A stretch of DNA of 64,000 nucleotides. Origin: Salsipaludibacter albus. GTDB lineage: Bacteria > Actinomycetota > Nitriliruptoria > Nitriliruptorales > Nitriliruptoraceae. Below the pieces are notes generated by a model that saw only the letters and a program-made list of their open reading frames with translations, ran no database searches and had not been told where the DNA came from. Of the stretch, positions 1-64,000 are shown piece by piece. Numbering within the stretch: position 1 is the first letter of the stretch; every line of letters starts with the position of its first letter. The position numbers and the translations under genes are program-made. Location of the stretch: NCBI RefSeq assembly GCF_019798055.1, contig NZ_JAHOPH010000016.1, forward strand, positions 1 through 64,000, written 5' to 3'.

Positions 1-1
1 C

Positions 2-367
2 GCAACCGCGCTCGCCCCGGACCGCACGACGGCGTTGTCGGCGACGCTGCTGGCATGTGCGCGCGACGGTGCGATGGCCCGCCCGGCCGCCGTGGCGCTC
101 GACGCGCTGACCGCTGCCCCGGACGACGCCGACGACCGTGTCGCCGGCGCCATGGACGACCTGGCCCGGGTGGGGCACACCTCCGGACGTGACCTCGCCC
201 TGGGGCTGCTCGCCGTCACCGGGTCCCTGGCGGCCATCGCCGTGTCCCGGACCGAGGACCAGGTCGACGCCGGGGTGACCGACCGGCCGGGTGTCGGCAC
301 CGCCCCATCGGGGGACGACGACGGGCACCACCTCCTACCGTCGACGACCCACGACCGGAGGAGCTGA
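2..367 (+). CDS. allH: AllH-like protein (DUF2877), 3' part only
   Basis: This is the C-terminal part of a DUF2877 protein, cut by the window edge. The reading frame is open from base 2 to the TGA at 365-367. The stretch TTALSATLLACARDGAM and then VGHTSGRDLALGLL match the conserved C-terminal pattern of this family, in which a G-H-S/T-S-G-x-D signature precedes the last helix. The tail after that helix is low in conservation. In E. coli the DUF2877, FdrA and DUF1116 genes (allH, allF, allG) form one unit, assigned to my knowledge to oxamate carbamoyltransferase in anaerobic allantoin degradation. Here the order is allH-allF-allG. The next gene begins 1 base after the stop, so the three are almost certainly one operon whose start lies outside the window. 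Confidence 0.75.
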   Translation, partial: ATALAPDRTTALSATLLACARDGAMARPAAVALDALTAAPDDADDRVAGAMDDLARVGHTSGRDLALGLLAVTGSLAAIAVSRTEDQVDAGVTDRPGVGTAPSGDDDGHHLLPSTTHDRRS

Positions 368-368
368 C

Positions 369-1832
369 ATGGCCACCCACCTCGCCACCCGATCCGGGGT
401 CTACGCCGACTCGGTCACGCTGATGCAGGTGTCGCAGGCCGTTGCCGGCACCGAGGGTGTCGAGGCCGCCCTCGTGGCGATGGGCACGCCGGTGAACCTC
501 GAGCTGCTGCCCGGGATGGGGTTCGACACCGACGAGCTCGACGCCGGGCCCAACGACCTGGTGGTGGCGATCCGCGCGAGCGACGAGGACGCCCTCGCGG
601 CCGGCCTCGACGCGGTCGACGCCAGCCTGGCCGGCGGAGGGGGTGGGACTCGAGGCTTCGGTGCCCCGCCGGCACCGCGCACGACCGCGGACGCGATCGA
701 CGAGGACACCACCCTGGTCCTGGTGTCCACCCCCGGTGAGCACGCGGTGGCCGAGGCCCGGGACGCGCTCGCGGCCGGCGTGGACGTCATGGTGTTCTCG
801 GACCACGTGTCGGTCGACGACGAGGTGGCGCTCAAGGACGTGGCCGCCGAGGCCGGGCTGCTCGTGATGGGCCCGGACGCGGGCACCGCGATCGTGGGTG
901 GGGTCGGTCTGGGCTTCGCCAACGTCGTCTCGCCCGGCCCGGTCGGCATCGTGGCCGCGTCCGGGACCGGCGCACAGCAGCTGACCTGCCTGCTCGACGA
1001 CGCCGGCATCGGGATCAGCCACGTGCTGGGTGTCGGTGGCCGTGACCTCTCCGCGGCCGTCGGCGGGCGCGCCACCCTGGCGGCGCTCGCCCTGCTCGAC
1101 GAGGACCCGGCGACCGAGCTGGTCGTCGTGCTGTCCAAGCCGCCGGCACCCGACGTCGCCGAGGCCGTCACCACGGCCGCCGACGCAGCCGCCACCCCGG
1201 TCCGCACGGCCCTGCTCGGACCCGGGCGTGACGACCTCACCACCGTCGCCGAGGGCATCGCGACCGCACTCGACCGGCCGTGGCCCGCCCCGACGTCGTG
1301 GCCGGCCGATCCTCCGCCTCGTCGACGACCGGGACGCCTGGTCGGCCTGTTCGCCGGTGGGACGCTCGCGACGGAGGCCGTCCTGCTGGCCGCGGAGGTC
1401 CTGGCCGACCCGGTCCACGCCAACGTCGCGACCGACGTCGCCGCCCCGCTGGACGGGGCGGTCACGGCCGACGGCCATCTCGTCGTCGACCTCGGCGAGG
1501 ACGACTACACGGCCGGTCGCCCCCACCCGATGATCGACCAGTCACTGCGCCTGGAGCGGATCGCGGCGGAGGCACCGGACGCCGCCGTGCTGCTGCTGGA
1601 CGTCGTGCTCGGTCACGGCGCCCACCCCGACCCCGCCGGCGAGCTCGCGCCGGCACTGACCTCGGCCCTGGACGCCAACCCCGGCCTGGCGGTGGTGGTG
1701 TCGCTGTGCGGGACGGCCGGCGACCCCCAGGACCGGGAGGCCCAGGCGGCGGCACTCCATGCCGCCGGCGCCTCCGTCCACCTGTCCAACGCCGAGGCCG
1801 TGCGCACGGCCGCCGGCCTGATCGAGGCGTGA
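369..1832 (+). CDS. allF: FdrA-family protein (AllF), acyl-CoA-synthetase-like
   Basis: A 487-residue FdrA-family protein, somewhat shorter than the roughly 555-residue E. coli FdrA. The start at ATG 369 is preceded by a good ribosome site (GGAGGAG, 357-363) and begins MATHLATRSGVYADSV, the expected FdrA N-terminus; the frame is open further upstream but overlaps allH. The GMGF motif near residue 50 and the GIVAASGTGAQQL segment resemble the succinyl-CoA synthetase alpha fold, where the glycine-rich loop binds nucleotide or CoA. The family is known as part of the AllFGH complex that handles carbamoylated oxamate; the reaction in this organism is inferred from gene context only. A TACCGT -10-like box lies at 336-341, inside the end of allH. 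Confidence 0.85.
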   Translation: MATHLATRSGVYADSVTLMQVSQAVAGTEGVEAALVAMGTPVNLELLPGMGFDTDELDAGPNDLVVAIRASDEDALAAGLDAVDASLAGGGGGTRGFGAPPAPRTTADAIDEDTTLVLVSTPGEHAVAEARDALAAGVDVMVFSDHVSVDDEVALKDVAAEAGLLVMGPDAGTAIVGGVGLGFANVVSPGPVGIVAASGTGAQQLTCLLDDAGIGISHVLGVGGRDLSAAVGGRATLAALALLDEDPATELVVVLSKPPAPDVAEAVTTAADAAATPVRTALLGPGRDDLTTVAEGIATALDRPWPAPTSWPADPPPRRRPGRLVGLFAGGTLATEAVLLAAEVLADPVHANVATDVAAPLDGAVTADGHLVVDLGEDDYTAGRPHPMIDQSLRLERIAAEAPDAAVLLLDVVLGHGAHPDPAGELAPALTSALDANPGLAVVVSLCGTAGDPQDREAQAAALHAAGASVHLSNAEAVRTAAGLIEA

Positions 1833-1834
1833 CC

Positions 1835-3229
1835 ATGTCGAGCCGACTCCTGACCGAGACCCCTGACGTCGTGACCGTCGGCGTCGACCTGTTCGAGCGC
1901 ACGCTGGCCGACCAGGGCGTGGAGGTCACCGCCGTCGACTGGCGGCCGCCGTCGGTGGACGGTGCCGTCCTGGGCGCCCTGGACGTCCACCGCCTGGCCA
2001 CCGCCAACGCCGAGGCCTTCGACCGGCTCGTCGCCGCCGAGCCGCACTGGGTCGGCATCGCCAGCGCCCGTGACGCGGTCGGCATCGAGACGGGGCAGTT
2101 CCTCCACGCCGGGCCACCGCTGACCTGGGAGCGCGCCTCGGGGCCGATGCGGGGTGCCCTGGTCGGCGCGATGCTCTACGAGGGCATGGCCGACACGCCC
2201 GACGAGGCGATCGCGATCGGCGAACGGGGCGAGCTCGAGCTGGCGCCGTGCCACTCGGCCGGGGCAGTCGGGCCGATGGCCGGTGTCGTCTCGCCGTCGA
2301 TGCCGATGTTCCGGGTCCACAACGACGCCTTCGGCAACGACGCCTGGTGCACCCTCAACGAGGGCCTGGGCAAGGTGCTGCGCTACGGCGCCTACGCCGA
2401 CGAGGTGGTCGAACGACTCACCTGGATGCAGCAGGTGCTGGGACCTGCCCTGGCCGACGCCGTCGGTGTCCACGGACCCCTCGACCTGCGATCGCTCGTC
2501 GCCAACGCCCTGCAGATGGGTGACGAACTGCACAACCGCAACCGGGCCGCGACGTCGCTGTTCGTCCGCGAGCTGATGCCGTCGCTGCTGGCCACCGACC
2601 GGCCGACGGCGCAGCTCGCCGAGGTGGCCGACTTCGTCAACGGCAACGACCACTTCTTCCTGAACCTGGTCATGCCGGCGGCCAAGGCCGCGACCGACCC
2701 GTGCCGGGACATCGACGGGTCGTCGATGGTGGTGGCGATGGCCCGCAACGGGACCGACTTCGGGATCCAGGTGTCGGGCACCGGGGACGCGTGGTTCGTC
2801 GGCCCGGCCGGGGTGCCCGACGGGCTCTTCCTGGGCGACTACACGGCCGAGGACGCCAACCCCGACATCGGGGACTCGACGATCACCGAGACGTCCGGGC
2901 TCGGCGGGTTCGCCATGGCCGCCGCGCCCGCGATCGTGAAGTTCATCGGCGGCGAGGTCGCCGACGCGCTCGAGGCGACCCAGTCGATGTACGGCATCAC
3001 GATCGGGGAGCACCCGGCCTACCAGGTGCCGATCCTGGACTTCCGGGGCACCCCCACCGGCATCGACGTGGTCCGGATCGTGCGCTCCGGCGTCGTGCCG
3101 TTCGTCAACACGGGGATCGCCGGCCGGGAGGCGGGCACCGGCCAGGTCGGGGCCGGCCTGGTCACCCCGCCGATGGAGGTCTTCACGGCCGCGGTCGAGG
3201 CACTCGCCGACCGGGCCCGGGCCGGCTGA
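1835..3229 (+). CDS. allG: DUF1116 protein (AllG/YlbE family)
   Basis: A 464-residue DUF1116 protein, full length for the family. ATG 1835 is chosen because a GAGG element lies 7 bases before it; GTG 1829, which overlaps the allF stop, is an alternative that adds two residues. Conserved DUF1116 stretches are visible: WRPPSVDG near the N-terminus, CHSAGAVGPMAGVVSPSMP in the middle, FFLNLVMPAAKAA, and DGSSMVVAMARNGTDFGIQ. It follows allH and allF without a gap, giving the full three-gene set. The partner carbamate-kinase-like gene (allK) is not downstream: the next gene encodes an unrelated membrane protein after a 57-base gap with its own promoter-like box. If allK exists, it lies upstream of the window or elsewhere. 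Confidence 0.87.
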   Translation: MSSRLLTETPDVVTVGVDLFERTLADQGVEVTAVDWRPPSVDGAVLGALDVHRLATANAEAFDRLVAAEPHWVGIASARDAVGIETGQFLHAGPPLTWERASGPMRGALVGAMLYEGMADTPDEAIAIGERGELELAPCHSAGAVGPMAGVVSPSMPMFRVHNDAFGNDAWCTLNEGLGKVLRYGAYADEVVERLTWMQQVLGPALADAVGVHGPLDLRSLVANALQMGDELHNRNRAATSLFVRELMPSLLATDRPTAQLAEVADFVNGNDHFFLNLVMPAAKAATDPCRDIDGSSMVVAMARNGTDFGIQVSGTGDAWFVGPAGVPDGLFLGDYTAEDANPDIGDSTITETSGLGGFAMAAAPAIVKFIGGEVADALEATQSMYGITIGEHPAYQVPILDFRGTPTGIDVVRIVRSGVVPFVNTGIAGREAGTGQVGAGLVTPPMEVFTAAVEALADRARAG

Positions 3230-3250
3230 GACCGCGTCCCACGTCGCGAC

Positions 3251-3256
3251 TACGGT
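3251..3256 (+). promoter_or_regulatory. candidate -10 box (TACGGT) for the membrane protein gene
   Basis: TACGGT lies 30 bases before the GTG start at 3287, matching the TANNNT pattern seen in front of many genes here. No convincing -35 is visible. Inference only. Confidence 0.35.
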
Positions 3257-3286
3257 GCGCCGGGCACCCGCCCCCGGGGGAACGTC

Positions 3287-4141
3287 GTGGTCGACCCGAC
3301 CGTCACCAGCTATCGCTCGCTGCGCATCGGGATGGTGGGCGCGGTCGTCGCACTCGCCGTGTCGATCGGGTTCGAGCGACTTGGTGTCGACTGCTGGCAG
3401 CCCTCCATCAGCGGCTACTACTACACGCCGGTCCGGGCGATCCTGGTCGGGGCCCTCATGGCGGTCGGGCTCAGCCTGGTGGTGGTCAAGGGACGCACCC
3501 AGGTGGAGGACGCACTGCTGAACGTGGCGGGCATGCTCGCACCGGTCGTGGCGGTCGTCCCGACCACCCAGGTCAGCGCGTGCTGGTCGGTGCCGCCGGC
3601 ACGCTTCCCGGTGGACGTCGACACCTTCGACCGGCTGTTCGCGGCCACCATCGACAACAACATGGTCGCGCTGCTGGTGACCGGGGCACTGGGCCTGGTC
3701 GTGGCGGCCGTGCTGGCCTCGGCCAGTCCCGGGGGCCCGAGGTCGGCGATGGCACGGCTGGAGCCGGCCACCCGGTGGGGCGTGCAGGGTGCGGCCGTGC
3801 TGCTGGCCGCGGCGGCCGCGGCACTGGCGTGGTGGCCGGCCTTCCCCCTGTGGGCCCACGACCTGGCCGCCATCACGATGTTCGGCTGCCTGGTCGTCGC
3901 GGTGTGGATCAACGGCCGGGAGTCGGGCGCCACGGGTCAGTCGGCCTACCGGGCCGCCTACCGCGCCATCGCCATCGCGATGGTCGCCCCGGCCCTGCTC
4001 TTCCTGCCGGCCTTCGCCGGCTTCGCGCATCGCGTGTTCGTGGTCGAGGCGATCGAGATCGTCCTGTTCGCGGTGTTCTGGATCGTCCAGACCCGCCAGT
4101 TCTGGACCCCGTCGCCCCGGACCGACCGGCCGCCCGCCTGA
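3287..4141 (+). CDS. conserved multi-pass membrane protein, function unknown
   Basis: A 284-residue integral membrane protein with about seven hydrophobic helices separated by short loops. GTG 3287 follows a GGGGGAAC ribosome site. The second helix is introduced by SISGYYYTPVR, an aromatic-rich motif shared by a family of uncharacterised actinobacterial membrane proteins; the last helix ends in FAVFWIVQTRQFW. A long extracytoplasmic or cytoplasmic loop sits between helices 3 and 4 (residues about 100-125). No enzyme motif is recognised. It follows the all operon at a 57-base distance but has its own promoter-like box, so functional linkage is not shown. Confidence 0.8.
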   Translation: MVDPTVTSYRSLRIGMVGAVVALAVSIGFERLGVDCWQPSISGYYYTPVRAILVGALMAVGLSLVVVKGRTQVEDALLNVAGMLAPVVAVVPTTQVSACWSVPPARFPVDVDTFDRLFAATIDNNMVALLVTGALGLVVAAVLASASPGGPRSAMARLEPATRWGVQGAAVLLAAAAAALAWWPAFPLWAHDLAAITMFGCLVVAVWINGRESGATGQSAYRAAYRAIAIAMVAPALLFLPAFAGFAHRVFVVEAIEIVLFAVFWIVQTRQFWTPSPRTDRPPA

Positions 4142-4677
4142 GCGATCCGGGCTGGCCCGCGGCGCGCGCGAGGGGGGTGTCTGCGCACTGTGCGCACTCA
4201 GCGCACCGGGACCGTCCACATCCGGCGTGGTGACGTATCACGAGTGCGGCGCGGGCCTCCGGTGTGGTGGCCCCGGCACCCGACCGGTGCCGATCAGCAA
4301 CCGCTTCGGAGCACCGATGTCCCCCATCGCCTGGAACCCGCCGCGCCGAGTCGCGCCTCGACGCGCCGCCTTCGAGTGGCCCTGCCGACGAGCAGGCCTC
4401 GTCCCGGTGGCCACGACCGGGTCCAGGCTGTCCGGCTCGGCCTGCCAGGGACCCGTTGCGTGGCGTCGCTGCTCCGACGGACACCGGCTGCGTCGCGCCC
4501 GGGACTGAGATCGCGCGGGGACGCGACGGGGCGAACCCCGGGATCGGCGAGGGGCGCCGGTCCCGGGGAACCCCGTCCGCGCGACGTCTCCGACACCGAC
4601 CTCCGGTCGGCCCTGTCGTCGTCGCCACGACTACTACGTTGGGGACGTCGCCCCGCCCGTCCCGTCCCGGAGGCCCC
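4142..4677 (+). other. 536-base intergenic region with short palindromes and a promoter-like box
   Basis: No convincing gene is seen here. Near the left end two TGCGCA palindromes (4182-4187, 4191-4196) are separated by three bases. GACGTATCAC occurs at 4232-4241 and again at 9846-9855 in front of another gene. The frame of the downstream coxM gene stays open upstream to 4264, but the translated stretch is Arg/Pro/Ala-rich without family similarity. A TACGTT -10-like box at 4635-4640 sits 37 bases before the coxM start, and an AGG-type ribosome site (GGAGG, 4669-4673) precedes it. Confidence 0.5.
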
Positions 4678-5550
4678 GTGAAGCCACCGCCCTTCCGGCA
4701 CGTCGCGCCTCGCACGGTCGACGAGGCCGTCACCGCGCTGGCGGAGGCAGACGGGCATGGCAAGGTCCTCGCCGGTGGGCAGAGCCTCGTCCCGCTCCTC
4801 AACATGCGCCTGGCTGCCCCGTCGGTCCTGGTCGACGTGAACGGGGTGACCGGGCTGGACGGCATCGAGGTCACCGACGACGCCGTCGTGGTCGGTGCGA
4901 CCGTCCGTCATCGCGACCTGGAGCGCCATGCGGCCGCCGACGCCGCCCTCCCGGTCCTGCGCCAGGCGCTGGTGCACGTCGCCCATCCCGTGATCCGCAA
5001 CCGCGGCACCGTGGTCGGTTCGCTGGTCCACGCCGACCCGGCTGCCGAACTGCCGGCCGTCCTGGTCCTGCTCGGGGGCCACGTCGACGTCGTGTCGCGC
5101 GACGACCGACGCAGCATCGATGCCGAGGCCCTGTTCGTCGCGCCGCTGGAGTCGAGCCTGCGCCCGGACGAGCTGGCCGTGTCGGCGACCTTCCCACGCC
5201 TCGCGGCCACCACGGCCACGGCCGTGCGCGAACTGGCACGTCGCCACGGGGACTACGCGATGGCGGGCGTGTGCGTCGCGGTCGACCGGGACGACGAGCG
5301 TGCGACCGTCACCGGTGCACGCGCCGTGTTCATCGGCGTGACCGACACCCCGACGCTGGTCGACCTGGGTGAGGACCTGGCGGGGCAGGGCTGCCACGAC
5401 CTCGACACCGTCGCGGCGGTGGCGCGCGCCCGCGACGCGATCGATCCGACCGACGACATCCACGCCACGGCCGACTACCGCCGCCACCTCGCCGGGGTGA
5501 TGCTCGCGCGTGCCCTGGCCGACGCGGCCACCGGCCGGGAGGACGCATGA
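4678..5550 (+). CDS. coxM: molybdenum hydroxylase FAD subunit (CoxM family)
   Basis: A 290-residue FAD-binding medium subunit of a xanthine-dehydrogenase/CO-dehydrogenase family enzyme, normal in length. GTG 4678 is placed by a GGAGG site 4 bases upstream. The two FAD-binding signatures sit exactly where CutM has them: AGGQS at residues 32-36 and TVVG at 111-114 (within RNRGTVVGSLVHADP). The C-terminal CO_deh_flav_C domain ends DYRRHLAGVMLARAL. The subunit passes electrons from the iron-sulfur subunit to an external acceptor. It opens a four-gene operon coxM-coxS-coxL-coxG in which each gene overlaps the next by four bases, implying translational coupling. Confidence 0.93.
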   Translation: MKPPPFRHVAPRTVDEAVTALAEADGHGKVLAGGQSLVPLLNMRLAAPSVLVDVNGVTGLDGIEVTDDAVVVGATVRHRDLERHAAADAALPVLRQALVHVAHPVIRNRGTVVGSLVHADPAAELPAVLVLLGGHVDVVSRDDRRSIDAEALFVAPLESSLRPDELAVSATFPRLAATTATAVRELARRHGDYAMAGVCVAVDRDDERATVTGARAVFIGVTDTPTLVDLGEDLAGQGCHDLDTVAAVARARDAIDPTDDIHATADYRRHLAGVMLARALADAATGREDA

Positions 5551-6314
5551 CCACCGACCACCTGCCCAGCGGTGACCCGGGCGGGACGCCCGGGCATGCG
5601 CACGACCACGGATCCGACCTGCCCGCCGACCTGGTCGAGTCGACCCACGCGGTCAGCGTGACCGTCAACGGCAGGCTGCGCCGGGCCACCGTGCCGGCAC
5701 GGCGCCTGCTCAGTGACTTCCTGCGGCACGACCTCGGCCTGACCGGGACCCACGTCGGCTGCGAGCACGGGGTCTGCGGCTGCTGCACCGTGCTGCTGGA
5801 CGGTGCCGCCGTGCGCGCCTGCCTGCTCCTGGCGGTCGGGGTCGACGGGCGTGCGGTCACCACGATCGAGGGACTGGCGGCCGAGGACGGGACCCTGCAT
5901 CCCGTGCAGCAGGCCTTCCACGACGAGCACGGACTCCAGTGCGGGTTCTGCACGCCCGGGTTCGTGATGAGCGCGTGCGACTTCCTTGCGGACAACGCGA
6001 CCCCGACGCGGGCCGAGATCCGCGAGGGGATGTCGGGCAACCTGTGCCGGTGCACCGGCTACCAGAACATCACCGCGGCGGTCGAGACCGCCGCCGCACG
6101 TCTCGCCGAGACCGGCCAGGACCCTCGTGCCCGCTGTGCCGGCAACGATCCGGACTCCGGGAGCGGCGCCGTCGCCCGGGCGCGGATGGGCGCGACCCCC
6201 AACGAGGCCGGCACCACCGGTCGCGGCCCGGCCGGGCAGGGTCCGAGCAGCACCGGCGCGCTCGACGACGGTCCCGGCGACCCGGGCTCGGCGGTCGGGG
6301 AGGGGGACGCATGA
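5547..6314 (+). CDS. coxS: molybdenum hydroxylase 2x[2Fe-2S] subunit (CoxS family) with long C-terminal tail
   Basis: A 255-residue small subunit; the usual length is about 160-170. Plant-type ferredoxin cysteines are C72, C77, C80 and C92; the second cluster's cysteines are C132 and C135 (QCGFCTPGF) and C167 and C169 ([11 protein letters not shown]). These carry electrons from the molybdenum site to FAD. The first 35 residues are a His/Gly/Asp-rich extension, and residues about 185-255 form an unusual Gly/Ala/Ser/Pro-rich, probably disordered tail not found in typical CoxS. The start ATG 5547 overlaps the coxM stop (ATGA), and the stop overlaps coxL in the same way, so tail and overlap are under coding constraint. 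Function of the tail is unknown. Confidence 0.92.
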   Translation: MTTDHLPSGDPGGTPGHAHDHGSDLPADLVESTHAVSVTVNGRLRRATVPARRLLSDFLRHDLGLTGTHVGCEHGVCGCCTVLLDGAAVRACLLLAVGVDGRAVTTIEGLAAEDGTLHPVQQAFHDEHGLQCGFCTPGFVMSACDFLADNATPTRAEIREGMSGNLCRCTGYQNITAAVETAAARLAETGQDPRARCAGNDPDSGSGAVARARMGATPNEAGTTGRGPAGQGPSSTGALDDGPGDPGSAVGEGDA

Positions 6315-8713
6315 CCACCAGGCTGTTCGGACAGGGCGTTCCGCGCAAGGAGGACCGTCGACTGCTGACCGGCGCGGGCCGGTTCGTCGACGACCTGTCG
6401 CACGACGCCTGGGAGGTCGCGATCGTCCGCAGCCCCCACGCGCACGCCCGGATCGTCGACATCGACGTGACCGAGGCCCTCGACGTGCCCGACCTCGTGG
6501 CGATCCACACCTGGGAGGACCTGCCCGAGCGGATGCAGCAGCCACTGCCGCTGCTGATCCCGCACCCGGCCCTGACCGCGCCACGGACCCAGTTCGTCCT
6601 GGCCAACGGCGAGGTCAACCACGTCGGTGAGGCGATCGTGATGGTCGTGGCCCGGACCCGCTACGCCGCCGAGGACGCCGCCGACCGCATCCGCGTCGAC
6701 TACGAGTTCCTCGAGCCCGTCGTCGGGATCGAACGGGCCGCGGCCGGGGACCGTCGGGTGCACGACGAGCTCGACGACAACGTCGCAGCGCACCTGGTCC
6801 AGGAGATCGGTGACGCCCGCGCGGCCATCGACGCGGCGCCACACACGATGTCGTTCCGGCTCGACGTCGAGCGCTCGGCCTCCACGCCGCTGGAGACCCG
6901 TGGGGTCTACGCCCGCTGGGACGCCGACGAGGGTCACCTGCGGTTGTACTCGTCGACCCAGGCACCGACGTCGGTGCGTGCGGCCGTCGCCACCATCCTC
7001 GAGATGGACTTCCAGGACGTCGAGTGCATCGCCCCCGACGTCGGGGGCGGCTTCGGCGTCAAGATCATGCACCCGTGGCCCGAGGAGGTGCTGGTCCCGT
7101 GGGCCGCGACCGTGCTGGGCCACGACGTCAAGTTCACCGAGGACCGGCGTGAGCACTTCATCTCGGCCAACCACGAGCGTGGCCAGGTCCAGCACCTCGA
7201 GGTCGGCTTCGACGACGACGGCCGCATCCTCGGGATCGACTTCACGTTCCTGCACGACCACGGTGCCTACATCCCCTACGGCCTGATCGTCCCGATCATC
7301 ACCTCGACCCAGTTCCTCGGGCCCTACCGGATCAGCGACTACCGGGTCGAGTTCCGATCGCTGTACACCAACACGGTGCCGGTCACCCCCTACCGCGGTG
7401 CCGGGCGACCCCAGGCCGTGTTCGCCATGGAGCGGCTGATGGACAAGGTCGCGGCCGAGCTGGGCAAGGACCGCACCCAGGTCCGGGCGATCAACCTCAT
7501 CCAGCCCGACGAGTTCCCGTGGGAGTTCGGGCTGACCTTCCAGGACGGCCGGGCCTACACCTACGACTCGGGCGACTACCCCACGTCGCTCGACATGCTC
7601 AAGGACCTGGTCGGCTGGGACGACTTCGCCCGGCGCCAGGCCGAGGCCCGGGACGACGGGCGCCTGCTGGGGATCGGCCTGGCCGCCTACGTCGAGGGCA
7701 CCGGGGTCGGTCCCTACGAGGGCGGCCACGTCCTGGTCGAGCCGACCGGGCGGGTCCAGGTCGCGACCGGCCTTTCCAGCCAGGGCCAGGGCCACGAGAC
7801 CGTGTTCGCCCAGATCGTCGCCGACGTGCTGGGCGTCGACCTCGACGACGTCGAGGTCGTGGTCGGGGACTCGTCACGCATGCAGTACGCGGTCGGGACG
7901 TTCGCCTCGCGGGCCGCGGTCATGTCGGGCAACGCGATCGCGCTGGCGGCGAACAAGGTCCGCGAGAAGGCCCTGCGGCTGGCCTCCGAGGCGCTGGAGG
8001 TCGACCCGGCCGACCTCGAGTTCGCCGACGGGCAGGTGCGGGTCGTCGGCAGTCCCGACACCGGGCTGCCCCTCAAGATGCTGGCCACGCTGTCCAACCC
8101 GCTGCGCTACGCCTTCGACGAGGACGCCGCCGCGGCGACCCAGTTCGCCGCGCCGGCCGACCCCGACCGCCCCCCGGTCGGTGACGACGACGAACCGGGG
8201 CTGGAGGGCACCGACTTCTACTCGCCGGTCCGCTCGACCTTCGCCAGTGGCATGCACGCCGTCGTGGTGGAGGTCGACCCGGACACGTCGGCGGTCGAGA
8301 TCCTGGACTACGCCGTGGTCCACGACTGCGGCAACCTGATCAACCCCACGATCGTGCGGGGCCAGGTCCACGGCGGGGTCGGCCAGGGCGTCGGTGGTGC
8401 GTTGTACGAGCGCATGGCCTACGACGAGCACGGCCAGTTGCAGAACGCGTCGTTCATGGACTTCCTGATGCCCTACATGACCGAGGTCCCCGACGGCATC
8501 GCGATCGACCACCTCGAGACCCCGTCGCCCCTGAACCCCCTGGGCATCAAGGGAGCCGGCGAGGCCGGGGTGATCCCGTCGGCCGCGGTGTTCGCCGCCG
8601 CGATCGAGGACGCCGTGGGCATCCCGATCGACGCCATGCCGATCTCGCCGTCGCAGTTGCACCACCTGCGGCTGGCGGCCGACGCCCCCGCCTCGACGAA
8701 CGGCCAGCCATGA
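6311..8713 (+). CDS. coxL: molybdopterin-binding large subunit (CoxL form II family)
   Basis: An 800-residue molybdopterin subunit of the aldehyde oxidase/xanthine dehydrogenase superfamily, full length. N-terminal a/b-hammerhead domain starts GQGVPRKEDRRLLTGAGRF. Moco-contact segments include [11 protein letters not shown], the loop VTPYRGAGRPQAVF, SSQGQGHETVFAQI, and near the end GIKGAGEAGVIPS, whose glutamate is the expected catalytic base. The active-site loop reads PYRGAGR, the form II (CoxL-like) type, not the AYxCSFR loop of proven CO dehydrogenases. The substrate is therefore unknown; form II enzymes have been linked to other aromatic or N-heterocyclic compounds. ATG 6311 overlaps the coxS stop. 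Confidence 0.92.
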   Translation: MTTRLFGQGVPRKEDRRLLTGAGRFVDDLSHDAWEVAIVRSPHAHARIVDIDVTEALDVPDLVAIHTWEDLPERMQQPLPLLIPHPALTAPRTQFVLANGEVNHVGEAIVMVVARTRYAAEDAADRIRVDYEFLEPVVGIERAAAGDRRVHDELDDNVAAHLVQEIGDARAAIDAAPHTMSFRLDVERSASTPLETRGVYARWDADEGHLRLYSSTQAPTSVRAAVATILEMDFQDVECIAPDVGGGFGVKIMHPWPEEVLVPWAATVLGHDVKFTEDRREHFISANHERGQVQHLEVGFDDDGRILGIDFTFLHDHGAYIPYGLIVPIITSTQFLGPYRISDYRVEFRSLYTNTVPVTPYRGAGRPQAVFAMERLMDKVAAELGKDRTQVRAINLIQPDEFPWEFGLTFQDGRAYTYDSGDYPTSLDMLKDLVGWDDFARRQAEARDDGRLLGIGLAAYVEGTGVGPYEGGHVLVEPTGRVQVATGLSSQGQGHETVFAQIVADVLGVDLDDVEVVVGDSSRMQYAVGTFASRAAVMSGNAIALAANKVREKALRLASEALEVDPADLEFADGQVRVVGSPDTGLPLKMLATLSNPLRYAFDEDAAAATQFAAPADPDRPPVGDDDEPGLEGTDFYSPVRSTFASGMHAVVVEVDPDTSAVEILDYAVVHDCGNLINPTIVRGQVHGGVGQGVGGALYERMAYDEHGQLQNASFMDFLMPYMTEVPDGIAIDHLETPSPLNPLGIKGAGEAGVIPSAAVFAAAIEDAVGIPIDAMPISPSQLHHLRLAADAPASTNGQP

Positions 8714-9354
8714 ACATCTCCGGGACCAACCACATCGACGCACCTCGCGACGACGTGTGGGCCGCGTTGACCGATCCGGCCGTGCTGGCCCGGACGCTCC
8801 CGGGTTGTGAACAGCTCGAGGTGGTCGACGACGACACCTACCGCGCCCGGGTCACCGCCGGCGTGGCATCGATCCGGGGCACCTACGACGGCACCGTGCG
8901 ACTGTCCGACCGGGATCGTCCGTCGTCCCTGCACCTGCACGTCCAGGGCGCCGGTGCTCCCGGGACCATCGGCGCGGACGTCGAGGTCCGGCTCGAGGCG
9001 ACCGACGTCGGCACGGAGGTGGACTGGGATGCCGAGGCCGTCGTCGGCGGGATGATCGGCGGGGTCGGCCAACGGATGCTGGCGGGCGTGTCCTCGCGGA
9101 TGGCGGGGGAGTTCTTCGCCGCCCTCGAACGCGACCTCGTCGAGGGTCCTGCCGTGCCGGCCGCCGCGAGCGACGCCGGGACGACCGAGGGAGTCCCGTC
9201 CGAGGCCGCCCCGGCCACGACCGGGCAGGTCTTCGCCGGCCGGGCAGCGTCTGGCGACGGCGGCCGTACCGACCTGGTTCCCGTCCTCGCCGCCTTCGTC
9301 CTGGGCGCTGCCGCGGCCCTGGCCGGGGTGCTGGTCGGTCGGCGCCTGCGATGA
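8710..9354 (+). CDS. coxG: CoxG-like SRPBCC protein with C-terminal membrane anchor
   Basis: A 214-residue CoxG-family protein. Residues 1-140 are an SRPBCC (START-like) domain, opening MNISGTNHIDAPRDDVW with the family's A-L-T-D-P-x-V-L-A-R-T-L-P-G-C-E pattern. Then come an acidic/Ala-rich linker and a final hydrophobic helix (VPVLAAFVLGAAAALAGVLV) ending in RRLR. CoxG is known to anchor CO dehydrogenase to the cytoplasmic membrane and pass electrons to the respiratory chain; the tail helix here fits that role. The start overlaps the coxL stop. It is the last gene of the first cox operon. Confidence 0.9.
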   Translation: MNISGTNHIDAPRDDVWAALTDPAVLARTLPGCEQLEVVDDDTYRARVTAGVASIRGTYDGTVRLSDRDRPSSLHLHVQGAGAPGTIGADVEVRLEATDVGTEVDWDAEAVVGGMIGGVGQRMLAGVSSRMAGEFFAALERDLVEGPAVPAAASDAGTTEGVPSEAAPATTGQVFAGRAASGDGGRTDLVPVLAAFVLGAAAALAGVLVGRRLR

Positions 9355-9429
9355 CGGTCGCGGCCCCGGGCCCCCGGCGATCCGCACCGCCGCGCGGCGG
9401 CCGGTGCCACGCGTGGCCGGGAGCCGGGC

Positions 9430-9813
9430 GTGCCTGAGGTCGGGTTGGACGTCGACGTGGCCTGGCCTCACGCCTGGGCGGCGATCGCCCGTCTGGAGCA
9501 CTGGCCGTCGTGGGGGCCCAGCGTGACGGCGGTGGAGCCGCCCGCCGGGGAGGTGTCGGTGGGACTGGAGGGGCGCGTGAGGACCGTGGTCGGGGGCTGG
9601 CTGCCGTTCACCGTCACCGAGGTCGAGCCCGGCCGTCGCTGGGCGTGGCGGGTCGGGGGGCTGTCGGCCACCGGCCACCGGGTCGAGCCGCGCGGGGCGC
9701 AACGGTGTCGGATCGTGTTCGAGGTCCCGTGGTGGGCGACGCCCTACCTGGTGGTGTGTCGTGCGGCCCTGCCACGGGTCGCGGCCGTGGCCCGCGCGCT
9801 CGACCGGGCCTGA
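9430..9813 (+). CDS. small SRPBCC/polyketide-cyclase-like protein
   Basis: A 127-residue SRPBCC-domain protein: begins with a beta strand and the helix WPHAWAAIARLEHWPSWGPSVTAVE, has the internal GWLPFTVTEVEPGRRWAWRVGG beta hairpins, and ends in an amphipathic helix. Such folds bind hydrophobic ligands; the ligand is unknown. GTG 9430 is used because the domain starts here, although no strong ribosome site is visible. It follows coxG in the same direction after 75 bases and may be co-transcribed, but is not a usual cox component. Confidence 0.75.
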   Translation: MPEVGLDVDVAWPHAWAAIARLEHWPSWGPSVTAVEPPAGEVSVGLEGRVRTVVGGWLPFTVTEVEPGRRWAWRVGGLSATGHRVEPRGAQRCRIVFEVPWWATPYLVVCRAALPRVAAVARALDRA

Positions 9814-9915
9814 CGGGCCGCTCCGGTCGAGCGACGACCCGCGTCGACGTATCACCGTGGCGTCGACGGGCTCCTGTCCGTGGGGCACATGCTTCACGAA
9901 CACGGGGAAACCACC

Positions 9916-11700
9916 ATGACACGCTCGACAGCGCGCACATCCGCGCGGACCATCGCCGCCGGCCTGGGGCTGGCGGCACTGCTCGTGGGCGGCCCGGCAC
10001 TCGCCGGCACGTCCACCACCACCCTTCCGAACGGGGCGGACCTGTCCGCCACCGTCACGTCGCCGGAGACCGGCGACCGCTTCCTGGTCGCACCGGGTGA
10101 CAGCGGGGTCGACGTCCCCCTCACCGGGACGGCCAGCATCGGCCTCGGCGCACCGGACGTCACCTGGATCTACGTGGTCGACGTCTCCGGCAGCACCGAC
10201 GCAGTGTGCGGGACGGCGACCATCGTGGAGTGCGAGAAGGTGGCCGTGTCCACCCTCAACTCCCAGGTCGTCGCCGACGGCTCGGCCCTGGAGGCCGGGC
10301 TGGCGATCTTCGCGGACGGTTCCACGACCGCCGACATCTCGTCGGCCGGCGGGGACCAACTCCTGACCGACCCGTCCGATCCGGACGTGGACACCGCGAT
10401 CGACTCGATCAGCGTCGGTGGCATCGGCCAGCACACCGCCAGGACGGTGTCGTCCGGGTTCACCAACTTCGCGGCCGGCCTGGACGCGGCCAACACGATC
10501 TCCGCGGCGGCGAGCGGGGGCACGGTCAACGTCGTGTTCCTGTCCGACGGCGACGCCAACACGGGCGGCCAGGCGTCGTTCGACGCCGAGCTCGCCGCGT
10601 TCGGCAGCAACGTCTCGATCTATCCGTTCGCCGTGGGGAGCAGCGCCACCTGTGACGGCTCCGGTCCCACCGGGTCGCCCGGCAACGGGACCCTGGACCA
10701 GATGGCCGCGGCGACCGGCACCGAGTGTGCGCTGGTGCCCGACCCGACCGACCTCCCGGACGTGATCACCAACGTCATCGCGACCCGGCTGCTCGAGGTG
10801 ACCGTGACCGTCGACGGCGTCGAGGTGCCGGCGACCGTCAGCCCGACCCCGCCGCAGCCCGGCCCGATCAGCGTCGACTGGGACGCGACGGCCCTGGACC
10901 TCGCGCCCGGTCTCCACGAGGTCTGCGTGACGGCCGAGGGTGAGGGTCCGATCGACCAGGATCCTGCGGACGTCGCCAGCGTGACCCAGTGCGAGACCAT
11001 CAGCGTCTTCGCCTTCGACGTCACGCCGCCCGACGCCATCAACGAGCTGGGTGTCGACGACACCCACACCGTCACCGCGACCGTCAGCGGTCCGGCCGGC
11101 GAGCTCGCCGGGTGGCCGGTGGACTTCGCGATCGTCGCCGGCCCGAACGCCGGTGACAGTGGCACCTGTGACCCGGCCGACTGCACCACCGACGCGTCGG
11201 GCCAGGTGACCTTCACCTACACCGTCCCGATCGAGCCCGATTCCCTGGGCACCGACACGATCTCGGGCACCGTCGACATCGACGGCACCACCGGGACCGT
11301 GGAGGTCAGCAAGCTCTGGCAGGACACCACGCCTCCAGTCGCGGCCTGCCCGGAGGGTCCGAACCCGGGTGGCAAGACGCCCAAGGCACCCGGCAAGGGT
11401 GGCCAGGGCCAGAACCAGGACGGCTTCTACCACCTGGAGGCGACCGACGACGTGTGGCCGGACGAGGACCTCGAGGTGTACGTGACCGACACCGGCACGG
11501 GGACCGTCTTCGGGCCCTTCGCCAACGGTGACGACATCAAGTACACCGAGGCCAACGGGGCGACCCCGTCGGTGAAGCCGGGACCGGGCCAGGTCGAGTG
11601 GAGGATCAAGGGCCAGGGTGACGCCCAGGTCACGGCCGTGGACGGCTCGGGCAACGTGTCCGACCCGGTCGACTGCCTGGTGCCCAACCCGCCCAAGTGA
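9916..11700 (+). CDS. exported von Willebrand factor A domain protein with Ig-like region
   Basis: A 594-residue secreted protein. A signal peptide with ALLVGGPALA before the cleavage site at A30/G31 is clear. Residues about 80-290 form a von Willebrand A domain with the metal-ion site DVSGSTD at 89-95 (D-x-S-x-S) and a later LSDGDANTGG. Residues about 390-490 contain a Big-1/invasin-like Ig repeat (VTATVSGPAGELAGWPVDF, then GQVTFTYTVP). A Gly/Lys/Pro linker rich in GKGGQGQNQ follows, then a C-terminal beta domain ending without a membrane anchor or sorting signal. It probably acts as an extracellular adhesion or matrix protein that binds divalent metal. ATG 9916 has a GGGGAA ribosome site. 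Confidence 0.82.
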   Translation: MTRSTARTSARTIAAGLGLAALLVGGPALAGTSTTTLPNGADLSATVTSPETGDRFLVAPGDSGVDVPLTGTASIGLGAPDVTWIYVVDVSGSTDAVCGTATIVECEKVAVSTLNSQVVADGSALEAGLAIFADGSTTADISSAGGDQLLTDPSDPDVDTAIDSISVGGIGQHTARTVSSGFTNFAAGLDAANTISAAASGGTVNVVFLSDGDANTGGQASFDAELAAFGSNVSIYPFAVGSSATCDGSGPTGSPGNGTLDQMAAATGTECALVPDPTDLPDVITNVIATRLLEVTVTVDGVEVPATVSPTPPQPGPISVDWDATALDLAPGLHEVCVTAEGEGPIDQDPADVASVTQCETISVFAFDVTPPDAINELGVDDTHTVTATVSGPAGELAGWPVDFAIVAGPNAGDSGTCDPADCTTDASGQVTFTYTVPIEPDSLGTDTISGTVDIDGTTGTVEVSKLWQDTTPPVAACPEGPNPGGKTPKAPGKGGQGQNQDGFYHLEATDDVWPDEDLEVYVTDTGTGTVFGPFANGDDIKYTEANGATPSVKPGPGQVEWRIKGQGDAQVTAVDGSGNVSDPVDCLVPNPPK

Positions 11701-11723
11701 CCACCTGAGGTTGGGGCACCGTC

Positions 11724-11762
11724 GCGGGTGCGGGACCGTCCATCGGACGGCCCCGCACCCGC
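11724..11762. terminator. strong hairpin after the vWA gene
   Basis: Arms 11724-11741 and 11745-11762 pair at 17 of 18 positions around a three-base loop. There is no U-tract, as is common in GC-rich actinobacteria. It starts 24 bases after the stop codon at 11700, the expected place for a terminator. Confidence 0.75.
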
Positions 11763-11880
11763 TTCGGCATGCCCGAGAACCTGCCGTCGGCCGGGGTCGG
11801 ACCCGGTCAGGGACAACCCTGATTCGGTCGAGGTGGGGGGTTCGTACGGTCCTCGTCGACCGCTCGACAGGAGGCCCGCC

Positions 11881-13227
11881 GTGCCGACGACGACCGTACG
11901 AGCCACCGACCGTCCCACCCGTGCCGACGTCCGGCAGCCCGTCCGGGACCTCGCATCGCGGGACCGGGTGCTGGACCTCGCCCGGGCCCTGGCCATGGTG
12001 GCCGTGGCGCTGGGCCACTGGCTGGTGACCGACGTTCGGGTGGCGGCGGACGGCTCGTTGGCGCTCGTGGACGTCCTGGCCGTCGTCCCGGCCATGCAGC
12101 CGCTCACCTGGGTGTTCCAGGTGATGCCGGTGTTCTTCTTCGCGGGCGGGGTGGTGTCGTTCCGCTCCTGGCGTCGTCACCGCGCCGTGGGTCGCTCGGC
12201 CGGGTCCTGGATCAGCGCCCGCCTCTGGCGGCTGGCGTGGCCGACGGTGCTGGTCGTGGGGGCGTGGGTCGTCGCCACCCAGGTGGCCGGTCGCGTCCTC
12301 GACGTTCCCGCCGAGGTGCTGGCCGCGACCCGGGGCATCGCCCTGGTGACCTGGTTCCTGGCCGTGTACGCGTTGGTCATCGCGCTGGTGCCGGTGTTCG
12401 CCGCGCTCTGCGACCGCTTCGGGCTGGGGGTGCCGGTCGGGCTGCTCGTGGCGGCCCTCGGGGTCGACCTGGCCGCGGCCGGTGCAGCCGGTGACGTCCC
12501 GGCCTGGGCGTTCGTCAACTACCTCACCGTCTGGGGTGCGATCACCTGCGTCGGGCGATGGTGGCCCGAGTCGATCCGGCCCGGGGACACCCGCCGTGGC
12601 CTCGCGCTGGCAGGTGCGGCCGGCGCCGTCCTGGTGGGGGCGGTCGCGGCCGGTGCCTACCCACTGTCCATGGTGGGCGTCGCCGGTGCCGAGCGCACGA
12701 ACTCGTGGCCACCGACGCTGGCCCTGGCGTTGCTCGGCCTGGTCCAGGTCGGGCTGTTGCTGGCCGCCCGACCCGCCCTGGATCGCTGGTTGGCCCGGCC
12801 GCGGGTCTACGGCGTCGTCGGCGTGCTGGGTGCACGGGCGATGACCATCTACCTGTGGCACCCCCTGGCCGTCGCCGTGCTGACCCTGGCCCTGGTGGTG
12901 CCCGGCGCGTGGCCGGAGGCGGCGTACGGCACCGCGGCGTGGTGGGCCCTGCGCGTGGCCTGGGTCGTGCTGGCCCTTTTCATCACGGTCCCGGTCGTCG
13001 TCGCCGTCGGTCGATGGGAGCGACCCCCGGACCTGGTGCTGACGTCGTCGACCGCGCGTGCGGTCGCGGCCGCCGTGGCCCTGTCGGTGGGCTGGACGGC
13101 CCTGGCGGTGTTCGGCTTCCACGTCGCCGCCCTGCCGTTCGGCCTGCCGTGGCTCGCGCTGGGCGGCCTGGGGGTCGGGATCCTGCTGCTGCGGGGGCGT
13201 TCGGGCAGCCCGGCCGGCGCGGGCTGA
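11881..13227 (+). CDS. acyltransferase-3 family integral membrane protein
   Basis: A 448-residue membrane protein of the acyltransferase 3 family. GTG 11881 has an AGGAGG site 6 bases upstream and a TACGGT -10-like box at 11845-11850. After a 25-residue soluble lead, the sequence RDRVLDLARALAMVAVALGH contains the conserved R and H of the family's first helix. Ten hydrophobic helices follow, including PVFFFAGGVVSFRSW and MTIYLWHPLAVAV, a typical late-family motif. These proteins transfer acyl groups to sugars, lipids or cell-wall polymers across the membrane; acceptor unknown. The next gene converges on it. Confidence 0.85.
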   Translation: MPTTTVRATDRPTRADVRQPVRDLASRDRVLDLARALAMVAVALGHWLVTDVRVAADGSLALVDVLAVVPAMQPLTWVFQVMPVFFFAGGVVSFRSWRRHRAVGRSAGSWISARLWRLAWPTVLVVGAWVVATQVAGRVLDVPAEVLAATRGIALVTWFLAVYALVIALVPVFAALCDRFGLGVPVGLLVAALGVDLAAAGAAGDVPAWAFVNYLTVWGAITCVGRWWPESIRPGDTRRGLALAGAAGAVLVGAVAAGAYPLSMVGVAGAERTNSWPPTLALALLGLVQVGLLLAARPALDRWLARPRVYGVVGVLGARAMTIYLWHPLAVAVLTLALVVPGAWPEAAYGTAAWWALRVAWVVLALFITVPVVVAVGRWERPPDLVLTSSTARAVAAAVALSVGWTALAVFGFHVAALPFGLPWLALGGLGVGILLLRGRSGSPAGAG

Positions 13228-13243
13228 CCGGCACCTTCCGCCG

Positions 13244-13708
13244 TCAGCGCCAGGCCAGCACGCGGCCGACGATCGTGGCGACGAGCAGGGTCATGGCCAG
13301 CAGGAGGGGTGGGGGCAGCCAGTCGAGCTGGAGGGGCTCGACGGCGACCAAGACCAGCGGGAAGGCGGCGATCGTGCCCAGCGAGGTCACCAGCGCCGAG
13401 ATCCGGCGGGCGCGTCGGTACTCGTCCGCGAACGCGATCCACTGCGCGATGCTGGCGCACACCGCGACGCCGAGCGCGGCGCCGACCAACACGGCCGCCA
13501 GCGCCGACCACCCGCCCGATCCCTCGATGCCCTCGGCGATCCATCCGACCAACGGACCGCCCAGCAGGGAGCCCGCGACGGCTCCGGCCGTCGACGCGCC
13601 GAGCGCACGACCGAACCGCCGGTGGTCGTCGGGCCACGGCAGCCACGGTGTCGGTTCGTGGGCGGCGTCGTCGCGGGGCCCTTCGGTGGTCACGTCGCCA
13701 CTCTCCAC
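13244..13708 (-). CDS. small membrane protein, unknown function
   Basis: A 154-residue protein with a hydrophilic N-terminal 35 residues and four hydrophobic segments, two of them glycine-rich (AGAVAGSLLGGPLVGWIAEG and ALAAVLVGAALGVAVCASIA). It resembles glycine-zipper membrane proteins but no family is recognised. The start is GTG 13708; an internal GTG six codons later is an alternative. It lies 13 bases after the YrhK-like gene on the same strand and is probably in its operon. Confidence 0.65.
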   Translation of the reverse strand: MESGDVTTEGPRDDAAHEPTPWLPWPDDHRRFGRALGASTAGAVAGSLLGGPLVGWIAEGIEGSGGWSALAAVLVGAALGVAVCASIAQWIAFADEYRRARRISALVTSLGTIAAFPLVLVAVEPLQLDWLPPPLLLAMTLLVATIVGRVLAWR

Positions 13709-13721
13709 GCTCGCCGGGCCG

Positions 13722-13988
13722 TCACGTGTCGTCCTCGGCCCGGGCGACGGCGTCCCCGAGCGACCCGAGCAGCATGCCGAGCGAGCCGACGACGAACAAC
13801 CAGATGCCGGCCGTCTTCAGCGACTCGGACAGGAAGAACACCGATCCGAGGAAGAACGCGACGTTGCCGAACAGGCCGAGGCTGGTGTGGAACCAGTGGA
13901 ACTCCTCGACCCAGGCGATGGCGCGGCGACGCCAGGCTCGGCTGGTCCCACGGCGGGGCGTGTCGGTCTCGGACGGGGCGGAGGTCAT
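13722..13988 (-). CDS. YrhK-domain membrane protein
   Basis: An 88-residue protein with the YrhK pattern FHWFHTSLGLFGNVAFFLGS followed by a second helix (IWLFVVGSLGMLLGSLG). Two transmembrane helices make a hairpin; the family is found near transporters and stress genes, and its function is unknown. ATG 13988 is used, with AGGTG 6 bases before it; an open frame upstream to 14051 gives no conserved sequence. Confidence 0.75.
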   Translation of the reverse strand: MTSAPSETDTPRRGTSRAWRRRAIAWVEEFHWFHTSLGLFGNVAFFLGSVFFLSESLKTAGIWLFVVGSLGMLLGSLGDAVARAEDDT

Positions 13989-14097
13989 GGTGGCACCTGG
14001 TGGGTCGTGGCGACACCGTCCATGGAAGGGTCCGACGGCGCGCACGTCCACCGCTGCACCCCCGGCGACCGATGGGGCGGCGAGCTCGGCCGGTCCG

Positions 14098-15021
14098 TCA
14101 GGTGGTGACGACGCCGGCCAGGTGCGGGCGCCCGTCGCGGCGTCGCAGGGCGAAGGACCAGCCGTCGGGCTCGCGGCGGGTCGCGTACTCGACCGTCGAC
14201 GGCAGCAGGACCGGCTTGTGGAACGCCACGTCGATCGTGCAGGGCAGGTCGAGTCGGCCCAGGCCAGCCAGCGCCGCCGCCTTCGACCACATCCCGTGCG
14301 CGATGGCCTGCGGGAACCCGAACGGCCTGGCCGACAGGGCCGACAGGTGGATCGGGTTGCGGTCCCCGGAGACGGCGCCGTAGCGACGCCCGATGTCGCC
14401 CGGGACCCGCCAGCGTCCGGTCATCGGCAGGTCCGCCGGGTCGACGTCCGCGACCGTCCGGGCGCTGGCAGTGCGGCCGGACGTGTCGTCTGCGTCCCCT
14501 GCCTGCCCGTCGTGGTCCTGGACCGTCCGGGGGGAGTGGCCACGGCGAAGGTTCGTGCTGGTCGACTCCCACACCAGTCGCCCGTCGTGGCGGACCTCCA
14601 CGACCGCGTCGAACTGCCAACCGCGCCGGTGCGGGCGCAGGTCGGCCAGCCGGGCCGACACGTCGACGTTCGCGCCGACCGGGATCGGCTCGTGCGCGAC
14701 GATGCGGTTGGCGACGTGGACCGTCCCGAGCAGGTCGAACCTGAAGTCGTCGCGGGTCATCAGCCAGACCGCCAGCGGGAAGCCCAGCAGGTGCGGGTGG
14801 GTCACCGGGACGTCGCTGTCCAGCCGGAACCCGCACACCCGGGCGTAGTCGGCCACGGTGTCCAGGTCGATCGCCACGTCCGGGACCGACACCGTGGTGT
14901 CGGGCAGCACGGGCGGTCCGTCGTCGTGGTCCCCGGACGACCGCGACGGGAGGACCCCTCGCAGCGCCCGGGCGTACAGCCCACCCAGGTCCGGGGTCGC
15001 GGGCAGCTCGACGCTCGCCAT
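14098..15021 (-). CDS. MaoC-like (R)-3-hydroxyacyl dehydratase (HtdX type)
   Basis: A 307-residue double-hotdog dehydratase. The second half carries the MaoC hydratase signature: YGAVSGDRNPIHLSALSARP with the catalytic Asp and His, followed by AIAHGMWSKA. The first half is a degenerate hotdog domain. It dehydrates (R)-3-hydroxyacyl thioesters in fatty-acid elongation or breakdown. ATG 15021 is the start. The gene order dehydratase-FabG4-FadA2 matches mycobacterial Rv0241c (htdX)-Rv0242c (fabG4)-fadA2 (Rv0243), where fadA2 is divergent; here all three are co-directional, and the stop of fabG4 lies two bases upstream of this start. Confidence 0.87.
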   Translation of the reverse strand: MASVELPATPDLGGLYARALRGVLPSRSSGDHDDGPPVLPDTTVSVPDVAIDLDTVADYARVCGFRLDSDVPVTHPHLLGFPLAVWLMTRDDFRFDLLGTVHVANRIVAHEPIPVGANVDVSARLADLRPHRRGWQFDAVVEVRHDGRLVWESTSTNLRRGHSPRTVQDHDGQAGDADDTSGRTASARTVADVDPADLPMTGRWRVPGDIGRRYGAVSGDRNPIHLSALSARPFGFPQAIAHGMWSKAAALAGLGRLDLPCTIDVAFHKPVLLPSTVEYATRREPDGWSFALRRRDGRPHLAGVVTT

Positions 15022-15023
15022 GG

Positions 15024-16367
15024 TCACGCCCCCAGCAGGTTCTGGCCGCAGACCCGCAGGGTCGTGCCGTTGACGCCGTCTGCGTCGGGCCAGGCGAGGA
15101 ACGAGATCGCCTCGGCGACGTCGACCGGGAGGCCGCCCTGGGACAGGCTGTTGAGGCGGCGCCCGAGCTCGCGGCTGGCCATGGGCATCGCCTCGGTCAT
15201 GTCGGTCTCGATGAAGCCCGGCGCGACCGCGTTGATGGTGCCGTCGCGATCGGCCAGCGGGTCGGCCATTGCGGCGACGTGGCCGATCACGCCGGCCTTG
15301 GAGGTCGCGTAGTTGGTCTGGCCGCGGGCGCCCGCGATCCCGTTCATGGACGACAGGCACACGATACGGGGTGTGTCGCCGAGCACGTCGTCGGCGTCCA
15401 GCACGGCGCGGTCGAGCGACTCCATCGCGGTGAGGTTGACACCCAGGACCATGTCCCACTGGCGCCGGTCCATGCCCGCGATCGTCTTGTCCCGGGTGAT
15501 GCCGGCGTTGTTGACCAGCACGTCGAGGTGGCCGTGCCGGGTGCGCACGTGGTCGACGAGGCGCTCGCCCGCGTCGTCCGCGGTGATGTCCAACTGCAGG
15601 GCGGTGCCCCCGACGTCGTTCACCACCCCGGCCAGGGCGTCACCTGACGACGGCAGGTCCACGCCGACGATCGTGGCGCCGTCGCGGGCCAGGGTCCGGG
15701 CGATCGACTCGCCGATCCCGCGGGCGGCACCGGTGACCACCGCGACCCGGCCGGCGTGCGGGCGGTCGAGGTCGGCAACGGTGGTGGTGGACGACGTGAC
15801 GACCGGCAGCCGCTGGCCGGACACGTAGGCAGAGCGCCCCGACAGCAGGAACCGCAGCGGTGCCGCGATCCCATCGTCCGCGCCCGGTGCGACCGTGACC
15901 AGGTTGGCGGTGCCGCCCGCGCGCAGCTCCTTGCCGATCGCGCGCACGAACCCCTCCAGGGAGCGCTGCGCGGCGTGGGCCGCGGGGTCGTCGATCGCCT
16001 CGGGCGCACGGCCGAGCACCACGATCCGTCCCGAGCCGCCCAGCCGCCGGATCATCGTGTGGAAGAACTCGTGCAGGCCACCCAGGCTGGTCGAGTCGCG
16101 CATCCCGGTCGCGTCGAACACCAACGCGGCGTAGCGCGCGGTGTGCTCGGGATCGGCCGGCTCGGTGTGGACGTCGAGCCCGGCGGTGCGCAGCAGCTCG
16201 ACGACCGGGGTGGACAGGTCGCCGTCGCCACCGACCAGCACGGGACCGGTCAGCGGCGGCTCGCCGGGGACGTGGCGACGCAGCTCGGCGGGCGTGGGGA
16301 GTCCGAGCAGGTCCGCCACCTTGCGGCCGTACTCGTGGTTGACGACACGGGAGTAGAGGTCACTCAC
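15024..16367 (-). CDS. fabG4: FabG4-type 3-oxoacyl-(acyl) reductase, high-molecular-weight form
   Basis: A 447-residue two-part short-chain dehydrogenase. Residues 1-195 are a flavodoxin-like, catalytically silent domain; residues 205-447 are the active reductase with TGAARGIG (212-219) for NAD(H), NNAG at 286-289, and the catalytic S340, Y353 and K357 in YATSK. This two-domain layout and the length fit mycobacterial FabG4, which reduces 3-oxoacyl-CoA with NADH. GTG 16367 has an AGGAA ribosome site; the N-terminus SDLYSRVVNHEYGRKVADLL agrees with the family. It lies between fadA2 and the MaoC gene in one minus-strand operon. Confidence 0.9.
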   Translation of the reverse strand: MSDLYSRVVNHEYGRKVADLLGLPTPAELRRHVPGEPPLTGPVLVGGDGDLSTPVVELLRTAGLDVHTEPADPEHTARYAALVFDATGMRDSTSLGGLHEFFHTMIRRLGGSGRIVVLGRAPEAIDDPAAHAAQRSLEGFVRAIGKELRAGGTANLVTVAPGADDGIAAPLRFLLSGRSAYVSGQRLPVVTSSTTTVADLDRPHAGRVAVVTGAARGIGESIARTLARDGATIVGVDLPSSGDALAGVVNDVGGTALQLDITADDAGERLVDHVRTRHGHLDVLVNNAGITRDKTIAGMDRRQWDMVLGVNLTAMESLDRAVLDADDVLGDTPRIVCLSSMNGIAGARGQTNYATSKAGVIGHVAAMADPLADRDGTINAVAPGFIETDMTEAMPMASRELGRRLNSLSQGGLPVDVAEAISFLAWPDADGVNGTTLRVCGQNLLGA

Positions 16368-16423
16368 GGCGAGTTCCTGTGGTCGGGAGGTCGACGGTTC
16401 GGGTGTTCGAGGGTCGGGCGGTG

Positions 16424-16475
16424 CGTCGAGTGTGCGCTTCGAGGCCACGGGCGGCCGGGCTGCGCACACTCGACG
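16424..16475. repeat. intergenic inverted repeat, 14-bp perfect arms
   Basis: CGTCGAGTGTGCGC at 16424-16437 pairs perfectly with 16462-16475. Inside the 24-base loop are two GGCC words that can also pair. It sits in the 117-base gap between fadA2 and fabG4. A related element with the same left arm occurs at 32404. It may attenuate or process the mRNA between the two genes, or be a dispersed REP-like repeat. Confidence 0.75.
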
Positions 16476-16484
16476 TGGTTGGGG

Positions 16485-17795
16485 CTACTTCTCGAGGATG
16501 GCGACGAGGCCGTTGCCGCCGGCGGCGCAGATGCTGACCAGGGCGCGGCCACCGTGCTCGAAGTCGTCCCGCTCGGCCAGCAGCTTGGCGGCCGTGGCGA
16601 CGATTCGCGCACCCGTCGCCGCGAAGGGGTGGCCGGTCGCCAGCGACGAGCCGTTGACGTTGAGGCGGTCGCGGTCGATCGAGCCCAGCGGTGCGTCCAG
16701 GCCGAGGCGGTCGTGGCAGAACTCCTCGTCCTCCCAGGCGGCCATCGTGGCCAGCACGGTCGACGCGAACGCCTCGTGGATCTCGTAGAGGTCGAAGTCC
16801 TGCAGGGTCAGGCCGCGACGGGCCAGCAGGCGTGGCACGGCGTACACCGGTGCCATCAGCAGGCCCTCGTGGCCGTGCACGTAGTCGACCGCGGCCGACT
16901 CGGCGTCGACCAGCCGGGCGAGCACGGGCAGGTCGTGGTCGGCGGCCCAGTCGGGCGTGGCCAGCAGGACGGCGGCGGCCCCGTCGGTCAGCGGGGTGGA
17001 GTTGCCGGCGGTCATCGTGCCGGTCTCGCGATCGCCGAACACCGGCTTGAGGGTCGACAGCTTCTCCAGCGTCGAGTCCGGCCGGAGGTTGTTGTCGCGG
17101 TCCAGCCCGAGGAACGGCGTGACGAGGTCGTCGAAGAACCCGTCGTCCCACGCCGCGGCCAGCCGCTGGTGGCTGCGCAGGGCGAGCTGGTCCTGGGCCT
17201 CGCGGGACACGCCCCACTCCGCGGTCGTGATCGCCTGGTGCTCGCCCATGGACAGCCCGGTCGCCTGCTCGGCGTTGCGCGGGATGTCGGGCTTGAGCAG
17301 GCTCGGGCGCAACTGCCCGGCGAGCTTGACGAAGTCGACCGGCTCGTTGGCCTGCTGGGCGGCGAGCAGGAGATGGCGCAGGTCGTCGTTGAGACCCATC
17401 GGTGCGTCGGACGTGGTGTCGACCCCGCAGCCGATGCCGACGTCGACCTGGCCGACGCGGATCTTGTTGGCGACCGCCAGCACGGCCTCGAGCGACGTGT
17501 CGCACGCCTTCTGGACGTCGAACGCCGGCGTGTCGTCGGCCAGGGCGCTGGCCAGCACCGCCTCGCGCACGAGGTTGAAGTCGCGACTGTGCTTGAGGAC
17601 AGCGCCGCCCGCGACCTCACCGAGCGTCGCACCGGCCAGCCCGGTGCGTGCGACCAGCCCGTCCAGCGCCGCGGTCAGCATGTCGTGGTTGGAGGCCCGG
17701 GCGTAGGCGGTGCCCGAGCGGGCGAACGGGATGCGGTTGCCCGCCACGATGGCGGCGTCTCGGAGCTGGGTCACGGTCTGGCCTTCGTCGGTCAC
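16485..17795 (-). CDS. fadA2: thiolase, acetyl-CoA acyltransferase (FadA2/FadI type)
   Basis: A 436-residue thiolase of normal length. Nucleophile Cys98 sits in VQKACDTSLEA; the histidine motif is NVNGSSLATGHPFAATGAR, and the third catalytic segment is SICAAGGNG. The HPFAATG form is typical of the FadI/FadA2 subgroup, which cleaves or forms long-chain 3-oxoacyl-CoA. GTG 17795 is the first codon of the conserved N-terminus. With fabG4 and the MaoC dehydratase it would run three of four steps of acyl-CoA elongation or oxidation. A TACCGT box on the minus strand at 17854-17859 is a candidate promoter. Confidence 0.9.
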   Translation of the reverse strand: MTDEGQTVTQLRDAAIVAGNRIPFARSGTAYARASNHDMLTAALDGLVARTGLAGATLGEVAGGAVLKHSRDFNLVREAVLASALADDTPAFDVQKACDTSLEAVLAVANKIRVGQVDVGIGCGVDTTSDAPMGLNDDLRHLLLAAQQANEPVDFVKLAGQLRPSLLKPDIPRNAEQATGLSMGEHQAITTAEWGVSREAQDQLALRSHQRLAAAWDDGFFDDLVTPFLGLDRDNNLRPDSTLEKLSTLKPVFGDRETGTMTAGNSTPLTDGAAAVLLATPDWAADHDLPVLARLVDAESAAVDYVHGHEGLLMAPVYAVPRLLARRGLTLQDFDLYEIHEAFASTVLATMAAWEDEEFCHDRLGLDAPLGSIDRDRLNVNGSSLATGHPFAATGARIVATAAKLLAERDDFEHGGRALVSICAAGGNGLVAILEK

Positions 17796-17974
17796 CGGGT
17801 GTCGCCGGTCACGCCGACGACCTCACAGAGTTTGAGCAGATGCTCCAACTCGTACGGTACGCCCTCGACGTGGCCCCGCAACTCCGGACGGCCGACGGCC
17901 GGTCCGCGCCCGGCCCGTCGGTGGGTGGCGTCCGATCGGGCAGTCGTCGGGCCAGTGCGTCCGCGGTCGCGGGC

Positions 17975-17980
17975 TAGCGT
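17975..17980 (+). promoter_or_regulatory. candidate -10 (TAGCGT) for a leaderless transcript
   Basis: TAGCGT ends 7 bases before ATG 17988 and no ribosome site is visible in between, so the mRNA may start at the start codon. The same geometry is seen at 25514 and 51664. Confidence 0.45.
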
Positions 17981-17987
17981 CCTCGTC

Positions 17988-18785
17988 ATGGATGATCGAT
18001 TCGACCCCCGGAAACGCCTCGACGCGCTCAAGCGGCGGGTCAGACGCGACGAGGAGACCCTCGCCGACATCGCCGAGCACGTCGAGCCGCTCGCCGACGT
18101 GCCCGGTTCACTCGAGCGGATCCGGCGTGAGCTTGAGGTGGCCCGGACGATCCCGTCGGTGCCCCTGCGGCTGCGCGAACGGGCCGTCGAGGCCTCCGTT
18201 GACCACGTCCTCGGTGACGACCACTTCGCCGACGTGATGGTCGCCAACTCCAAGCGGGGATGCCTGGACGCCGGCCTGCGGGCCGTGTCGGGCCCGGGCG
18301 TCGTGGCCGAGTTCGGCGTGTTCCGTGGGACGACGCTCACCCGGATCGCCCGGCGTTTCCCCGAACGCACGGTGCACGGATTCGACAGCTTCATCGGCCT
18401 GCCGGAGGACTGGGCCGGCACGGACAAGGGCGCGGGAGCCTTCGACATCGGGGGCGAGCCGCCGGACCTGCCGGTGGACAACGTGGCGTTCCACGTGGGG
18501 TTCTTCGACGCGACCGTGCCGCCCTTCGCCGACGCCGAGACGGGTCCGTTCGCGTTCGCCCACCTGGACGCCGACCTCTACTCCTCCACCAAGACGGTCT
18601 TCGACCATCTCGGGCACTGGTTCGTCCCCGGGACGGTGATCGTGTTCGACGAGTACTTCGGCTACCACGGGTGGGAACTGCACGAGCATCGTGCGTTCAT
18701 GGAGTTCCTCGACTCGAGCGGGCACGACTACGAGGCCATCGCGCTCGGCCACATGAACCTGGCCGTGCAGCTCGTCGACGCCTGA
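17988..18785 (+). CDS. TylF/macrocin-O-methyltransferase-like SAM methyltransferase
   Basis: A 265-residue class I methyltransferase of the TylF family. A charged, probably helical N-terminal region (residues 1-70) precedes the SAM-binding motif VVAEFGVFRGTTLTRIA, then HGFDSFIGLPEDW and a metal-ligand-type acidic segment FAHLDADLYSSTKTVF, followed by VIVFDEYFGYHGWE. TylF-family enzymes methylate sugar hydroxyls using Mg2+; here the acceptor is unknown, perhaps a cell-surface glycan. The gene stands alone and converges on the ABC exporter operon. Confidence 0.82.
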   Translation: MDDRFDPRKRLDALKRRVRRDEETLADIAEHVEPLADVPGSLERIRRELEVARTIPSVPLRLRERAVEASVDHVLGDDHFADVMVANSKRGCLDAGLRAVSGPGVVAEFGVFRGTTLTRIARRFPERTVHGFDSFIGLPEDWAGTDKGAGAFDIGGEPPDLPVDNVAFHVGFFDATVPPFADAETGPFAFAHLDADLYSSTKTVFDHLGHWFVPGTVIVFDEYFGYHGWELHEHRAFMEFLDSSGHDYEAIALGHMNLAVQLVDA

Positions 18786-18794
18786 GCCGCCCGC

Positions 18795-18820
18795 TCGCCG
18801 GTCGAGTGCTCGACCGGCGA
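18795..18820. terminator. bidirectional terminator between convergent genes
   Basis: A perfect 12-bp inverted repeat (18795-18806 with 18809-18820) around a two-base loop fills the short gap between the TylF-like gene, ending at 18785, and the exporter permease, ending at 18834 on the other strand. Position and symmetry suit termination from both sides. Confidence 0.85.
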
Positions 18821-18833
18821 CGTCCCGTGCGTG

Positions 18834-19676
18834 CTACTTCGTCGCGCTGTGGCGATAGGCCCGGACCGACAGTGGCACGAACACGACCAGGATCCCCACG
18901 ATCCACAGCAGGGTGTAGGCGACCGGGTGGGTCAGCGACCACGCGTCCGACAGGGTGAACACGTCCACCCCCGACGCCTGCAGCTGTGCGACGGACTCGG
19001 CCGTCGGGGCGTTGCCGAACAGGTCGCGGGCGGCCTGGGTCACCGACGACACCGGGTTCCACTCGGCGAACACCTGCAGGGGGGCCGGGAACGTCTCCAG
19101 CGGCACGAACGCGTTGGAGATGAACGTCAGCGGCATGATCACCATGAACGAGGCGTTGTTGATCACCTCGACACTGGGGATCTTCATCGCCACCCAGGCC
19201 ATGATCCACGAGAACGCGTAGCTGAAGGCCAGCAGCAACAGGAAGCCTGCGGCCGCCTCCGGGACCGACGTGTGGATGCGCCAGCCCACCAGGAGCCCGG
19301 TCAGGGACATGATCGTGATCGACAGCACGTTGTAGACGATGTCGGAGGCGGTCCGGCCGACGATCACCGCCGAGCGGGACATCGGCAGCGACCGGAACCG
19401 GTCGATGATGCCCTTCTCCATGTCCTCGGCCAGCCCGGCGCCGGTGAAGGTCGACCCGAACACGACCGTCTGGGCGAAGATGCCGGCGATCAGCCACTCG
19501 CGGTAGGACACGCCGGGGATGTCGATCGCGCCACCGAACACGTACACGAACAGCAGCACGAACATGATCGGCGACATCAGGATCCAGATCAGCAGCTCGG
19601 GGACCCGCTTGATCTTGATGAGGTTGCGACGGGCGACGGCGTAGCCGTCTGCCGCGGCCCAGGTGAGCTCGCTCAT
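18834..19676 (-). CDS. ABC-2 type exporter permease (DrrB-like)
   Basis: A 280-residue membrane permease of the ABC-2 family with six hydrophobic helices. LIWILMSPIMFVLLFVYVFGGAI spans the first helices; the conserved GIIDRFRSLPMSR loop and FISNAFVPLETFP (family pattern F.S..F.P....P) follow, and the last helix is TLLWIVGILVVFVPL. It pairs with the ATPase encoded immediately upstream (4-base overlap), forming a drug, antibiotic or lipid exporter like DrrAB. ATG 19676 starts the recognised N-terminus. Confidence 0.9.
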   Translation of the reverse strand: MSELTWAAADGYAVARRNLIKIKRVPELLIWILMSPIMFVLLFVYVFGGAIDIPGVSYREWLIAGIFAQTVVFGSTFTGAGLAEDMEKGIIDRFRSLPMSRSAVIVGRTASDIVYNVLSITIMSLTGLLVGWRIHTSVPEAAAGFLLLLAFSYAFSWIMAWVAMKIPSVEVINNASFMVIMPLTFISNAFVPLETFPAPLQVFAEWNPVSSVTQAARDLFGNAPTAESVAQLQASGVDVFTLSDAWSLTHPVAYTLLWIVGILVVFVPLSVRAYRHSATK

Positions 19677-20677
19677 CGGACCGTCTCCTTCTGCCGGGGC
19701 TCCGGCTGGTCGGTGGGGGTGTCGTCGGTGGTCGGGTCGGCCGTGGAGCGGCCGGTGAGGGTGAGGAAGACGTCGTCGAGCGTCGGGCGACGCAGTCCGG
19801 CGTCGCTGAGCGCGATGCCACGGTTCTCGACGTCGCTGAGGACCTTGCGGAGGTCGACCGTGCCGCCGGTGACGGCGGCGGTCAGCATCCGGCGGTGGTC
19901 GTCCACGCGGACCTCGTCGACCGCGTGGCGTGACAACAGCTCGTGCACCACCGGGATGTCGGTGGCGACCTCGGCGATCAGTTCGATCCGCTCGCCGCCG
20001 ACCTGCTGCTTGAGCCGGTCCGCGGTGCCCCGGGCGATCGCCCGGCCGTGGTCGATCACCACGATGTCGTCGGCCAACAGGTCGGCCTCCTCCATGTACT
20101 GCGTGGTCAGCAGCAGGGTCGTGCCACCGTTGACCAGTTCGCGGATCACCTCCCACATGTCGCTGCGGCTGCGTGGGTCCAGCCCGGTGGTCGGCTCGTC
20201 GAGGAACAGCACCGTCGGCGTGGCGACCAGGGCGCCGGCCAGGTCCAGCCGGCGACGCATCCCGCCGGAGTAGGTCTTGACCGGACGATCGGCGGCCTCG
20301 ACCAGGTCGAAGCGCTCGAGCAGTTCGCGCGCCCGCTCCCGTGCCCGGTGGCGGCCCATCCGGTACAGCCGTCCGATCAGGTCGAGGTTCTCGAACCCAC
20401 TGAGGTGTTCGTCGACGGCGGCGTACTGCCCCGACAGGCCGATCCGTCGCCGGACCTCCCGGGGGTCGGCCAGCACGTCGACGCCGGCCACCTCCACCGA
20501 GCCCTCGTCGGGCTCCAGCAGCGTGGTCAGGATCCGGACGGCGGTCGTCTTGCCGGCGCCGTTGGGTCCCAGCAGTGCCAGGACCTGTCCGCCCGGGACC
20601 GACAGGTCGAGCCCGTCCAGCGCGGTCACGTCCCCGTAGTGCTTCACCAGTCCGGTCGCCCGGATGACGTCCTGCAT
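19673..20677 (-). CDS. ABC exporter ATPase (DrrA-like)
   Basis: A 334-residue ATPase: Walker A GPNGAGKT at 37-44, signature YSGGMRRRLDLA, Walker B TVLFLDEPTTGLD and switch histidine replaced by Q in LLTTQYMEEAD, as is usual in the DrrA group. The extra C-terminal domain (residues 230-334) is typical of DrrA. ATG 20677 has an AGGAGA ribosome site; the frame continues upstream without conserved sequence. A promoter and operator are visible at 20709-20745, and a WYL regulator gene precedes it on the same strand. Confidence 0.93.
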   Translation of the reverse strand: MQDVIRATGLVKHYGDVTALDGLDLSVPGGQVLALLGPNGAGKTTAVRILTTLLEPDEGSVEVAGVDVLADPREVRRRIGLSGQYAAVDEHLSGFENLDLIGRLYRMGRHRARERARELLERFDLVEAADRPVKTYSGGMRRRLDLAGALVATPTVLFLDEPTTGLDPRSRSDMWEVIRELVNGGTTLLLTTQYMEEADLLADDIVVIDHGRAIARGTADRLKQQVGGERIELIAEVATDIPVVHELLSRHAVDEVRVDDHRRMLTAAVTGGTVDLRKVLSDVENRGIALSDAGLRRPTLDDVFLTLTGRSTADPTTDDTPTDQPEPRQKETVR

Positions 20678-20708
20678 CGTGTTCTCCTTCGTCGCGGGAC
20701 CGTCCGCG

Positions 20709-20714
20709 ACGCTA
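20709..20714 (-). promoter_or_regulatory. -10 box (TAGCGT) of the ABC exporter operon
   Basis: On the minus strand TAGCGT ends 31 bases before ATG 20677. An operator-like inverted repeat at 20721-20745 covers the space where the -35 and spacer should be. Inference from spacing and the box pattern. Confidence 0.5.
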
Positions 20715-20720
20715 GGCATC

Positions 20721-20745
20721 GATGCGGACGGACTGAGTCCGCATC
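20721..20745. promoter_or_regulatory. operator: 9-bp inverted repeat containing CGGAC-N7-GTCCG
   Basis: GATGCGGAC at 20721-20729 and GTCCGCATC at 20737-20745 are perfect complements with a 7-base spacer. The core CGGAC-N7-GTCCG recurs in front of the adjacent WYL regulator gene (21859-21875). Placement directly upstream of the -10 suggests repression by blocking RNA polymerase. Confidence 0.62.
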
Positions 20746-20890
20746 TCTGCGGATCATCCGGCGCTCGACCGCAGGTCGCGGGGCGGCTCGGGGGTGCCCC
20801 CGTGGGCACCGTCGACAGGACGGACGCGGCGGAGGGCGCCGACTCATCGGTCGTCTGCGAGATCGGTGCTGCGACCGGTCCCGTGTCGTG

Positions 20891-21835
20891 TCAGTCGCTG
20901 CCGAGCAGCACCCGGACGTGCTCGCGCAGCGCGCGGTCGACCTCGGCAGGCTCGAGCACCTCGACGTGGCACGGGAAGCCCGCCAGCCAGCGCACGAGGT
21001 GGGACGGTTCGGACGCACCGGTGGACCACAGGGTGGTCGTGTCGGTCTCGGGCTCGAGCACCCCGGCCGCCGCCGGCAACCACGCCGCGACCTCGTCGTG
21101 CGGCAGGTGCAGGCGCACCCTGGCCTGCAGGGGCCAGGGCCGGACCCCGATCGCGGCGCGCACCATCGCCTCCGCGTCGGGCTCGTCCGGCAGGTCGCCG
21201 TCCTCGCCCGTGGTGACGGCGGCGGTGAGGCGGTCGACCCGGAAGGTCCGCCAGTCGACCCGGTCGCGGTCCCATGCCAGCACGTACCAGCGCCGGGACA
21301 CGTGGACCAGTCGGTAGGGGTCGGCGCGACGCATGCTGCGGGCCCCGTCACGTGCCGTGTACATGAACCGCACGCGCAGGCGACGCCGGCAGGCCTCGGC
21401 CAGCACCAGCAACTGGTCCGGGTCGGCCGCGATCTCGCGACCGGTCCCCAGCGCGACCGTGGCCTCGGACAGGTCACGGACCCGGTCGGCCAGGCGGGTC
21501 GGGAGCACGCGCTCGAGCTTGGCCAGTGCGGTCGCCGCGGCCTGGTCGAGCTCGCCGGTGAGGTTGACGGCGGCGGTCCGCAGCCCCAGCACCACGGCCA
21601 TGGCCTCCTGGTCGTCCAGCACCAAGGGTGGCAGTTCGGCCCCGCGACCCAGGCGGTAGCCACCATGGGGCCCGGGCACCGACTCGACGGGGTAGTCCAG
21701 CGACCGCAGTCGGGCGATGTCGCGGCGCACGGTCCGCGGGGTCACCTCCAGCCGGTCTGCGAGCACGTCGCCGGCCCAGACGGGCCGAGCGTGCAGCAGC
21801 GCCAGCAGTTCGAGCAGTCGGGTCGCGGTGTCCAT
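20891..21835 (-). CDS. WYL-domain transcriptional regulator (DeoR/HTH-11 type)
   Basis: A 314-residue regulator. Residues 1-60 hold the helix-turn-helix (ADRLEVTPRTVRRDIARLRS); a linker domain and a WYL domain follow (PYRLVHVSRRWYVLAWDRD, residues about 175-205) and a C-terminal WCX extension. WYL domains sense ligands such as nucleic acids or small molecules. ATG 21835 is preceded at 7 bases by CATACT (a -10-like box on the minus strand at 21842-21847), suggesting a leaderless message. A CGGAC-N7-GTCCG dyad lies in its own promoter and the same dyad in the exporter promoter downstream, so it likely controls both. Confidence 0.88.
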   Translation of the reverse strand: MDTATRLLELLALLHARPVWAGDVLADRLEVTPRTVRRDIARLRSLDYPVESVPGPHGGYRLGRGAELPPLVLDDQEAMAVVLGLRTAAVNLTGELDQAAATALAKLERVLPTRLADRVRDLSEATVALGTGREIAADPDQLLVLAEACRRRLRVRFMYTARDGARSMRRADPYRLVHVSRRWYVLAWDRDRVDWRTFRVDRLTAAVTTGEDGDLPDEPDAEAMVRAAIGVRPWPLQARVRLHLPHDEVAAWLPAAAGVLEPETDTTTLWSTGASEPSHLVRWLAGFPCHVEVLEPAEVDRALREHVRVLLGSD

Positions 21836-21858
21836 GCTCGCCAGTATGGCCCGAGATC

Positions 21859-21875
21859 CGGACACGCTCTGTCCG
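21859..21875. promoter_or_regulatory. candidate autoregulatory operator CGGAC-N7-GTCCG
   Basis: The dyad CGGAC (21859-21863) and GTCCG (21871-21875) lies 12 bases upstream of the -10-like CATACT of the WYL gene, over the expected -35. The same half-sites and spacing occur at the exporter promoter (20725-20741). Confidence 0.6.
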
Positions 21876-21920
21876 CCACCGCCCGCTCGCACCCGACGTT
21901 CGCGCCGAGCGGGTGTGGTT

Positions 21921-22011
21921 GGGTGCGGGTTCCGCTCGGTCGTGCACCCGCTTGGGGGAGTGGTCGGTGAGTGGGTGCGGTTCGGTGCGGTTTTCGCTCG
22001 CTCGTGCACCC
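21921..22011. repeat. two related hairpin units in the gap after the flavin dehydrogenase gene
   Basis: Unit 1 (21921-21949) and unit 2 (21973-22011) both start GGGTGCGG and end GTGCACCC, giving GGGTGC/GCACCC stems around TTC..GCTCG loops. They lie between the end of the minus-strand flavin dehydrogenase gene (22040) and the WYL promoter; they may terminate the former's transcript. Confidence 0.5.
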
Positions 22012-22039
22012 CGCTGGACAGCGGCCGGACAGGGGTGGG

Positions 22040-23698
22040 TCAGGTGGCGGTGGCTGCGGCGGCGGCCCGACCGGCGGCGCGGCCGGAGAAGATGCAGCCG
22101 CCCAGGAAGGTGCCCTCCAGCGAGCGGTACCCGTGCATGCCGCCACCGCCGAAGCCGGCCACCTCGCCGGCGGCGTACAGGCCGTCGAGGACCTCGCCAC
22201 CGGGCCGCAGGACCCGCCCGTCGAGGTCGGTCTCGAGCCCGCCCAGGGTCTTGCGGGTCAGCACGTGCAGCTTCACGCCGATGAGCGGGCCCTTCGCCGG
22301 GTCGAGGATCCGATGGGGTGCGGCCGTCCGGATCAGCCGGTCGCCGCGATAGGTCCGCGCCCGCTGGATCGCCGCGACCTGCAGGTCCTTGCCGAAGTCG
22401 TTGACCAGGTCCCGGTCGCGGGCACGGACCTGGCGGGCGACGTGGTCGAAGTCCAGCAGCGGCTCGTCGGTGAGGTCGTTCATCCCGGCCACCAGCGCCT
22501 GGAGGTTGTCGCGCACGACGAAGTCGACTCCGTGCTCCATGAACGCCGCGACCGGGCCGGGTGGCTCGGCGTCCAGGGCGCGGCCCGCCAGCAGGCGCAG
22601 GTCACGGCCGGTCAGGTCGGGATTCTGCTCGGAGCCCGACAGGGCGAACTCCTTGCCGATGATCTCGGCGTCCAGCACCAACCACGAGTGGTCGTGACCC
22701 GTGCCGCGCAGGTGCGCCAGCGTCCCCAGCGTGTCGAAGCCGGGGTACAGCGGTGCGGGCAGCCGGTTGCCGACGGCGTCGAACCACAGCGAGGACGGGC
22801 CGGGGAGGATCCGGATGCCGTGGCCCGGCCAGATGGGGTCGAAGTTGGTGACGCCCTCGGTGTAGTGCCACATCCGGTCCGGGTTGACGACGCTCGCGCC
22901 CGCGTCGGCGGAGATCCCCAGCATCCGGCCGTCCACGTGGTCGGGCACACCGGTCAGGAGGTGGTCCGGCGGGGTGCCCATCCGCTCGGGCCAGTTCGCG
23001 CGGACCAGGTCGTGGTCGCCGCCGATCCCCCCGGAGGTGACCAGCACGACCGGGGCCGACAGGGCGAACTCGCCCACCTCCTCGCGGGAGGTCGAGCGGC
23101 CCCGCTCGGCCTGGTCGTCGATCAGGACGGCGCCGTGGACCCCACGCACCACGCCGTCGGCCACGTCCAGGCCGTCGACCCGGTGGCGTCCACGCAGCTC
23201 GACCAGCCCGTCGTCGATCGCGGACCGGACCCGCGTGGCGAACGCCTCGACGATCGCCGGCCCGGTGCCCCACACGATGTGGAACCGTGGCACGGTGTTG
23301 CCCGGTCCGTCGGCGCTGCCGGCCCCGCGCTCGGCCCAGCCCACCACCGGGAAGAACCCGATCCCGCGCTCCTTCAGCCACGCGCGCTGCTCGCCAGCCG
23401 ACCAGTCGACGTAGGCCCGGGCCCAGCGGCGGGGCCAGGTGTCCTCGGGGCGGTCGAAGCCGGCGGTGTCCTGCCAGTCCTGCCACGCGAGCTCGTGGGA
23501 GTCCCGGATGCCCATGCGGCGCTGCTCGGGCGTGTCGACCAGGAACAGGCCGCCGAACGACCAGAACGCCTGGCCGCCGAGGGACTGCTCGCCCTCCTGG
23601 TCCAGCAGGACCACGCGTCGGCCGGCGTCGGCCAGCTCGGCGGTCGCCACCAGCCCGGCCAGTCCGGCCCCCACCACGATCACGTCGGCATCGGCCAT
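22040..23698 (-). CDS. FAD-dependent dehydrogenase (3-ketosteroid dehydrogenase/fumarate reductase superfamily)
   Basis: A 552-residue flavoprotein. The N-terminal dinucleotide fold reads VIVVGAGLAGLVATAELADAG, followed by DQEGEQSLGGQAFWSFGG; the C-terminal FAD contact is DGLYAAGEVAGFGGGGMHG and GGCIFSGRAAG. Length and motifs fit the actinobacterial 'FAD-binding dehydrogenase' group related to 3-ketosteroid delta-1-dehydrogenase. Its substrate is not known. ATG 23698 is chosen because the dinucleotide fold begins within five residues. It stands alone between pyrF and the WYL regulator. Confidence 0.85.
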   Translation of the reverse strand: MADADVIVVGAGLAGLVATAELADAGRRVVLLDQEGEQSLGGQAFWSFGGLFLVDTPEQRRMGIRDSHELAWQDWQDTAGFDRPEDTWPRRWARAYVDWSAGEQRAWLKERGIGFFPVVGWAERGAGSADGPGNTVPRFHIVWGTGPAIVEAFATRVRSAIDDGLVELRGRHRVDGLDVADGVVRGVHGAVLIDDQAERGRSTSREEVGEFALSAPVVLVTSGGIGGDHDLVRANWPERMGTPPDHLLTGVPDHVDGRMLGISADAGASVVNPDRMWHYTEGVTNFDPIWPGHGIRILPGPSSLWFDAVGNRLPAPLYPGFDTLGTLAHLRGTGHDHSWLVLDAEIIGKEFALSGSEQNPDLTGRDLRLLAGRALDAEPPGPVAAFMEHGVDFVVRDNLQALVAGMNDLTDEPLLDFDHVARQVRARDRDLVNDFGKDLQVAAIQRARTYRGDRLIRTAAPHRILDPAKGPLIGVKLHVLTRKTLGGLETDLDGRVLRPGGEVLDGLYAAGEVAGFGGGGMHGYRSLEGTFLGGCIFSGRAAGRAAAAATAT

Positions 23699-23764
23699 GT
23701 GGTCACTCCCGGTCGGCGTGGCCCCCATGATGCCGGCCACCCCGTCGGCTGTCCGCTCCCCGGG

Positions 23765-24622
23765 TCAGCCGACGGGCAGGGCGTCGCGAATGGCGTCGCG
23801 GGTGGCCTCGGCCGCGGCGCGGGCGGCCGGTCCCGGGTCGTGCGGGTCGGCCCACAGGACGGCGCGGGACGACGACAGCAGCAGTCCGGTGCCGTCGGCC
23901 GTCGCACCGGCGGCCACCGACGCCTCGAGGTCACCACCCTGGGCCCCGATCCCCGGGACCAGCAGTGGCAGGTCCCCGACCCGGGCGCGCACCTCGCCGA
24001 GCTCGGCCGGGGCCGTGGCGCCGACGACCAGCCCGCACTCGCCCAGCTCGCTCCACCGGTTCGCGACCATGTCGGCGACGCGCAGGTACAGCGCCACGCC
24101 GTCGACCTCCAGCGACTGGAGCTCGGCGGCTCCCGGGTTGGAGGTGCGACACAGGGCGATGACCCCGCCGCGGGCGAGGAAGGGCGCGGCGGCGTCCGTG
24201 CCCAGGTAGGGATTCACCGTGACGGCGTGGGCGTGGTAGCGGTCGAACACCTCGATCGCGTAGCGCTCGGCGGTCGAGCCGACGTCACCACGCTTGGCGT
24301 CCAGGACGAGCGTCACGTCGGGGTGCTCGCTGCGGATCCGGGTGCACAGCGCGGCCAGGGCGTCCTCGGCGCCCAGGGCGGCGAAGTGGGCGATCTGGGG
24401 CTTGAAGGCGCACACGAGGTCGGCCGTGGCGTCGACGATCTCGCCGAGGTAGTCCAGCACCGCCTCGCTGCCCGACCCGAACCCGGCCGGGATCCGGTCG
24501 GGGAGGGGGTCCAGCCCGACACACAGCATCGAGCCCGACGCCGCCCACGAGCGGGCGAGCTGGCCATGGAAGTCGGCGGACGGGGGGCCCTCGTCCTGCA
24601 GGGCGTGCGCAGCTGCTGACAT
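23765..24622 (-). CDS. pyrF: orotidine 5'-phosphate decarboxylase (type 2)
   Basis: A 285-residue OMP decarboxylase of the longer actinobacterial subfamily. The catalytic charged network is seen in LVLDAKRGDVGSTAERYA (Asp-x-Lys-x-x-Asp); the substrate-binding strand is LCVGLDPLPDRIP and the phosphate loop VPGIGAQGGDLEAS. It makes UMP in pyrimidine synthesis. It is not next to other pyr genes here. ATG 24622 is preceded by a short leader with a TACCGT box on the minus strand (24645-24650). Confidence 0.93.
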   Translation of the reverse strand: MSAAAHALQDEGPPSADFHGQLARSWAASGSMLCVGLDPLPDRIPAGFGSGSEAVLDYLGEIVDATADLVCAFKPQIAHFAALGAEDALAALCTRIRSEHPDVTLVLDAKRGDVGSTAERYAIEVFDRYHAHAVTVNPYLGTDAAAPFLARGGVIALCRTSNPGAAELQSLEVDGVALYLRVADMVANRWSELGECGLVVGATAPAELGEVRARVGDLPLLVPGIGAQGGDLEASVAAGATADGTGLLLSSSRAVLWADPHDPGPAARAAAEATRDAIRDALPVG

Positions 24623-24644
24623 GGTGCGTCCTCGGTTCCCCGCG

Positions 24645-24650
24645 ACGGTA
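24645..24650 (-). promoter_or_regulatory. candidate -10 (TACCGT) for pyrF
   Basis: TACCGT on the minus strand lies 22 bases upstream of ATG 24622, in line with the TANNNT boxes of neighbouring genes. Confidence 0.35.
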
Positions 24651-24699
24651 ACCGACCGGACCGGCGTCACGGCCCGGCCCGTCCACCGGCCGAACGGGG

Positions 24700-25506
24700 T
24701 CAGGTCCGCTCGGCCAGGAGTCGCTCGAGGACCACGGCCACGCCATCGTCGTCGTTGGCCGGGGCGACCTCGTCGGCCGCGTCGCGGACCATCGGGTGGG
24801 CGTTGGCGACGGCGACCCCGTGCCCGGCCCACTCCAGCATCGGCAGGTCGTTGGGCATGTCCCCGAACGCCACCAGGTCGGCGGCGTCGACGTCGTGGGA
24901 CGCGGCCAGTCGGGCCAGCGCGGTCGCCTTGGTCACGCCGTCGGCCGACAGTTCCAGCAGCCCTGTCGACGACCAGGTCACCGTCGCCAGTCCGTCGGTG
25001 GCCTCGCGGACGGTCGCGGCCAGCTCGCCGGGAGAACGCTCCATGGGCCGGACGAGGATCTTGGCGACAGGCCGGTCGAGGAAGGCCTCGTCGTCGTGCA
25101 CGTCGACCACGCCGTCCGCCAACTGCTCGGAGCGTCGGATCCCTCGGGGATAGGCGGCGTCGTGGCCGAAGCCGTCGGGCCACTCGACCCCCAGGGCGAG
25201 GCCGAGGTCGAGGTCGCGCAGCCGACCCAGCACCTCGCGTCCGACCTCGGGCGTGAAGGGATCGACCTGCACCACCTCGTCGGTGTGGAGGTCGATGACC
25301 AGTCCGCCGTTGGCGCAGATCGCCAGGCCGCGGTGGTCGTCGAGCTGGTCGGTGACCTGGGCGAGCCAGCGCGGTGGCCGGCCGGTGACCAGGACGAACA
25401 GGACGTCGGCGTCCTCGGTCGCCGCCACGGCCCGGCGGGTCCGGTCGCTGACCGTCCCGTCGGACCGCACCAGGGTCCCGTCGATGTCACTGGCCACGAT
25501 CCTCAC
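24700..25506 (-). CDS. HAD-superfamily Cof-type sugar/nucleotide phosphatase
   Basis: A 268-residue HAD hydrolase of the Cof (IIB cap) type. Motif I IVASDIDGTLV (nucleophile Asp and acid Asp), motif II LVTGRPP, motif III lysine in SADGVTKATAL and motif IV FGDMPNDLPML are all present. Substrate unknown; Cof proteins dephosphorylate sugar phosphates or cofactors. GTG 25506 follows a minus-strand TAGGCT box by 7 bases, suggesting a leaderless transcript. The frame remains open upstream through repeated sequence but is not conserved. Confidence 0.88.
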   Translation of the reverse strand: MRIVASDIDGTLVRSDGTVSDRTRRAVAATEDADVLFVLVTGRPPRWLAQVTDQLDDHRGLAICANGGLVIDLHTDEVVQVDPFTPEVGREVLGRLRDLDLGLALGVEWPDGFGHDAAYPRGIRRSEQLADGVVDVHDDEAFLDRPVAKILVRPMERSPGELAATVREATDGLATVTWSSTGLLELSADGVTKATALARLAASHDVDAADLVAFGDMPNDLPMLEWAGHGVAVANAHPMVRDAADEVAPANDDDGVAVVLERLLAERT

Positions 25507-25513
25507 GCCCGCC

Positions 25514-25519
25514 AGCCTA
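25514..25519 (-). promoter_or_regulatory. -10 (TAGGCT) for the HAD gene, leaderless geometry
   Basis: TAGGCT on the minus strand ends 7 bases before GTG 25506; there is no ribosome site between. Confidence 0.45.
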
Positions 25520-25565
25520 CGCCTCGGTCCGTCACCGCCCTCGCGGCCTTCGCGGCCGGTGGGCT

Positions 25566-25790
25566 CGGCTGCGAACGTCATTCGGGCCGAACGTGAGGTT
25601 CGGGGTGGCGTTCGGCGCCGGATGGGTCGGCTGCGAACGCCATTCGGGCCGAACGTGAGGTTCGGGGTGGCGTTCGGCGCCGCATGGGTCGGTTGCGAAC
25701 GCCATTCGTGGCGAACGTGGCGTGGGGATGCGGTGGGTTGGCGTTCGGGGCCGCTCGGGGTGGCCGCGAACGCCGTCCGGCCGGGCTCTC
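25566..25790. repeat. 62-bp tandem repeat array in a 473-base intergenic region
   Basis: The region 25507-25979 holds no gene. Copies begin at 25566, 25628 and 25690 (62-bp period); the third carries a 9-bp insertion and a fourth, partial copy starts at 25761. Each unit has words GCGAACGCCA and TGGCGTTCGG that are complementary, so the array can fold into alternating hairpins. A 35-bp core bounded by GCGTTCG and CGAACGCCA is also found, with the same 62-bp period, at 48270-48364. The array lies between the divergent HAD gene and the peptide-transporter operon. Confidence 0.82.
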
Positions 25791-25851
25791 CGCCCGTCGA
25801 GCTCGCGTGCGGCCTTCGCCCGTCGCGTGCGGCCACGCGGCGAGGCGCCGC

Positions 25852-25857
25852 TAGGGT
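25852..25857 (+). promoter_or_regulatory. candidate -10 (TAGGGT) for the peptide importer operon
   Basis: TAGGGT lies 122 bases upstream of GTG 25980, so the message would have a leader of about 115 bases. A second TANNNT (TACTGT, 25863-25868) is close by. Confidence 0.4.
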
Positions 25858-25979
25858 CACGGCTACTGTCGCGATAGTTGGCACCATCACGACCTGTCGC
25901 CGGACGACCCGTCCGCCGGCGTTCCCCCTGTCGCGCGACGTCCGGGTCCGACCCGGAACCCAAACCCGAGGAGAATGAT

Positions 25980-27737
25980 GTGAGGACACGCAGACGCCTG
26001 ATCGCCGCCGCCGCGGCGGCCGCGCTGGTGATCACTGCCTGTGGCGGTGGAGACGAGGAGCCGGCCGACACCACGGACACCGAGACCTCGACCGACACCG
26101 CCACCGACTCGACCGAGACGTCCGCGTCGTCCGAGGCGCCCAGCGAGGAGGCGTCCGCGGCTCCCGCCGGCGAGGGCGAGGCGGTCACGACCGTGTCCAA
26201 CGAGGCCGGCTGTGCCGAGGACTACCCCGGCAAGATCGGCAGCATCGAGGCGACCGACACGCTCGAGGTCGTCTTCACGCTGTGCTCGCCGGACCCGGCC
26301 TTCCTCCAGAAGGTCGCCTTCATCCCGTTCGCCGTCCAGCCGTCCGAGCACATCGTCGAGACCGGCGGCGCGCCGCTGGAGAACCCGATCGGCACCGGAC
26401 CGTTCGCCCTGGACACCTGGAACCGTGGGTCGGAGCTGACCTTCACGGCCAACGCGGACTACTGGGGCGACGCCCCGGCGGCCCAGTCGCTGGTCTTCCG
26501 CTGGGCGACCGAGTCGGCGCAGCGCATCACCGAGCTGCAGTCCGGCACGGCCCAGTACGCGACCACGCTGTCGGCCCCCGACTACGAGCTGGTCGAGGGT
26601 GACGAGAACCTGCAGCTGCTCGAGGACCTGAACCCCAACGTGTTCTACATGGGCTTCAACAACACCTACGAGCCGTTCACCGACAAGCTGGTCCGCCAGG
26701 CGATCGCGATGGGCATCGACCGCCAGCGCATCGTCGACACCTACTACCCGACCGGGTCGGAGGTGCCGGACTACTTCACGCCGTGCCAGATCGAGAACGC
26801 CTGCGTCGGTGACCCGTGGTACGACTTCGACCCCGAGGCCGCCCGCAACATGCTGGCCGAGGCCGGCTACCCCGACGGGTTCGACACCACGATCTACCTG
26901 CGTGATGTCTACCGCGTCTACCTCCCCGAGCCCCAGACGGTGGCCCAGGAGATCCAGACGCAGCTGTCGGAGAACCTCGGCATCAACGCCGAGATCGAGG
27001 TCCAGGAGTCCGGTGCGTTCATCGAGGCCGCCTCGGCCGGTGAGCTCGACGGCATCCACCTGCTGGGCTGGGGTGCGGACTACCCGCACGTCACCAACTT
27101 CCTCGACTACCACTTCGCCGGCAACGAGCAGTTCGGCGACGCCTACACCGACATCGTCGACACGCTCGCCCAGGGCGCCGCGACGGTGGACGTGGCCGAG
27201 GCCGAGCCGATCTACACCGAGGCCAACAACCTCATCCGTGACGAGGTGCCGATGGTGCCGATCGCCCACGGAGCAGCCGCGGACGCCGCGGTCGCCGGCC
27301 TGGGCAACGCCGCGTCGCCCCCGTTCGGTGCACCGCAGTTCGACAGCATGACGCCCGAGGGTGACTCGATCGTGTTCGTCCAGAACGCGGAGCCGATCTC
27401 GCTGTTCTGCACCGACGAGTCCGACGGCGAGTCGTTGTCGGCCTGTGAGCAGGTGCTCGAGGGCCTGTACCAGTACGACCTCGAGGGCAACGCCGTCCCG
27501 GCGCTGGCCGAGGAGTGCGCTCCCAACGAGGACGGCACGGTGTGGACCTGCTCGCTGCGCGAGGGCGTGACGTTCCACGACGGGTCGGAGTTCGACGCCA
27601 CCGACGTGGTCACGACCTGGTCGGTCGGCATCGACGCCGCCAGCCCGCTGCACGTCGGCAACACCGGCGGGTTCGAGTACTACACCTACCTGTGGGGCGG
27701 CCTGATGAACGCCCCGCCCGCCGAGGACGAGGGCTGA
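25980..27737 (+). CDS. peptide-type ABC importer binding lipoprotein, circularly permuted
   Basis: A 585-residue extracellular lipoprotein of the SBP_bac_5 (DppA/OppA) family. GTG 25980 has a GAGGAG site. Lipobox VITAC puts the lipidated cysteine at residue 21; residues 22-67 are an acidic Thr/Ser/Glu linker. The order of the family domain is rearranged: the protein starts with the middle part (IGTGPFALDTWNRG at about 137-150, then ADYWG and GFNNT) and runs to the family's normal C-terminus. Residues 463-585 then contain the family's N-terminal segment (AEPISLF, EGLYQYD, LREGVTFHDGSEFDATDVV). Total length is normal, so nothing is missing. Similar permuted proteins may exist in Chloroflexota. 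It precedes dppBCDF-like genes. Confidence 0.87.
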   Translation: MRTRRRLIAAAAAAALVITACGGGDEEPADTTDTETSTDTATDSTETSASSEAPSEEASAAPAGEGEAVTTVSNEAGCAEDYPGKIGSIEATDTLEVVFTLCSPDPAFLQKVAFIPFAVQPSEHIVETGGAPLENPIGTGPFALDTWNRGSELTFTANADYWGDAPAAQSLVFRWATESAQRITELQSGTAQYATTLSAPDYELVEGDENLQLLEDLNPNVFYMGFNNTYEPFTDKLVRQAIAMGIDRQRIVDTYYPTGSEVPDYFTPCQIENACVGDPWYDFDPEAARNMLAEAGYPDGFDTTIYLRDVYRVYLPEPQTVAQEIQTQLSENLGINAEIEVQESGAFIEAASAGELDGIHLLGWGADYPHVTNFLDYHFAGNEQFGDAYTDIVDTLAQGAATVDVAEAEPIYTEANNLIRDEVPMVPIAHGAAADAAVAGLGNAASPPFGAPQFDSMTPEGDSIVFVQNAEPISLFCTDESDGESLSACEQVLEGLYQYDLEGNAVPALAEECAPNEDGTVWTCSLREGVTFHDGSEFDATDVVTTWSVGIDAASPLHVGNTGGFEYYTYLWGGLMNAPPAEDEG

Positions 27738-27753
27738 TCCACCCACCTCCGGT

Positions 27754-27770
27754 GCCCGGTCCTGCCGGGC
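27754..27770 (+). terminator. short hairpin after the binding-protein gene
   Basis: GCCCGG (27754-27759) pairs with CCGGGC (27765-27770) 17 bases after the stop. It may weaken readthrough to the permease genes so that the binding protein is made in excess. Confidence 0.5.
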
Positions 27771-27786
27771 CCGGACGAACACCTCC

Positions 27787-27822
27787 CGCGTCGCGGGTCG
27801 GCTCCGGCCGGCCCGCGACGCG
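27787..27822. terminator. strong hairpin in the binding protein-permease gap
   Basis: Arms CGCGTCGCGGG (27787-27797) and 27812-27822 pair perfectly; inside, CGGC and GCCG extend the stem. This is one of the strongest hairpins in the window and would end or attenuate transcription between the binding protein and the permease genes. Confidence 0.78.
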
Positions 27823-27900
27823 GTTCGTCCGGGGCGTGCGCCGGCGCCACGTCGGCCACCTCCCGGTGCGTCCGCCGCGCACCACGCCACGCCGGTCGCC

Positions 27901-27906
27901 TAGGCT
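27901..27906 (+). promoter_or_regulatory. -10 (TAGGCT) for the permease/ATPase part of the operon
   Basis: TAGGCT follows the strong hairpin and lies 117 bases before the dppB start, so the permease-ATPase genes can be transcribed on their own. Confidence 0.45.
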
Positions 27907-27949
27907 CCCCCGCAGCGACCACGTCCGCGACCAGCGAGGATCGTCCCCC

Positions 27950-28021
27950 GTGCACGTGCCCGACCTCCCCCCGTGCCGGCACCGGGTCGTGGGCGTCGTC
28001 GTCGCGGAGGTCGTGGCGTGA
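27950..28021 (+). CDS. possible 23-codon upstream peptide overlapping dppB
   Basis: A GTG-started frame of 23 codons ends TGA at 28019-28021, overlapping the dppB GTG start (28018) as GTGA. GAGGA lies 12 bases upstream. The peptide (MHVPDLPPCRHRV...) has no recognised family. The overlap geometry is the same as between true genes of this operon, so it could serve translational coupling, but a short chance frame is as likely. Confidence 0.25.
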   Translation: MHVPDLPPCRHRVVGVVVAEVVA

Positions 28022-29097
28022 TCGCCTACGCCGTCAAGCGGATCCTCACCGCGATCCCGGTCCTGTTCGGGGTCGTCGTGGTGGTGTTCCTGCTGCCACG
28101 CGTGGTCCTGGGCGACCCGTGCCGGGCCGTTCTGGGTCCCCGCGCCACGGAGGCCTCCTGCGAGCAGTTCGCCGCCGCCAACGGTCTCGACGACCCGATC
28201 TGGGAGCAGTTCACCCGGTTCGTCGGGGACGTGCTGACCTTCGACCTCGGCGAGTCGATCAAGTTCTCCCGCCCGGTCACCGAGGTGTTGCTGGACCGCC
28301 TGCCGTTGACCATCGAGCTCGCGCTGTCGGCGCTGCTGCTGGCCATCGTGGTGGGCGTCCCCCTGGGCATCGCCGCCGCCCGCTGGCACAACAGCCCGGT
28401 CGACATCGGGACGATGGCCTTCGCCAACGTCGGCGTGTCGATGCCGATCTTCTGGCTCGGCCTGATGCTGTCCTACCTGTTCGCGGTCGTGCTGGGTGAC
28501 ACCTTCCTGGCCCTTCCGCCCACGGGACGGTTCAGTCCGGGGCTGACCCCGGAGCCGTTCTACGAGGTGTGGGGCTGGACGGTCTCGGACAGCGGGTTCT
28601 GGTCGGGCCTGCTGGAGTTCCTGTCCAAGTTCGCGGTGTTCAACGCGGTCATCTCGGCCCAGTGGGCCGGCGCCTGGGACGCCATCCGGCACCTGATCCT
28701 GCCGACGATCGCGCTCGCGACGATCCCGATGGCGATCATCGCCCGGATGACCCGTTCGTCCCTGCTGGACGTGCTGGGTCGCGACTACGTGCGCACCGCC
28801 GCGGCCAAGGGCGCGCGGGATGCCCGGGTGGTCCGGCGCCACGCCCTGCGCAACGCCCTGCTGCCGGTGGTCACGATCATCGGGCTGCAGCTGGGACTGC
28901 TGCTGGGTGGTGCCGTGCTGACCGAGACCGTGTTCGTCCTGCCGGGCATCGGCACGGCGCTGTTCGACGCGATCACGACCCGTGACTACCCGATCGTGCA
29001 GGGCTTCACCCTGGTGATCGCGTCGACCTACGTCGTCGTCAACCTGGTCGTGGACCTGTCCTACGGCTACCTCGACCCCCGTGTGAGACTGCAGTGA
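28018..29097 (+). CDS. dppB: peptide ABC importer permease (DppB/OppB type)
   Basis: A 359-residue inner-membrane permease with six helices; the first is YAVKRILTAIPVLFGVVVVVF and the family N-terminal TM_PBP1 domain with DPCRAVLG follows. The ATPase-docking EAA-like loop is RTAAAKGARDARVVRRHALRN, and the C-terminus SYGYLDPRVRLQ is the usual DppB ending. GTG 28018 has GGAGG 7 bases before it. It forms the pore with the next gene product, which overlaps by four bases. Confidence 0.92.
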   Translation: MIAYAVKRILTAIPVLFGVVVVVFLLPRVVLGDPCRAVLGPRATEASCEQFAAANGLDDPIWEQFTRFVGDVLTFDLGESIKFSRPVTEVLLDRLPLTIELALSALLLAIVVGVPLGIAAARWHNSPVDIGTMAFANVGVSMPIFWLGLMLSYLFAVVLGDTFLALPPTGRFSPGLTPEPFYEVWGWTVSDSGFWSGLLEFLSKFAVFNAVISAQWAGAWDAIRHLILPTIALATIPMAIIARMTRSSLLDVLGRDYVRTAAAKGARDARVVRRHALRNALLPVVTIIGLQLGLLLGGAVLTETVFVLPGIGTALFDAITTRDYPIVQGFTLVIASTYVVVNLVVDLSYGYLDPRVRLQ

Positions 29098-30068
29098 GCG
29101 ACCAGTTCCTGGACGGCGACCTCCGCTCGAGCGGGGCCGAGGCCGACGCCAAGCGGACCGTGCAGCCGGCCGGTCCGGGGGAGGGGCCGTCGCCGGACGC
29201 GCTGCTGGACAAGCCGACCTCGATCTGGCGGCTGGGGATGCGACGCTTCTTCCGCCGCAAGCTCGGGGTCCTGGGTCTCGCGATCGTCACCCTGCTCACG
29301 CTCGTGGCGCTGTTCGCGCCGGTGCTGGCTCCCTACGACCCGATCCAGCAGCTGGACCGGGTCGAGGAGGTGCAGCGTCGCGACCCGCCGTCGTCCGAGC
29401 ACCTGCTGGGCCTGGACTCCAACGCGCGCGACCAGCTGTCACGGATCATCTGGGGGGCCCGGATCAGCCTGCCCCTGGGCGTGTCCATCGTGATGGTGGC
29501 GATCATGATCGGGGCCGCCATCGGCGCCATCGCGGGCTACTTCGGTGGTGCCGTCGACTCGGTCCTGATGCGGATCATGGACGTGATCCTGGGGTTCCCC
29601 GCACTGCTGCTGGCCGTGGCCATCGCCTACGTGCTCGGACCGCAGATCCGCAACGTGCTGATCGCCGTGGCGGTCGTGACGCTGCCGCAGTACGCGCGGG
29701 TCATGCGGTCCTCGGTGCTGTCGATCAAGGAGATCGACTACGTCGCCGCGTCCCAGGCGCTGGGTGCCTCGTCGTGGCGGATGCTGCGCACCCGGATCCT
29801 GCCGAACTCGCTGACCCCGCTGATCGTGCTCGGCACGCTGGGCATCGCCGGCGCCATCCTCGAGGCGGCGGCACTGTCGTTCCTGGGGCTGGGCGCACAG
29901 CCGCCCCAGCCGGAGTGGGGCGCGATGCTCGCCCAGGAGTACACCCTGATCCAGACCTATCCCCACCTGGTGATCTACCCGGGCCTGGCCATCATGATCA
30001 CGGTCCTGGGGTTCAACCTGCTCGGTGACGGCCTGCGCGACGCCTTCGACCCGAGCCTGAACGAATGA
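29094..30068 (+). CDS. dppC: peptide ABC importer permease (DppC/OppC type)
   Basis: A 324-residue permease. Residues 1-45 are a soluble, acidic lead; then RRFFRRKLGVLGLAIVTLLTLVA is the first helix and the OppC_N domain. The HLLGLDSNARDQLSRIIWGAR segment is the DppC signature, the EAA loop is ASQALGASSWRMLRTRILPN, and the C-terminus [14 protein letters not shown] is standard. GTG 29094 overlaps the dppB stop. Confidence 0.92.
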   Translation: MSDQFLDGDLRSSGAEADAKRTVQPAGPGEGPSPDALLDKPTSIWRLGMRRFFRRKLGVLGLAIVTLLTLVALFAPVLAPYDPIQQLDRVEEVQRRDPPSSEHLLGLDSNARDQLSRIIWGARISLPLGVSIVMVAIMIGAAIGAIAGYFGGAVDSVLMRIMDVILGFPALLLAVAIAYVLGPQIRNVLIAVAVVTLPQYARVMRSSVLSIKEIDYVAASQALGASSWRMLRTRILPNSLTPLIVLGTLGIAGAILEAAALSFLGLGAQPPQPEWGAMLAQEYTLIQTYPHLVIYPGLAIMITVLGFNLLGDGLRDAFDPSLNE

Positions 30069-31336
30069 GTGGCACCCGGCCCGACCCGACGCCCGCCGAC
30101 GACGAGGTCCGCATGGAGGTGCACGACCCGGACCCCGCGGGGGCCGACGCCGCACGGGTCGCCGCCGACCGCGCGATCGCGGACCAGGCGCTGATCGACG
30201 ACGTGCCCGACGAGGCGGTCGTGGAGCCACGCCCGGTCCGCCAGCGAGACCCCGACGAGCCCGCCCTGCTGGACGTGCGCGGGCTCAAGACCCACTTCCA
30301 CACCCGCAGCGGGGTCGTGCAGGCCGTCGACGGGGTCGATCTGTCGGTCCAGCGCGGCGAGGTCCTGGGGGTGGTGGGCGAGTCCGGCTGTGGCAAGTCG
30401 GTGACCGCCCTGTCGATCATGGGGCTCGTGCCCTACCCCGGCAAGGTCGAGGCTGGCACGGTCACGTTCGACGACCAGGACCTGACCGGCCTGTCGAACC
30501 GGCAGATGTCGCGTCTGCGTGGGGACCGGCTGTCGATGATCTTCCAGCAGCCCGGGTCCGCGCTGAACCCGGTCCACCGCGCCGGGCGCCAGATCGAGGA
30601 GGTCTACGAGCTCCACCGGGACTACGACGACGAGGAGCAGACGCGGCGGGCGGCCGACATGCTGCGCCAGGTCGGCATCCCCGACCCGGAGCGTCGGGCC
30701 CGGGCCTACCCGCACGAGCTGTCGGGCGGGATGGCCCAGCGGGTCATGATCGCGATGGCGCTCGCCTGCCAGCCCGACCTGCTGATCGCCGACGAGCCCA
30801 CCACGGCGTTGGACGTCACCATCCAGGCCCAGATCCTCGACCTGATGCGTGACCTCGTGGCCGAGTCCGGCACCGCGGTGGTGCTGATCACCCACGACCT
30901 CGGCGTGGTGGCCGAGATGGCCGATCGCGTGGCCGTGATGTATGCCGGACAGGTGGTGGAGGAGGCCGACGTCATCACCCTGTTCGAGGACCCCAAGCAC
31001 CCCTACACCCGGGGGCTGATCGGCTCGATGCCGGTCCTGGGTGACCGGCGCGAGGCGCTCGAGACCATCCCCGGCGTGGTGCCGAACCTGGTGGACCCCC
31101 CGGTGGGGTGTCGCTTCGCCGACCGATGCCATGCCCGCGTGGAGCACGACCTGTCGATCTGCACCGAGCAGGACCCCGAACTGCTGCCGGTCGTCGAGAC
31201 CGACGGGGACGCCCACGTCGTGCGCTGCTTCCTGCACCACGACGCCGAGGGCCGCCCACGCGCGGTCGAGGGCGGGTCGACCCCGGCCGACGTGGTCACG
31301 GCCCCCGCCGAGCTCGCACCGGGGGAGGGGCCATGA
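30065..31336 (+). CDS. dppD: peptide ABC importer ATPase (DppD/OppD type) with N-terminal extension
   Basis: A 423-residue ATPase. The core begins near residue 67 ([12 protein letters not shown]); Walker A is GESGCGKS, signature [16 protein letters not shown], Walker [13 protein letters not shown]. The oligopeptide-transporter C-terminal domain has [11 protein letters not shown] with cysteines near those that bind an Fe-S cluster in OppD/DppD. The 65-residue acidic, Ala-rich N-terminal extension is not usual for the family and is unexplained. ATG 30065 overlaps the dppC stop. Confidence 0.92.
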
Positions 31337-32367
31337 GCACGCCCGTGACCGGCAGCGGCACGATCACCGCCGAGCGCACGACGCCCCTGGTCGAGCTGCG
31401 CAAGCTCACCAAGGTCTTCCCGGTCAGGGGTGGCGTGCTGCAACGCCAGGTCGGCGAGGTCCGCGCCGTCGACGGTGTCGACCTCGAGATCCGTCGTGGC
31501 GAGGCGCTGGGACTGGTGGGTGAGTCCGGCTGTGGCAAGACCACGCTGGGCCGGATGCTCGTGCGGCTGCTCGAGCCGACCTCGGGAACGATCCTGTTCG
31601 ACGAGGACGACGTCACCCACGCCGGCCCCCGCGACCTGCGCCAGTTCCGCCAGGACGTCCAGATCATCTTCCAGGACCCCTCGACCAGCCTCGACCCACG
31701 GGCCCAGGTCGGCCACGCGATCAGCGAGGGCCTGCGCATCCACGGGATCGGCGACCGTGCCGAGCGGCGCGAGCGGGTCGGCGACATGCTCGAGCTGGTC
31801 GGGCTCAAGCGGGCCCACGCCGAGCGCTACCCCCACGAGTTCTCGGGGGGCCAGCGCCAGCGGGTCGGGATCGCGCGTGCACTGATCCTGCGGCCACGCC
31901 TGGTCGTGGCCGACGAGCCGGTGTCGGCCCTGGACGTCTCGGTGCAGGCCCAGGTCCTCAACCTGCTCAAGGACCTGCAGACCGAGCTCGACCTGACCCT
32001 GCTGTTCATCGCCCACAACCTGGCCGTGGTCGAGCACGTGTCGGACCGGGTCGCGGTGATGTACCTCGGACGGGTCGTCGAGCTGACCGACCGGGACACG
32101 CTGTACCGGCACCCGACCCACCCCTACACCCAGGCGCTGCTGTCGGCGATCCCGATGCCGGATCCCCGCAACCGCCGCAAGCGCGTCCTCCTGCAGGGCG
32201 AGATCCCGTCACCGATGGACCCGCCGTCGGGCTGCCGTTTCCACCCGCGCTGCCCGATCGCCGAGGAGGGGCTGTGCGATGTCGAGGACCCGCCCCTGAT
32301 GGACGTGCCGCGCGACGTCGACCACGAGGCCGCGTGCCTCCTGCGCGCCGGCCCCCGCGCCCGCTGA
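31333..32367 (+). CDS. dppF: peptide ABC importer ATPase (DppF/OppF type)
   Basis: A 344-residue ATPase: Walker A GESGCGKT, signature [16 protein letters not shown], Walker [13 protein letters not shown], and the oligo_HPY tail with [16 protein letters not shown], whose three cysteines resemble the OppF Fe-S ligands. It is the final gene of the importer operon, overlapping dppD by four bases. It hydrolyses ATP to drive peptide uptake. Confidence 0.93.
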
Positions 32368-32403
32368 CGACGTCTGGCTCGCGCACCCCGGCCCCGTCCG
32401 ATC

Positions 32404-32455
32404 CGTCGAGTGTGCGCATCACGGCCACATGTGGCCGCGGGCAGCACACGCGACG
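32404..32455. repeat. intergenic inverted repeat related to the one at 16424
   Basis: The left arm CGTCGAGTGTGCGC (32404-32417) is identical to that at 16424-16437; the right arm, ending 32455, pairs with one or two mismatches. The middle holds a perfect 14-bp palindrome, GGCCACATGTGGCC (32423-32436). It lies 37 bases after dppF and probably terminates that operon; the rest of the 199-base gap to ggt shows nothing else. Confidence 0.68.
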
Positions 32456-32566
32456 AGAGGTGGCCGGCTGACAGCGGGTCGGGGCCGGGCCATACTCGCT
32501 GTCAGCGGCTCCCCCCGCCGTGCCGTCCCGCCTTCGGACGGCTCCCCCCGGAGAAGGAATCCCCCG

Positions 32567-34381
32567 ATGCCTGCACCGTCGCGTTCTCGCCACCCGTCCG
32601 CCGCCAGCGTCCGCTGGTGGGACCGCCGACCGGGCCGACTTGCCGTCGTCGTCCTGGCGCTGTTGACCGCCATGGCGACCCCCGCCCTGGCCCAGGACGC
32701 GCTGCCGCAGGCCGTCACGACCGAGCGCGAGATGGTCGTGACCGCCAACCCGCTGGCCACTGCGGCCGGCGAGAAGGTCCTGCGCACCGGTGGCACGGCG
32801 GCCGACGCCTACGTGGCCGTGCAGGCCGTGCTCGGGCTGGTCGAACCCCAGTCGAGCGGGCTCGGTGGCGGCGCCTTCATGGTGTGGCACGACGGGACGA
32901 GTGGCGAGACGACCACCTACGACGCCCGCGAGAAGGCACCGATGTCGGCGACCGAGGACCGCTTCGCCGGCCTGGGATTCGTGCAGGCCTGGCAGTCCGG
33001 GCTGTCGGCGGGCGTTCCGGGCACGCCGATGCTGATGGAGGAGGTGCACGAGGCCCACGGCCGGCTGCCGTGGCAGCGCCTGTTCACCGACGGACTCCGG
33101 CTCGCCCAGGGTGGCTTCGAGCTGACCCAGCGCACCTCCGACCAGGTCGCCGGACTGCTGGCCAACAACACCAGCTGCAGTGACCGGCTGTACTTCCGTG
33201 ACCCGGTCGCGTTCGACTACTTCACCAACGGGTCCGAGACCGACTGTGCCGCCAAGCCGGCCGGGACCACGATGCGCAACAAGGACTACGCCGACACGCT
33301 CAAGCTGCTGCGCAACGACGGTGCCGACGGCTTCTACACCGGCCACCTCGCCGAGTCCATCGCCGAGGCGGTCCAGACCGACCCGAACATCCCGGGCGAC
33401 ATGACCACCGCCGACCTCGCCGCCTACGACGTCGTCGAGCGCGAGCCCGTCTGCGAGGACTACCGCGGCCACGAGGTCTGTGGCATGGGCCCGCCGTCGT
33501 CGGGCGCACTCGCCGTCGGCCAGATCCTCGGCATCCTCGAGCACTTCGACCTCGGCGACGACCCGCTGGGGGTCGAGGCCGTGCACCTGTTCAGCCAGGC
33601 CGGCCGCCTCGCCTTCGCCGACCGCAACCTCTACGTCGCCGACACCGACTTCGTCACCGTCCCGGTCGAGGGCATGCTGGACGAGGCCTACCTCGCCAGC
33701 CGCGCCGCCCTGATCACCGACATGGACATGGGCACGGCCCTGCCCGGCACCCCGCCGGGCGAGTTCGACCCGACCGCGCCCCAGCCCGCGTCGACCGAGA
33801 ACGGCACCAGCCACGTGTCGATCGTGGACCGGTGGGGCAACGCGGTGTCGGTCACGACCACCATCGAGTCCTCGTTCGGCAACGGCGTCATGGTCCCGGA
33901 CGGCGGGTTCCTGCTCAACAACGAGCTGACCGACTTCTCGTTCGCGGCGACCGCGGCGGACGGCACGCCGATCGCCAACCGCGTCGAGCCCGAGAAGCGC
34001 CCACGCAGCTCGATGTCGCCCACGATCATGTTCGACGAGTCGGGCGAGCTCGAGCTCGTGACGGGGTCACCGGGTGGGTCGCGGATCATCGGCTACACCG
34101 CCCAGTCGATCATCAACGTCGTCGACTTCGGCCTCGACCCGCAGGAGGCGATCAACGTCCCCCACCACCAGAACCGCAACGGCTCAACCGAGCTCGAGGC
34201 CCCCATCCCGGGGGTGACGTGGGACTACGACGTCGACGCACTCCGGGCCGCGCTGCAGGCGCGGGGCCACAACGTGACGGTCGGCAGCCTCGAGAGCGGC
34301 CTGTCGCTGGTCGAGGTGGTCGACGACGGCCTGGTCGGTGGCGCCGACCACCGCCGCGACGGCGCCGTCGGTGGTCGCTGA
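32567..34381 (+). CDS. ggt: exported gamma-glutamyltranspeptidase
   Basis: A 604-residue gamma-glutamyltransferase. The signal peptide ends LLTAMATPALA before QDAL. The proenzyme is full length; autocleavage and catalysis are expected at T414 in ENGTSHVSIVD, matching E. coli Thr391 of the T-T-H motif. The substrate loop SSGLGGGAFMVWH and the oxyanion pair in SPGGSRIIGYT are present. The enzyme splits the gamma-glutamyl bond of glutathione or related peptides outside the membrane, releasing a dipeptide and glutamate. ATG 32567 has a GGAGAAGGA site. Its place after a peptide importer and before hyuAB supports gamma-glutamyl peptide use. Confidence 0.93.
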   Translation: MPAPSRSRHPSAASVRWWDRRPGRLAVVVLALLTAMATPALAQDALPQAVTTEREMVVTANPLATAAGEKVLRTGGTAADAYVAVQAVLGLVEPQSSGLGGGAFMVWHDGTSGETTTYDAREKAPMSATEDRFAGLGFVQAWQSGLSAGVPGTPMLMEEVHEAHGRLPWQRLFTDGLRLAQGGFELTQRTSDQVAGLLANNTSCSDRLYFRDPVAFDYFTNGSETDCAAKPAGTTMRNKDYADTLKLLRNDGADGFYTGHLAESIAEAVQTDPNIPGDMTTADLAAYDVVEREPVCEDYRGHEVCGMGPPSSGALAVGQILGILEHFDLGDDPLGVEAVHLFSQAGRLAFADRNLYVADTDFVTVPVEGMLDEAYLASRAALITDMDMGTALPGTPPGEFDPTAPQPASTENGTSHVSIVDRWGNAVSVTTTIESSFGNGVMVPDGGFLLNNELTDFSFAATAADGTPIANRVEPEKRPRSSMSPTIMFDESGELELVTGSPGGSRIIGYTAQSIINVVDFGLDPQEAINVPHHQNRNGSTELEAPIPGVTWDYDVDALRAALQARGHNVTVGSLESGLSLVEVVDDGLVGGADHRRDGAVGGR

Positions 34382-34425
34382 CCCCCTGCGGCCTCGGGGT
34401 CGGGAGGGGGACCATCCGGACGGGT

Positions 34426-34454
34426 CGACCATGGTGGGGGTGCCACCATGGTCG
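34426..34454. promoter_or_regulatory. perfect 12-bp inverted repeat between ggt and the PspC gene
   Basis: CGACCATGGTGG (34426-34437) and its exact complement (34443-34454) flank five bases. It starts 45 bases after the ggt stop and ends 62 bases before the PspC start; it can act as terminator for ggt or operator for the next gene. Confidence 0.7.
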
Positions 34455-34516
34455 GTCCGGAGGTCGCCCGCGTCCGCGTCGGCGACCTCGCCCCGTCCAC
34501 CCGGAAGGTCCCACCC

Positions 34517-34690
34517 ATGAGCACGCTCACCCGACCCCGTGACGGTCGGCTGATCGCCGGTGTCTGCGCCGGCCTCGCCAACCGCTTCAACATCTCGCCG
34601 TGGATCGCCCGCGTGCTGTTCCTGTTCGTGCCCGGTCCCAACCTGATCGTCTACGGGGTGCTGTGGATCGTCATCCCCGAGGAGGACTGA
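34517..34690 (+). CDS. PspC-domain mini membrane protein
   Basis: A 57-residue protein consisting only of a PspC domain: RLIAGVCAGLANRFNISPWIARVLFLF followed in the same helix pair by the YGVLWIVIPEED ending. PspC domains are known from phage-shock envelope stress responses and act at the cytoplasmic membrane. ATG 34517 has an AAGG site. No other psp genes are near. Confidence 0.85.
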   Translation: MSTLTRPRDGRLIAGVCAGLANRFNISPWIARVLFLFVPGPNLIVYGVLWIVIPEED

Positions 34691-34710
34691 GGACCCGCCC
34701 GCACGGGCAG

Positions 34711-34716
34711 TAGGGT
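34711..34716 (+). promoter_or_regulatory. -10 (TAGGGT) for hyuAB
   Basis: TAGGGT lies 40 bases before ATG 34757 and just after a small GCCCG/CGGGC hairpin (34697-34708) that may end the PspC message. Confidence 0.48.
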
Positions 34717-34756
34717 CGCACCCGGCCACCCACCGCCCGCCGCCGAGGTTGCGACC

Positions 34757-36919
34757 ATGCCCGACGTCACGCCGCCCGACGACGGGCGCCGTCACGTCCG
34801 CATCGGCGTCGACACGGGTGGCACCTTCACCGACGTGGTCGCCTTCGACGAGCGCACGGGTGTGCTCACCACGACCAAGACGCCGTCCACGCCGGCCGAC
34901 CCGGCCCGGGGCTTCATGGCCGGGATCGACAAGATCCTCGGCCAGCTGGGTGGCGACGGCAGCGACGTGGCCGCCGTGACCCACGGCACCACCGTGGCCA
35001 CCAACGACCTGCTGGAGGACAAGGTCGCCCACATGGGCCTGGTCACCACGGCGGGGTATCGCCACGTGCTCGAGATCGCCCGCCAGAGCGTCCCGGACGG
35101 CTACGGCAACTCCTACTTCTGGGTCAAGCCCGACCGGATCGTCCCGGTCGACCGGGTCCGCGAGGTCGCCGGACGCCTGGACGTCGACGGCACCGAGGTC
35201 ACGCCGCTGGACCTCGACCAGGCCCGTGCGGTCGCGGCGTGGTTCCGGGATCGCGGGATCGACACGATCGGGGTGTGCCTCCTGCACTCCTACGCCGACA
35301 GCTCGCACGAGGAGCAGTTGCGCGACGTCCTGGCGGAGGTCCACCCGGACGCGGTCGTGTCGATCAGCTCCGAGGTGCTGCGCGAGTACCGCGAGTACGA
35401 GCGCACCGTCACCACCCTCGTCGATGCCTCCGTCAAGCCCCGCGTCGCCGCCTACATCGAATCGATCCGGCGACGTCTCGACACCTACGTGTCGACAGAG
35501 GATGGCGCCCCGAAGGCTGCCGACGGAGCATGCGGGCCCGGAGGGCCCGCGTTCAGCATCATGAAGTCCAACGGCGGGGTGATCAGCGCCGAGGAGGTCG
35601 TCCACCAGCCGATCACGACGGTGCTGTCCGGCCCGGCCGCCGGTGCGCTGGGCGCGGCCGTCATCGCACGCGAGGCGGGCTGGGACCGGCTGTTGACGTG
35701 TGACGGGGGCGGGACGTCCACCGACGTGTCGGTGGTGCTGGACGGGCGCCCGACCCTGACCACCGAGGGCTCGGTCGGACGCTTCCCCTCCAAGATCCCG
35801 ATGATCGACATCGTCACGGTGGGCGCGGGCGGCGGGTCGATCGCCTGGCTGTCACCCGAGGGGACGCTGAAGGTCGGCCCCCGGTCGGCCGGCGCCGACC
35901 CCGGGCCGCTGTGCTACGGACGGGGCGGGACCGATCCCACCATCACCGACGCCCACCTGGTCCTGGGCCGGATCCCGCCCCACCTGCTGGGCGGCGAGAT
36001 CCCCCTGGACGTCGACGCTGCCCGGACCGGGATCGCCGACCTGGCCGGCCGCCTGGACATGGACGTCGAGGCGTGCGCCCGCGGGATCCTCGAGATCTCG
36101 GCCTTCAACCAGGCCAACGCGATCCGCCAGGTCACCGTCCGCCGGGGACTGGACGTGCGCGACTTCGCGATGGCGGCGTTCGGCGGCTCCGGGCCACTGC
36201 TGGTCTGCCGGCTGATCGACGTGCTGGGGCTGGCCGCGGTGGTCGTCCCGCCCGACCCGGGCAACCTGTCGGCCTTCGGGCTGCTGACCGTGGACGTGCG
36301 CAACGACTACGTCCAGACGGCGGTCGCCCGAGACACCGACCTCGACCTCGCCGCGGTCGGTGCCGTCTACGACGACCTGCGTGACCGGGCCGCCGACGCG
36401 CTGGTTCGCGAGGGCTTCGACCAGGCGGACCATGTCTTCGAGCGCACCGCCGACCTGCGCTACGACGGCCAGGCCTTCGAGGTCCGGGTCGACGCGCCCG
36501 CGTCCGGCCCGGTCGACGCGACGTTCCGCGACGCCGTCGTCGAGGCGTTCCACGACGCCCACGAGCAGCTGTACGGCTACGCCTATCGCGACGACCCGCG
36601 CCACCCGGTCGAGTGGGTCAACCTGCGCGTCACGGGGGTCGGGCCGATCACCCGGCCGCGGCTCCCGCGGCTGGACGCCCGGGACGACGGCACGGTCGCC
36701 GACGCCCGCTCGGGGACCCGGCGGGTCCACTTCACGGACTGGCACGAGGCCCCGATCTACTGGCGCGGTGACCTGCGGGCCGGCGACGTTGTGGACGGGC
36801 CCGCGGTGGTCGAGGAGTTCGGCTCGACCATCCCCGTGCACGACGGCTTCCGGGCGACCGTCGACGAGCTCGGCAACATCGTGGTGCGCGTGCGGGACGA
36901 CAGTGGGGAGCCGGCATGA
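34757..36919 (+). CDS. hyuA: hydantoinase/oxoprolinase A subunit (HyuA)
   Basis: A 720-residue HyuA-type ATPase. RIGVDTGGTFTDVVAF near residue 15 and VTHGTTVATNDLLEDK near 75 are the family's nucleotide-binding signatures; LTCDGGGTSTDVSVVLDG and GAGGGSIAWL mark the second actin-like domain. With HyuB it opens cyclic amide rings (5-oxoproline, hydantoins) or carboxylates ketones, using ATP. ATG 34757 gives the conserved N-terminus. Its neighbour ggt makes 5-oxoproline a plausible substrate. It overlaps hyuB by four bases. Confidence 0.92.
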   Translation: MPDVTPPDDGRRHVRIGVDTGGTFTDVVAFDERTGVLTTTKTPSTPADPARGFMAGIDKILGQLGGDGSDVAAVTHGTTVATNDLLEDKVAHMGLVTTAGYRHVLEIARQSVPDGYGNSYFWVKPDRIVPVDRVREVAGRLDVDGTEVTPLDLDQARAVAAWFRDRGIDTIGVCLLHSYADSSHEEQLRDVLAEVHPDAVVSISSEVLREYREYERTVTTLVDASVKPRVAAYIESIRRRLDTYVSTEDGAPKAADGACGPGGPAFSIMKSNGGVISAEEVVHQPITTVLSGPAAGALGAAVIAREAGWDRLLTCDGGGTSTDVSVVLDGRPTLTTEGSVGRFPSKIPMIDIVTVGAGGGSIAWLSPEGTLKVGPRSAGADPGPLCYGRGGTDPTITDAHLVLGRIPPHLLGGEIPLDVDAARTGIADLAGRLDMDVEACARGILEISAFNQANAIRQVTVRRGLDVRDFAMAAFGGSGPLLVCRLIDVLGLAAVVVPPDPGNLSAFGLLTVDVRNDYVQTAVARDTDLDLAAVGAVYDDLRDRAADALVREGFDQADHVFERTADLRYDGQAFEVRVDAPASGPVDATFRDAVVEAFHDAHEQLYGYAYRDDPRHPVEWVNLRVTGVGPITRPRLPRLDARDDGTVADARSGTRRVHFTDWHEAPIYWRGDLRAGDVVDGPAVVEEFGSTIPVHDGFRATVDELGNIVVRVRDDSGEPA

Positions 36920-39762
36920 GCGACCAGGCGAGCCCCCGCGGCCGGGCCGGCGACCATCCGTTCGACCCGGGCACCGGCAACCTCGGACCGCTCGACGACG
37001 CCGCCGACACGATCGATCCGGTCGTGCTCGAGATCGTCCGCGGCACGCTCGCGTCGATCGAGAAGGAGGTCGAGGACGCGATCGGCCGGACGTCGCGGTC
37101 GCCGATGATCCGCGACGCGCACGACTACCGCGCCGGGATCCACGACCGCCACCTGCGCAAGCTGACCGGGCGGTCCTACTCGGCCCTGGTCCAGCCGATC
37201 GTGCGGGACTTCCCGGTCGAGGAGATGGTCCCCGGCGACGTGTTCTTCCACAACGACGTCTACGGGTCCGAGGGCGGCATCGGCCACCTCCCGGACCTGT
37301 GCATCACGGTCCCGGTGTTCGCCGATCCCGACCCCGACGACGGGGACGCGTCCCTGCCCGTGCTGGCGTTCGTGCAGGCGTTCGGCCACCACGACGACAT
37401 CGGCGGTGCCGTGCCCGGCTCGATGCCCAGCGACGCCACCTCGGTGTTCGTCGAGGGCCTGATCGTCCCCCCGATCAAGCTGTGGGACGCCGGTGTGCCC
37501 AACCGCGCGGCGCTGACGATCATGACCCGCAACTCGCGCATGCCGGACTCGCTGGCGGGTGACCTGCAGGCGGAGGCGTCGGCCTGCCTGATGGGCGCTC
37601 GCCGCGTCGCCGAGCTGTTCGCCCGCTACGGCACCGATGTCGTCGAGGCCGCATTCGACGAGATCGTGGCGACCTGCGCCCGGACCTACCGCCGCGAGAT
37701 CCTGTCCCGGATCCCCGACGGCAGCTGGACCTGGGAGGACTACGCCGAGCACGACGGGGTCGACGAGCCCCGGCTGCACGCCCAGCGGATCACCCTCACC
37801 AAGACCTCCGACGACACCCTGCCCGACGGTGGCGGGCGGTTGACGATCGACTTCGCCGGCACCTCGCCTCAGGCCCGTGGTCCGATCAACCACGTCGGCG
37901 ACCGGGCCGACGGGAACTTCCTGAAGAAGTGGCTCGCCCCGATCCTGCGCAACCTTGCCGAGACACCGGAGCGAATGGCCGAGCTGGACGTCAACGAGGG
38001 CGTGGTCGAGTTCATCGACATGCGCTTCCCGGAGCCCGGGACCCTGCTGACCCCGAACTTCCCCGCCCCGACCAACGCCCGCACGTTCGTGATCCTGCGT
38101 CTGCTGGGCGTGCTGGCCGGGGTGCTGGCCAAGGCCGTCGACGGCGAGATGCCCGCCGACCAGGAGACCATCCGCTACACGGGCGTGTACGGCACCCGGG
38201 CGGACGGCTCGTCGTACCTGATGCGCGAGGTGCTCGGTGGTGGCTCCGGGGGGCGCCCCTACGCGGATGGCGAGGACACCATCCACGTCGTCCCGGACTC
38301 GCGCAACCTCCCCACCGAGTTCACCGAGTCCCGGTTCCCGTTCCGGGTCGAGCGGCTCGGGCTGGCGATCGACTCCGGGGGCCCGGGCCTGCACCGGGGC
38401 GGACTGGGCTACGACAAGCACGTCCGGATGCTCGTCGACGCCTCGTTCATGTCGATCGCCGACCGCTCGATCCTGTCGTGCTGGGGCGTGCGTGGTGGAC
38501 GGGCCGGCCGACCGTTCCGGGTCACCATCGACCCCGGCGGCCCGGACGAGCGCGAGGTGGACGCGCTGGCCGACGACGCGCCCGTGAAGGCCGGCGAGCT
38601 GATCCGGATCCAGACCACCGGCGGAGGTGGGTGGGGCGACCCGCTGGAGCGCGACCCGGCAGCGGTGGCCCGGGACGTGTGGTGGGAGAAGGTGTCGGTG
38701 GACGGTGCGCACGACGACTACGGCGTGGTGTTCACCGACGACCTGGCCGACGTCGACGTCGCCGACCTGCACGACGCCCCGGCCGTCGACCACGACGGCA
38801 CGGCCGCGCGACGGCAGGCGATGCGCGACGAGCGCGGCGAGCCGTCCTTCTTCGACCGCGGCCCCGGGTTCGCCCGCCTGCATCCGGACGGCGCCACCCA
38901 GGCCGACGTCGACACCCCGGCTGACCCGACGTCCGGGTCGGGGTTGGCCGCGGTGCGTCGTGGTCTGGTTGGATGCGACCGGCGGGCCCGACGGTCCGGC
39001 GACCCCACCCACGACGGGCTGACGATGCTGATCTCGACCATGCAGGTGCAGGAGGCCCAGCACGCGCTGATGGCCGACCTCGACGGCCTGGCCGACGCCG
39101 ACCTGGCCGCACCGAGCAGGTGTGAGGGCTGGACCCGTGGCCACGTGCTCAGCCACGTCGCCCGCAACGCCGACGCGCTGGTCAACCTGTGTCGCTGGGC
39201 GTTGACCGGTGACCCCACCCCGATGTATCCGTCCCAGGAGTCCCGCAACGCCGACATCGCTGCCGGCGCCGAGCGGGGCATCGACGAGATCGTCGCGGAC
39301 CTCGAGGCGACCAACGAGCGACTGCTGGACGCCATGGGGGAGGTGGAGGGCGCCGTGGCGGTCGACCCGTCCGTCGCGGCCCGCGACCTGCGACTCGGGG
39401 ACCTCGAGACGGGTCGGGTGGTCCCGGCACGCGACCTGCCGTGGCTGCGGTTGCAGGAGGTCCAGGTGCACCACCTCGACCTGGACCTCGGACTGCGCCC
39501 CCAGGACTGGATGCCGGCCTGGGTCGCCGCCGGGCTGCCGCGGGTGTGGCGTCGGATGGCCGGGCGACTGGACGACCCGCCTCGGCTGGTCGTGCGTGGG
39601 CCCACCGGCGACGACGTCATCGATCCGGCCGGCAGCGGGGCCACGATCGTCGGCACCGCCCCGGACCTGCTCGTGTGGCTGCTCGGACGCTCCGACGCCG
39701 ACCAGCGTGCCCGGCTGTCCGTCGAGGGTGGTGGGGACCTCCCCGCGCTCCCGGCCTACTGA
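36916..39762 (+). CDS. hyuB: HyuB subunit fused in frame to a mycothiol-dependent maleylpyruvate isomerase-like domain
   Basis: A 948-residue open frame. Residues about 30-680 are hydantoinase B: TIDPVVLEIVRGTLASIEKE, HNDVYGSEGGIGHLPD, VFFHND and GGGGWGDPLERDP near its end, all normal for the family. With no stop codon the frame runs through about 25 residues of Arg/Gly-rich sequence into residues 704-948, a DinB/MDMPI domain (SRCEGWTRGHVLSHVARNAD, then QEVQVHHLDLDLG with likely metal ligands). This looks like a true fusion as sequenced; a frameshift near the junction (38920-39020) or separate translation from ATG 39025 are alternatives. The HyuB part works with HyuA. Confidence 0.85.
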   Translation: MSDQASPRGRAGDHPFDPGTGNLGPLDDAADTIDPVVLEIVRGTLASIEKEVEDAIGRTSRSPMIRDAHDYRAGIHDRHLRKLTGRSYSALVQPIVRDFPVEEMVPGDVFFHNDVYGSEGGIGHLPDLCITVPVFADPDPDDGDASLPVLAFVQAFGHHDDIGGAVPGSMPSDATSVFVEGLIVPPIKLWDAGVPNRAALTIMTRNSRMPDSLAGDLQAEASACLMGARRVAELFARYGTDVVEAAFDEIVATCARTYRREILSRIPDGSWTWEDYAEHDGVDEPRLHAQRITLTKTSDDTLPDGGGRLTIDFAGTSPQARGPINHVGDRADGNFLKKWLAPILRNLAETPERMAELDVNEGVVEFIDMRFPEPGTLLTPNFPAPTNARTFVILRLLGVLAGVLAKAVDGEMPADQETIRYTGVYGTRADGSSYLMREVLGGGSGGRPYADGEDTIHVVPDSRNLPTEFTESRFPFRVERLGLAIDSGGPGLHRGGLGYDKHVRMLVDASFMSIADRSILSCWGVRGGRAGRPFRVTIDPGGPDEREVDALADDAPVKAGELIRIQTTGGGGWGDPLERDPAAVARDVWWEKVSVDGAHDDYGVVFTDDLADVDVADLHDAPAVDHDGTAARRQAMRDERGEPSFFDRGPGFARLHPDGATQADVDTPADPTSGSGLAAVRRGLVGCDRRARRSGDPTHDGLTMLISTMQVQEAQHALMADLDGLADADLAAPSRCEGWTRGHVLSHVARNADALVNLCRWALTGDPTPMYPSQESRNADIAAGAERGIDEIVADLEATNERLLDAMGEVEGAVAVDPSVAARDLRLGDLETGRVVPARDLPWLRLQEVQVHHLDLDLGLRPQDWMPAWVAAGLPRVWRRMAGRLDDPPRLVVRGPTGDDVIDPAGSGATIVGTAPDLLVWLLGRSDADQRARLSVEGGGDLPALPAY
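39025..39762 (+). CDS. alternative separate gene: mycothiol-dependent maleylpyruvate isomerase-like protein
   Basis: If the junction in hyuB is not a real fusion, the DinB-fold domain could be made alone from ATG 39025 (245 residues, start MLISTMQVQEAQ) or ATG 39040. Proteins of this size are usually free-standing in actinobacteria and use mycothiol in thiol transfer or isomerisation. No clear ribosome site precedes 39025. It occupies the same reading frame as the end of hyuB and the two calls exclude each other only in part. Confidence 0.45.
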   Translation: MLISTMQVQEAQHALMADLDGLADADLAAPSRCEGWTRGHVLSHVARNADALVNLCRWALTGDPTPMYPSQESRNADIAAGAERGIDEIVADLEATNERLLDAMGEVEGAVAVDPSVAARDLRLGDLETGRVVPARDLPWLRLQEVQVHHLDLDLGLRPQDWMPAWVAAGLPRVWRRMAGRLDDPPRLVVRGPTGDDVIDPAGSGATIVGTAPDLLVWLLGRSDADQRARLSVEGGGDLPALPAY

Positions 39763-39783
39763 CGTGCGACGTCCGGACACGCC

Positions 39784-40461
39784 ATGACGACGGGCCCGGG
39801 GGGGCTGGACGAGGACCAGTTCGGCCGGACGGTCGAGTTGCTGGTCGCGGGCGACGAGGACCTCGCGGGCATCGTCACGCGTCACGGCCGCCCCGGCTTC
39901 TGGTCGCGGCCGGCGTCGTTCGCGACGCTGGTGCTGCTGATCCTCGAACAGCAGGTGTCGCTGGCGTCGGGCAAGGCCGTCTTCGACCGGCTGCGTGACC
40001 GGGCCGGAAACGTCCGCCCCGCCGACGTCGCCGCCGTGCCCCACGACGACCTCCGCGCGGTCGGCATGACCCGCCAGAAGGCCGGCTACGTCGCCGACCT
40101 CGCCCGCGGGATCCTCGACGGGTCGGTCGACTGGGAGGCGATCACCACCGGGGACCGGGCCGCCACGCAGGAGGCGCTGCTGGCCGTGCGGGGCATCGGG
40201 CCGTGGACGGCCGAGGTGTGGTTGCTGGCCTGTCGGCGGATGCCCGACGAGTGGCCGGTCGGCGACCGGGCCCTGCAGGTCGGCACCGCGGACGTCGTCG
40301 GCCACGGCGAGCCACTCGTCGGCGACGACCTGCGCCGGGTCGGACGCCGCTGGGCACCGCACCGGTCGACCGCGGCCCGGCTCGTGTGGCACGACTACCT
40401 GGCCCGTCGTGACCGGGCCGAGACCGTCGTCGAGGGACTGGACCACCCGGTCGAGGACTGA
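39784..40461 (+). CDS. DNA-3-methyladenine glycosylase II (AlkA-like HhH-GPD)
   Basis: A 225-residue helix-hairpin-helix glycosylase. The hairpin motif LAVRGIGPWTAEVWLLA and the following Asp in WPVGDRALQ match the HhH-GPD fold and its catalytic aspartate; TLVLLILEQQVSLASGKAVF is the usual AlkA 'ILeQQvS' segment. It removes alkylated bases from DNA. The AlkA N-terminal beta domain is absent, as in short actinobacterial forms. ATG 39784 is 22 bases after the preceding stop, so it may be co-transcribed with hyuAB. Confidence 0.9.
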   Translation: MTTGPGGLDEDQFGRTVELLVAGDEDLAGIVTRHGRPGFWSRPASFATLVLLILEQQVSLASGKAVFDRLRDRAGNVRPADVAAVPHDDLRAVGMTRQKAGYVADLARGILDGSVDWEAITTGDRAATQEALLAVRGIGPWTAEVWLLACRRMPDEWPVGDRALQVGTADVVGHGEPLVGDDLRRVGRRWAPHRSTAARLVWHDYLARRDRAETVVEGLDHPVED

Positions 40462-40491
40462 CGCGGGGCATCGCGCAGGCGACTGGAGTCC

Positions 40492-40497
40492 TAGCCT
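40492..40497 (+). promoter_or_regulatory. -10 (TAGCCT) for the CoA-transferase gene
   Basis: TAGCCT lies 34 bases before GTG 40532, followed by a good GGAGGAGG ribosome site. Confidence 0.45.
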
Positions 40498-40531
40498 CGG
40501 CCCCGTCGCCCACCCCCGTGGAGGAGGTCCC

Positions 40532-41689
40532 GTGGTCGCCACCCCCGGCCCACTGACCGACGTCGTCGTCATCGACCTGACCCGTGCCCTGTCGGGCCCC
40601 TACGCCACCATGATGCTGGCCGACGCCGGGGCCGACGTGGTCAAGGTCGAGCGGCCCGGCACGGGCGACGACACCCGGGGCTGGGGCCCGCCCTTCCTGG
40701 GCGAGGGCGACGAGCGCGAGTCGTCGTACTTCCTGGCCGTCAACCGCAACAAGCGCTCGGTCCAGCTCGACCTCAAGCAGCCCCACGGCATCGCCGCACT
40801 GCGACGCCTGCTGGCCGACGCCGACGTGCTGGTCGAGAACTTCCGCCCCGGCGTGATGGCACGGCTGGGCCTCGGACCCGACGACCTGGCGCGCGACTTC
40901 CCCCGGCTGGTGACCCTGTCGATCACCGGCTTCGGCGAGGGGGGACCGGACGGGGGGCGGTCCGGGTTCGACCAGATCGTGCAGGGCGAGGCCGGGCTGA
41001 TGTCGATGACCGGTCACCCGGGCGGCCAGCCGACCAAGTTCGGCGTGCCGATCACCGACGTCCTGTCGGGGATGTTCGGGGCGTGGGGGGTCGTCAACGC
41101 GCTGTACGAGCGTGAACGCACGGGTCGTGGCCAGCGGGTCACGACGTCCCTGCTGGCCTCGGCCGTGGCGGTGCACGCCTACCAGGGGACCCGCTGGACG
41201 CTGGGTGGTGAGGTGCCGGGGCTGGAGGGCAACCGCCACCCGTCGATCGCCCCGTACGGCGCGTTCACGTGTGCCGACGGGTGGATCACCGTGGCGGTCG
41301 GCTCCGAGGGCCTGTGGGCCCGCTTCGCCCCGCTGGTGGGCCTGGCCGTCGACGACCCCCGCTTCGCACGCAACCAAGACCGGGTCGCCCACGTCGACGA
41401 GCTCGAGACGGCGATCAACGGTGCCCTGGCCGGGGCCGACGTCGACACGTGGATGGCGCGCCTGCACGACGCCGGGGTGCCGGCGGGACGCATCAACAGC
41501 ATGGACCGGGTCTATGCGCTCGACCAGCTGGACCACCTCGACATGCTCGACGAGGTGGACCATCCGACCGCCGGCACGCTCCGCCTGCCCGGCTCCCCGG
41601 TGCAGTGGTCGAGTCGTGCCCAGCGGGAGGTGGTCGCCCCGCCGCGGCTGGGTGAGCACGACGACGAGGTGCTGGGTCCGGACGACTGA
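40532..41689 (+). CDS. class III CoA-transferase (CaiB/BaiF family)
   Basis: A 385-residue family III CoA-transferase. Typical segments are VVVIDLTRALSGPYATMMLAD, NRNKRSVQLDLK, VLVENFRPGV and the catalytic Asp147 in GFDQIVQGEAGLMSMTG. It moves CoA between an acyl-CoA donor and a carboxylic acid through aspartyl-CoA; substrates unknown, with formyl-, carnitinyl- or succinyl-CoA types all possible. GTG 40532 is preceded by GGAGGAGG. Confidence 0.92.
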   Translation: MVATPGPLTDVVVIDLTRALSGPYATMMLADAGADVVKVERPGTGDDTRGWGPPFLGEGDERESSYFLAVNRNKRSVQLDLKQPHGIAALRRLLADADVLVENFRPGVMARLGLGPDDLARDFPRLVTLSITGFGEGGPDGGRSGFDQIVQGEAGLMSMTGHPGGQPTKFGVPITDVLSGMFGAWGVVNALYERERTGRGQRVTTSLLASAVAVHAYQGTRWTLGGEVPGLEGNRHPSIAPYGAFTCADGWITVAVGSEGLWARFAPLVGLAVDDPRFARNQDRVAHVDELETAINGALAGADVDTWMARLHDAGVPAGRINSMDRVYALDQLDHLDMLDEVDHPTAGTLRLPGSPVQWSSRAQREVVAPPRLGEHDDEVLGPDD

Positions 41690-41738
41690 CGATCCATGAC
41701 CGACGGGCGAGTGGCCGGACGGGCGCGAGGTCGGGGCC

Positions 41739-41744
41739 TAGGGT
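41739..41744 (+). promoter_or_regulatory. -10 (TAGGGT) for the SRPBCC gene
   Basis: TAGGGT sits 30 bases upstream of GTG 41775 in the 85-base gap after the CoA-transferase gene. Confidence 0.45.
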
Positions 41745-41774
41745 GATCGCTGTCGCCGACACCGGGAGTCCCCC

Positions 41775-42230
41775 GTGGCCCGCATCGTCCGCACCTTCAC
41801 CGTGGAGCGCCCGGCGACCGACGTCTTCGACGCGATCGCGGACTTCGCCACCGCCGAGGAGTGGGACCCGGGCGTGCGTGCCTCCCGGCCGGGGGACGGC
41901 CCCCGGGTCGGCGAGGGTGCGACCTGGCACGTGGAGTCCGGTCTCGGCCCGGTCGGCCTGCCCCTGCTCTACACGACCACCACGTGGGACCGCCCCGACC
42001 ACGTCGTCCATCGCACGGAGAACTGGTTCGCGGTCGGTGAGGACGACGTCCGGGTGGTCGAGGAGCGTGGCACGACCACGGTGACGTGGGACGCCCGGTT
42101 CACCTTCCGTGGTCCGGGCCGGCTGGTCGACGCCGTGGTCCAGAAGGGCTTCGAGGGTGTCGGGGACCGGGCCGTTCGTGGGCTGGAGAACTGGCTGCGT
42201 GCCGGCGGCCGAGGGCACGACCCGTCATAG
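41775..42230 (+). CDS. SRPBCC (polyketide cyclase/dehydrase-like) protein
   Basis: A 151-residue START-like protein: IVRTFTVERPATDVFDAIADF, then EWDPGVRASRPGDG, is the usual first strand and helix of the Polyketide_cyc2 group, and the C-terminal long helix VQKGFEGVGDRAVRGLENWL closes the ligand cavity. Ligand unknown. It converges with the MogA-XdhC fusion gene, whose stop is 18 bases away on the other strand. Confidence 0.82.
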   Translation: MARIVRTFTVERPATDVFDAIADFATAEEWDPGVRASRPGDGPRVGEGATWHVESGLGPVGLPLLYTTTTWDRPDHVVHRTENWFAVGEDDVRVVEERGTTTVTWDARFTFRGPGRLVDAVVQKGFEGVGDRAVRGLENWLRAGGRGHDPS

Positions 42231-42248
42231 CCGCGCGTCCTGCGAGCG

Positions 42249-43397
42249 TCAGCGGCGGTCGTTGCGACGGGCGACGAGGTCGGCCAGGGTGGCGACGGCG
42301 ATCTCGGCGGGGGTCTTCGAGCCGATGTCGAACCCGATCGGGCGGACGATCCGGTCGAGGTCGGCGTCCGTGCGTCCCCGCTCGCGCAACGGCCCGACGT
42401 GGGGCCCTTCGTGGCGCGCCGAGCCCATCAGGCCGATGAACCGGGCGTCGGTGTCCAGGGCCGTGTCCAGCATGTCGACCAGCTCGTCACGGTGGTGGTC
42501 GGTCACCACCACGTCGGTGGTCGGGTCGGCCGCCTCGGGCGTCGCCGCGACCACCATGGGCGACGGGTCCTCGTCGGTGACCGGGGCGGTCGGCGCGTCG
42601 CGCTCGGCGACGCGCGGATCCACCAGCACCGTCCGGTAGCCCAGCTCGCGACCCCACGCGAGCAGCAGCGCCGACAGGGGCGAGGCGAAGACGGCCATGA
42701 GCGTCCCGACCTCGCGGTCGTCGTCCCCCTCGCCATGGGCGAGCGCACACGAGTCGTCGTGGACGTGGCCGGGCTCCCCGTGGTCCGGGCCGGCTGCCAC
42801 GTCGTGTGCGGCGCCGTCGTGCCCGGCGTGGTCGTGCTCGGCGTGGTCGTGCCCGGCGTGGTCGTGCTCGGGAGGTGGGGACGACACATCGCCATGGCCG
42901 GTGTCACCGGCCAGCAGGTCCAGCGCATGCGGGACGAGCTCGAGCACCGCCTCGACGGACTCGCGTGCCCCGGACGGGCTGCCGGGGACGGCCAGGACGA
43001 GGCTGGTGCCACGGGTCGCCGCGACGGATCGTGACAGGTCCGCCAGGGGGGTCGAGGCGCGACCGACCGCCCGCATCACCTCGCCGAACCCGGGCAGCAC
43101 CCGGTCGGTGACGGCATGGAGCGCCTCCGGGGTGACGTCACGGGGTCCGAGCCCGGTGCCACCGGTGACCACGACCAGCCGGGCGCCGTCGGCGCAGGCA
43201 GCGGCGATCGCGGTGGACAGGTCGTCGACCTCGTCGGGAACCACGCGGCGGTCGATCGGTGCGTGTCCGGCCTCGGCGAGGAGGTCGGCCAGCAGGTCGC
43301 CCGAACGGTCCTCGCGGGTGCCGTGGTGGACCCCGTCGGAGGCGGTGATCACGGTGGCGGGGGGTCGCGTCGGCGTCGTCGTGGGTGCCTCGGACAT
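42249..43397 (-). CDS. MogA/MoaB domain fused to an XdhC C-terminal domain through a His-rich linker
   Basis: A 382-residue fusion. Residues 12-165 are a MoCF-biosynthesis (MogA/MoaB) domain with the molybdopterin site GGTGLGPRDVTPEA (79-92) and VLAVPGSPSG. Residues 178-221 contain 12 histidines, mostly as HDHAGHDH-type repeats, resembling the metal-storage loops of CooJ, HypB or UreE. Residues 231-382 are the Rossmann part of XdhC/CoxI (GYRTVLVDPR, VVTDHH, FIGLMGSARH, IGFDIGSKTPAEIAVA), but its glycine-rich first loop is altered to VFASPLS. MogA adenylylates molybdopterin for metal insertion; XdhC holds and delivers the cofactor. ATG 43397; the gene diverges from coxD. Confidence 0.87.
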   Translation of the reverse strand: MSEAPTTTPTRPPATVITASDGVHHGTREDRSGDLLADLLAEAGHAPIDRRVVPDEVDDLSTAIAAACADGARLVVVTGGTGLGPRDVTPEALHAVTDRVLPGFGEVMRAVGRASTPLADLSRSVAATRGTSLVLAVPGSPSGARESVEAVLELVPHALDLLAGDTGHGDVSSPPPEHDHAGHDHAEHDHAGHDGAAHDVAAGPDHGEPGHVHDDSCALAHGEGDDDREVGTLMAVFASPLSALLLAWGRELGYRTVLVDPRVAERDAPTAPVTDEDPSPMVVAATPEAADPTTDVVVTDHHRDELVDMLDTALDTDARFIGLMGSARHEGPHVGPLRERGRTDADLDRIVRPIGFDIGSKTPAEIAVATLADLVARRNDRR

Positions 43398-43428
43398 GGT
43401 CGGGACCTCCGCGTGTCGTGGGTCGTCG

Positions 43429-43434
43429 AGTCTA
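43429..43434 (-). promoter_or_regulatory. -10 (TAGACT) for the MogA-XdhC fusion gene
   Basis: On the minus strand TAGACT ends 31 bases before ATG 43397, inside the 161-base divergent gap shared with coxD, in which no clear box for coxD was found. Confidence 0.45.
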
Positions 43435-43558
43435 GGTCCGGACGGGATGGTGCCTGGCCGTGTGGCCCCAGCGCCCGGTCGCCGTGTCCGCCGTCGTCGG
43501 GGATGGTTCCATGGACCACCGGGGCCGAACGCCACCGACCGCGAGGGGACCACCCGCA

Positions 43559-44572
43559 ATGACCGAGTCCGGCCAGTCCGCCCCCACCCCGACCGAGTCC
43601 GCGCCCGGGTCCGCCCAGCCGGCCCCAGGTGACCGGCCGACCGGTGACCGGCTGACCGACGACCGGGGTGCGCTGGCGCCACGTGACCTCCAGGAGCGGA
43701 TGCGCCAGGAGGCCTACCTCGCCGACCGGGGCCTGGCGACGGCGGTCTCGCTGGCCCTGCGACTGGGTCGCCCGTTGCTGCTGGAGGGGGACGCGGGCGT
43801 GGGCAAGACCGAGGTGGCCAAGGTGCTCGCCCGGATCCTGGACGTCGAGCTGATCCGGCTGCAGTGCCACGAGGGCATCGACGCGTCCCAGGCACTCTAC
43901 GACTGGGACTACCCCCGCCAGCTCATGGCCCTGCGCGCGATGGAGGCACTGGGGGCCGCGCCCGACGGCTCGGTGGAGCACGCCGCCGAGGGGGCGTCGC
44001 TGGACGAGGTCTCGGACCGGCTCTACACCGAGCGGTTCCTGCTGGAACGGCCCCTGCTGCGTGCGCTGCGCTCGGGGGGGCGGGCCGTCCTGCTGATCGA
44101 CGAGATCGACCGTGCCGACGACGAGTTCGAGGCCTTCCTGCTGGAGATCCTGTCGGACTTCCAGGTGTCGATCCCCGAGCTGGGCACCATCGCCACCGCG
44201 ACGCCACCCGTGGTGGTGCTGACCTCCAACCGGACCCGCGACCTCCACGAGGCACTGCGTCGTCGGGCGCTGTACCACTGGATCGACCACCCGGACGCCG
44301 CCACCGAGACCGAGATCATCCGCGTGCGGGCCCCCGAGGTCCCGGCCGGGCTGGCCCGGAGTGTCGCCGACGTGGTCGTGCGGCTGCGCCAACTCGACCT
44401 GTTCAAGCCACCGGGCGTGGCCGAGACGCTCGACTGGGCGCGTGCGTTGACCCTGCTGGACGTGTCGGCGCTCGACCGGGACGTCCTGGTCGACACCCTG
44501 TCCGCGCTGGTCAAGGACCACGACGACCTGGCGCGGGTCCGTGCGGACCTGGACCGGGTGCTGGGCGGGTGA
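43559..44572 (+). CDS. coxD: MoxR-type AAA+ ATPase (CoxD family)
   Basis: A 337-residue AAA+ protein. Walker A GDAGVGKT at 77-84, Walker B VLLIDEIDRAD, sensor 1 TSNRTRDL. In CO oxidisers CoxD is a chaperone-type ATPase needed to build the Cu/S part of the active site; MoxR partners usually work with a vWA protein, here the next gene. The first 40 residues are Pro/Thr-rich and disordered. ATG 43559 opens the plus-strand maturation operon; it overlaps coxE by four bases. Confidence 0.92.
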   Translation: MTESGQSAPTPTESAPGSAQPAPGDRPTGDRLTDDRGALAPRDLQERMRQEAYLADRGLATAVSLALRLGRPLLLEGDAGVGKTEVAKVLARILDVELIRLQCHEGIDASQALYDWDYPRQLMALRAMEALGAAPDGSVEHAAEGASLDEVSDRLYTERFLLERPLLRALRSGGRAVLLIDEIDRADDEFEAFLLEILSDFQVSIPELGTIATATPPVVVLTSNRTRDLHEALRRRALYHWIDHPDAATETEIIRVRAPEVPAGLARSVADVVVRLRQLDLFKPPGVAETLDWARALTLLDVSALDRDVLVDTLSALVKDHDDLARVRADLDRVLGG

Positions 44573-45729
44573 GTGCCGTGTCCCGGGACCTGACGATCGG
44601 TGTGCCGGACACGTCGGTGCCGGGTGGCGGACGCGACCTGCGGACCGAGGGGATGGCGTTCGTGGATGCCCTGCGCACCGCCGGGCTGGCGGTGCCGCCG
44701 TCGCGCGCCATCACCTTCCTCGAGGGGCTCGCGGCGCTGGAGCCGCCCGACGTGCTGGACACGTTCTGGACCGGGCGGGCCACGCTCGTGGCCCACCCGG
44801 ACGACCGCGATGTCTACGACCGCGTCTTCCGTGCCCACTTCGTCGGCGAGTGGGCCCCGCCGGACAGGGCGTCCGAGGCGGCCGAGCCCCAGACCGTCTG
44901 GGTGGACGGGACGGGGGCCGACGACCAGCCCGAGGCCCCCGACGACGAACAGCACCCCGGCGCGGTCGCCAGCGCGACGGAGGCCCTGCGCCATCGCCGG
45001 TTCGACGAGGCGTCCGACGAGGAGCTCGCGGCGATGCGCCGGCTGATGTCGCGCATCGAGCTCGACCTGCCACGACGACGGTGGCGTCGGACCCGCCCCC
45101 ACCGTCGCGGCGCCCGCCTGGACGTCGGCCGGTCGCTGCGCCGCGCGATCCGGACCGACGGCGAGGTGGTCGACCGGGTGTGGCGTCGACGCCGTGTCCG
45201 GCGCCGGTCGCTGGTGCTGCTGCTGGACGTGTCGGGCTCGATGTCGGACTACAGCCGGGCGCTGCTGCAGTTCGCGTTCTCGGCAGCGGTCAAGGCCGAC
45301 CGGGTCGAGGTGTTCGCCTTCGGGACGCGGCTCACGCGACTGACCGACCAGCTGCGCGAGTCCGATCCCGACGCCGCGCTGTCCGGGGCCGCGCGCGCGG
45401 TCGTCGACTGGGACTCGGGCACCAGGATCGGGGCCAGCCTCGACACGCTGCACCGCCGATGGGGTCGGCGCGGCGTCCTGCGCGGGGCCGTCGTGCTGGT
45501 CGCCTCCGACGGGCTCGAGCGTGGCGAGGTCGAGCTGTTGCGTGCCTCGATGGAGCGCCTGGCCCGCCAGGCCCACGCGGTCGTCTGGGTCAACCCCCTC
45601 AAGGTCGACCCCCGCTACGAGCCCCTCGCACGGGGGATGGCCGCCGCGCTGCCCTCCGTCGACCACTTCCTCCCCGGACACGACGTCGCCAGCCTCGACG
45701 CGCTGGCCGACGTGATCGCCGCCGTGTGA
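44569..45729 (+). CDS. coxE: CoxE-type von Willebrand A protein
   Basis: A 386-residue cytosolic protein of the CoxE family. The metal-ion-dependent adhesion site is LLLDVSGSMSDYS near residue 225, followed by FAFGTRLTRLT and the late DGLERGEVELL. The N-terminal half includes an acidic stretch, then a strongly basic region (RRRWRRTRPHRRGAR). It is expected to bind the CoxD ring for molybdoenzyme maturation. GTG 44569 overlaps the coxD stop; GTG 44578 is an alternative start. Confidence 0.9.
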   Translation: MSAVSRDLTIGVPDTSVPGGGRDLRTEGMAFVDALRTAGLAVPPSRAITFLEGLAALEPPDVLDTFWTGRATLVAHPDDRDVYDRVFRAHFVGEWAPPDRASEAAEPQTVWVDGTGADDQPEAPDDEQHPGAVASATEALRHRRFDEASDEELAAMRRLMSRIELDLPRRRWRRTRPHRRGARLDVGRSLRRAIRTDGEVVDRVWRRRRVRRRSLVLLLDVSGSMSDYSRALLQFAFSAAVKADRVEVFAFGTRLTRLTDQLRESDPDAALSGAARAVVDWDSGTRIGASLDTLHRRWGRRGVLRGAVVLVASDGLERGEVELLRASMERLARQAHAVVWVNPLKVDPRYEPLARGMAAALPSVDHFLPGHDVASLDALADVIAAV

Positions 45730-45762
45730 GCAGGCGGACCACGCCCCCGACCGGAGCACGCC

Positions 45763-46899
45763 ATGGATGAGCTGCAGCAGGTGCTGAGTGCCGCACGGGA
45801 CCAGGACCGACAGGACCGGCGGTGGGCGCTGGCGACGATCGTGGCCGTGTCCGGATCGACCTATCGGCGGGCCGGTGCGCGGCTGGTCGTGCGGGACGAC
45901 AACAGCTGGGTCGGCAACCTCTCGGGTGGGTGCCTGGAGGGCGAGGTGCTCGAGCTCGGTGGCGCATCGATCGACGACGGCCGACCACGACGCGACTTCT
46001 ACGACCTGACCGCCGACGAGGAGGCGATCTGGGGCTGGGGACTGGGCTGCAACGGTGCGATGGACGTGTTCGTCGCACCCGACCGGGTCGCACGAAGCCA
46101 CCTCGACCTGCTGGAGCGCGGACGGGCGACCGGCGCCCCGTTCCGGCTGGTCACGATCATCGCCGACGGGTCCGACGGGTCCGACGGGTCCGACGGGTCC
46201 GACGGCGACGCGGCAGCGGATGGCCCCGAGGTGGGCGCGACCGCCCTGCTGACGGCCGACGGCGCGGTCGACGGCGCACAGGACGTCGGCGACGAGGTGG
46301 TCGCGGCCGCGCGGCTGACCGACGAGACCACCGTGCTGGAGGTCGGGGAACGCGAGGTGTTCGTCGAGCACACCGGGCCCCCGCTGCGGGTGCTTGTCTG
46401 TGGTGCCGGACACGACGCGATCCCGGTCGTGGCGCGCGGGGCGTCGCTGGGTTGGGACATGGTCGTCGTCGACGACCGCGCGTCGTTCCTGGACGAGGAG
46501 CGATTCCCGGAGGCAGCAGGGTTCGTCCACGCCGACCCCGGTGACGCGGCCGAGGCCGCCGACGTCGGCCCCCGGGACGCGGCGGTGGTCATGAGCCACA
46601 ACTTCCTGCGCGACGCGCAGTACCTGGCATCGCTGGCACCGGTCGGGCTGTCCTACCTGGGGATGCTCGGGCCGGGCGCCCGGCTGGAGCGTCTCGTCGA
46701 CCACCTGCTCGAGCAGGGCACCGACGTTCGCGACCACCTCGGGGCGGTGCACGGCCCGGCCGGGCTCGACCTCGGGGCCGAGGGGCCCGACGAGATCGCC
46801 CTGTGCATCGTCGCCGAGGTCCTCGCCGTGCAGCGCGATCGCGAGGCCGGATTCCTGCGGGACCGCGGGGGGCCGATCCACCGCCCGGAGGACGGATGA
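45763..46899 (+). CDS. coxF: XdhC/CoxF-family molybdenum cofactor maturation protein
   Basis: A 378-residue two-domain XdhC protein. The N-terminal domain has ATIVAVSGSTYRRAGARLVV and GNLSGGCLEGEV; the C-terminal Rossmann domain has LVCGAGHDAIPV and YLGMLGPGARLE with GLDLGAEGPDEIAL. Between them (residues about 134-147) lies a simple DGS tandem repeat. XdhC-type proteins bind the sulfurated molybdenum cofactor and insert it into the large subunit. ATG 45763 follows coxE by 34 bases. Confidence 0.9.
   Translation: MDELQQVLSAARDQDRQDRRWALATIVAVSGSTYRRAGARLVVRDDNSWVGNLSGGCLEGEVLELGGASIDDGRPRRDFYDLTADEEAIWGWGLGCNGAMDVFVAPDRVARSHLDLLERGRATGAPFRLVTIIADGSDGSDGSDGSDGDAAADGPEVGATALLTADGAVDGAQDVGDEVVAAARLTDETTVLEVGEREVFVEHTGPPLRVLVCGAGHDAIPVVARGASLGWDMVVVDDRASFLDEERFPEAAGFVHADPGDAAEAADVGPRDAAVVMSHNFLRDAQYLASLAPVGLSYLGMLGPGARLERLVDHLLEQGTDVRDHLGAVHGPAGLDLGAEGPDEIALCIVAEVLAVQRDREAGFLRDRGGPIHRPEDG
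46165..46200 (+). repeat. 9-bp microsatellite, four perfect copies (GACGGGTCC)
   Basis: Four exact copies in frame encode Asp-Gly-Ser units in the XdhC-family protein linker; a degenerate fifth copy follows. Copy number is likely to vary among strains without a frame change. Confidence 0.9.
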
Positions 46900-47495
46900 C
46901 CACGGCGGATGCACTGGGCGTCGTCCTGGCGGCGGGTGCGGGGACGCGGTTCGGTGCCACCAAGCAGCTGGCCGAGGTCGCCGGCCGACCCCTGGTGCGC
47001 CATGCCGTCGACTTGATCGCCGCCGCCGGTCTGGACGTGCTGGTCGTGGTCGGCCACGAGGCCACCCGGGTCGCCGCGGCGCTGCCCGACGAGGTCGCCG
47101 GCCGCACCGTGCGCACCGTGGTCAACCCCGAGCCCGCCCGTGGCCAGGGCTCGTCGCTCGCGGTCGCGGCGGCAGCGGCGGGCCGGCGGCCGCTGGTCGT
47201 CGTCCTGGGGGACCAGCCGGGCGTGGTCCCGGACGACGTGGCACGGGTCCTGGTGGCGCTGGGGGAGGGGGCCGTGGCCGCGCGGATCGTCCACGACGAC
47301 GGTCCCGGCCACCCGGTCGGCCTGTCCGGCTCGCTGCACGACGACCTTCTGGCGTTGCGGTCCGACCGGGCCGGGCGTGACCTGCTGGACCGGCTGGAGG
47401 TGGTCGCCCTGCCGGCCGGCCACGCGCGACCGGTGGACGTCGACACGCCGGCCGACCTGGACCGGGCCACGGACGACCTGGGGGACGGGACGTGA
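46896..47495 (+). CDS. mocA: molybdenum cofactor cytidylyltransferase-like NTP transferase (MocA)
   Basis: A 199-residue nucleotidyltransferase. The N-terminal VVLAAGAGTRFGATKQL is the NTP-binding loop with its catalytic lysine; VVVLGDQPGV holds the metal-binding aspartate, and the C-terminus DVDTPADLDRA is standard for the group. MocA joins CTP to molybdopterin to make the cytosine dinucleotide form used by CO-dehydrogenase-type enzymes. That fits the two cox enzymes here. ATG 46896 overlaps the coxF homologue's stop. Confidence 0.88.
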   Translation: MTTADALGVVLAAGAGTRFGATKQLAEVAGRPLVRHAVDLIAAAGLDVLVVVGHEATRVAAALPDEVAGRTVRTVVNPEPARGQGSSLAVAAAAAGRRPLVVVLGDQPGVVPDDVARVLVALGEGAVAARIVHDDGPGHPVGLSGSLHDDLLALRSDRAGRDLLDRLEVVALPAGHARPVDVDTPADLDRATDDLGDGT

Positions 47496-48259
47496 CGTCG
47501 CTGACGCTGGTCGAGCAGGTCGTGGTCCTGCTGGCGGGCATCGGCGCCGGGACCATCAACACGATCGTCGGATCCGGCACGCTGATCACGTTCCCCGTCC
47601 TGGTGCTTCTGGGCGTTCCTCCGCTGACGGCGAACGTCTCCAACACCGTCGGGCTGGTCCCGGGGGCGATCAGTGGGACCTGGGGCTATCGCCGCGAGCT
47701 GCAGGGACAGGGCCGGCGGCTGTGGTGGCTGGGTGGTGCCGGGCTGGCCGGCGGGCTGGTCGGCGCCGTCGCCCTGCTGGTCGCACCGGCCGGGGCCTTC
47801 GACGCCGTCGTGCCCGTCCTGATCGTCCTCGCGCTGGTCGCCGTCGTCGCCCAGCCCCGGGTCGCCGAGCGGCTCGCCACCCGGCCCACCACGGGGCCAC
47901 CGGGACGGCCCCGTCTCGTGCTGCTCGTCGGCGTGTTCCTGACCGGGATCTACGGCGGCTACTTCGGTGCCGCCCAGGGGGTGCTGCTGCTGGCCCTGCT
48001 GGGGATGACGATCGCCGAGGACCTGCAACGACTCAATGCGACCAAGAACCTGGTCGCGACCCTGGTCAACGGCGTGGCGGCCGTGGTGTTCGTGGCCGTC
48101 GCGGAGGTCGACTGGCGCGTCGCGGTGCTGATCGCCATCGGGTCGGTCGTCGGTGGCCAGGTCGGCGCCACGGTCGGCCGCCGGTTGTCGCCGGTCGCGC
48201 TGCGCGCCGTGATCGTGGTCGTCGGCCTGCTCGCCGTCGTCCGCCTCGTGACCACCTGA
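47492..48259 (+). CDS. TSUP-family (TauE/SafE) membrane transporter
   Basis: A 255-residue membrane protein with about eight helices in two halves. The signature AGTINTIVGSGTLITFPVL is in the first half and GIYGGYFGAAQGVLLL in the second, as in TauE/SafE sulfite or organosulfonate exporters. Its place at the end of the molybdoenzyme maturation operon, overlapping mocA by four bases, suggests movement of a sulfur compound or an oxidised product linked to the enzymes; this is inference. Confidence 0.88.
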   Translation: MTSLTLVEQVVVLLAGIGAGTINTIVGSGTLITFPVLVLLGVPPLTANVSNTVGLVPGAISGTWGYRRELQGQGRRLWWLGGAGLAGGLVGAVALLVAPAGAFDAVVPVLIVLALVAVVAQPRVAERLATRPTTGPPGRPRLVLLVGVFLTGIYGGYFGAAQGVLLLALLGMTIAEDLQRLNATKNLVATLVNGVAAVVFVAVAEVDWRVAVLIAIGSVVGGQVGATVGRRLSPVALRAVIVVVGLLAVVRLVTT

Positions 48260-48269
48260 GCCCACCCGG

Positions 48270-48364
48270 GCGTTCGTGGCCGAGTGGGGCGGTCACGAAC
48301 GCCAGGCGATGGGGGAGGGTGGCGTTCGGTGGCGTTCGTGGCCGAGTGGGGCGGTCACGAACGC
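48270..48364. repeat. two copies of the 62-bp repeat, each a GCGTTCGTG/CACGAACGC hairpin
   Basis: Units start at 48270 and 48332, exactly 62 bp apart; each contains perfect 9-bp arms (48270-48278 with 48294-48302; 48332-48340 with 48356-48364). The 35-bp core matches the repeat at 25566-25790 in length and in most positions. It lies in the 185-base gap after the TSUP gene and can act as a double terminator. Confidence 0.82.
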
Positions 48365-48409
48365 CAGGGGACGGTGGTCGCGGGGACCGGGACGCTGGTC
48401 GGTGAGAAG

Positions 48410-48415
48410 TAGGCT
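48410..48415 (+). promoter_or_regulatory. -10 (TAGGCT) for the enoyl-CoA hydratase gene
   Basis: TAGGCT lies 29 bases before ATG 48445, with GAGGAGG as ribosome site. Confidence 0.5.
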
Positions 48416-48444
48416 CGGGGTCGATCCCGACCGAGGAGGACCCG

Positions 48445-49227
48445 ATGGCCGAGCTGGTGAGCCTGGACGTGGACACCGACACGGGCGTGGGGGTGGTCGA
48501 GTTGCAGCGACCCCCGATGAACCCCATCTCCCTGCAGCTCGCGCGCGAGCTGACGGAGCACGTCCGCGTCGCGGTCGACGACCCGGACTGTCGCGCACTG
48601 GTGGTGTGGGGTGGCCCGAAGGTCTTCGCGGCGGGTGCCGACGTCAAGGAGTTCCCGGACTGGGGGCCCGACGAGGGACGCGAGGCCGCGGTGGTCCTGC
48701 ACCGGGCGATGGACAGCATCGCCGAGGCCCCACTGGTCAGCATCGCGGCCATCGCCGGGTACGCGCTGGGTGGAGGATTCGAGCTGGCACTGGCATGCGA
48801 CTTCCGCGTCGCGGCCGAGGACGCCAAGGTGGGCTTCCCGGAGGTCCAGCTGGGGCTGCTGCCCGGCGCGGGCGGCACGCAGCGGATCGCCCGCCTGGTG
48901 GGCCCCAACCGGGCCAAGGACCTGGTGTTCTCGGGCCGGATGGTCGACATGGAGGAGGCGGCCGGGCTGGGCATCGTCAACCGGGTCGTGGCTGGCGACG
49001 ACCTGTTCACGACGGCGACGTCCATGGCCGCCACGTTCGCCGCCGGGCCGGCCTCGATCGCCCTGGCCAAGCGGGCGATCGACGAGGGGGTCGGCCTGGG
49101 CCAGGCCGAGGCCATGGCGCTGGAGCAGGAACTGTTCGCGACCGCGTTCGGCACCGAGGACAAGGACATCGGCGTCCGGTCGTTCCTCGACAGCGGTCCC
49201 GGCCGGGCCGAGTTCGTGGGGCGCTGA
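48445..49227 (+). CDS. enoyl-CoA hydratase/isomerase family protein
   Basis: A 260-residue crotonase-fold enzyme. The oxyanion segments FAAGADVKEF and GYALGGGFELALACDF are intact. In VGFPEVQLGLLPGAGGTQR the first catalytic glutamate is kept (E144 of rat hydratase), but the second (E164) is replaced by Asp in RAKDLVFSG. Such a change is seen in isomerase or other crotonase branches, so the reaction may not be simple hydration. The methyltransferase gene begins directly after its stop codon. Confidence 0.88.
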   Translation: MAELVSLDVDTDTGVGVVELQRPPMNPISLQLARELTEHVRVAVDDPDCRALVVWGGPKVFAAGADVKEFPDWGPDEGREAAVVLHRAMDSIAEAPLVSIAAIAGYALGGGFELALACDFRVAAEDAKVGFPEVQLGLLPGAGGTQRIARLVGPNRAKDLVFSGRMVDMEEAAGLGIVNRVVAGDDLFTTATSMAATFAAGPASIALAKRAIDEGVGLGQAEAMALEQELFATAFGTEDKDIGVRSFLDSGPGRAEFVGR

Positions 49228-50190
49228 GTGGCTGCGTCCGCCCCCACGCCCGCGGGTCCGCAGGACCTTCCGGAGCGCACCGACGTCAAGGGGGTCCAGG
49301 CCGCCTACCACGACTGGGAGGCGGCCAGCTACGACGACAAGTTCGGCATCTCGTGGGACCCCCACGTCACCGACTACGCGGCCGACCGGTTCCGCCGCGG
49401 GCTGGGGGACCGGCCGGTGCCCGGGCGGGTGCTCGAGCTCGGCGCCGGGACGGGCTTCTTCGCGGTCAACCTCGTCAAGGCCGGCCTGCTCGACGGCGAC
49501 CTGGTCTGCAGCGACCTGTCACCGGGCATGCTCGAGGTGTGCGCCCGCAACGCCGCCGCCAACGACGTCGCGATCACCACGCAGGTCGCCGACGCCGAGG
49601 ACCTGCCCTTCCCCGACGGCTCGTTCGACGTCGTGGTGGGCCACGCGGTGCTGCACCACCTGCCGGTGCCGGGCCTGGCGATCCGCGAGGCGTTCCGGGT
49701 CCTGCGACCCGGCGGCGTGCTGCTCGTCGCCGGTGAGCCGACGTACTGGGGCGAGCGCGTGACGACGATCGTCAAGCGGGCGACCTGGCGGGCCTTCCGG
49801 GCAGTCACGGCGGTGCCGGCCCTGGAGCACCTGCGGCGGGTCGACGGCCCGGCCGACGACGTCGACGCCGCGCTCGCTGCCCTCGAGCACGAGGTCGACC
49901 TGCACACCTTCCACCCCGACGAGGTCGAGCGCATGGCGTCGGTCGCCGGGTTCACCGACGTCACGGTCGCGACCGAGGAGCTGGTGGCGAACTGGTGGGG
50001 GTGGGGGATCCGCACCGTCGAGGGGTCGATGCGCGCCGACGCGGTCGGGACGCGTTGGGCCATGACGGCCTTCCGGGGCTACCGGGCGCTGACCCGGCTC
50101 GACGAGGCCGTCCTGGCCCATGTCGTCCCACGCGGCCTGTTCTACAACCTGGTCCTGTCGGCCCGACGTCCGACTGCCCCGCCCGACTGA
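49228..50190 (+). CDS. SAM-dependent class I methyltransferase
   Basis: A 320-residue methyltransferase: VLELGAGTGFFAVNL (motif I), CSDLSPGMLEVCARNA, AEDLPFPDGSFDVVVGHAVLHHL and FRVLRPGGVLLV are classical UbiE/COQ5-like motifs. The N-terminal lead has YHDWEAASYDDKF. A C-terminal region of 100 residues, specific to this group, follows. Substrate unknown. GTG 49228 abuts the hydratase stop, so the two are co-translated. Its 3' end overlaps the convergent flavin-oxidase gene by 49 bases. Confidence 0.87.
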   Translation: MAASAPTPAGPQDLPERTDVKGVQAAYHDWEAASYDDKFGISWDPHVTDYAADRFRRGLGDRPVPGRVLELGAGTGFFAVNLVKAGLLDGDLVCSDLSPGMLEVCARNAAANDVAITTQVADAEDLPFPDGSFDVVVGHAVLHHLPVPGLAIREAFRVLRPGGVLLVAGEPTYWGERVTTIVKRATWRAFRAVTAVPALEHLRRVDGPADDVDAALAALEHEVDLHTFHPDEVERMASVAGFTDVTVATEELVANWWGWGIRTVEGSMRADAVGTRWAMTAFRGYRALTRLDEAVLAHVVPRGLFYNLVLSARRPTAPPD

Positions 50191-50585
50191 CCCGCCTGGC
50201 GGTGGTCGACGATCCGGTCGGGTCGGATCCGCAGGATCGCGCGCTCCGACCGGACCGTGCTGGCGTAGTCGTGGCCGGTGTAGCGACGCGAGCAGGCGTC
50301 GATGTGGTCGCGGGCCTCGTCGCCGCGGACCACCTCGACGACCTCGCCGCGGATCTCCACGTAGGAGTAGGCGTCGTCGACGTCCCAGACCGTGACCGTC
50401 ACCCGGGGGTCGCGCTCGACGTTGCGGAACTTGGCCCGGTGCACCTCGGTGTTGATCAGGACGTGGTCGTCGTCGGCGTCGACCCACATGACCTGGGTCT
50501 GCGGCCGCCCGTCGTCGAACAGCGTGGTCAGTACGGCGAAGTTGGTCGACGAGGCGAAGTCACGGACGTCGGGGGCGAGCGGCAT
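50142..50585 (-). CDS. PPOX-class F420- or FMN-dependent oxidoreductase
   Basis: A 147-residue split-barrel flavin-fold protein (pyridoxamine-phosphate oxidase-like, F420-dependent type): FAVLTTLFDDGRPQTQVMWVDAD, VLINTEVHRAKFRNVERDPRVT and YVEIRGEVVEV are typical. These proteins reduce small molecules with F420H2 or FMN. ATG 50585; the final residues, rich in Arg/Gly, are encoded antisense to the end of the methyltransferase gene. Confidence 0.85.
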   Translation of the reverse strand: MPLAPDVRDFASSTNFAVLTTLFDDGRPQTQVMWVDADDDHVLINTEVHRAKFRNVERDPRVTVTVWDVDDAYSYVEIRGEVVEVVRGDEARDHIDACSRRYTGHDYASTVRSERAILRIRPDRIVDHRQAGQSGGAVGRRADRTRL

Positions 50586-50649
50586 GGTGGGACCTCGGCA
50601 GCGCGGGGAGGGGGCGGACGATCGGCACGGCGAGCCGTGCGTGGGAGCG

Positions 50650-50659
50650 ACACTAGTGT
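50650..50659. promoter_or_regulatory. palindromic shared -10 ACACTAGTGT for two divergent genes
   Basis: The 10-bp perfect palindrome contains TAGTGT on the plus strand (50654-50659, 42 bases before GTG 50702) and on the minus strand (50655-50650, 64 bases before ATG 50585). Only one polymerase could use it at a time. Confidence 0.5.
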
Positions 50660-50701
50660 GACGTCGGTCCACCACAGGAGTCGTCCGGGGAGGTCGAGCC
50701 G

Positions 50702-51607
50702 GTGCCACGTCCCTCGCCGTCCTCCCCCGTCGTGGCGCCGGTCGCGCCCGTCCAGGCGGTCGACGACGAGCCCAGCGCCGACCACGCCCTCGCGCAGTTG
50801 CGCGAGTTGCTGGTCGCCCGGGAGGTCGGGCGGGAGGGCCTGCGGCGTGCGACGCGGCTGGCCCACGACGCCGCGGTCGAGGCCGGGCTGGGCGAGCAGT
50901 TCCGACGTCCTCCGCCCCGGCTGCGCTACCCGCGGTTCGGCTGGCGCGAGGCCATCCGTCGTGGCGTGGACCGCCACATGTGGACCCGCGACCACGTGGC
51001 GACCTACCCCCGCTGGGTCGCGCACCGCGCGCGAGCCGCCGCCCTGGGCCAGGACCTGGTCGCCCACGGGATGGTGTTCACCGGCCGTGACGTGCACCTG
51101 CGAGCCCGGGCCGGTGCCGCCCGGCTGGTGCTCGGGCCCTGGTGCTGGATCGGGGACCGCAACCGGTTGCGGGTCCACGAGGGACAACTGGTGCTCGGCG
51201 CCAAGGTGGTGCTGGGCACGGCGAACCAGGTCAACACCTGGCTGGACGTGGAGATCGGTGACCAGACGTTGCTTGCCGACCACATCTACCTCTGCGACTT
51301 CGACCACCGGGTGGACCGCCTGGACGTGGCGATCAAGGACCAGGGGATCGTGACCGCCCCGGTCCGGATCGGGCCGGACTGCTGGATCGGGGAGAAGTCC
51401 ACGGTGCTGCGGGGGGTCGACGTCGGTCGCGGGGTCGTCGTCGGCAGCCAGTCGGTGGTGCGCGACGACCTGCCGCCGTTCGCGATCGCGGTCGGGCGTC
51501 CGGCCCGCCCGGTGCGCTCGCGGCTGCCCGACGGGGTCGACCCCGACGAGGCGGCCGCGCTGCTCGCCCGCGGCCTGCCCGTCCCCGGCGACCCCCTCGA
51601 GGACTGA
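50702..51607 (+). CDS. hexapeptide-repeat acyltransferase (left-handed beta helix)
   Basis: A 301-residue acyltransferase. A long alpha-helical N-terminal part (residues 25-120, with PRFGWREAIRRGVDRHMW) precedes the beta-helix repeats (VLGPWCWIGDRNRLRVHEG, APVRIGPDCWIGEKSTV) with the catalytic His in LCDFDHRVD, and the C-terminal VGRPARPVRSRLP. Similar proteins acetylate sugars or maltose-type glycans; the substrate is unknown. GTG 50702 has GGGGAGG 9 bases upstream. Confidence 0.83.
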   Translation: MPRPSPSSPVVAPVAPVQAVDDEPSADHALAQLRELLVAREVGREGLRRATRLAHDAAVEAGLGEQFRRPPPRLRYPRFGWREAIRRGVDRHMWTRDHVATYPRWVAHRARAAALGQDLVAHGMVFTGRDVHLRARAGAARLVLGPWCWIGDRNRLRVHEGQLVLGAKVVLGTANQVNTWLDVEIGDQTLLADHIYLCDFDHRVDRLDVAIKDQGIVTAPVRIGPDCWIGEKSTVLRGVDVGRGVVVGSQSVVRDDLPPFAIAVGRPARPVRSRLPDGVDPDEAAALLARGLPVPGDPLED

Positions 51608-51663
51608 CCCGCCACCGCGCGTCGACCTCCCCCTCCCGCGAGGTGGGCGAGGGGGGTCGTGGG

Positions 51664-51669
51664 TACCGT
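51664..51669 (+). promoter_or_regulatory. -10 (TACCGT) of moaA, leaderless geometry
   Basis: TACCGT ends 7 bases before ATG 51677 and no ribosome site intervenes. Confidence 0.45.
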
Positions 51670-51676
51670 CGGTGCC

Positions 51677-52726
51677 ATGGCATCCATGCCCGGACCGACC
51701 GACGCCTTCGCCCGACCGCTGACCGACCTGCGGGTCTCGGTCACCGACCGGTGCAATTTCCGCTGTCGCTACTGCATGCCACGCGAGATCTTCGGGCCCG
51801 ACCACGCCTTCCTCGAACGTGACGAGTTGCTGTCGTTCGAGGAGATCACCCGACTGGTCGGGCTGTTCACGACCTTGGGTGTGCACAAGGTCCGGCTGAC
51901 CGGTGGGGAGCCGTTGCTGCGCTCCGACCTGCCCACGCTGATCGCCGGCATCGCGGGCCTGGACCGGATCACCGACCTGGCCCTGACCACCAACGGGACC
52001 CTGCTGCCGCGCCATGCCGCGGACCTCGCGGCGGCGGGCCTGGACCGGGTCACCGTGTCGCTGGACGCGCTCGACGACGAGATCCACCGCGCGATCTCCG
52101 ACACCCGCGTCCCCGTGACCGCGGTCCTGGCCGGGATCGAGGCGGCCCGCGCCGCCGGCTTGCCGGTGAAGGTGAACACGGTCGTCAAGCGCGGGGTCAA
52201 CGACGACGAGATCACCGCGATGGCCGCGTGGGGTCGTCGCGAGGGCATCACGGTGCGCTTCATCGAGTACATGGACGTCGGTGCGACCAACGGCTGGCGA
52301 CTGGACGACGTCGTGCCGGCGGCCGAGGTGGTCGAGCGCCTGTCGACCCTGGGTCCGCTCGAGCCGATCGGCGACGGGACGCCGGGTGGCGACGTGGGCG
52401 ACGTGCAGACCGGCCCGGGCCAGGTCGCGGAGCGGCTTCGCTGGAGCGACGGCGCGGGCGAGGTCGGCGTGATCGCGTCGGTGACCCGGCCGTTCTGCCG
52501 GACCTGCTCGCGGGCACGGCTGTCGTCCGTGGGCGAACTGTTCACCTGCCTGTTCGCCACGTCCGGGACCGACCTGCGCGGACCCCTCCGCGACGGAGCC
52601 ACCGACGACGAGGTGGTCACGATCGCGCGCGACACCTGGACCCACCGCACGGATCGCTACTCCGAGGAACGCACCGCCGAGACGGCGCGCGACGACCGCG
52701 TGGAGATGTCCTACATCGGCGGCTGA
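51677..52726 (+). CDS. moaA: GTP 3',8-cyclase MoaA
   Basis: A 349-residue radical-SAM enzyme. The first Fe-S cluster uses C26, C30 and C33 (RCNFRCRYC); the second C-terminal cluster uses FCRTCSRARLS and the cysteine of LFTCLF. The protein ends in the diglycine (YIGG) required for MoaA activation. It makes cyclic pyranopterin from GTP with MoaC, the first step of molybdenum cofactor synthesis. moaC is not in the window. ATG 51677 is chosen from the TACCGT box; GTG 51659 and ATG 51686 are other options. Confidence 0.94.
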   Translation: MASMPGPTDAFARPLTDLRVSVTDRCNFRCRYCMPREIFGPDHAFLERDELLSFEEITRLVGLFTTLGVHKVRLTGGEPLLRSDLPTLIAGIAGLDRITDLALTTNGTLLPRHAADLAAAGLDRVTVSLDALDDEIHRAISDTRVPVTAVLAGIEAARAAGLPVKVNTVVKRGVNDDEITAMAAWGRREGITVRFIEYMDVGATNGWRLDDVVPAAEVVERLSTLGPLEPIGDGTPGGDVGDVQTGPGQVAERLRWSDGAGEVGVIASVTRPFCRTCSRARLSSVGELFTCLFATSGTDLRGPLRDGATDDEVVTIARDTWTHRTDRYSEERTAETARDDRVEMSYIGG

Positions 52727-52758
52727 CTCGCCGGAGGTCGGGCGCGGGAGCCTGGCCC

Positions 52759-52807
52759 GTGAGCCGTCCATGAGAGACCTCTCACGGACGGCTCACGCCC
52801 GGCTCAC
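52759..52807. promoter_or_regulatory. array of five half-sites at 11-bp steps (OmpR-type operator) and hairpin
   Basis: GTGAG 52759, ATGAG 52770, CTCAC 52781, CTCAC 52792 and CTCAC 52803 start exactly 11 bases apart: two in one orientation, three in the other. The left part also forms a nearly perfect 18-bp hairpin (52759-52796). Direct half-sites one helical turn apart are typical of OmpR/PhoB-family regulators. It lies just before the phosphotransferase gene; a similar site precedes the next gene. Confidence 0.62.
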
Positions 52808-52821
52808 GATCGACGGCCATC

Positions 52822-54135
52822 GTGGTGACCACGATGACCTCACCCTCGCCCGTCCCGCCGCCCGCCCCTGAGTTGCCCAATGGTGACGCCGTCATGGCGA
52901 CCAGCCGGTTGGCCGATCCGGACCTGCCCGTCGTCGAGGAGTTGTTCGCGCCCGGCGTGCCCGGTCCCGTCGCCGCGGCCGTCGCGTCCGTGGGCGCACG
53001 CGCCGAGCACGCTGCCCTGCGACAGGTCACCTGGTGGCCGGGGTCGTCGTGCACCGCCCGGTGGGACGTGGAGATGGCCGACGGAGGTCCGCTGACGGGC
53101 GGCCTGGACATCGTGGCCACGACGAAGCGTGCACCGGCAGGGGCGTTGGAGGTGGTCGCCGACGACGACCGGGTGGCGGTCTGGGCCGTCCCGCACGACC
53201 CGTTCCTCCCCGGTCTGCCCGCGGTCCTGGACAGCGACGTCGCGGCCGACCTCGTCCGGCGCCTCGGTGGCGGCGCGACCACCATGCGGACCCGGTTGCG
53301 TGCCCATCGCCCGACGCGGCGTGCCGTGGTGGAGATGAGCGGACTCGGTCCCGATCGCCTCTACGCCAAGGTCGTGCGGCCCGGGCGTGCCCGTGACCTC
53401 CACGACCGCCACGTGGAGCTCAGCGAGGTGCTGCCGGTGCCGCCGTCGCTGGGTGTCGACGACGAGCGCGGCGTCGTGGTCATGTCCCACCTCGAACCGC
53501 CGACCCTGCGCCGGGTCCTCGAGGATCCGACCGCGGTCCTGCCCGATCCCGGTGAACTGCTGGCCCTGGCGACCGGGTTCCCGGAGGTCTCGGACGCCCG
53601 CACGACCAGCTCGCCGATCGAGCGGCTCCCCGGCCTGGTCGAGCTGCTGCAGGCCATCGTTCCCCACGAGCGCGCACGCCTGGACTGGCTGCTGGAGGCC
53701 GTCGGCACCGACGGCGTGACCGATCGCCAGCCCGTCCACGGGGACTTCCACGAGGCCCAGGTGCTGGTCGACGACGGCCGCGTGGCCGGCGTGCTGGACG
53801 TCGACGGCGTCGGCACCGGACGGCCCGCCGACGACACCGCCACCCTGCTCGGCCACCTCGCCATCTGGGGAACGATCAGCAACCAGCCCCATCGCGTGCG
53901 GACGTGGGCGGACGAGGTCCTGCGTCGGGCCGACTCGGTGCTCGACCCGGTCGACCTGCGCCTGCGGGTCGCCGCCGTCGTCGCCGGCCTGGCAACGGGG
54001 TCCTTCCGGGTCCAACGTGCCGACTGGCCCGCCGACACCAGCCGCCGGATCGACCTCGCCCTGCGCTGGGTCGCCTCGGCCCGCCGGATCGCCGACGTCG
54101 AAGATGAGCCGTCCCTCACGCGGCTCACAGGATGA
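52822..54135 (+). CDS. aminoglycoside phosphotransferase (APH)-fold kinase-like protein
   Basis: A 437-residue protein with an atypical N-terminal lobe (residues 20-190) and a kinase-like C-terminal lobe. The catalytic loop is QPVHGDFHEAQVL (H306, D308; the usual Asn is Gln) and the metal site LDVDGVGTGRP (D326 and D328). These fit APH/choline-kinase-fold enzymes that phosphorylate small molecules or sugars. GTG 52822 is given; ATG 52834 may be the real start, as CATCGTGG/CCACGATG form a dyad over the start region. It is flanked by operator-like repeats. Confidence 0.78.
   Translation: MVTTMTSPSPVPPPAPELPNGDAVMATSRLADPDLPVVEELFAPGVPGPVAAAVASVGARAEHAALRQVTWWPGSSCTARWDVEMADGGPLTGGLDIVATTKRAPAGALEVVADDDRVAVWAVPHDPFLPGLPAVLDSDVAADLVRRLGGGATTMRTRLRAHRPTRRAVVEMSGLGPDRLYAKVVRPGRARDLHDRHVELSEVLPVPPSLGVDDERGVVVMSHLEPPTLRRVLEDPTAVLPDPGELLALATGFPEVSDARTTSSPIERLPGLVELLQAIVPHERARLDWLLEAVGTDGVTDRQPVHGDFHEAQVLVDDGRVAGVLDVDGVGTGRPADDTATLLGHLAIWGTISNQPHRVRTWADEVLRRADSVLDPVDLRLRVAAVVAGLATGSFRVQRADWPADTSRRIDLALRWVASARRIADVEDEPSLTRLTG
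54104..54128. promoter_or_regulatory. candidate operator of the same type, in front of the repeat-protein gene
   Basis: ATGAG (54104-54108) and CTCAC (54115-54119) are 11 bases apart, as in the array at 52770/52781; another CTCAC starts at 54124. It overlaps the end of the phosphotransferase gene and lies 66-90 bases before ATG 54194. Confidence 0.45.
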
Positions 54136-54193
54136 CCTCATCGCCCCCGGCGACCGTGTGCAGCACGGATCCCGACGACAAGAGGAACCAACC

Positions 54194-54919
54194 ATGAGTC
54201 CCCGCAACCCCTTCAAGCAGCCACGCGACTGGAAGGCGGTCGCGGCCGTGACGGCCGCCTCCGCCCTGGGCGTCGCCGGCGCGATCGGTGCGTTCCAGGG
54301 TGGTGACGGCGGCGCGCTGGCCGCCATCGACCTCGCGGACACGCGCGACATCTCCGAGCGTGCGACGAGCCAGGCGGTGATCAACGCCGAGCCGATCCCG
54401 GCCCGGGTCGACCTCGACTCGCCGTTCGACGACGACACGCTGGGTGACGATGCCGACGCCGTGGCGATGGCTGCCCGGGACCGCGCACGGCCCGCCTCCG
54501 CCGACAGCCCGGCCAGCCCGCAGGTGGCGTCTGTCGACAGCCCGCAGGTGGCCGACGCCGATGCGTGGGACCAGGCCCGCAACGACAGTGCGCCATCGGC
54601 CGACAGCCCCGCGTCCGCGCAGTCCGCCCAGTCGGTGCAGTCCGCGCAGTCGGCGCAGTCGGTGCAGTCCGCGCAGTCGGTGCAGTCGGCGCAGTCGGTG
54701 CAGTCCGCGCAGTCGGCGCAGTCCGCCCAGTCGGTGCAGTCCGCGCAGTCGGTCGCGTCCGCCGACAGTCCCGCCGTGCGACAGTCGGTCGCCAGCGCGT
54801 CGGTCGACAGCCCGCCGGCCCCGGCGAGCGCCGACAGTCCGGCGTCGGCCGACAGCCCCCAGTCCGTCGACAGTCCCGCGTCCGCCGACAGCCCGGACGA
54901 CGGCTCGGCCGACTCCTGA
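54194..54919 (+). CDS. membrane-anchored Ser/Gln/Ala/Val tripeptide-repeat protein
   Basis: A 241-residue protein of unknown function. One hydrophobic segment (WKAVAAVTAASALGVAGAIGAF, residues 13-34; shown in part, with an N-terminal basic cap) looks like a signal anchor. Residues 35-142 are acidic. Residues 143-187 are 15 tandem tripeptides QSA or QSV; the C-terminus has several SADSP/SVDSP pentapeptides. No cysteine is seen. The chain should be an extended, exported, low-complexity stalk or signal-sensing partner. ATG 54194 starts 13 bases after an AGAGGA element. It lies directly before a histidine kinase and response regulator and shares an operator type with the gene upstream. Confidence 0.8.
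   Translation: MSPRNPFKQPRDWKAVAAVTAASALGVAGAIGAFQGGDGGALAAIDLADTRDISERATSQAVINAEPIPARVDLDSPFDDDTLGDDADAVAMAARDRARPASADSPASPQVASVDSPQVADADAWDQARNDSAPSADSPASAQSAQSVQSAQSAQSVQSAQSVQSAQSVQSAQSAQSAQSVQSAQSVASADSPAVRQSVASASVDSPPAPASADSPASADSPQSVDSPASADSPDDGSADS
54620..54754 (+). repeat. 9-bp tandem repeat, 15 copies of CAGTCNGNN
   Basis: Fifteen contiguous 9-bp units of the form CAGTCSGNN encode QSA/QSV. Units differ at third positions (CAGTCCGCG, CAGTCGGTG, CAGTCGGCG), so the array is ancient enough to have diverged yet the amino-acid pattern is kept. Confidence 0.92.
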
Positions 54920-54969
54920 GCACCGTTCCCCCGGGGCATGGCGGTCCGCGCCCACCGTGCCCAGCGAGG

Positions 54970-54993
54970 TCCCGCGGCCGACCGGCCGCGGGA
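54970..54993. terminator. perfect 10-bp hairpin after the repeat-protein gene
   Basis: TCCCGCGGCC (54970-54979) pairs fully with 54984-54993 across a four-base loop, 51 bases after the stop codon and 46 bases before the -10 of the kinase gene. Confidence 0.75.
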
Positions 54994-55038
54994 GCTCGTG
55001 GCGCCGCGGGCCGTCGGTCCACGCGTCGCGGGGCGGTC

Positions 55039-55044
55039 TAGGCT
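55039..55044 (+). promoter_or_regulatory. -10 (TAGGCT) of the two-component operon
   Basis: TAGGCT lies 28 bases before ATG 55073, with CGGAG as ribosome site. Confidence 0.5.
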
Positions 55045-55072
55045 GACCCGTTCACTGCCACACGGAGCCGCG

Positions 55073-56608
55073 ATGGCATCCACGTCCCCCGCCCGGCCCG
55101 GCCGGGTGCGGCCCGGCCGCACGGCCCGGACCCGGATCCTGGGGTGGTACGTGCTCCTGCTCGCCGTGTCGCTGGCGGCGGCACTGCTGATCCAGCGGGC
55201 GTTCCTGCTGGACCGGGTGGTCCGTGACACCGATGCGGCCCTCGACCAGGAGGTCGAGGAACTTGGCCAGCTCGCCACGGGAACGGATCCCGAGACCGGG
55301 GAGCCCTTCGGCGGCGACGTCGCGGCCATCTTCGACGTCTACCTGCGCCGCAACGTCGGCGTCAGTGGCGAGGGCATCGTCACGTTCGTGGACGGCGAGC
55401 GGTTCCTGGCCGACATCCCGGGGTCGGTCTGGGCCGATGACGGACTGTTCGAGCCGTGGGCAGCCGTCGACCGCCCGGTCCGCGACCAGCTGGCCACGGT
55501 CGACGGCCCCGTCCGGTTCGTGGCCGTCCCGCTGCAGGCCGGGGGTGACGCAGTCGGCACGTTCGTCGCCGCGGTGGCCCTCGAGGACCGGCTCGCCCAG
55601 GTCGACGCGGCCGTGCGGTTGGCGGCACTGATCTACGGCAGCATCTTCCTGGTCGCGTCGCTCATGGCATGGCTGGCCGCCGGGCAGGTGCTGCGCCCGC
55701 TCAAGGAGTTGCGCGAGGCGACCGAGACGATCTCGGAGTCCGATCTCACGACCCGGATCGACGTCCGTGGGGACGACGAGATCGCCCAGCTCGCCTCGAA
55801 CTTCAACCGGATGCTCGAACGTCTGCAGGAGGCCTTCGCGCTGCAGCGGCGGTTCGTCGACGACGCCGGTCACGAGCTGCGCACGCCGATCACCATCATC
55901 CGTGGACAGCTCGACCTCCTCGACGACGCGGTCTCCGACCCGGACGAGCGGGCCGAGGTGATGGACATGGTCGACGGTGAGCTCGAACGGATGTCGCGCA
56001 TCGTCGAGGACCTGCTCGTGCTGGCCCGGGAGCAGCAACCGGACTTCGTCCAGCGCCACCCCGTCGACCTCGATGCCTTCGTGGAGGAGCTCGGACAGCG
56101 AGCCAGTGCGCTCGCCCGGAGGTCGGTCGCGGTCGAGTTGCCCGACCCCGTCGTGGTGCAGGCCGACGACCAGCGGCTCGAGCAGGCGGTGATGAACCTG
56201 GTTCGCAACGTGCTCGAGCACTGCCCGCCGGAGACCGGCATCACCATCGGCGCTCGGCTGGATCCCGACGGGGTGGTGCTGTGGGTGCACGACGACGGGC
56301 CGGGGATCCCCGAGGACGAGCAGGGCCAGGTCTTCGAACGCTTCGGCCGCGGCGGTGCCAGCAGGCGCGCGACGACCGGTGCCGGCCTGGGGCTCGCGAT
56401 CGTCGCCGCGGTCGCCCGGGGCCACGGAGGCTGGGTCGAGCTCGCCTCCGAACCTGGCGCCACGACCTTCACCCTGGTGTTCCCGCCCGGGACCGACCGA
56501 CCGGGCGAGTCGGTCGACGGCGTGGCCGTCGCCGGACCCGGCCCGGACGACGCCACCCCCGACCCGGAGGATCCCGTGCACCCGCCCACCCCGAGCCTGC
56601 ACCGATGA
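55073..56608 (+). CDS. sensor histidine kinase
   Basis: A 511-residue membrane kinase. Helix 1 (residues 23-41), an extracytoplasmic sensor loop of about 140 residues, helix 2 (183-204), HAMP, then the phospho-acceptor His267 in DDAGHELRTPI, N box NLVRN at 375-379, and ATP lid HDDGPGIP and GAGLGLAIV. The sensor loop has no recognised domain. The C-terminal 45 residues are Pro/Asp-rich. It phosphorylates the regulator encoded by the next gene (4-base overlap). Targets may include the two upstream genes with 11-bp-phased sites. Confidence 0.92.
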   Translation: MASTSPARPGRVRPGRTARTRILGWYVLLLAVSLAAALLIQRAFLLDRVVRDTDAALDQEVEELGQLATGTDPETGEPFGGDVAAIFDVYLRRNVGVSGEGIVTFVDGERFLADIPGSVWADDGLFEPWAAVDRPVRDQLATVDGPVRFVAVPLQAGGDAVGTFVAAVALEDRLAQVDAAVRLAALIYGSIFLVASLMAWLAAGQVLRPLKELREATETISESDLTTRIDVRGDDEIAQLASNFNRMLERLQEAFALQRRFVDDAGHELRTPITIIRGQLDLLDDAVSDPDERAEVMDMVDGELERMSRIVEDLLVLAREQQPDFVQRHPVDLDAFVEELGQRASALARRSVAVELPDPVVVQADDQRLEQAVMNLVRNVLEHCPPETGITIGARLDPDGVVLWVHDDGPGIPEDEQGQVFERFGRGGASRRATTGAGLGLAIVAAVARGHGGWVELASEPGATTFTLVFPPGTDRPGESVDGVAVAGPGPDDATPDPEDPVHPPTPSLHR

Positions 56609-57282
56609 GCCGCATCCTGATCGTCGAGGACGAGCCCGGCATCGCGTCGTTCGTGGACAAGGGCCTGCGTGCGGCGGGCCACACCACGATGCTGGTCGAG
56701 GACGGCCGCACCGCGGTGGACGTGGCCACGGACCGGGACTTCGACCTGGTCGTCCTGGACCTGGGGCTGCCCGGCCTGGACGGGCGGACCGTGCTGGACG
56801 CGATCCGGCGTCGTGGCGAGCGGCTGCCGGTCGTGATCCTCACCGCGCGCTCGGGAGTCGAGGACACCGTGCAGGGCCTGGAGGGTGGGGCCGACGACTA
56901 CGTGACCAAGCCCTTCCGGTTCGAGGAGCTGCTGGCACGGGTGCACGCGCGACTGCGCGACCGGGGCACGGCCGAGGCCGACGTCCTCGAGGCTGGCGAC
57001 CTGCGCCTGGACGTGCGTACGCGGATCGTCCACCTCGACGGGCGGCCACGCGAGCTGTCGGCCCGTGAGTACGCCCTCCTCGAACTGTTCCTGCGCCATC
57101 CCGGCCAGGTCCTGTCCCGCCCCCAGATCCTGTCGCAGGTGTGGGGCTACGACCACGATCCCGGGTCCAACGTCGTCGACGTGTACGTCGGGTACCTGCG
57201 GCGGAAGGTCGGCGACGAACGCATCGAGACCGTCCGAGGCATGGGCTACCGACTGGTGGAGCATCCGGAGCAGGAGGCCTGA
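56605..57282 (+). CDS. OmpR/PhoB-family response regulator
   Basis: A 225-residue regulator. The receiver has phospho-acceptor D52 ([12 protein letters not shown]), E8/D9 at the metal site, and K101 in YVTKPF; the C-terminal winged helix spans 130-220 ([42 protein letters not shown]). Members bind direct repeats with 11-bp spacing, like those found at 52759-52807. ATG 56605 overlaps the kinase stop. Confidence 0.94.
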
Positions 57283-57592
57283 GCATTCGGCGCACGGTCC
57301 GGGCGGACGGTGGAATTGGTCGTGCGAACGGCTGACGCGGTGGAGGGCGCCGGTTAGCGTGGATCGTGCGGAGCCGGGTGGGGCTCGACGAGCCACAGCC
57401 AGACCGAGGCGGAGGACGTTCCCGCGCAGATGTCGGCGACCACCGACATCGCACCGCCGGCCCCCCGGATCCCGCCGAGCCGCACCACGCGTGCGGCTCC
57501 CACCCCTCGGCACCGTGGCACAGTTCTCGTCGGCCCCTCCGAACCCCGTCCCCACGCGATCGCGAGGGGAGGCGAAACACGAGGGAGCGGTC
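57283..57592 (+). other. 310-base intergenic region: promoter and long leader of the second cox operon
   Basis: TAGCGT at 57355-57360 is the best -10 candidate, leaving a leader of about 225 bases before coxS. The leader contains a GGCTC/GAGCC hairpin (57382-57394) and no gene. A leader this long is unusual for this window; an RNA switch or protein-binding site is possible but none was recognised. The ribosome site GAGGGA is at 57582-57587. Confidence 0.5.
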
Positions 57593-58114
57593 ATGCAGGT
57601 CAACGTCACCGTCGACGGGACGGCCCATTCCAACGAGGCCGAACCACGACAACTCCTCGTCCAGCATCTTCGCGAGACGCTCGGGCTGACCGGCGTCAAC
57701 GTGGGGTGCGACACCTCCAACTGCGGGGCCTGCACGGTCCACCTCGACGGTCGCAGCGTGAAGAGTTGCACCGTCCTGGCCGTCCAGGCCGACGGCCACG
57801 AGGTGACGACCATCCACGGCCTGGCCACCGACGAGACCACCGAGGACGGCTGGCACCCGCTCCAGACGGCGTTCCACGAGGAGCACGGTCTCCAGTGCGG
57901 CTACTGCACCCCCGGCATGATCATGGCGGCGGCCGACCTGCTGGCGGAGAACCCGGACCCGTCCGAGGAGGAGATCCGCGACGGGCTGGAGGGCAACCTC
58001 TGCCGCTGCACCGGCTACGTCAACATCGTGCGTGCGGTCCAGGCCGCGGCGGCCGCGGGCAACGGCGACGGCTCCTCGGTGTCCGCCCACCAGGCCGAGG
58101 AGGTGTCGGCATGA
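57593..58114 (+). CDS. coxS: molybdenum hydroxylase 2x[2Fe-2S] subunit, second copy
   Basis: A 173-residue small subunit of normal length. Ferredoxin-type cysteines are C39, C44, C47 and C59; second-cluster cysteines are C102, C105 (QCGYCTPGM), C137 and C139 ([11 protein letters not shown]). It begins MQVNVTVDG, the usual start. It opens the second structural operon, coxS-coxL-coxM, which has a gene order different from the first (coxM-coxS-coxL-coxG). The stop overlaps coxL by four bases. Confidence 0.94.
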
Positions 58115-60621
58115 CGACGACCGAGAACCCCATCCAAGCCAACGTCGGCCGGACGCGCCTGCGCAAGGAGGACGCCCGGCTGGTGACCGGTCGGACCAAC
58201 TTCACCGACGACATCCGCCTGCCCGGCATGGTCCACATGGTGGTCGTGCGCTCGCCGATGGCCCACGCGAAGGTCACCAACGTCGACCTGACGGGGGCGC
58301 TGGACATGCCCGGCGTCGTCGCCGCCTTCAGCGGGGCCGACCTCGCCGACGACGCCGGCGGCCTGCCCTGTGCGTGGCCGGTGACCGAGGACATGGTCGC
58401 GCCCGAGCACAAGGCGCTCGCGATCGACGAGGTCGCCTACGTCGGTGACGGGGTGGCGGTCGTGCTGGCCTCCACGGCGGCGGAGGCTGTCGATGCCGCC
58501 GAGCGGGTGGTGGTCGACTACGACCCGCTGCCGGCCGTGGTCGACATGAAGGCGGCGATCGCCGACGGTGCCGACCTGGCCCAGTCGACGCTCGACACCA
58601 ACGTGTCGTACCGGTGGCCGCTCGCCAACGGCGACATCGATGCGGCGTTCGACGGCGCCGACGTCGTCGTGGAGCGCGAGTTCGTCCAGCAGCGACTCAT
58701 CCCCTCGGCCATGGAGCCACGGGCCGTCGTGGCGGCGCCGATGGGGGTGTCGGACGAGCTCACCGTGTGGTCGGCGACCCAGGTGCCCCACTTCGTGCGC
58801 GTGTTCCTCGCGGCGGTCATCGGGATCGACGAGCAGAACCTGCGGGTGATCGCCCCGGACGTCGGGGGTGGGTTCGGCTCCAAGCTCGACATCTACGCCG
58901 AAGAGATCCTCGCCCTGGTGCTCGCCCAGAAGCTGGGGCGGCCGGTCAAGTGGACCGAGACCCGGTCCGAGGGCTTCCAGGCCACCATCCATGGCCGTGA
59001 CCAGGTCCAGAAGATCTCCCTCGCAATGGACGCCGACGGTCGCTTCCGCGGCCTGAAGGTCGACCTGCTGGCCGACATGGGCGCCTACATGCAGCTGCTC
59101 ACGCCGGGCATCCCGATCCTGGGTGCCTTCATGTACTCCGGGATCTACAAGATGGACGCCTACGACTTCTCGTGTCGCGGCGTGTTCACCAACAAGACCC
59201 CGACCGACGCCTACCGCGGTGCGGGACGTCCCGAGGCCACGTTCGCGATCGAGCGGATCGTCGACGAGGCGGCCCACGAGCTGGGCGTCGACCCGATGGA
59301 GCTGCGCAAGCGCAACTGGATCCAGCACGACGAGTTCCCCTACGAAATGATCGGGACGCTGACCTTCGACTCGGGCAACTACGAGGCCGCGACCGCCCGG
59401 GCCATCGAGATGTTCGACTACGACGGTCGGCGGGCCGAGCAGGCCAACCGTCGTGACTCCGGTGGCACCAAGCAGCTGGGCATCGGGATCTCGACCTTCA
59501 CCGAGATGTGTGGCCTGGCGCCCTCCCGGGTGCTGGGCAACCTGCGCTACGTCGCCGGGGGCTGGGAGTACGCCCAGGTGCGGATGCTGTTCAGCGGCAA
59601 GGTCGAGGTCATCACCGGGACGAGCCCGCACGGCCAGGGTCACGACACCGCGTGGAGCCAGATCGCGGCCGATGCGCTGGGCGTGCCGTTCGAGGACATC
59701 ATCGTGCGTCACGGGGACACCGCCGTGTCGCACCGGGGCCTGGACACCTACGGCTCGCGATCGCTGGTCGTCGGGGGCGCGGCCCTGGCCGCGGCGTGTG
59801 GCAAGGTCGTGGAGAAGGCCCGGCGCGTGGCAGCGCACCTGCTGGAGGCGGACGAGGACGACGTCGAGTTCTCCGACGGCGCGTTCCGGGTCGTGGGCTC
59901 GCCCGAGACGTCCATGACGATGCAGGAGGTGTCGACGGCGACCTTCGTCGCGCACGACCTCCCGGACGGGATGGAGCCGTCGCTGGACTCCGACGCGTCG
60001 GTCGACCCGGACAACTTCTCCTACCCACACGGCACCCACCTCGCCCTGGTCGAGGTCGACACCGAGACGGGACAGGTCGAGCTGCTCGACTACGTGTCGG
60101 TCGACGACGTGGGCAACGTGGTCAATCCCCAGATCGTGGAGGGACAGGTCCACGGTGGCCTCGCCCAGGGCATCGCCCAGGCGCTCTACGAGGGCGCGGT
60201 CTACGACCAGGCCGGCAACCTCCAGACCGGCTCGTTCGTGGACTACTACGTCCCGGGCGCGCCGGACTTCCCGACCTTCCGCACCGACCGCACCGTCACG
60301 CCGGCAACGACCAACGACCTGGGGGTCAAGGGTGTCGGTGAGGCCGGCACGATCGCCTCGACGCCGGCGATCATCAACGGGGTCATCGACGCGGTGCGCC
60401 ACCTGGGCGTCAACGAGGTCCTGATGCCGGCGTCGCCCCGCAACGTGTGGACGGCGATCCAGCAGGCCGCGGCCTCCGGCAGTGCCGACAGCGACGACGC
60501 GCAGGCCGCGGCAGCCGTCCAGGCGGACGACGCCGGGCCGGACGCCGCGGCGGCCGACAACGCCGGACAGGCCCAGCACGCCGCCGGAGACACCGGCACG
60601 AGCACCGGAGGTGACGCATGA
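58111..60621 (+). CDS. coxL: molybdopterin-binding large subunit (CoxL form II), second copy
   Basis: An 836-residue large subunit. Motifs in order: [32 protein letters not shown], active loop [29 protein letters not shown], and [13 protein letters not shown] with the catalytic glutamate. The AYRGAGR loop again marks form II, so CO oxidation is not established. It differs from the first CoxL in most non-motif regions, so the two probably have different substrates. The last 50 residues are a low-complexity Ala/Asp tail not needed for the fold. ATG 58111 overlaps the coxS stop. Confidence 0.93.
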
Positions 60622-61460
60622 TCCCCGCGAGCTTCGACTACGTCCGAGCCGGCTCGGCCGAGGAGGCCGTCGCGGCCCTCGTCGAGCACGGCGACGAGGC
60701 CAAGGTGCTGGCCGGTGGGCACAGCCTGATCCCGATGATGCGGCTGCGCCTGGCCGTCCCGGAGGTGCTCGTCGACATCACGGAGGCGGGCCTGGCGGGG
60801 ATCACGGACGCCGGTGACCACCTGGTGATCGGCGCCGCCACCACGCACCACGATGTCGCCACCGACAAGGTGATCGAGACCCACTGCGGGGTCCTCGCCC
60901 ACGTCGCGGCCACGATCGGCGACCCGCAGGTCCGCCATCGCGGGACCATCGGCGGCGGGCTCGCCCACGGCGACTCGGCCGGCGACCTGCCGGCCGTCCT
61001 GCTGGCCCTGGAGGGGACGATGGTCGTGCAGGGGCCGGGCGGGCGACGCACCGTCCCGGCCAGCGAGTTCTTCGTCGACTACCTCGAGACGGCGGTGGCC
61101 GCCGACGAACTGCTCGTCGAGGTGCACGTGCCCAAGCTGGACGACTCGTGGGGCTGGGACTACCAGAAGTTCACCCGCGTGGCGCAGGCCTGGGCCACCG
61201 TGGGTGCGCTCGCGCTGGTGTCCTCCAACGGCACCATCAGCGACGCGAGGGTCGGCCTGACCCACATGGGGAGTGTCCCGATCCGGGCCAGCGCCACCGA
61301 GGCCGCGCTCGCCGGCCAGTCCACCGACGCGATCGCCGACGCGGCGGCCCGGGCGGCCGACGACACCGACCCCCCGTCGGACCTCAACGCCGACGCCGAC
61401 TTCCGACGCCACCTCGCCACGGTGCTCAGCCGTCGTGCGCTGGAGGCAGCCGTCGGCTGA
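60618..61460 (+). CDS. coxM: molybdenum hydroxylase FAD subunit, second copy
   Basis: A 280-residue FAD subunit with AGGHS at 32-36 and TIGG at 110-113, the standard CutM pair. The C-terminal domain includes DADFRRHLATVLSRRAL. It completes a second heterotrimer and overlaps coxL by four bases. No coxG follows; a shared coxG from the first operon or another membrane link would be needed. Confidence 0.93.
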   Translation: MIPASFDYVRAGSAEEAVAALVEHGDEAKVLAGGHSLIPMMRLRLAVPEVLVDITEAGLAGITDAGDHLVIGAATTHHDVATDKVIETHCGVLAHVAATIGDPQVRHRGTIGGGLAHGDSAGDLPAVLLALEGTMVVQGPGGRRTVPASEFFVDYLETAVAADELLVEVHVPKLDDSWGWDYQKFTRVAQAWATVGALALVSSNGTISDARVGLTHMGSVPIRASATEAALAGQSTDAIADAAARAADDTDPPSDLNADADFRRHLATVLSRRALEAAVG

Positions 61461-61598
61461 TCGACCCACCTCGACCGACCGGCGTCGCGGGCCACGCGTG
61501 CGACGCCGGTCGTCCGGGCGACGTTCGTCCACCCACGGGCGCCGACGGGCGTGCCTACCGTGCCCGTGGACCACGTCGTCGAGTTCCCGGGATCGCGC

Positions 61599-62555
61599 AT
61601 GACCACCATCGGCTGGCACGCCTCGCACGAGCAGGTGCCGCCCAGCGAGCTCCTGGCGGCGGCCCGACTGGCCGAGCAGGCCGGCTTCGACGCCGGCATG
61701 TCGTCGGACCACTTCTCCCCGTGGAGCGCCCGGCAGGGCGAGTCCGGATTCGCGTGGTCATGGCTCGGTTCGGCCCTGGCCACCACGACCCTGCCGTTCG
61801 GCGTGGTCAACGCGCCGGGACAGCGCTACCACCCCGCGATCGTGGCCCAGGCAGCCGCGACCCTGGTCGAGATGTTCCCCGACCGCCTCTGGGTGGCGCT
61901 GGGCACCGGTGAGGCCTCCAACGAGCACATCACCGGACAGCGCTGGCCCGACAAGGCGACCCGCCAGCGCCGGCTGCGCGAGTGTGTCGACGTCATGCGT
62001 GCCCTGTTCGCCGGCGAGGAGGTGACCCATGACGGGCTGGTCACGGTGGACCGCGCCCGACTGTGGACCCTGCCCGACACGCCGCCGCCCCTGGTCGGGG
62101 CCGCCGTCAGCACCGCGACGGCCGGGTGGGTCGGCGAGTGGGCCGACGGGCTGGTGACCATCAAGCAGCCCCACGACACGCTCGTCGCCCTGCTGGACGC
62201 CTTCCGGTCCAACGGCGGCGAGGACAAGCCGGTCTACCTCCAGGCCCACGTCTCCTGGGCCCCCACCGACGACGAGGCGCTGGAGATCGCCCACCACCAG
62301 TGGCGCTCGAACGTGTTCAGCCCACCGGTGCCCTGGGACCTCGACCACGTCGACGCCTTCGACGCAGCCAGCGCCCACGTGCGACCGGAGGACGTGGCCG
62401 AGGCCGTGGTCGTGTCGTCGGACCCGGCCGTGCACGTCGCATGGATCCACGAGATGGTCGAGCTGGGGTTCGACGGCATCTGGATCCACCACGTCGGCCG
62501 CGAGCAGGGCCCGTTCCTCGAGACGTTCGGCGAGCACGTCCTGCCGCACCTGTGA
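61599..62555 (+). CDS. LLM-class flavin-dependent oxidoreductase
   Basis: A 318-residue luciferase-like monooxygenase-fold protein: IGWHASHEQVPPSELLAAARLAEQAGFDAGMSSDH is split by the family's first strands, and VALGTGEASNEHI plus AVSTATAGWVGEWADG are typical. It resembles the F420 or non-F420 flavin group often found beside trehalose or glucosidase genes, as here. ATG 61599 begins at the first conserved strand; an in-frame GTG 61566 lies close after a TACCGT box (61556-61561). Confidence 0.85.
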   Translation: MTTIGWHASHEQVPPSELLAAARLAEQAGFDAGMSSDHFSPWSARQGESGFAWSWLGSALATTTLPFGVVNAPGQRYHPAIVAQAAATLVEMFPDRLWVALGTGEASNEHITGQRWPDKATRQRRLRECVDVMRALFAGEEVTHDGLVTVDRARLWTLPDTPPPLVGAAVSTATAGWVGEWADGLVTIKQPHDTLVALLDAFRSNGGEDKPVYLQAHVSWAPTDDEALEIAHHQWRSNVFSPPVPWDLDHVDAFDAASAHVRPEDVAEAVVVSSDPAVHVAWIHEMVELGFDGIWIHHVGREQGPFLETFGEHVLPHL

Positions 62556-62595
62556 ACATCGACCACGCCCAAGAACACGACCACCAAGGATTCCC

Positions 62596-64000
62596 GTGAA
62601 CCTCGCTCGCACCTCCGACCTGTGGTGGAAGAACGCCGTGGTGTACTGCCTCGACGTCGAGACCTACGCCGACGGCAACGGTGACGGGGTCGGCGACTTC
62701 CTCGGGCTGACCCAGCGGCTGGACCACCTGGCCGGACTGGGCGTGACCTGCCTGTGGCTGATGCCGTTCTACCCCACCCCCAACCGTGACGACGGCTACG
62801 ACCTGACCGACCACTACGCGATCGACGAGTCGCTGGGCACCTTCGGTGACTTCACGGAGTTCGTCCGCACCGCCGCCGACCGTGGGATGCGGGTCATCAG
62901 CGACCTGGTCGTCAACCACACCTCGGACCAGCACCCGTGGTTCCAGGAGGCGCGCCAGGACCCCGACTCGCCGTTGCGCGACTTCTACGTGTGGCGCGAC
63001 GAGGTCCCGGAGGACGGCCCGCACGGCGTGGTGTTCCCCGGCGAGCAGGAGTCCGCCTGGACCTACGACGAGGTGGCCGGGCAGTACTACCACCACCGCT
63101 TCTACCACCACCAGCCCGACCTCAACGTCGCCAACGAGGCCGTGCGCGACGAGATCCGCAAGGTCATCGGCTTCTGGCTCGCCCAGGGCTTGTCCGGCTT
63201 CCGGGTCGACGCCGTGCCCTTCTTCCTCGAGACCGACGGCATCGACGAGACCATGGAGCTCGCGCCGCACGACTACCTGCGGGACCTGTGCGCGTTCATG
63301 ACCCGGCGCAGCGGTGGCGCGATCATGCTGGGCGAGGTCAACCTCGAACCCGAGCAGCAACGCGAGTTCTTCGGTGACGAGGACGGCGACGAGCTCCAGA
63401 TGCTGTTCAACTTCATCGGCATGCAGACGATGTACCTGTCCTTGGCCCGCGGCGACGCCGGCCCGCTGGCGGACGGATTGCGGTCCCTGCCCGACATCCC
63501 CGACGAGGGGCAGTGGGCGACGTTCGTGCGCAACCACGACGAGCTGACGCTGGACAAGCTGACCGACGCCGAGCGCGAGGAGGTCTTCGCCGCGTTCGGT
63601 CCCGATCCCGACATGCAGGTGTACGACCGCGGGCTGCGTCGGCGCCTCCCCCCGATGCTCGACGGCGACGAGCGGCGGATCCGGCTGGTCTACAGCCTGC
63701 TGTTCGCCCTGCCCGGCACGCCGACGATCTTCTACGGCGAGGAGATCGGGATGGGCGAGAACCTGGCGGTCGAGGGTCGTCGCTCCGTGCGGACCAGCAT
63801 GCAGTGGCAGCCAGGCCCGACCGGCGGGTTCACCAGCGCCGACCGCGACCAGGTGCGTCGACCCCCGCCCGAGGGCGACTTCGACCCCGACCACGTCAAC
63901 GTCCGCGACCAGCAGGCCGACCCGGACTCACTGCTCAACTGGTTCGAGCGGATGATCCGGCACCGACGGGACCTGCCGATCCTGGGCTGGGGCGAGTGGG
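62596..64000 (+). CDS. GH13 alpha-glucosidase/trehalose-synthase-type enzyme, truncated by window end
   Basis: A GH13 (alpha-amylase superfamily) enzyme, 468 codons visible and open at the right edge. The (beta/alpha)8 motifs are complete: DLVVNHTSD, nucleophile D205 in GFRVDAVP, acid/base E247 in MLGEVN, and transition-state Asp D315 in VRNHDELT. The N-terminal WWKNAVVYCLDVETYADGNGDG resembles trehalose synthase or oligo-1,6-glucosidase. GTG 62596 has AAGGA 6 bases upstream. The C-terminal part is missing from the window, so trehalose synthase cannot be told from alpha-glucosidase. Confidence 0.87.
   Translation, partial: MNLARTSDLWWKNAVVYCLDVETYADGNGDGVGDFLGLTQRLDHLAGLGVTCLWLMPFYPTPNRDDGYDLTDHYAIDESLGTFGDFTEFVRTAADRGMRVISDLVVNHTSDQHPWFQEARQDPDSPLRDFYVWRDEVPEDGPHGVVFPGEQESAWTYDEVAGQYYHHRFYHHQPDLNVANEAVRDEIRKVIGFWLAQGLSGFRVDAVPFFLETDGIDETMELAPHDYLRDLCAFMTRRSGGAIMLGEVNLEPEQQREFFGDEDGDELQMLFNFIGMQTMYLSLARGDAGPLADGLRSLPDIPDEGQWATFVRNHDELTLDKLTDAEREEVFAAFGPDPDMQVYDRGLRRRLPPMLDGDERRIRLVYSLLFALPGTPTIFYGEEIGMGENLAVEGRRSVRTSMQWQPGPTGGFTSADRDQVRRPPPEGDFDPDHVNVRDQQADPDSLLNWFERMIRHRRDLPILGWGEW

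Follow-up and report, generated by a model that had tools for sequence, protein, structure and literature searches.

A circularly permuted DppA-like binding lipoprotein of Salsipaludibacter albus and the recurrent permutation of cluster C substrate-binding proteins

The gene at 25980-27737 of the window (the whole stretch of 64,000 nucleotides analysed here) encodes a 585-residue lipoprotein that is a circularly permuted family-5 (SBP_bac_5, cluster C) substrate-binding protein. A preliminary description of the DNA had claimed such a permutation from the order of motifs, and both the swapped order of the SBP_bac_5 matches and the alignment with Escherichia coli DppA in two blocks confirm it. 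With a probability of roughly 85%, the protein is tethered to the membrane and captures substrate, probably dipeptides, for a Dpp-type ABC importer, and its chain is a genuine circular permutant of the DppA fold, reopened at about DppA residue 116.

The reading frame starts with GTG at 25980, behind a GAGGAG ribosome-binding site, and continues unbroken for 585 codons. Its product is divided as follows:

25980-26042, forward strand: signal peptide with lipobox ITA-C21 (residues 1-21), from the translation
26043-26198, forward strand: acidic linker rich in Ser, Thr, Asp and Glu, residues 22-73, from the translation
26199-27362, forward strand: canonical middle and C-terminal part, residues 74-461, equivalent to mature DppA ~117-507 (Pfam 61-365, DppA 121-504, rotation mapping)
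27351-27374, forward strand: junction of the canonical C-terminus with the canonical N-terminus, TPEG/DSIV, the break following TPEG (family alignment)
27363-27734, forward strand: relocated canonical N-terminal segment, residues 462-585, equivalent to DppA 1-116 (Pfam 2-51, DppA 45-116, mapping)

Thus GTGPF (138), NADYWG (158) and GWGAD (363) come ahead of EPISL (471), GLYQYD (495) and LREGVTFHDG (526). The Pfam profile SBP_bac_5 (PF00496) scores 268.1 bits against a curated cut-off of 32.4, as two stretches in swapped order: residues 73-383 correspond to profile positions 61-365 and precede the match to positions 2-51, the reverse of the canonical N-to-C order. The second stretch, encoded by 27492-27641, reaches an E-value of 6.9e-14 on its own. 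Alignment with E. coli DppA (1dpe) pairs residues 83-457 with 121-504 and residues 504-569 with 45-116, and when the sequence is rotated at residue 462, one position from the boundary proposed earlier (463), both new ends fall at mature DppA ~116. DppA runs from 1 to 507 and the permuted protein from 117 to 507 and then from 1 to 116, so that the fold is complete, with nothing missing or duplicated and with a short junction, as in a circular permutant; the expectation of a normal length and a wholly retained fold was therefore correct, as were the lipobox and acidic linker. An intact N-terminal segment upstream had been named as evidence that would speak against permutation; no second such segment was found in the contig, where SBP_bac_5 matches only these two stretches. 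A 62-bp GC-rich unit stands in three tandem copies (100, 89 and 71%) at 25545-25730, some 250 bases upstream of the reading frame.

The likeness to the E. coli DppA/DppABCDF system (1dpe, 1dpp, 8z1y; PMC12136057) extends over nearly the whole SBP_bac_5 fold, the Arg and Asp that bind dipeptides and the operon order A-B-C-D-F, and the permuted protein differs in being lipid-anchored and in carrying four additional Cys pairs. We name it DppA-like rather than DppA, since it scores 145 bits with the NCBIfam DppA equivalog model, which is calibrated on close DppA orthologs and has a cut-off of 1005.

In DppA, residues 1-260 and 479-507 form lobe I and residues 261-478 form lobe II, with the chain crossing between the lobes at ~260 and ~478. 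Mapped onto these limits, residues 74-461 comprise the remainder of lobe I and the whole of lobe II, and residues 462-585 would complete lobe I. An AlphaFold model built on a five-sequence alignment reached a pLDDT of 54 and a pTM of 0.46; with canonical fragments added, these values rose to 69 and 0.64, and the core of the moved segment attained 86-89. A search of viral contigs for relatives that might deepen the alignment found none. When the model of moderate quality (pLDDT 69) was submitted to Foldseek, DppA-type proteins of the PDB ranked first (E-values of 1e-20 to 1e-23) with a TM-score of ~0.5, a value to be expected when an aligner that works in sequence order, and does not reach the placement of 462-585 against DppA 1-116, meets a permuted and imperfect model. 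The closest solved relatives are DppA and GbpA/HbpA; the PDB sequence matches listed are all family-5 proteins, and none of these chains spans the junction.

From these limits and the cut at ~116 it follows that both inter-lobe crossings are left intact. According to the mechanism we propose, the natural termini of the fold were joined via a short linker and the chain was reopened in a loop of lobe I; it would adopt the usual two-lobed flytrap with the additional domain Ib of cluster C proteins, catch dipeptides between both lobes and dock on DppBC the way DppA does. The closing motion should change little, because the cut lies far in sequence from the crossings, and what would shift is the exit point of the lipid tether. 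The earlier suggestion of an altered hinge motion or ligand size thus finds no support in this protein, in which the dipeptide-binding Arg and Asp are conserved as well; it fits better the permutants described below that are cut in lobe II, at ~274, ~344 and ~395.

A search for the same motif order, proposed in the preliminary description, retrieved 28 further sequences from independent assemblies, so that the swapped order is neither chance nor a misassembly. They include a protein from the Nitriliruptorales (L037, 76% identity), others from elsewhere in the Actinomycetota (L039 and genomes G374, G107 and G118) and proteins from metagenome-assembled genomes labelled Chloroflexi (L038, L040); several of the homologs stem from metagenome assemblies. 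A junction-spanning query, in which the canonical C-terminal part precedes the N-terminal one, matched over essentially its full length in 37 of the 301 Chloroflexota genomes sampled (identity 42-65%), which bears out the relatives suggested earlier for that phylum, and it found matches in 5 of 396 Actinomycetota genomes. The number of permuted copies rises to two or three in some genomes. Four further proteins (L041-L044) seemed permuted in a match summary ('67-544') and were rejected after a domain-by-domain search revealed the canonical order.

Maximum-likelihood trees, computed from canonical sequences together with rotated ones, unite the 29 proteins of this cut in one clade (100/100), with DppA nearby. 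Its sister group consists of canonical actinobacterial proteins (L009, L011, L012, L013, L015 and L085; 100/100 in one tree and 98/95 in another), which share the ligand residues and have the normal order. The lipobox cysteine, Cys21, is aligned in 26 of the 29 permuted sequences. An origin of the order in misassembly, a frameshift or a gene fusion, or in a pseudogene left by tandem duplication, can be practically dismissed: although tandem duplication with loss of the outer parts is a plausible path to a permutation and the source genome is split into 79 contigs, the order is common to a well-supported clade spanning many assemblies and phyla, neither part is present twice in the contig, and the gene combines a single frame, a uniform GC3 (0.90-0.98 throughout, junction included), a signal peptide with lipobox and an intact operon.

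The permuted gene heads this operon, dppBCDF (28018-32367), whose gene order is that of E. coli:

28018-29097, forward strand: dppB-like permease (Pfam BPD_transp_1 and BPD_transp_1_N; start set by similarity to E. coli DppB)
29094-30068, forward strand: dppC-like permease (Pfam BPD_transp_1 and OppC_N)
30065-31336, forward strand: dppD-like ATPase (Pfam ABC_tran and oligo_HPY)
31333-32367, forward strand: dppF-like ATPase (Pfam ABC_tran and oligo_HPY)

Genes of the dppB/dppC type also adjoin most other permuted loci of all cut types, the exceptions being L150, which lies on a short contig, L176 and L179. The DppB encoded here has Pro-Arg in place of the scoop-loop Glu41-Arg42 of E. coli DppB. 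Directly after dppF, at 32429-34381 on the forward strand, lies a gene for a secreted-type gamma-glutamyltranspeptidase (Pfam 478 bits), whose Cys-Gly product would suit as a natural dipeptide substrate; no such gene was found in the fetched flanks of permuted homologs, the same-genus one included.

In DppA, dipeptides are contacted by R383 and D436 (precursor numbering); a variant mutated at both loses binding (PMC12136057). Both residues have equivalents in the permuted protein, which are likewise conserved in the canonical sister clade:

26913-26915, forward strand: R312, equivalent to DppA R355 mature (R383 precursor), which contacts the peptide carboxylate (PMC12136057); conserved in 28/29
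27078-27080, forward strand: D367, equivalent to DppA D408 mature (D436 precursor), which contacts the peptide amino group (PMC12136057); conserved in 29/29

Given the dppBCDF operon and the conserved Arg and Asp, a dipeptide-binding protein is the simplest reading. It is unlikely, though less so than an artefact, that the protein is now specialised on a non-dipeptide ligand, such as opines, nickel complexes, heme or glycans. The ligand range of family 5 is broad and many of its members are specialised in this manner, no NCBIfam equivalog model attains its cut-off, and Pro replaces the E41 scoop residue in the operon's DppB; against this, the DppA Arg and Asp, together with the Tyr two residues past the Arg, are kept by nearly every one of the 29 members and by the canonical sisters, and the nearest solved relatives include DppA itself besides GbpA/HbpA.

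The same-cut family is further marked by four pairs of cysteines:

26211-26285, forward strand: Cys78-Cys102, beside the new N-terminus, a predicted disulfide; 29/29
26784-26804, forward strand: Cys269-Cys275, all-or-none; 24/29
27408-27446, forward strand: Cys477-Cys489, all-or-none; 28/29
27516-27551, forward strand: Cys513-Cys524, all-or-none; 23/29

Across the 29 sequences, both members of each pair are present or both are absent, without exception, and none of the pairs occurs in any canonical protein aligned. The canonical sister clade possesses a Cys pair of its own, at DppA 91/127, which flanks the cut site and is missing from the permuted family. Judging from this distribution, the four pairs are gains of the same-cut family; the protein being exported, they would form disulfides, and Cys78-Cys102, adjoining the new N-terminus, may hold that terminus in place.

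The permutation at ~116 is one of several. The same genome encodes a second permuted family-5 lipoprotein (L046; contig C34, 94206-96068, minus strand), which is followed by permease and ATPase genes of its own and is opened at DppA ~274, barely within lobe II and near an inter-lobe crossing; its chain runs through lobe II before an undivided lobe I, which, should the domain limits be right, would leave a single covalent crossing in place of two. Cuts at ~123 (L047 and L149), ~344 (L084, with a permease gene directly after it) and ~395 (L180) were also found. A family match crossing the stop codon of L084 prompted a search for a remnant of duplicated sequence 3' of the gene, and none was found. 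In the Bacillota, a family seen in 11 genomes (L189-L197, L200, L208) is cut at ~344; some of its members (L195, L197) are devoid of a lipobox, and its closest canonical relative is L209 (59% identity). The same phylum contains a separate OppA-like permutant (L188) cut at ~344-350. An OppA-like permuted lipoprotein cut at ~121 (L231) is encoded next to oppBCDF-like genes on a plasmid record from Subdoligranulum variabile, a gut bacterium (OY725879.1, 4954-6756, forward strand); the record is unannotated at this locus.

Overall, five cut sites (DppA ~116, ~123, ~274, ~344 and ~395) are distributed over Actinomycetota, Chloroflexota and Bacillota. On the trees, the cut state must have changed at least eight times, and branches with good support require at least six switches between canonical and permuted order, counts that take gain and loss together; reversion to canonical ends seems the less likely reading of these changes. 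On this reading, the family cut at ~116 is one of at least six to eight independent natural permutations of cluster C binding proteins, at five cut sites.

This recurrence raises the possibility, which we put forward tentatively, that the permutation is itself functional, shifting the lipid anchor here and elsewhere cutting lobe II, once near the hinge, with consequences for tethering, docking or closing. At least six independent order changes with cuts in both lobes, and in three phyla, point in this direction, as does the return of cuts to particular loops (three lineages at ~116 to ~123 and three at ~344). In addition, only one of 391 matching records of a plasmid set rich in Rhizobium and Sinorhizobium spans the junction, a sample that represents the Pseudomonadota by their plasmids, which limits its weight; tethering was also offered as a reason by the authors of the TpMglB-2 study (PMC4990184). 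However, some Bacillota members (L195, L197) have no lipobox, and the recurrence could be explained by loop tolerance alone. In its general form, that cluster C proteins permute repeatedly, both lobes together offering about five favoured loops, and that selection retains some permutants for their moved anchor, the idea is possible but less likely than not: the recurrence is supported, and the selective reason, namely that an anchor moved elsewhere in lobe I or to lobe II changes flytrap closing or docking, is speculative.

The closest precedent to our preferred reading, a permuted Dpp-type binding protein, is TpMglB-2 (Tp0684) of Treponema pallidum, a permuted cluster B glucose-binding lipoprotein for which the term 'Type Ic / Cluster Bc', with a subscript c subtype, was proposed (PMC4990184). 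It is likewise a natural permuted binding lipoprotein of an ABC importer with the N-terminal strands of its first lobe at the C-terminus, but it belongs to cluster B (type I fold), binds glucose, and its permutation adds a fourth hinge crossing (PMC4990184). By comparison with that published description, the cut in the protein at 25980-27737 lies off the crossings. Among the open-access papers covered, we found no report of permuted cluster C binding proteins, and repeated permutation in a peptide-binding family appears not to have been described before.

Altogether, large two-lobed binding proteins with a natural permutation were previously known, to our knowledge, from one sugar-binding family, and the recurrence of permutation in the peptide-binding family, rather than any single protein, is what should surprise specialists. 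Profile annotation conceals such permutants because either half matches by itself, and the source genome alone carries two that are permuted differently. Canonical relatives with up to 59% identity allow before-and-after experiments. The permutants are natural tests of the influence that the site of the tether and the connectivity of the chain have on flytrap closing and docking, and they offer ready permuted scaffolds for biosensors.

Follow-up and report, generated by a model that had tools for sequence, protein, structure and literature searches.

The transfer of activated molybdopterin to XdhC-type chaperones, which serve molybdenum hydroxylases, is poorly understood. One gene of Salsipaludibacter albus bears on it, as its product carries a MogA-type domain and an XdhC-type Rossmann domain on one polypeptide, with a histidine-rich stretch between them. 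The gene lies within the first 64,000 nucleotides of contig NZ_JAHOPH010000016.1; this whole stretch was analysed and is called the window here. Our reading, at a probability of about 0.62, is that this is a genuine protein with two functions in the last steps of molybdenum-cofactor maturation, in which a disordered tether couples MogA to the XdhC-type Rossmann half.

Domain architecture and gene neighbourhood

The fusion, its parts and the genes next to it are as follows.

42249–43397, minus strand: MogA–XdhC fusion gene, 382 aa (ATG at 43397, stop at 42249, stop included in the span)
42933–43352, minus strand: MogA-type MoCF domain, residues 16–155 (PF00994, E 1e-30; motifs VPDE, TGGTGLGPRD and PGSPSGA)
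42702–42902, minus strand: His/Asp-rich linker, residues 166–232, 13 His (168–227 predicted disordered, AlphaFold2 pLDDT <50)
42801–42871, minus strand: 15-bp tandem repeat, 4.7 copies, encoding part of the His tract
42732–42749, minus strand: CALAHG, C217–G222, an instance of C..AHG, which the truncated XdhC family conserves (modelled with a short helix, 215–220)
42276–42701, minus strand: XdhC Rossmann domain, residues 233–374, lacking GxGxxG and any XdhC_CoxI domain ahead of it (PF13478, E 2e-24)
43559–44572, plus strand: CoxD-type MoxR AAA ATPase, divergent from the fusion (PF07728, E 8e-14)
44569–45729, plus strand: CoxE-type VWA protein (PF05762, E 3e-58)
45763–46899, plus strand: complete XdhC with CoxI and Rossmann domains and a GxGxx loop (PF02625, E 9e-22; PF13478, E 1e-30)
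46893–47495, plus strand: MocA-type cytidylyltransferase (PF12804, E 5e-31; TIGR03310)

Both Pfam domains fall in one 382-residue frame, which bears out the MogA–linker–XdhC fusion described in the initial annotation; its placing of the gene in cofactor maturation also agrees with the position beside coxD–coxE–xdhC–mocA. The best PDB sequence matches were MoaB/Mog proteins for the first half (E about 1e-32) and the Mycobacterium smegmatis homologue of Rv0376c (2we7/2we8) for the second half (E 5e-14). AlphaFold2 modelled the whole fusion with a mean pLDDT of 77.9 and a pTM of 0.48 (24-row alignment), and the second half, from a deeper alignment of 69 rows, with a pLDDT of 86.6. A promoter and terminator scan found none, and no place in the plasmid records matched 80% of the fusion protein.

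MogA is the molybdopterin adenylyltransferase, and molybdenum insertion itself is the MoeA step; the N-terminal half is thus not the molybdenum-insertion domain that it had been called. It scores 111 bits against TIGR00177 (cut-off 85), matches PDB 2is8 with E 2.8e-32, and retains all three motifs listed above, which we take to be MogA-like. It resembles the MogA-type molybdopterin adenylyltransferases of PDB 2is8 and 2pbq, and the protein differs from them in its long His-rich C-terminal extension and second domain. The fusion stays below the cut-off of the NCBIfam equivalog NF006932 (114.1 against 158 bits), as does P0002, a MogA joined to a complete XdhC (117.4 bits). Four proteins of this genome match PF00994, namely a CinA, a MoeA, a CinA-like protein and the fusion, which is the only MogA-type protein found in an assembly that is 97.3% complete. 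The same genome encodes four hydroxylase large subunits (PF02738), and there are four PF00384 matches, not all of which need be molybdoenzymes. A sole MogA-type protein with intact motifs, in a genome with four PF02738 subunits, favours a working MogA half, and we infer that both halves are active.

The second half is that of an XdhC/CoxI chaperone (PF02625 plus PF13478; PDB 2we8, 3on5) in its Rossmann domain only. Its model aligned with 2we8_A over 144 residues (Z 16.8, rmsd 2.8), whereas PF02625 was absent from the fusion in the Pfam scan even at E≤1, GxGxxG is missing, and a conserved C..AHG is present instead. The initial annotation had rightly seen that the Gly-rich loop is lacking, but this is not a trait of the gene. 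GxGxxG at β1 occurs in 0/69 rows of the truncated XdhC family (three pattern matches lie elsewhere in the rows), 0/22 complete MogA–XdhC fusions and 0/11 CoxF rows, against 7/16 rows of ordinary XdhC. Since the loop is missing family-wide, the suggestion that the fusion relies on the neighbouring full XdhC to make up for it gains no special support.

The C..AHG motif stands just before the Rossmann strand in 61 of the 69 truncated-family rows, and a few His (H.HD residues) often lie directly ahead of it. The C-terminal end of the fusion linker therefore corresponds to the native N-terminus of the short XdhC family, to which a His-rich extension has been added. In short XdhC proteins of Blastococcus and its relatives (L073, L085, L086, L090, L091, L093 and L109), C..AHG is lost and the proteins start at the Rossmann strand. 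Excerpts on the Rhodobacter capsulatus protein give the conserved XdhC cysteine as Cys82 (PMC2997495). For C217, the local profile alignment begins only at the Rossmann strand; MAFFT sets GEPGHVHDDSCA beside GTLGCAEFDDAA, an alignment too weak to be used for equivalence.

Distribution and ancestry of the fusion

The architecture of the window was found in 3 of 35 genomes of the family: this genome (G000), G001 (70% identity) and G005 (54%). The rest of the family mostly has a stand-alone MogA, and many members have a separate short XdhC with 40–51% identity to the second half. In 10 of 13 family loci examined, the stand-alone truncated XdhC is divergent from CoxD-type AAA/CoxE genes, as the fusion is in the window. 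A scan of genome contigs gave 80 loci. Among them, L055 and L068 hold the two relatives of the fusion; the remaining loci up to L112 hold short XdhC genes, from Actinomycetota that include Amycolatopsis, Actinomadura, Saccharopolyspora and Blastococcus, and L113–L134 are XdhC of ordinary, CoxI or CoxF type. A scripted comparison placed cox genes near short XdhC in loci of this genome family; outside it, there were just isolated subunit matches in L061 and L063, and no conserved gene neighbour of the truncated XdhC was found within 6 kb.

Fusions of MogA with a complete XdhC (CoxI-like plus Rossmann) form a conserved family in Actinomycetota and were seen in 22 genomes from six other families of the phylum (246 and 396 of its genomes searched; frames within L148–L181); these loci were picked partly for long open frames, so 22 is not a frequency. 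L176, an XdhC match of this type at a contig edge without MogA, was not counted as fused. PF02625 was significant in both complete fusions scanned (P0002, E 9.5e-10; L151, E 2e-11). None of the 66 genomes of the window's class has a complete MogA–CoxI–Rossmann fusion. The complete fusions share with the window their domain order and Rossmann clade, and two of them (L160 and L152/L202) are likewise divergent from an AAA gene, most others having been read with short flanks. They differ in keeping the CoxI-like domain with its PPC and GTLGC[AS]EFD motifs, and their linkers are mostly His-poor.

Trees were calculated for the two halves with the truncated-family rows thinned to 33; alignment A4 excludes L172, whose MogA is partial. 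In the Rossmann tree, the complete fusions and the truncated family form one clade (100/98), apart from CoxF (100/98) and from ordinary XdhC. The truncated family itself is supported at 100/100, and the three window-type fusions branch near its base. That the truncated XdhC is a branch of CoxF is ruled out by the trees. The joint clade of complete fusions and short proteins suggests that the CoxI domain was lost with the tether in its place, and the window gene looks like a shortened MogA–XdhC fusion in which a flexible tether replaces the CoxI domain. In the MogA tree, however, the three window-type halves nest among the stand-alone MogAs of the family (99/98) and not with those of the complete fusions, so the fusion may have re-formed rather than been inherited. 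A topology that unites all fusion MogAs narrowly escapes rejection (p-AU 0.082), and a grouping of the three window-type fusions is neither rejected nor shown by either tree (p-AU 0.45, and 0.348 in the MogA tree). The fusion may have been inherited or may have formed anew. The MogAs of the window and G001 sit on a long branch, which could reflect relaxed constraint.

Proposed coupling of cofactor activation to handover

Work on R. capsulatus describes three tasks of XdhC: it binds the product of MoeA/MogA, shields this cofactor and, once sulfuration has taken place, passes it on (PMC2997495, PMC10609526). In the mechanism that we propose, the N-terminal half would serve as the organism's MogA and adenylylate molybdopterin (MPT). 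A disordered linker of some 60 residues, rich in His and Asp, would join it to a Rossmann domain that has lost XdhC_CoxI, and this tethering would increase the handover domain's local concentration where MPT is activated. Cofactor production may thereby stay near the machinery that serves handover to molybdenum hydroxylases and whose genes (CoxD, CoxE, XdhC and MocA) lie divergently next door. The adjacent complete XdhC could supply the CoxI domain that the fusion lacks. The Rossmann half would take part in cofactor handover, and the fusion probably couples activation to it. In Cnx1 and gephyrin, too, a MogA domain is joined to the protein that acts next in cofactor synthesis, but there the partner is MoeA, the Mo insertase. 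No MogA–XdhC fusion was described in the titles and abstracts found in the open-access library searched. The natural fusions, together with the CoxI-less branch and the lone Rossmann branch, are ready constructs for the study of direct channelling and of the roles of the parts of XdhC.

The histidine-rich linker and a possible metal role

The initial annotation counted 12 His in about 45 linker residues, and this is exact for residues 178–222; residues 166–232 hold 13 in 67. The rest of the fusion has 9 in 315 (binomial tail 5e-8, against a composition null only), and among 39 likely genes of the window no other product has more than 6 His per 45 residues. Much of the tract is encoded by the 15-bp repeat, whose unit reads HAGHD/HAEHD, while the G005 linker carries a run of HG dipeptides. 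In the richest 45-residue span of each of the three window-type linkers, the counts are 12, 10 and 12 His, compared with 1–8 in 21 complete fusions (Mann–Whitney p 0.003, relatedness ignored). Across all 22 complete fusions, the linker ahead of the CoxI domain has 1–9 His, and His richness is thus not general to MogA–XdhC fusions. When homologues of the same domain order were counted, the linker was His-rich in 3/3 of the window type, including the two other family genomes, but not in the complete fusions as a group. The initial annotation had named homologues without histidines in the linker as evidence against its reading, and the complete fusions, with down to a single His, largely fit that description.

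Among the unfused MogAs, long His-rich N-termini occur in G010 (13 His per 30 residues) and G026 (10 per 30), which belong to one genus; the G026 gene lacks a defined ATG start. With the three fusions, His-rich MogAs make up 5 of 24 family MogA rows after rows with identical tails were collapsed. The linker conserves neither sequence nor length, and many MogA proteins and complete fusions are His-poor. It appears to be mainly a tether whose His content is loosely selected or recurrent; against this, a neutral tether would not need as many His as all three window-type linkers contain.

Several explanations of the histidines can be weighed. The linker might be a mere spacer in which His arose by repeat slippage in GC-rich DNA, and the 15-bp repeat, the HG run of G005 and the great variability of linkers elsewhere agree with such neutral drift. 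Its expected product would be Ala/Gly/Pro, however, and the His enrichment recurs in 3/3 window-type linkers and in the unfused MogA of another genus. We consider drift rather unlikely. The tract could instead bind Cu, Ni or Zn and buffer or supply metal at MogA; it might, for example, trap the copper of molybdopterin during the Cnx1G/MogA step, to be freed when molybdenum enters. In work attributed to Kuper et al. in 2004, copper is said to sit on molybdopterin in Cnx1G. The high counts of the window-type linkers, the His-rich N-termini in the other genus and the H.HD residues ahead of C..AHG in truncated XdhC all point this way. On the other side are the variable sequence and length of the tract, its partial origin in a repeat, and the few His of many MogA proteins and complete fusions. 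A metal-binding linker is in our judgement unlikely. No Pfam or NCBIfam match to the folds of the His-rich metallochaperones HypB, UreE or CooJ was found in the fusion, and its tract is a candidate metal binder only.

Recurrent gain of His at either end of MogA is expected if metal near MogA matters, but it does not show that it does. Metal buffering near MogA by such tracts is possible. A more specific and quite doubtful version is that MogA of this family repeatedly gained disordered arms rich in His, which form the linker of the fusion in two genera and an N-terminal tail in a third and would hold metal, probably copper, by the molybdopterin-AMP site; the fusion would then both pass on the cofactor and shuttle or trap copper, and so connect the handling of copper and molybdenum while the cofactor matures. 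If metal does bind to the arms, the earlier structural indication of copper on molybdopterin would become testable in bacteria.

Delivery of copper to a CO-dehydrogenase-type enzyme was the rationale first offered for the linker. The usual CO dehydrogenase (CODH) motif is AYRCSFR, and the two hydroxylases of the window read AYRGAGR and PYRGAGR in place of the CSFR cysteine motif. The CODH large subunit of this genome lies on another contig, C78 (L194, 976–3414; TIGR02416, 1292 bits), where the motif was read as AYACSFR. It has its own CoxF, which ends in a YHS domain (L189, 877–2082; PF04945, E 5e-7, slightly below the cut-off). G005, whose fusion has 12 His, gave no CODH large subunit at E≤1e-100. 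These points make copper delivery to CODH a poor rationale for the linker. In its favour, the fusion adjoins CoxD/CoxE, and CoxF of Oligotropha (Afipia) carboxidovorans is reported, in excerpts of PMC4240915, to be necessary for copper insertion, with M107CPSHGTM as the suspected site. C..AHG is loosely like that site, standing 17 residues before the Rossmann strand as against 19 in CoxF (by eye). In alignment A3, also by eye, the cysteine of MCPSHGTM is two columns from that of the general XdhC CGG motif. Like the fusion, the Oligotropha protein has a Rossmann domain of XdhC type and is encoded near CoxD/CoxE, but it belongs to the CoxF clade, outside which the window domain falls, keeps the CoxI domain, and has counterparts with a C-terminal YHS-like domain in several CoxF-type records. 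We consider copper delivery very improbable.

Some further features were seen around these genes. No CoxD/E gene was found in the 18-kb stretch around the C78 CODH; another CoxE-like gene, the second, is found on this contig at a distance of about 67 kb. A C-terminal YHS-like domain was also recognised by eye in the CoxF-type XdhC of L138, L139, L145, L146 and L120; this module is a possible metal-binding appendage, which would fit a metal role of CoxF. In the window, the complete XdhC at 45763–46899 contains a repetitive SDGSDGSDGSDG stretch mid-protein. Positions 36916–39762 hold one 948-aa frame with two apparent parts joined, presumably a hydantoinase B-like protein and a C-terminus like that of a mycothiol-dependent enzyme.
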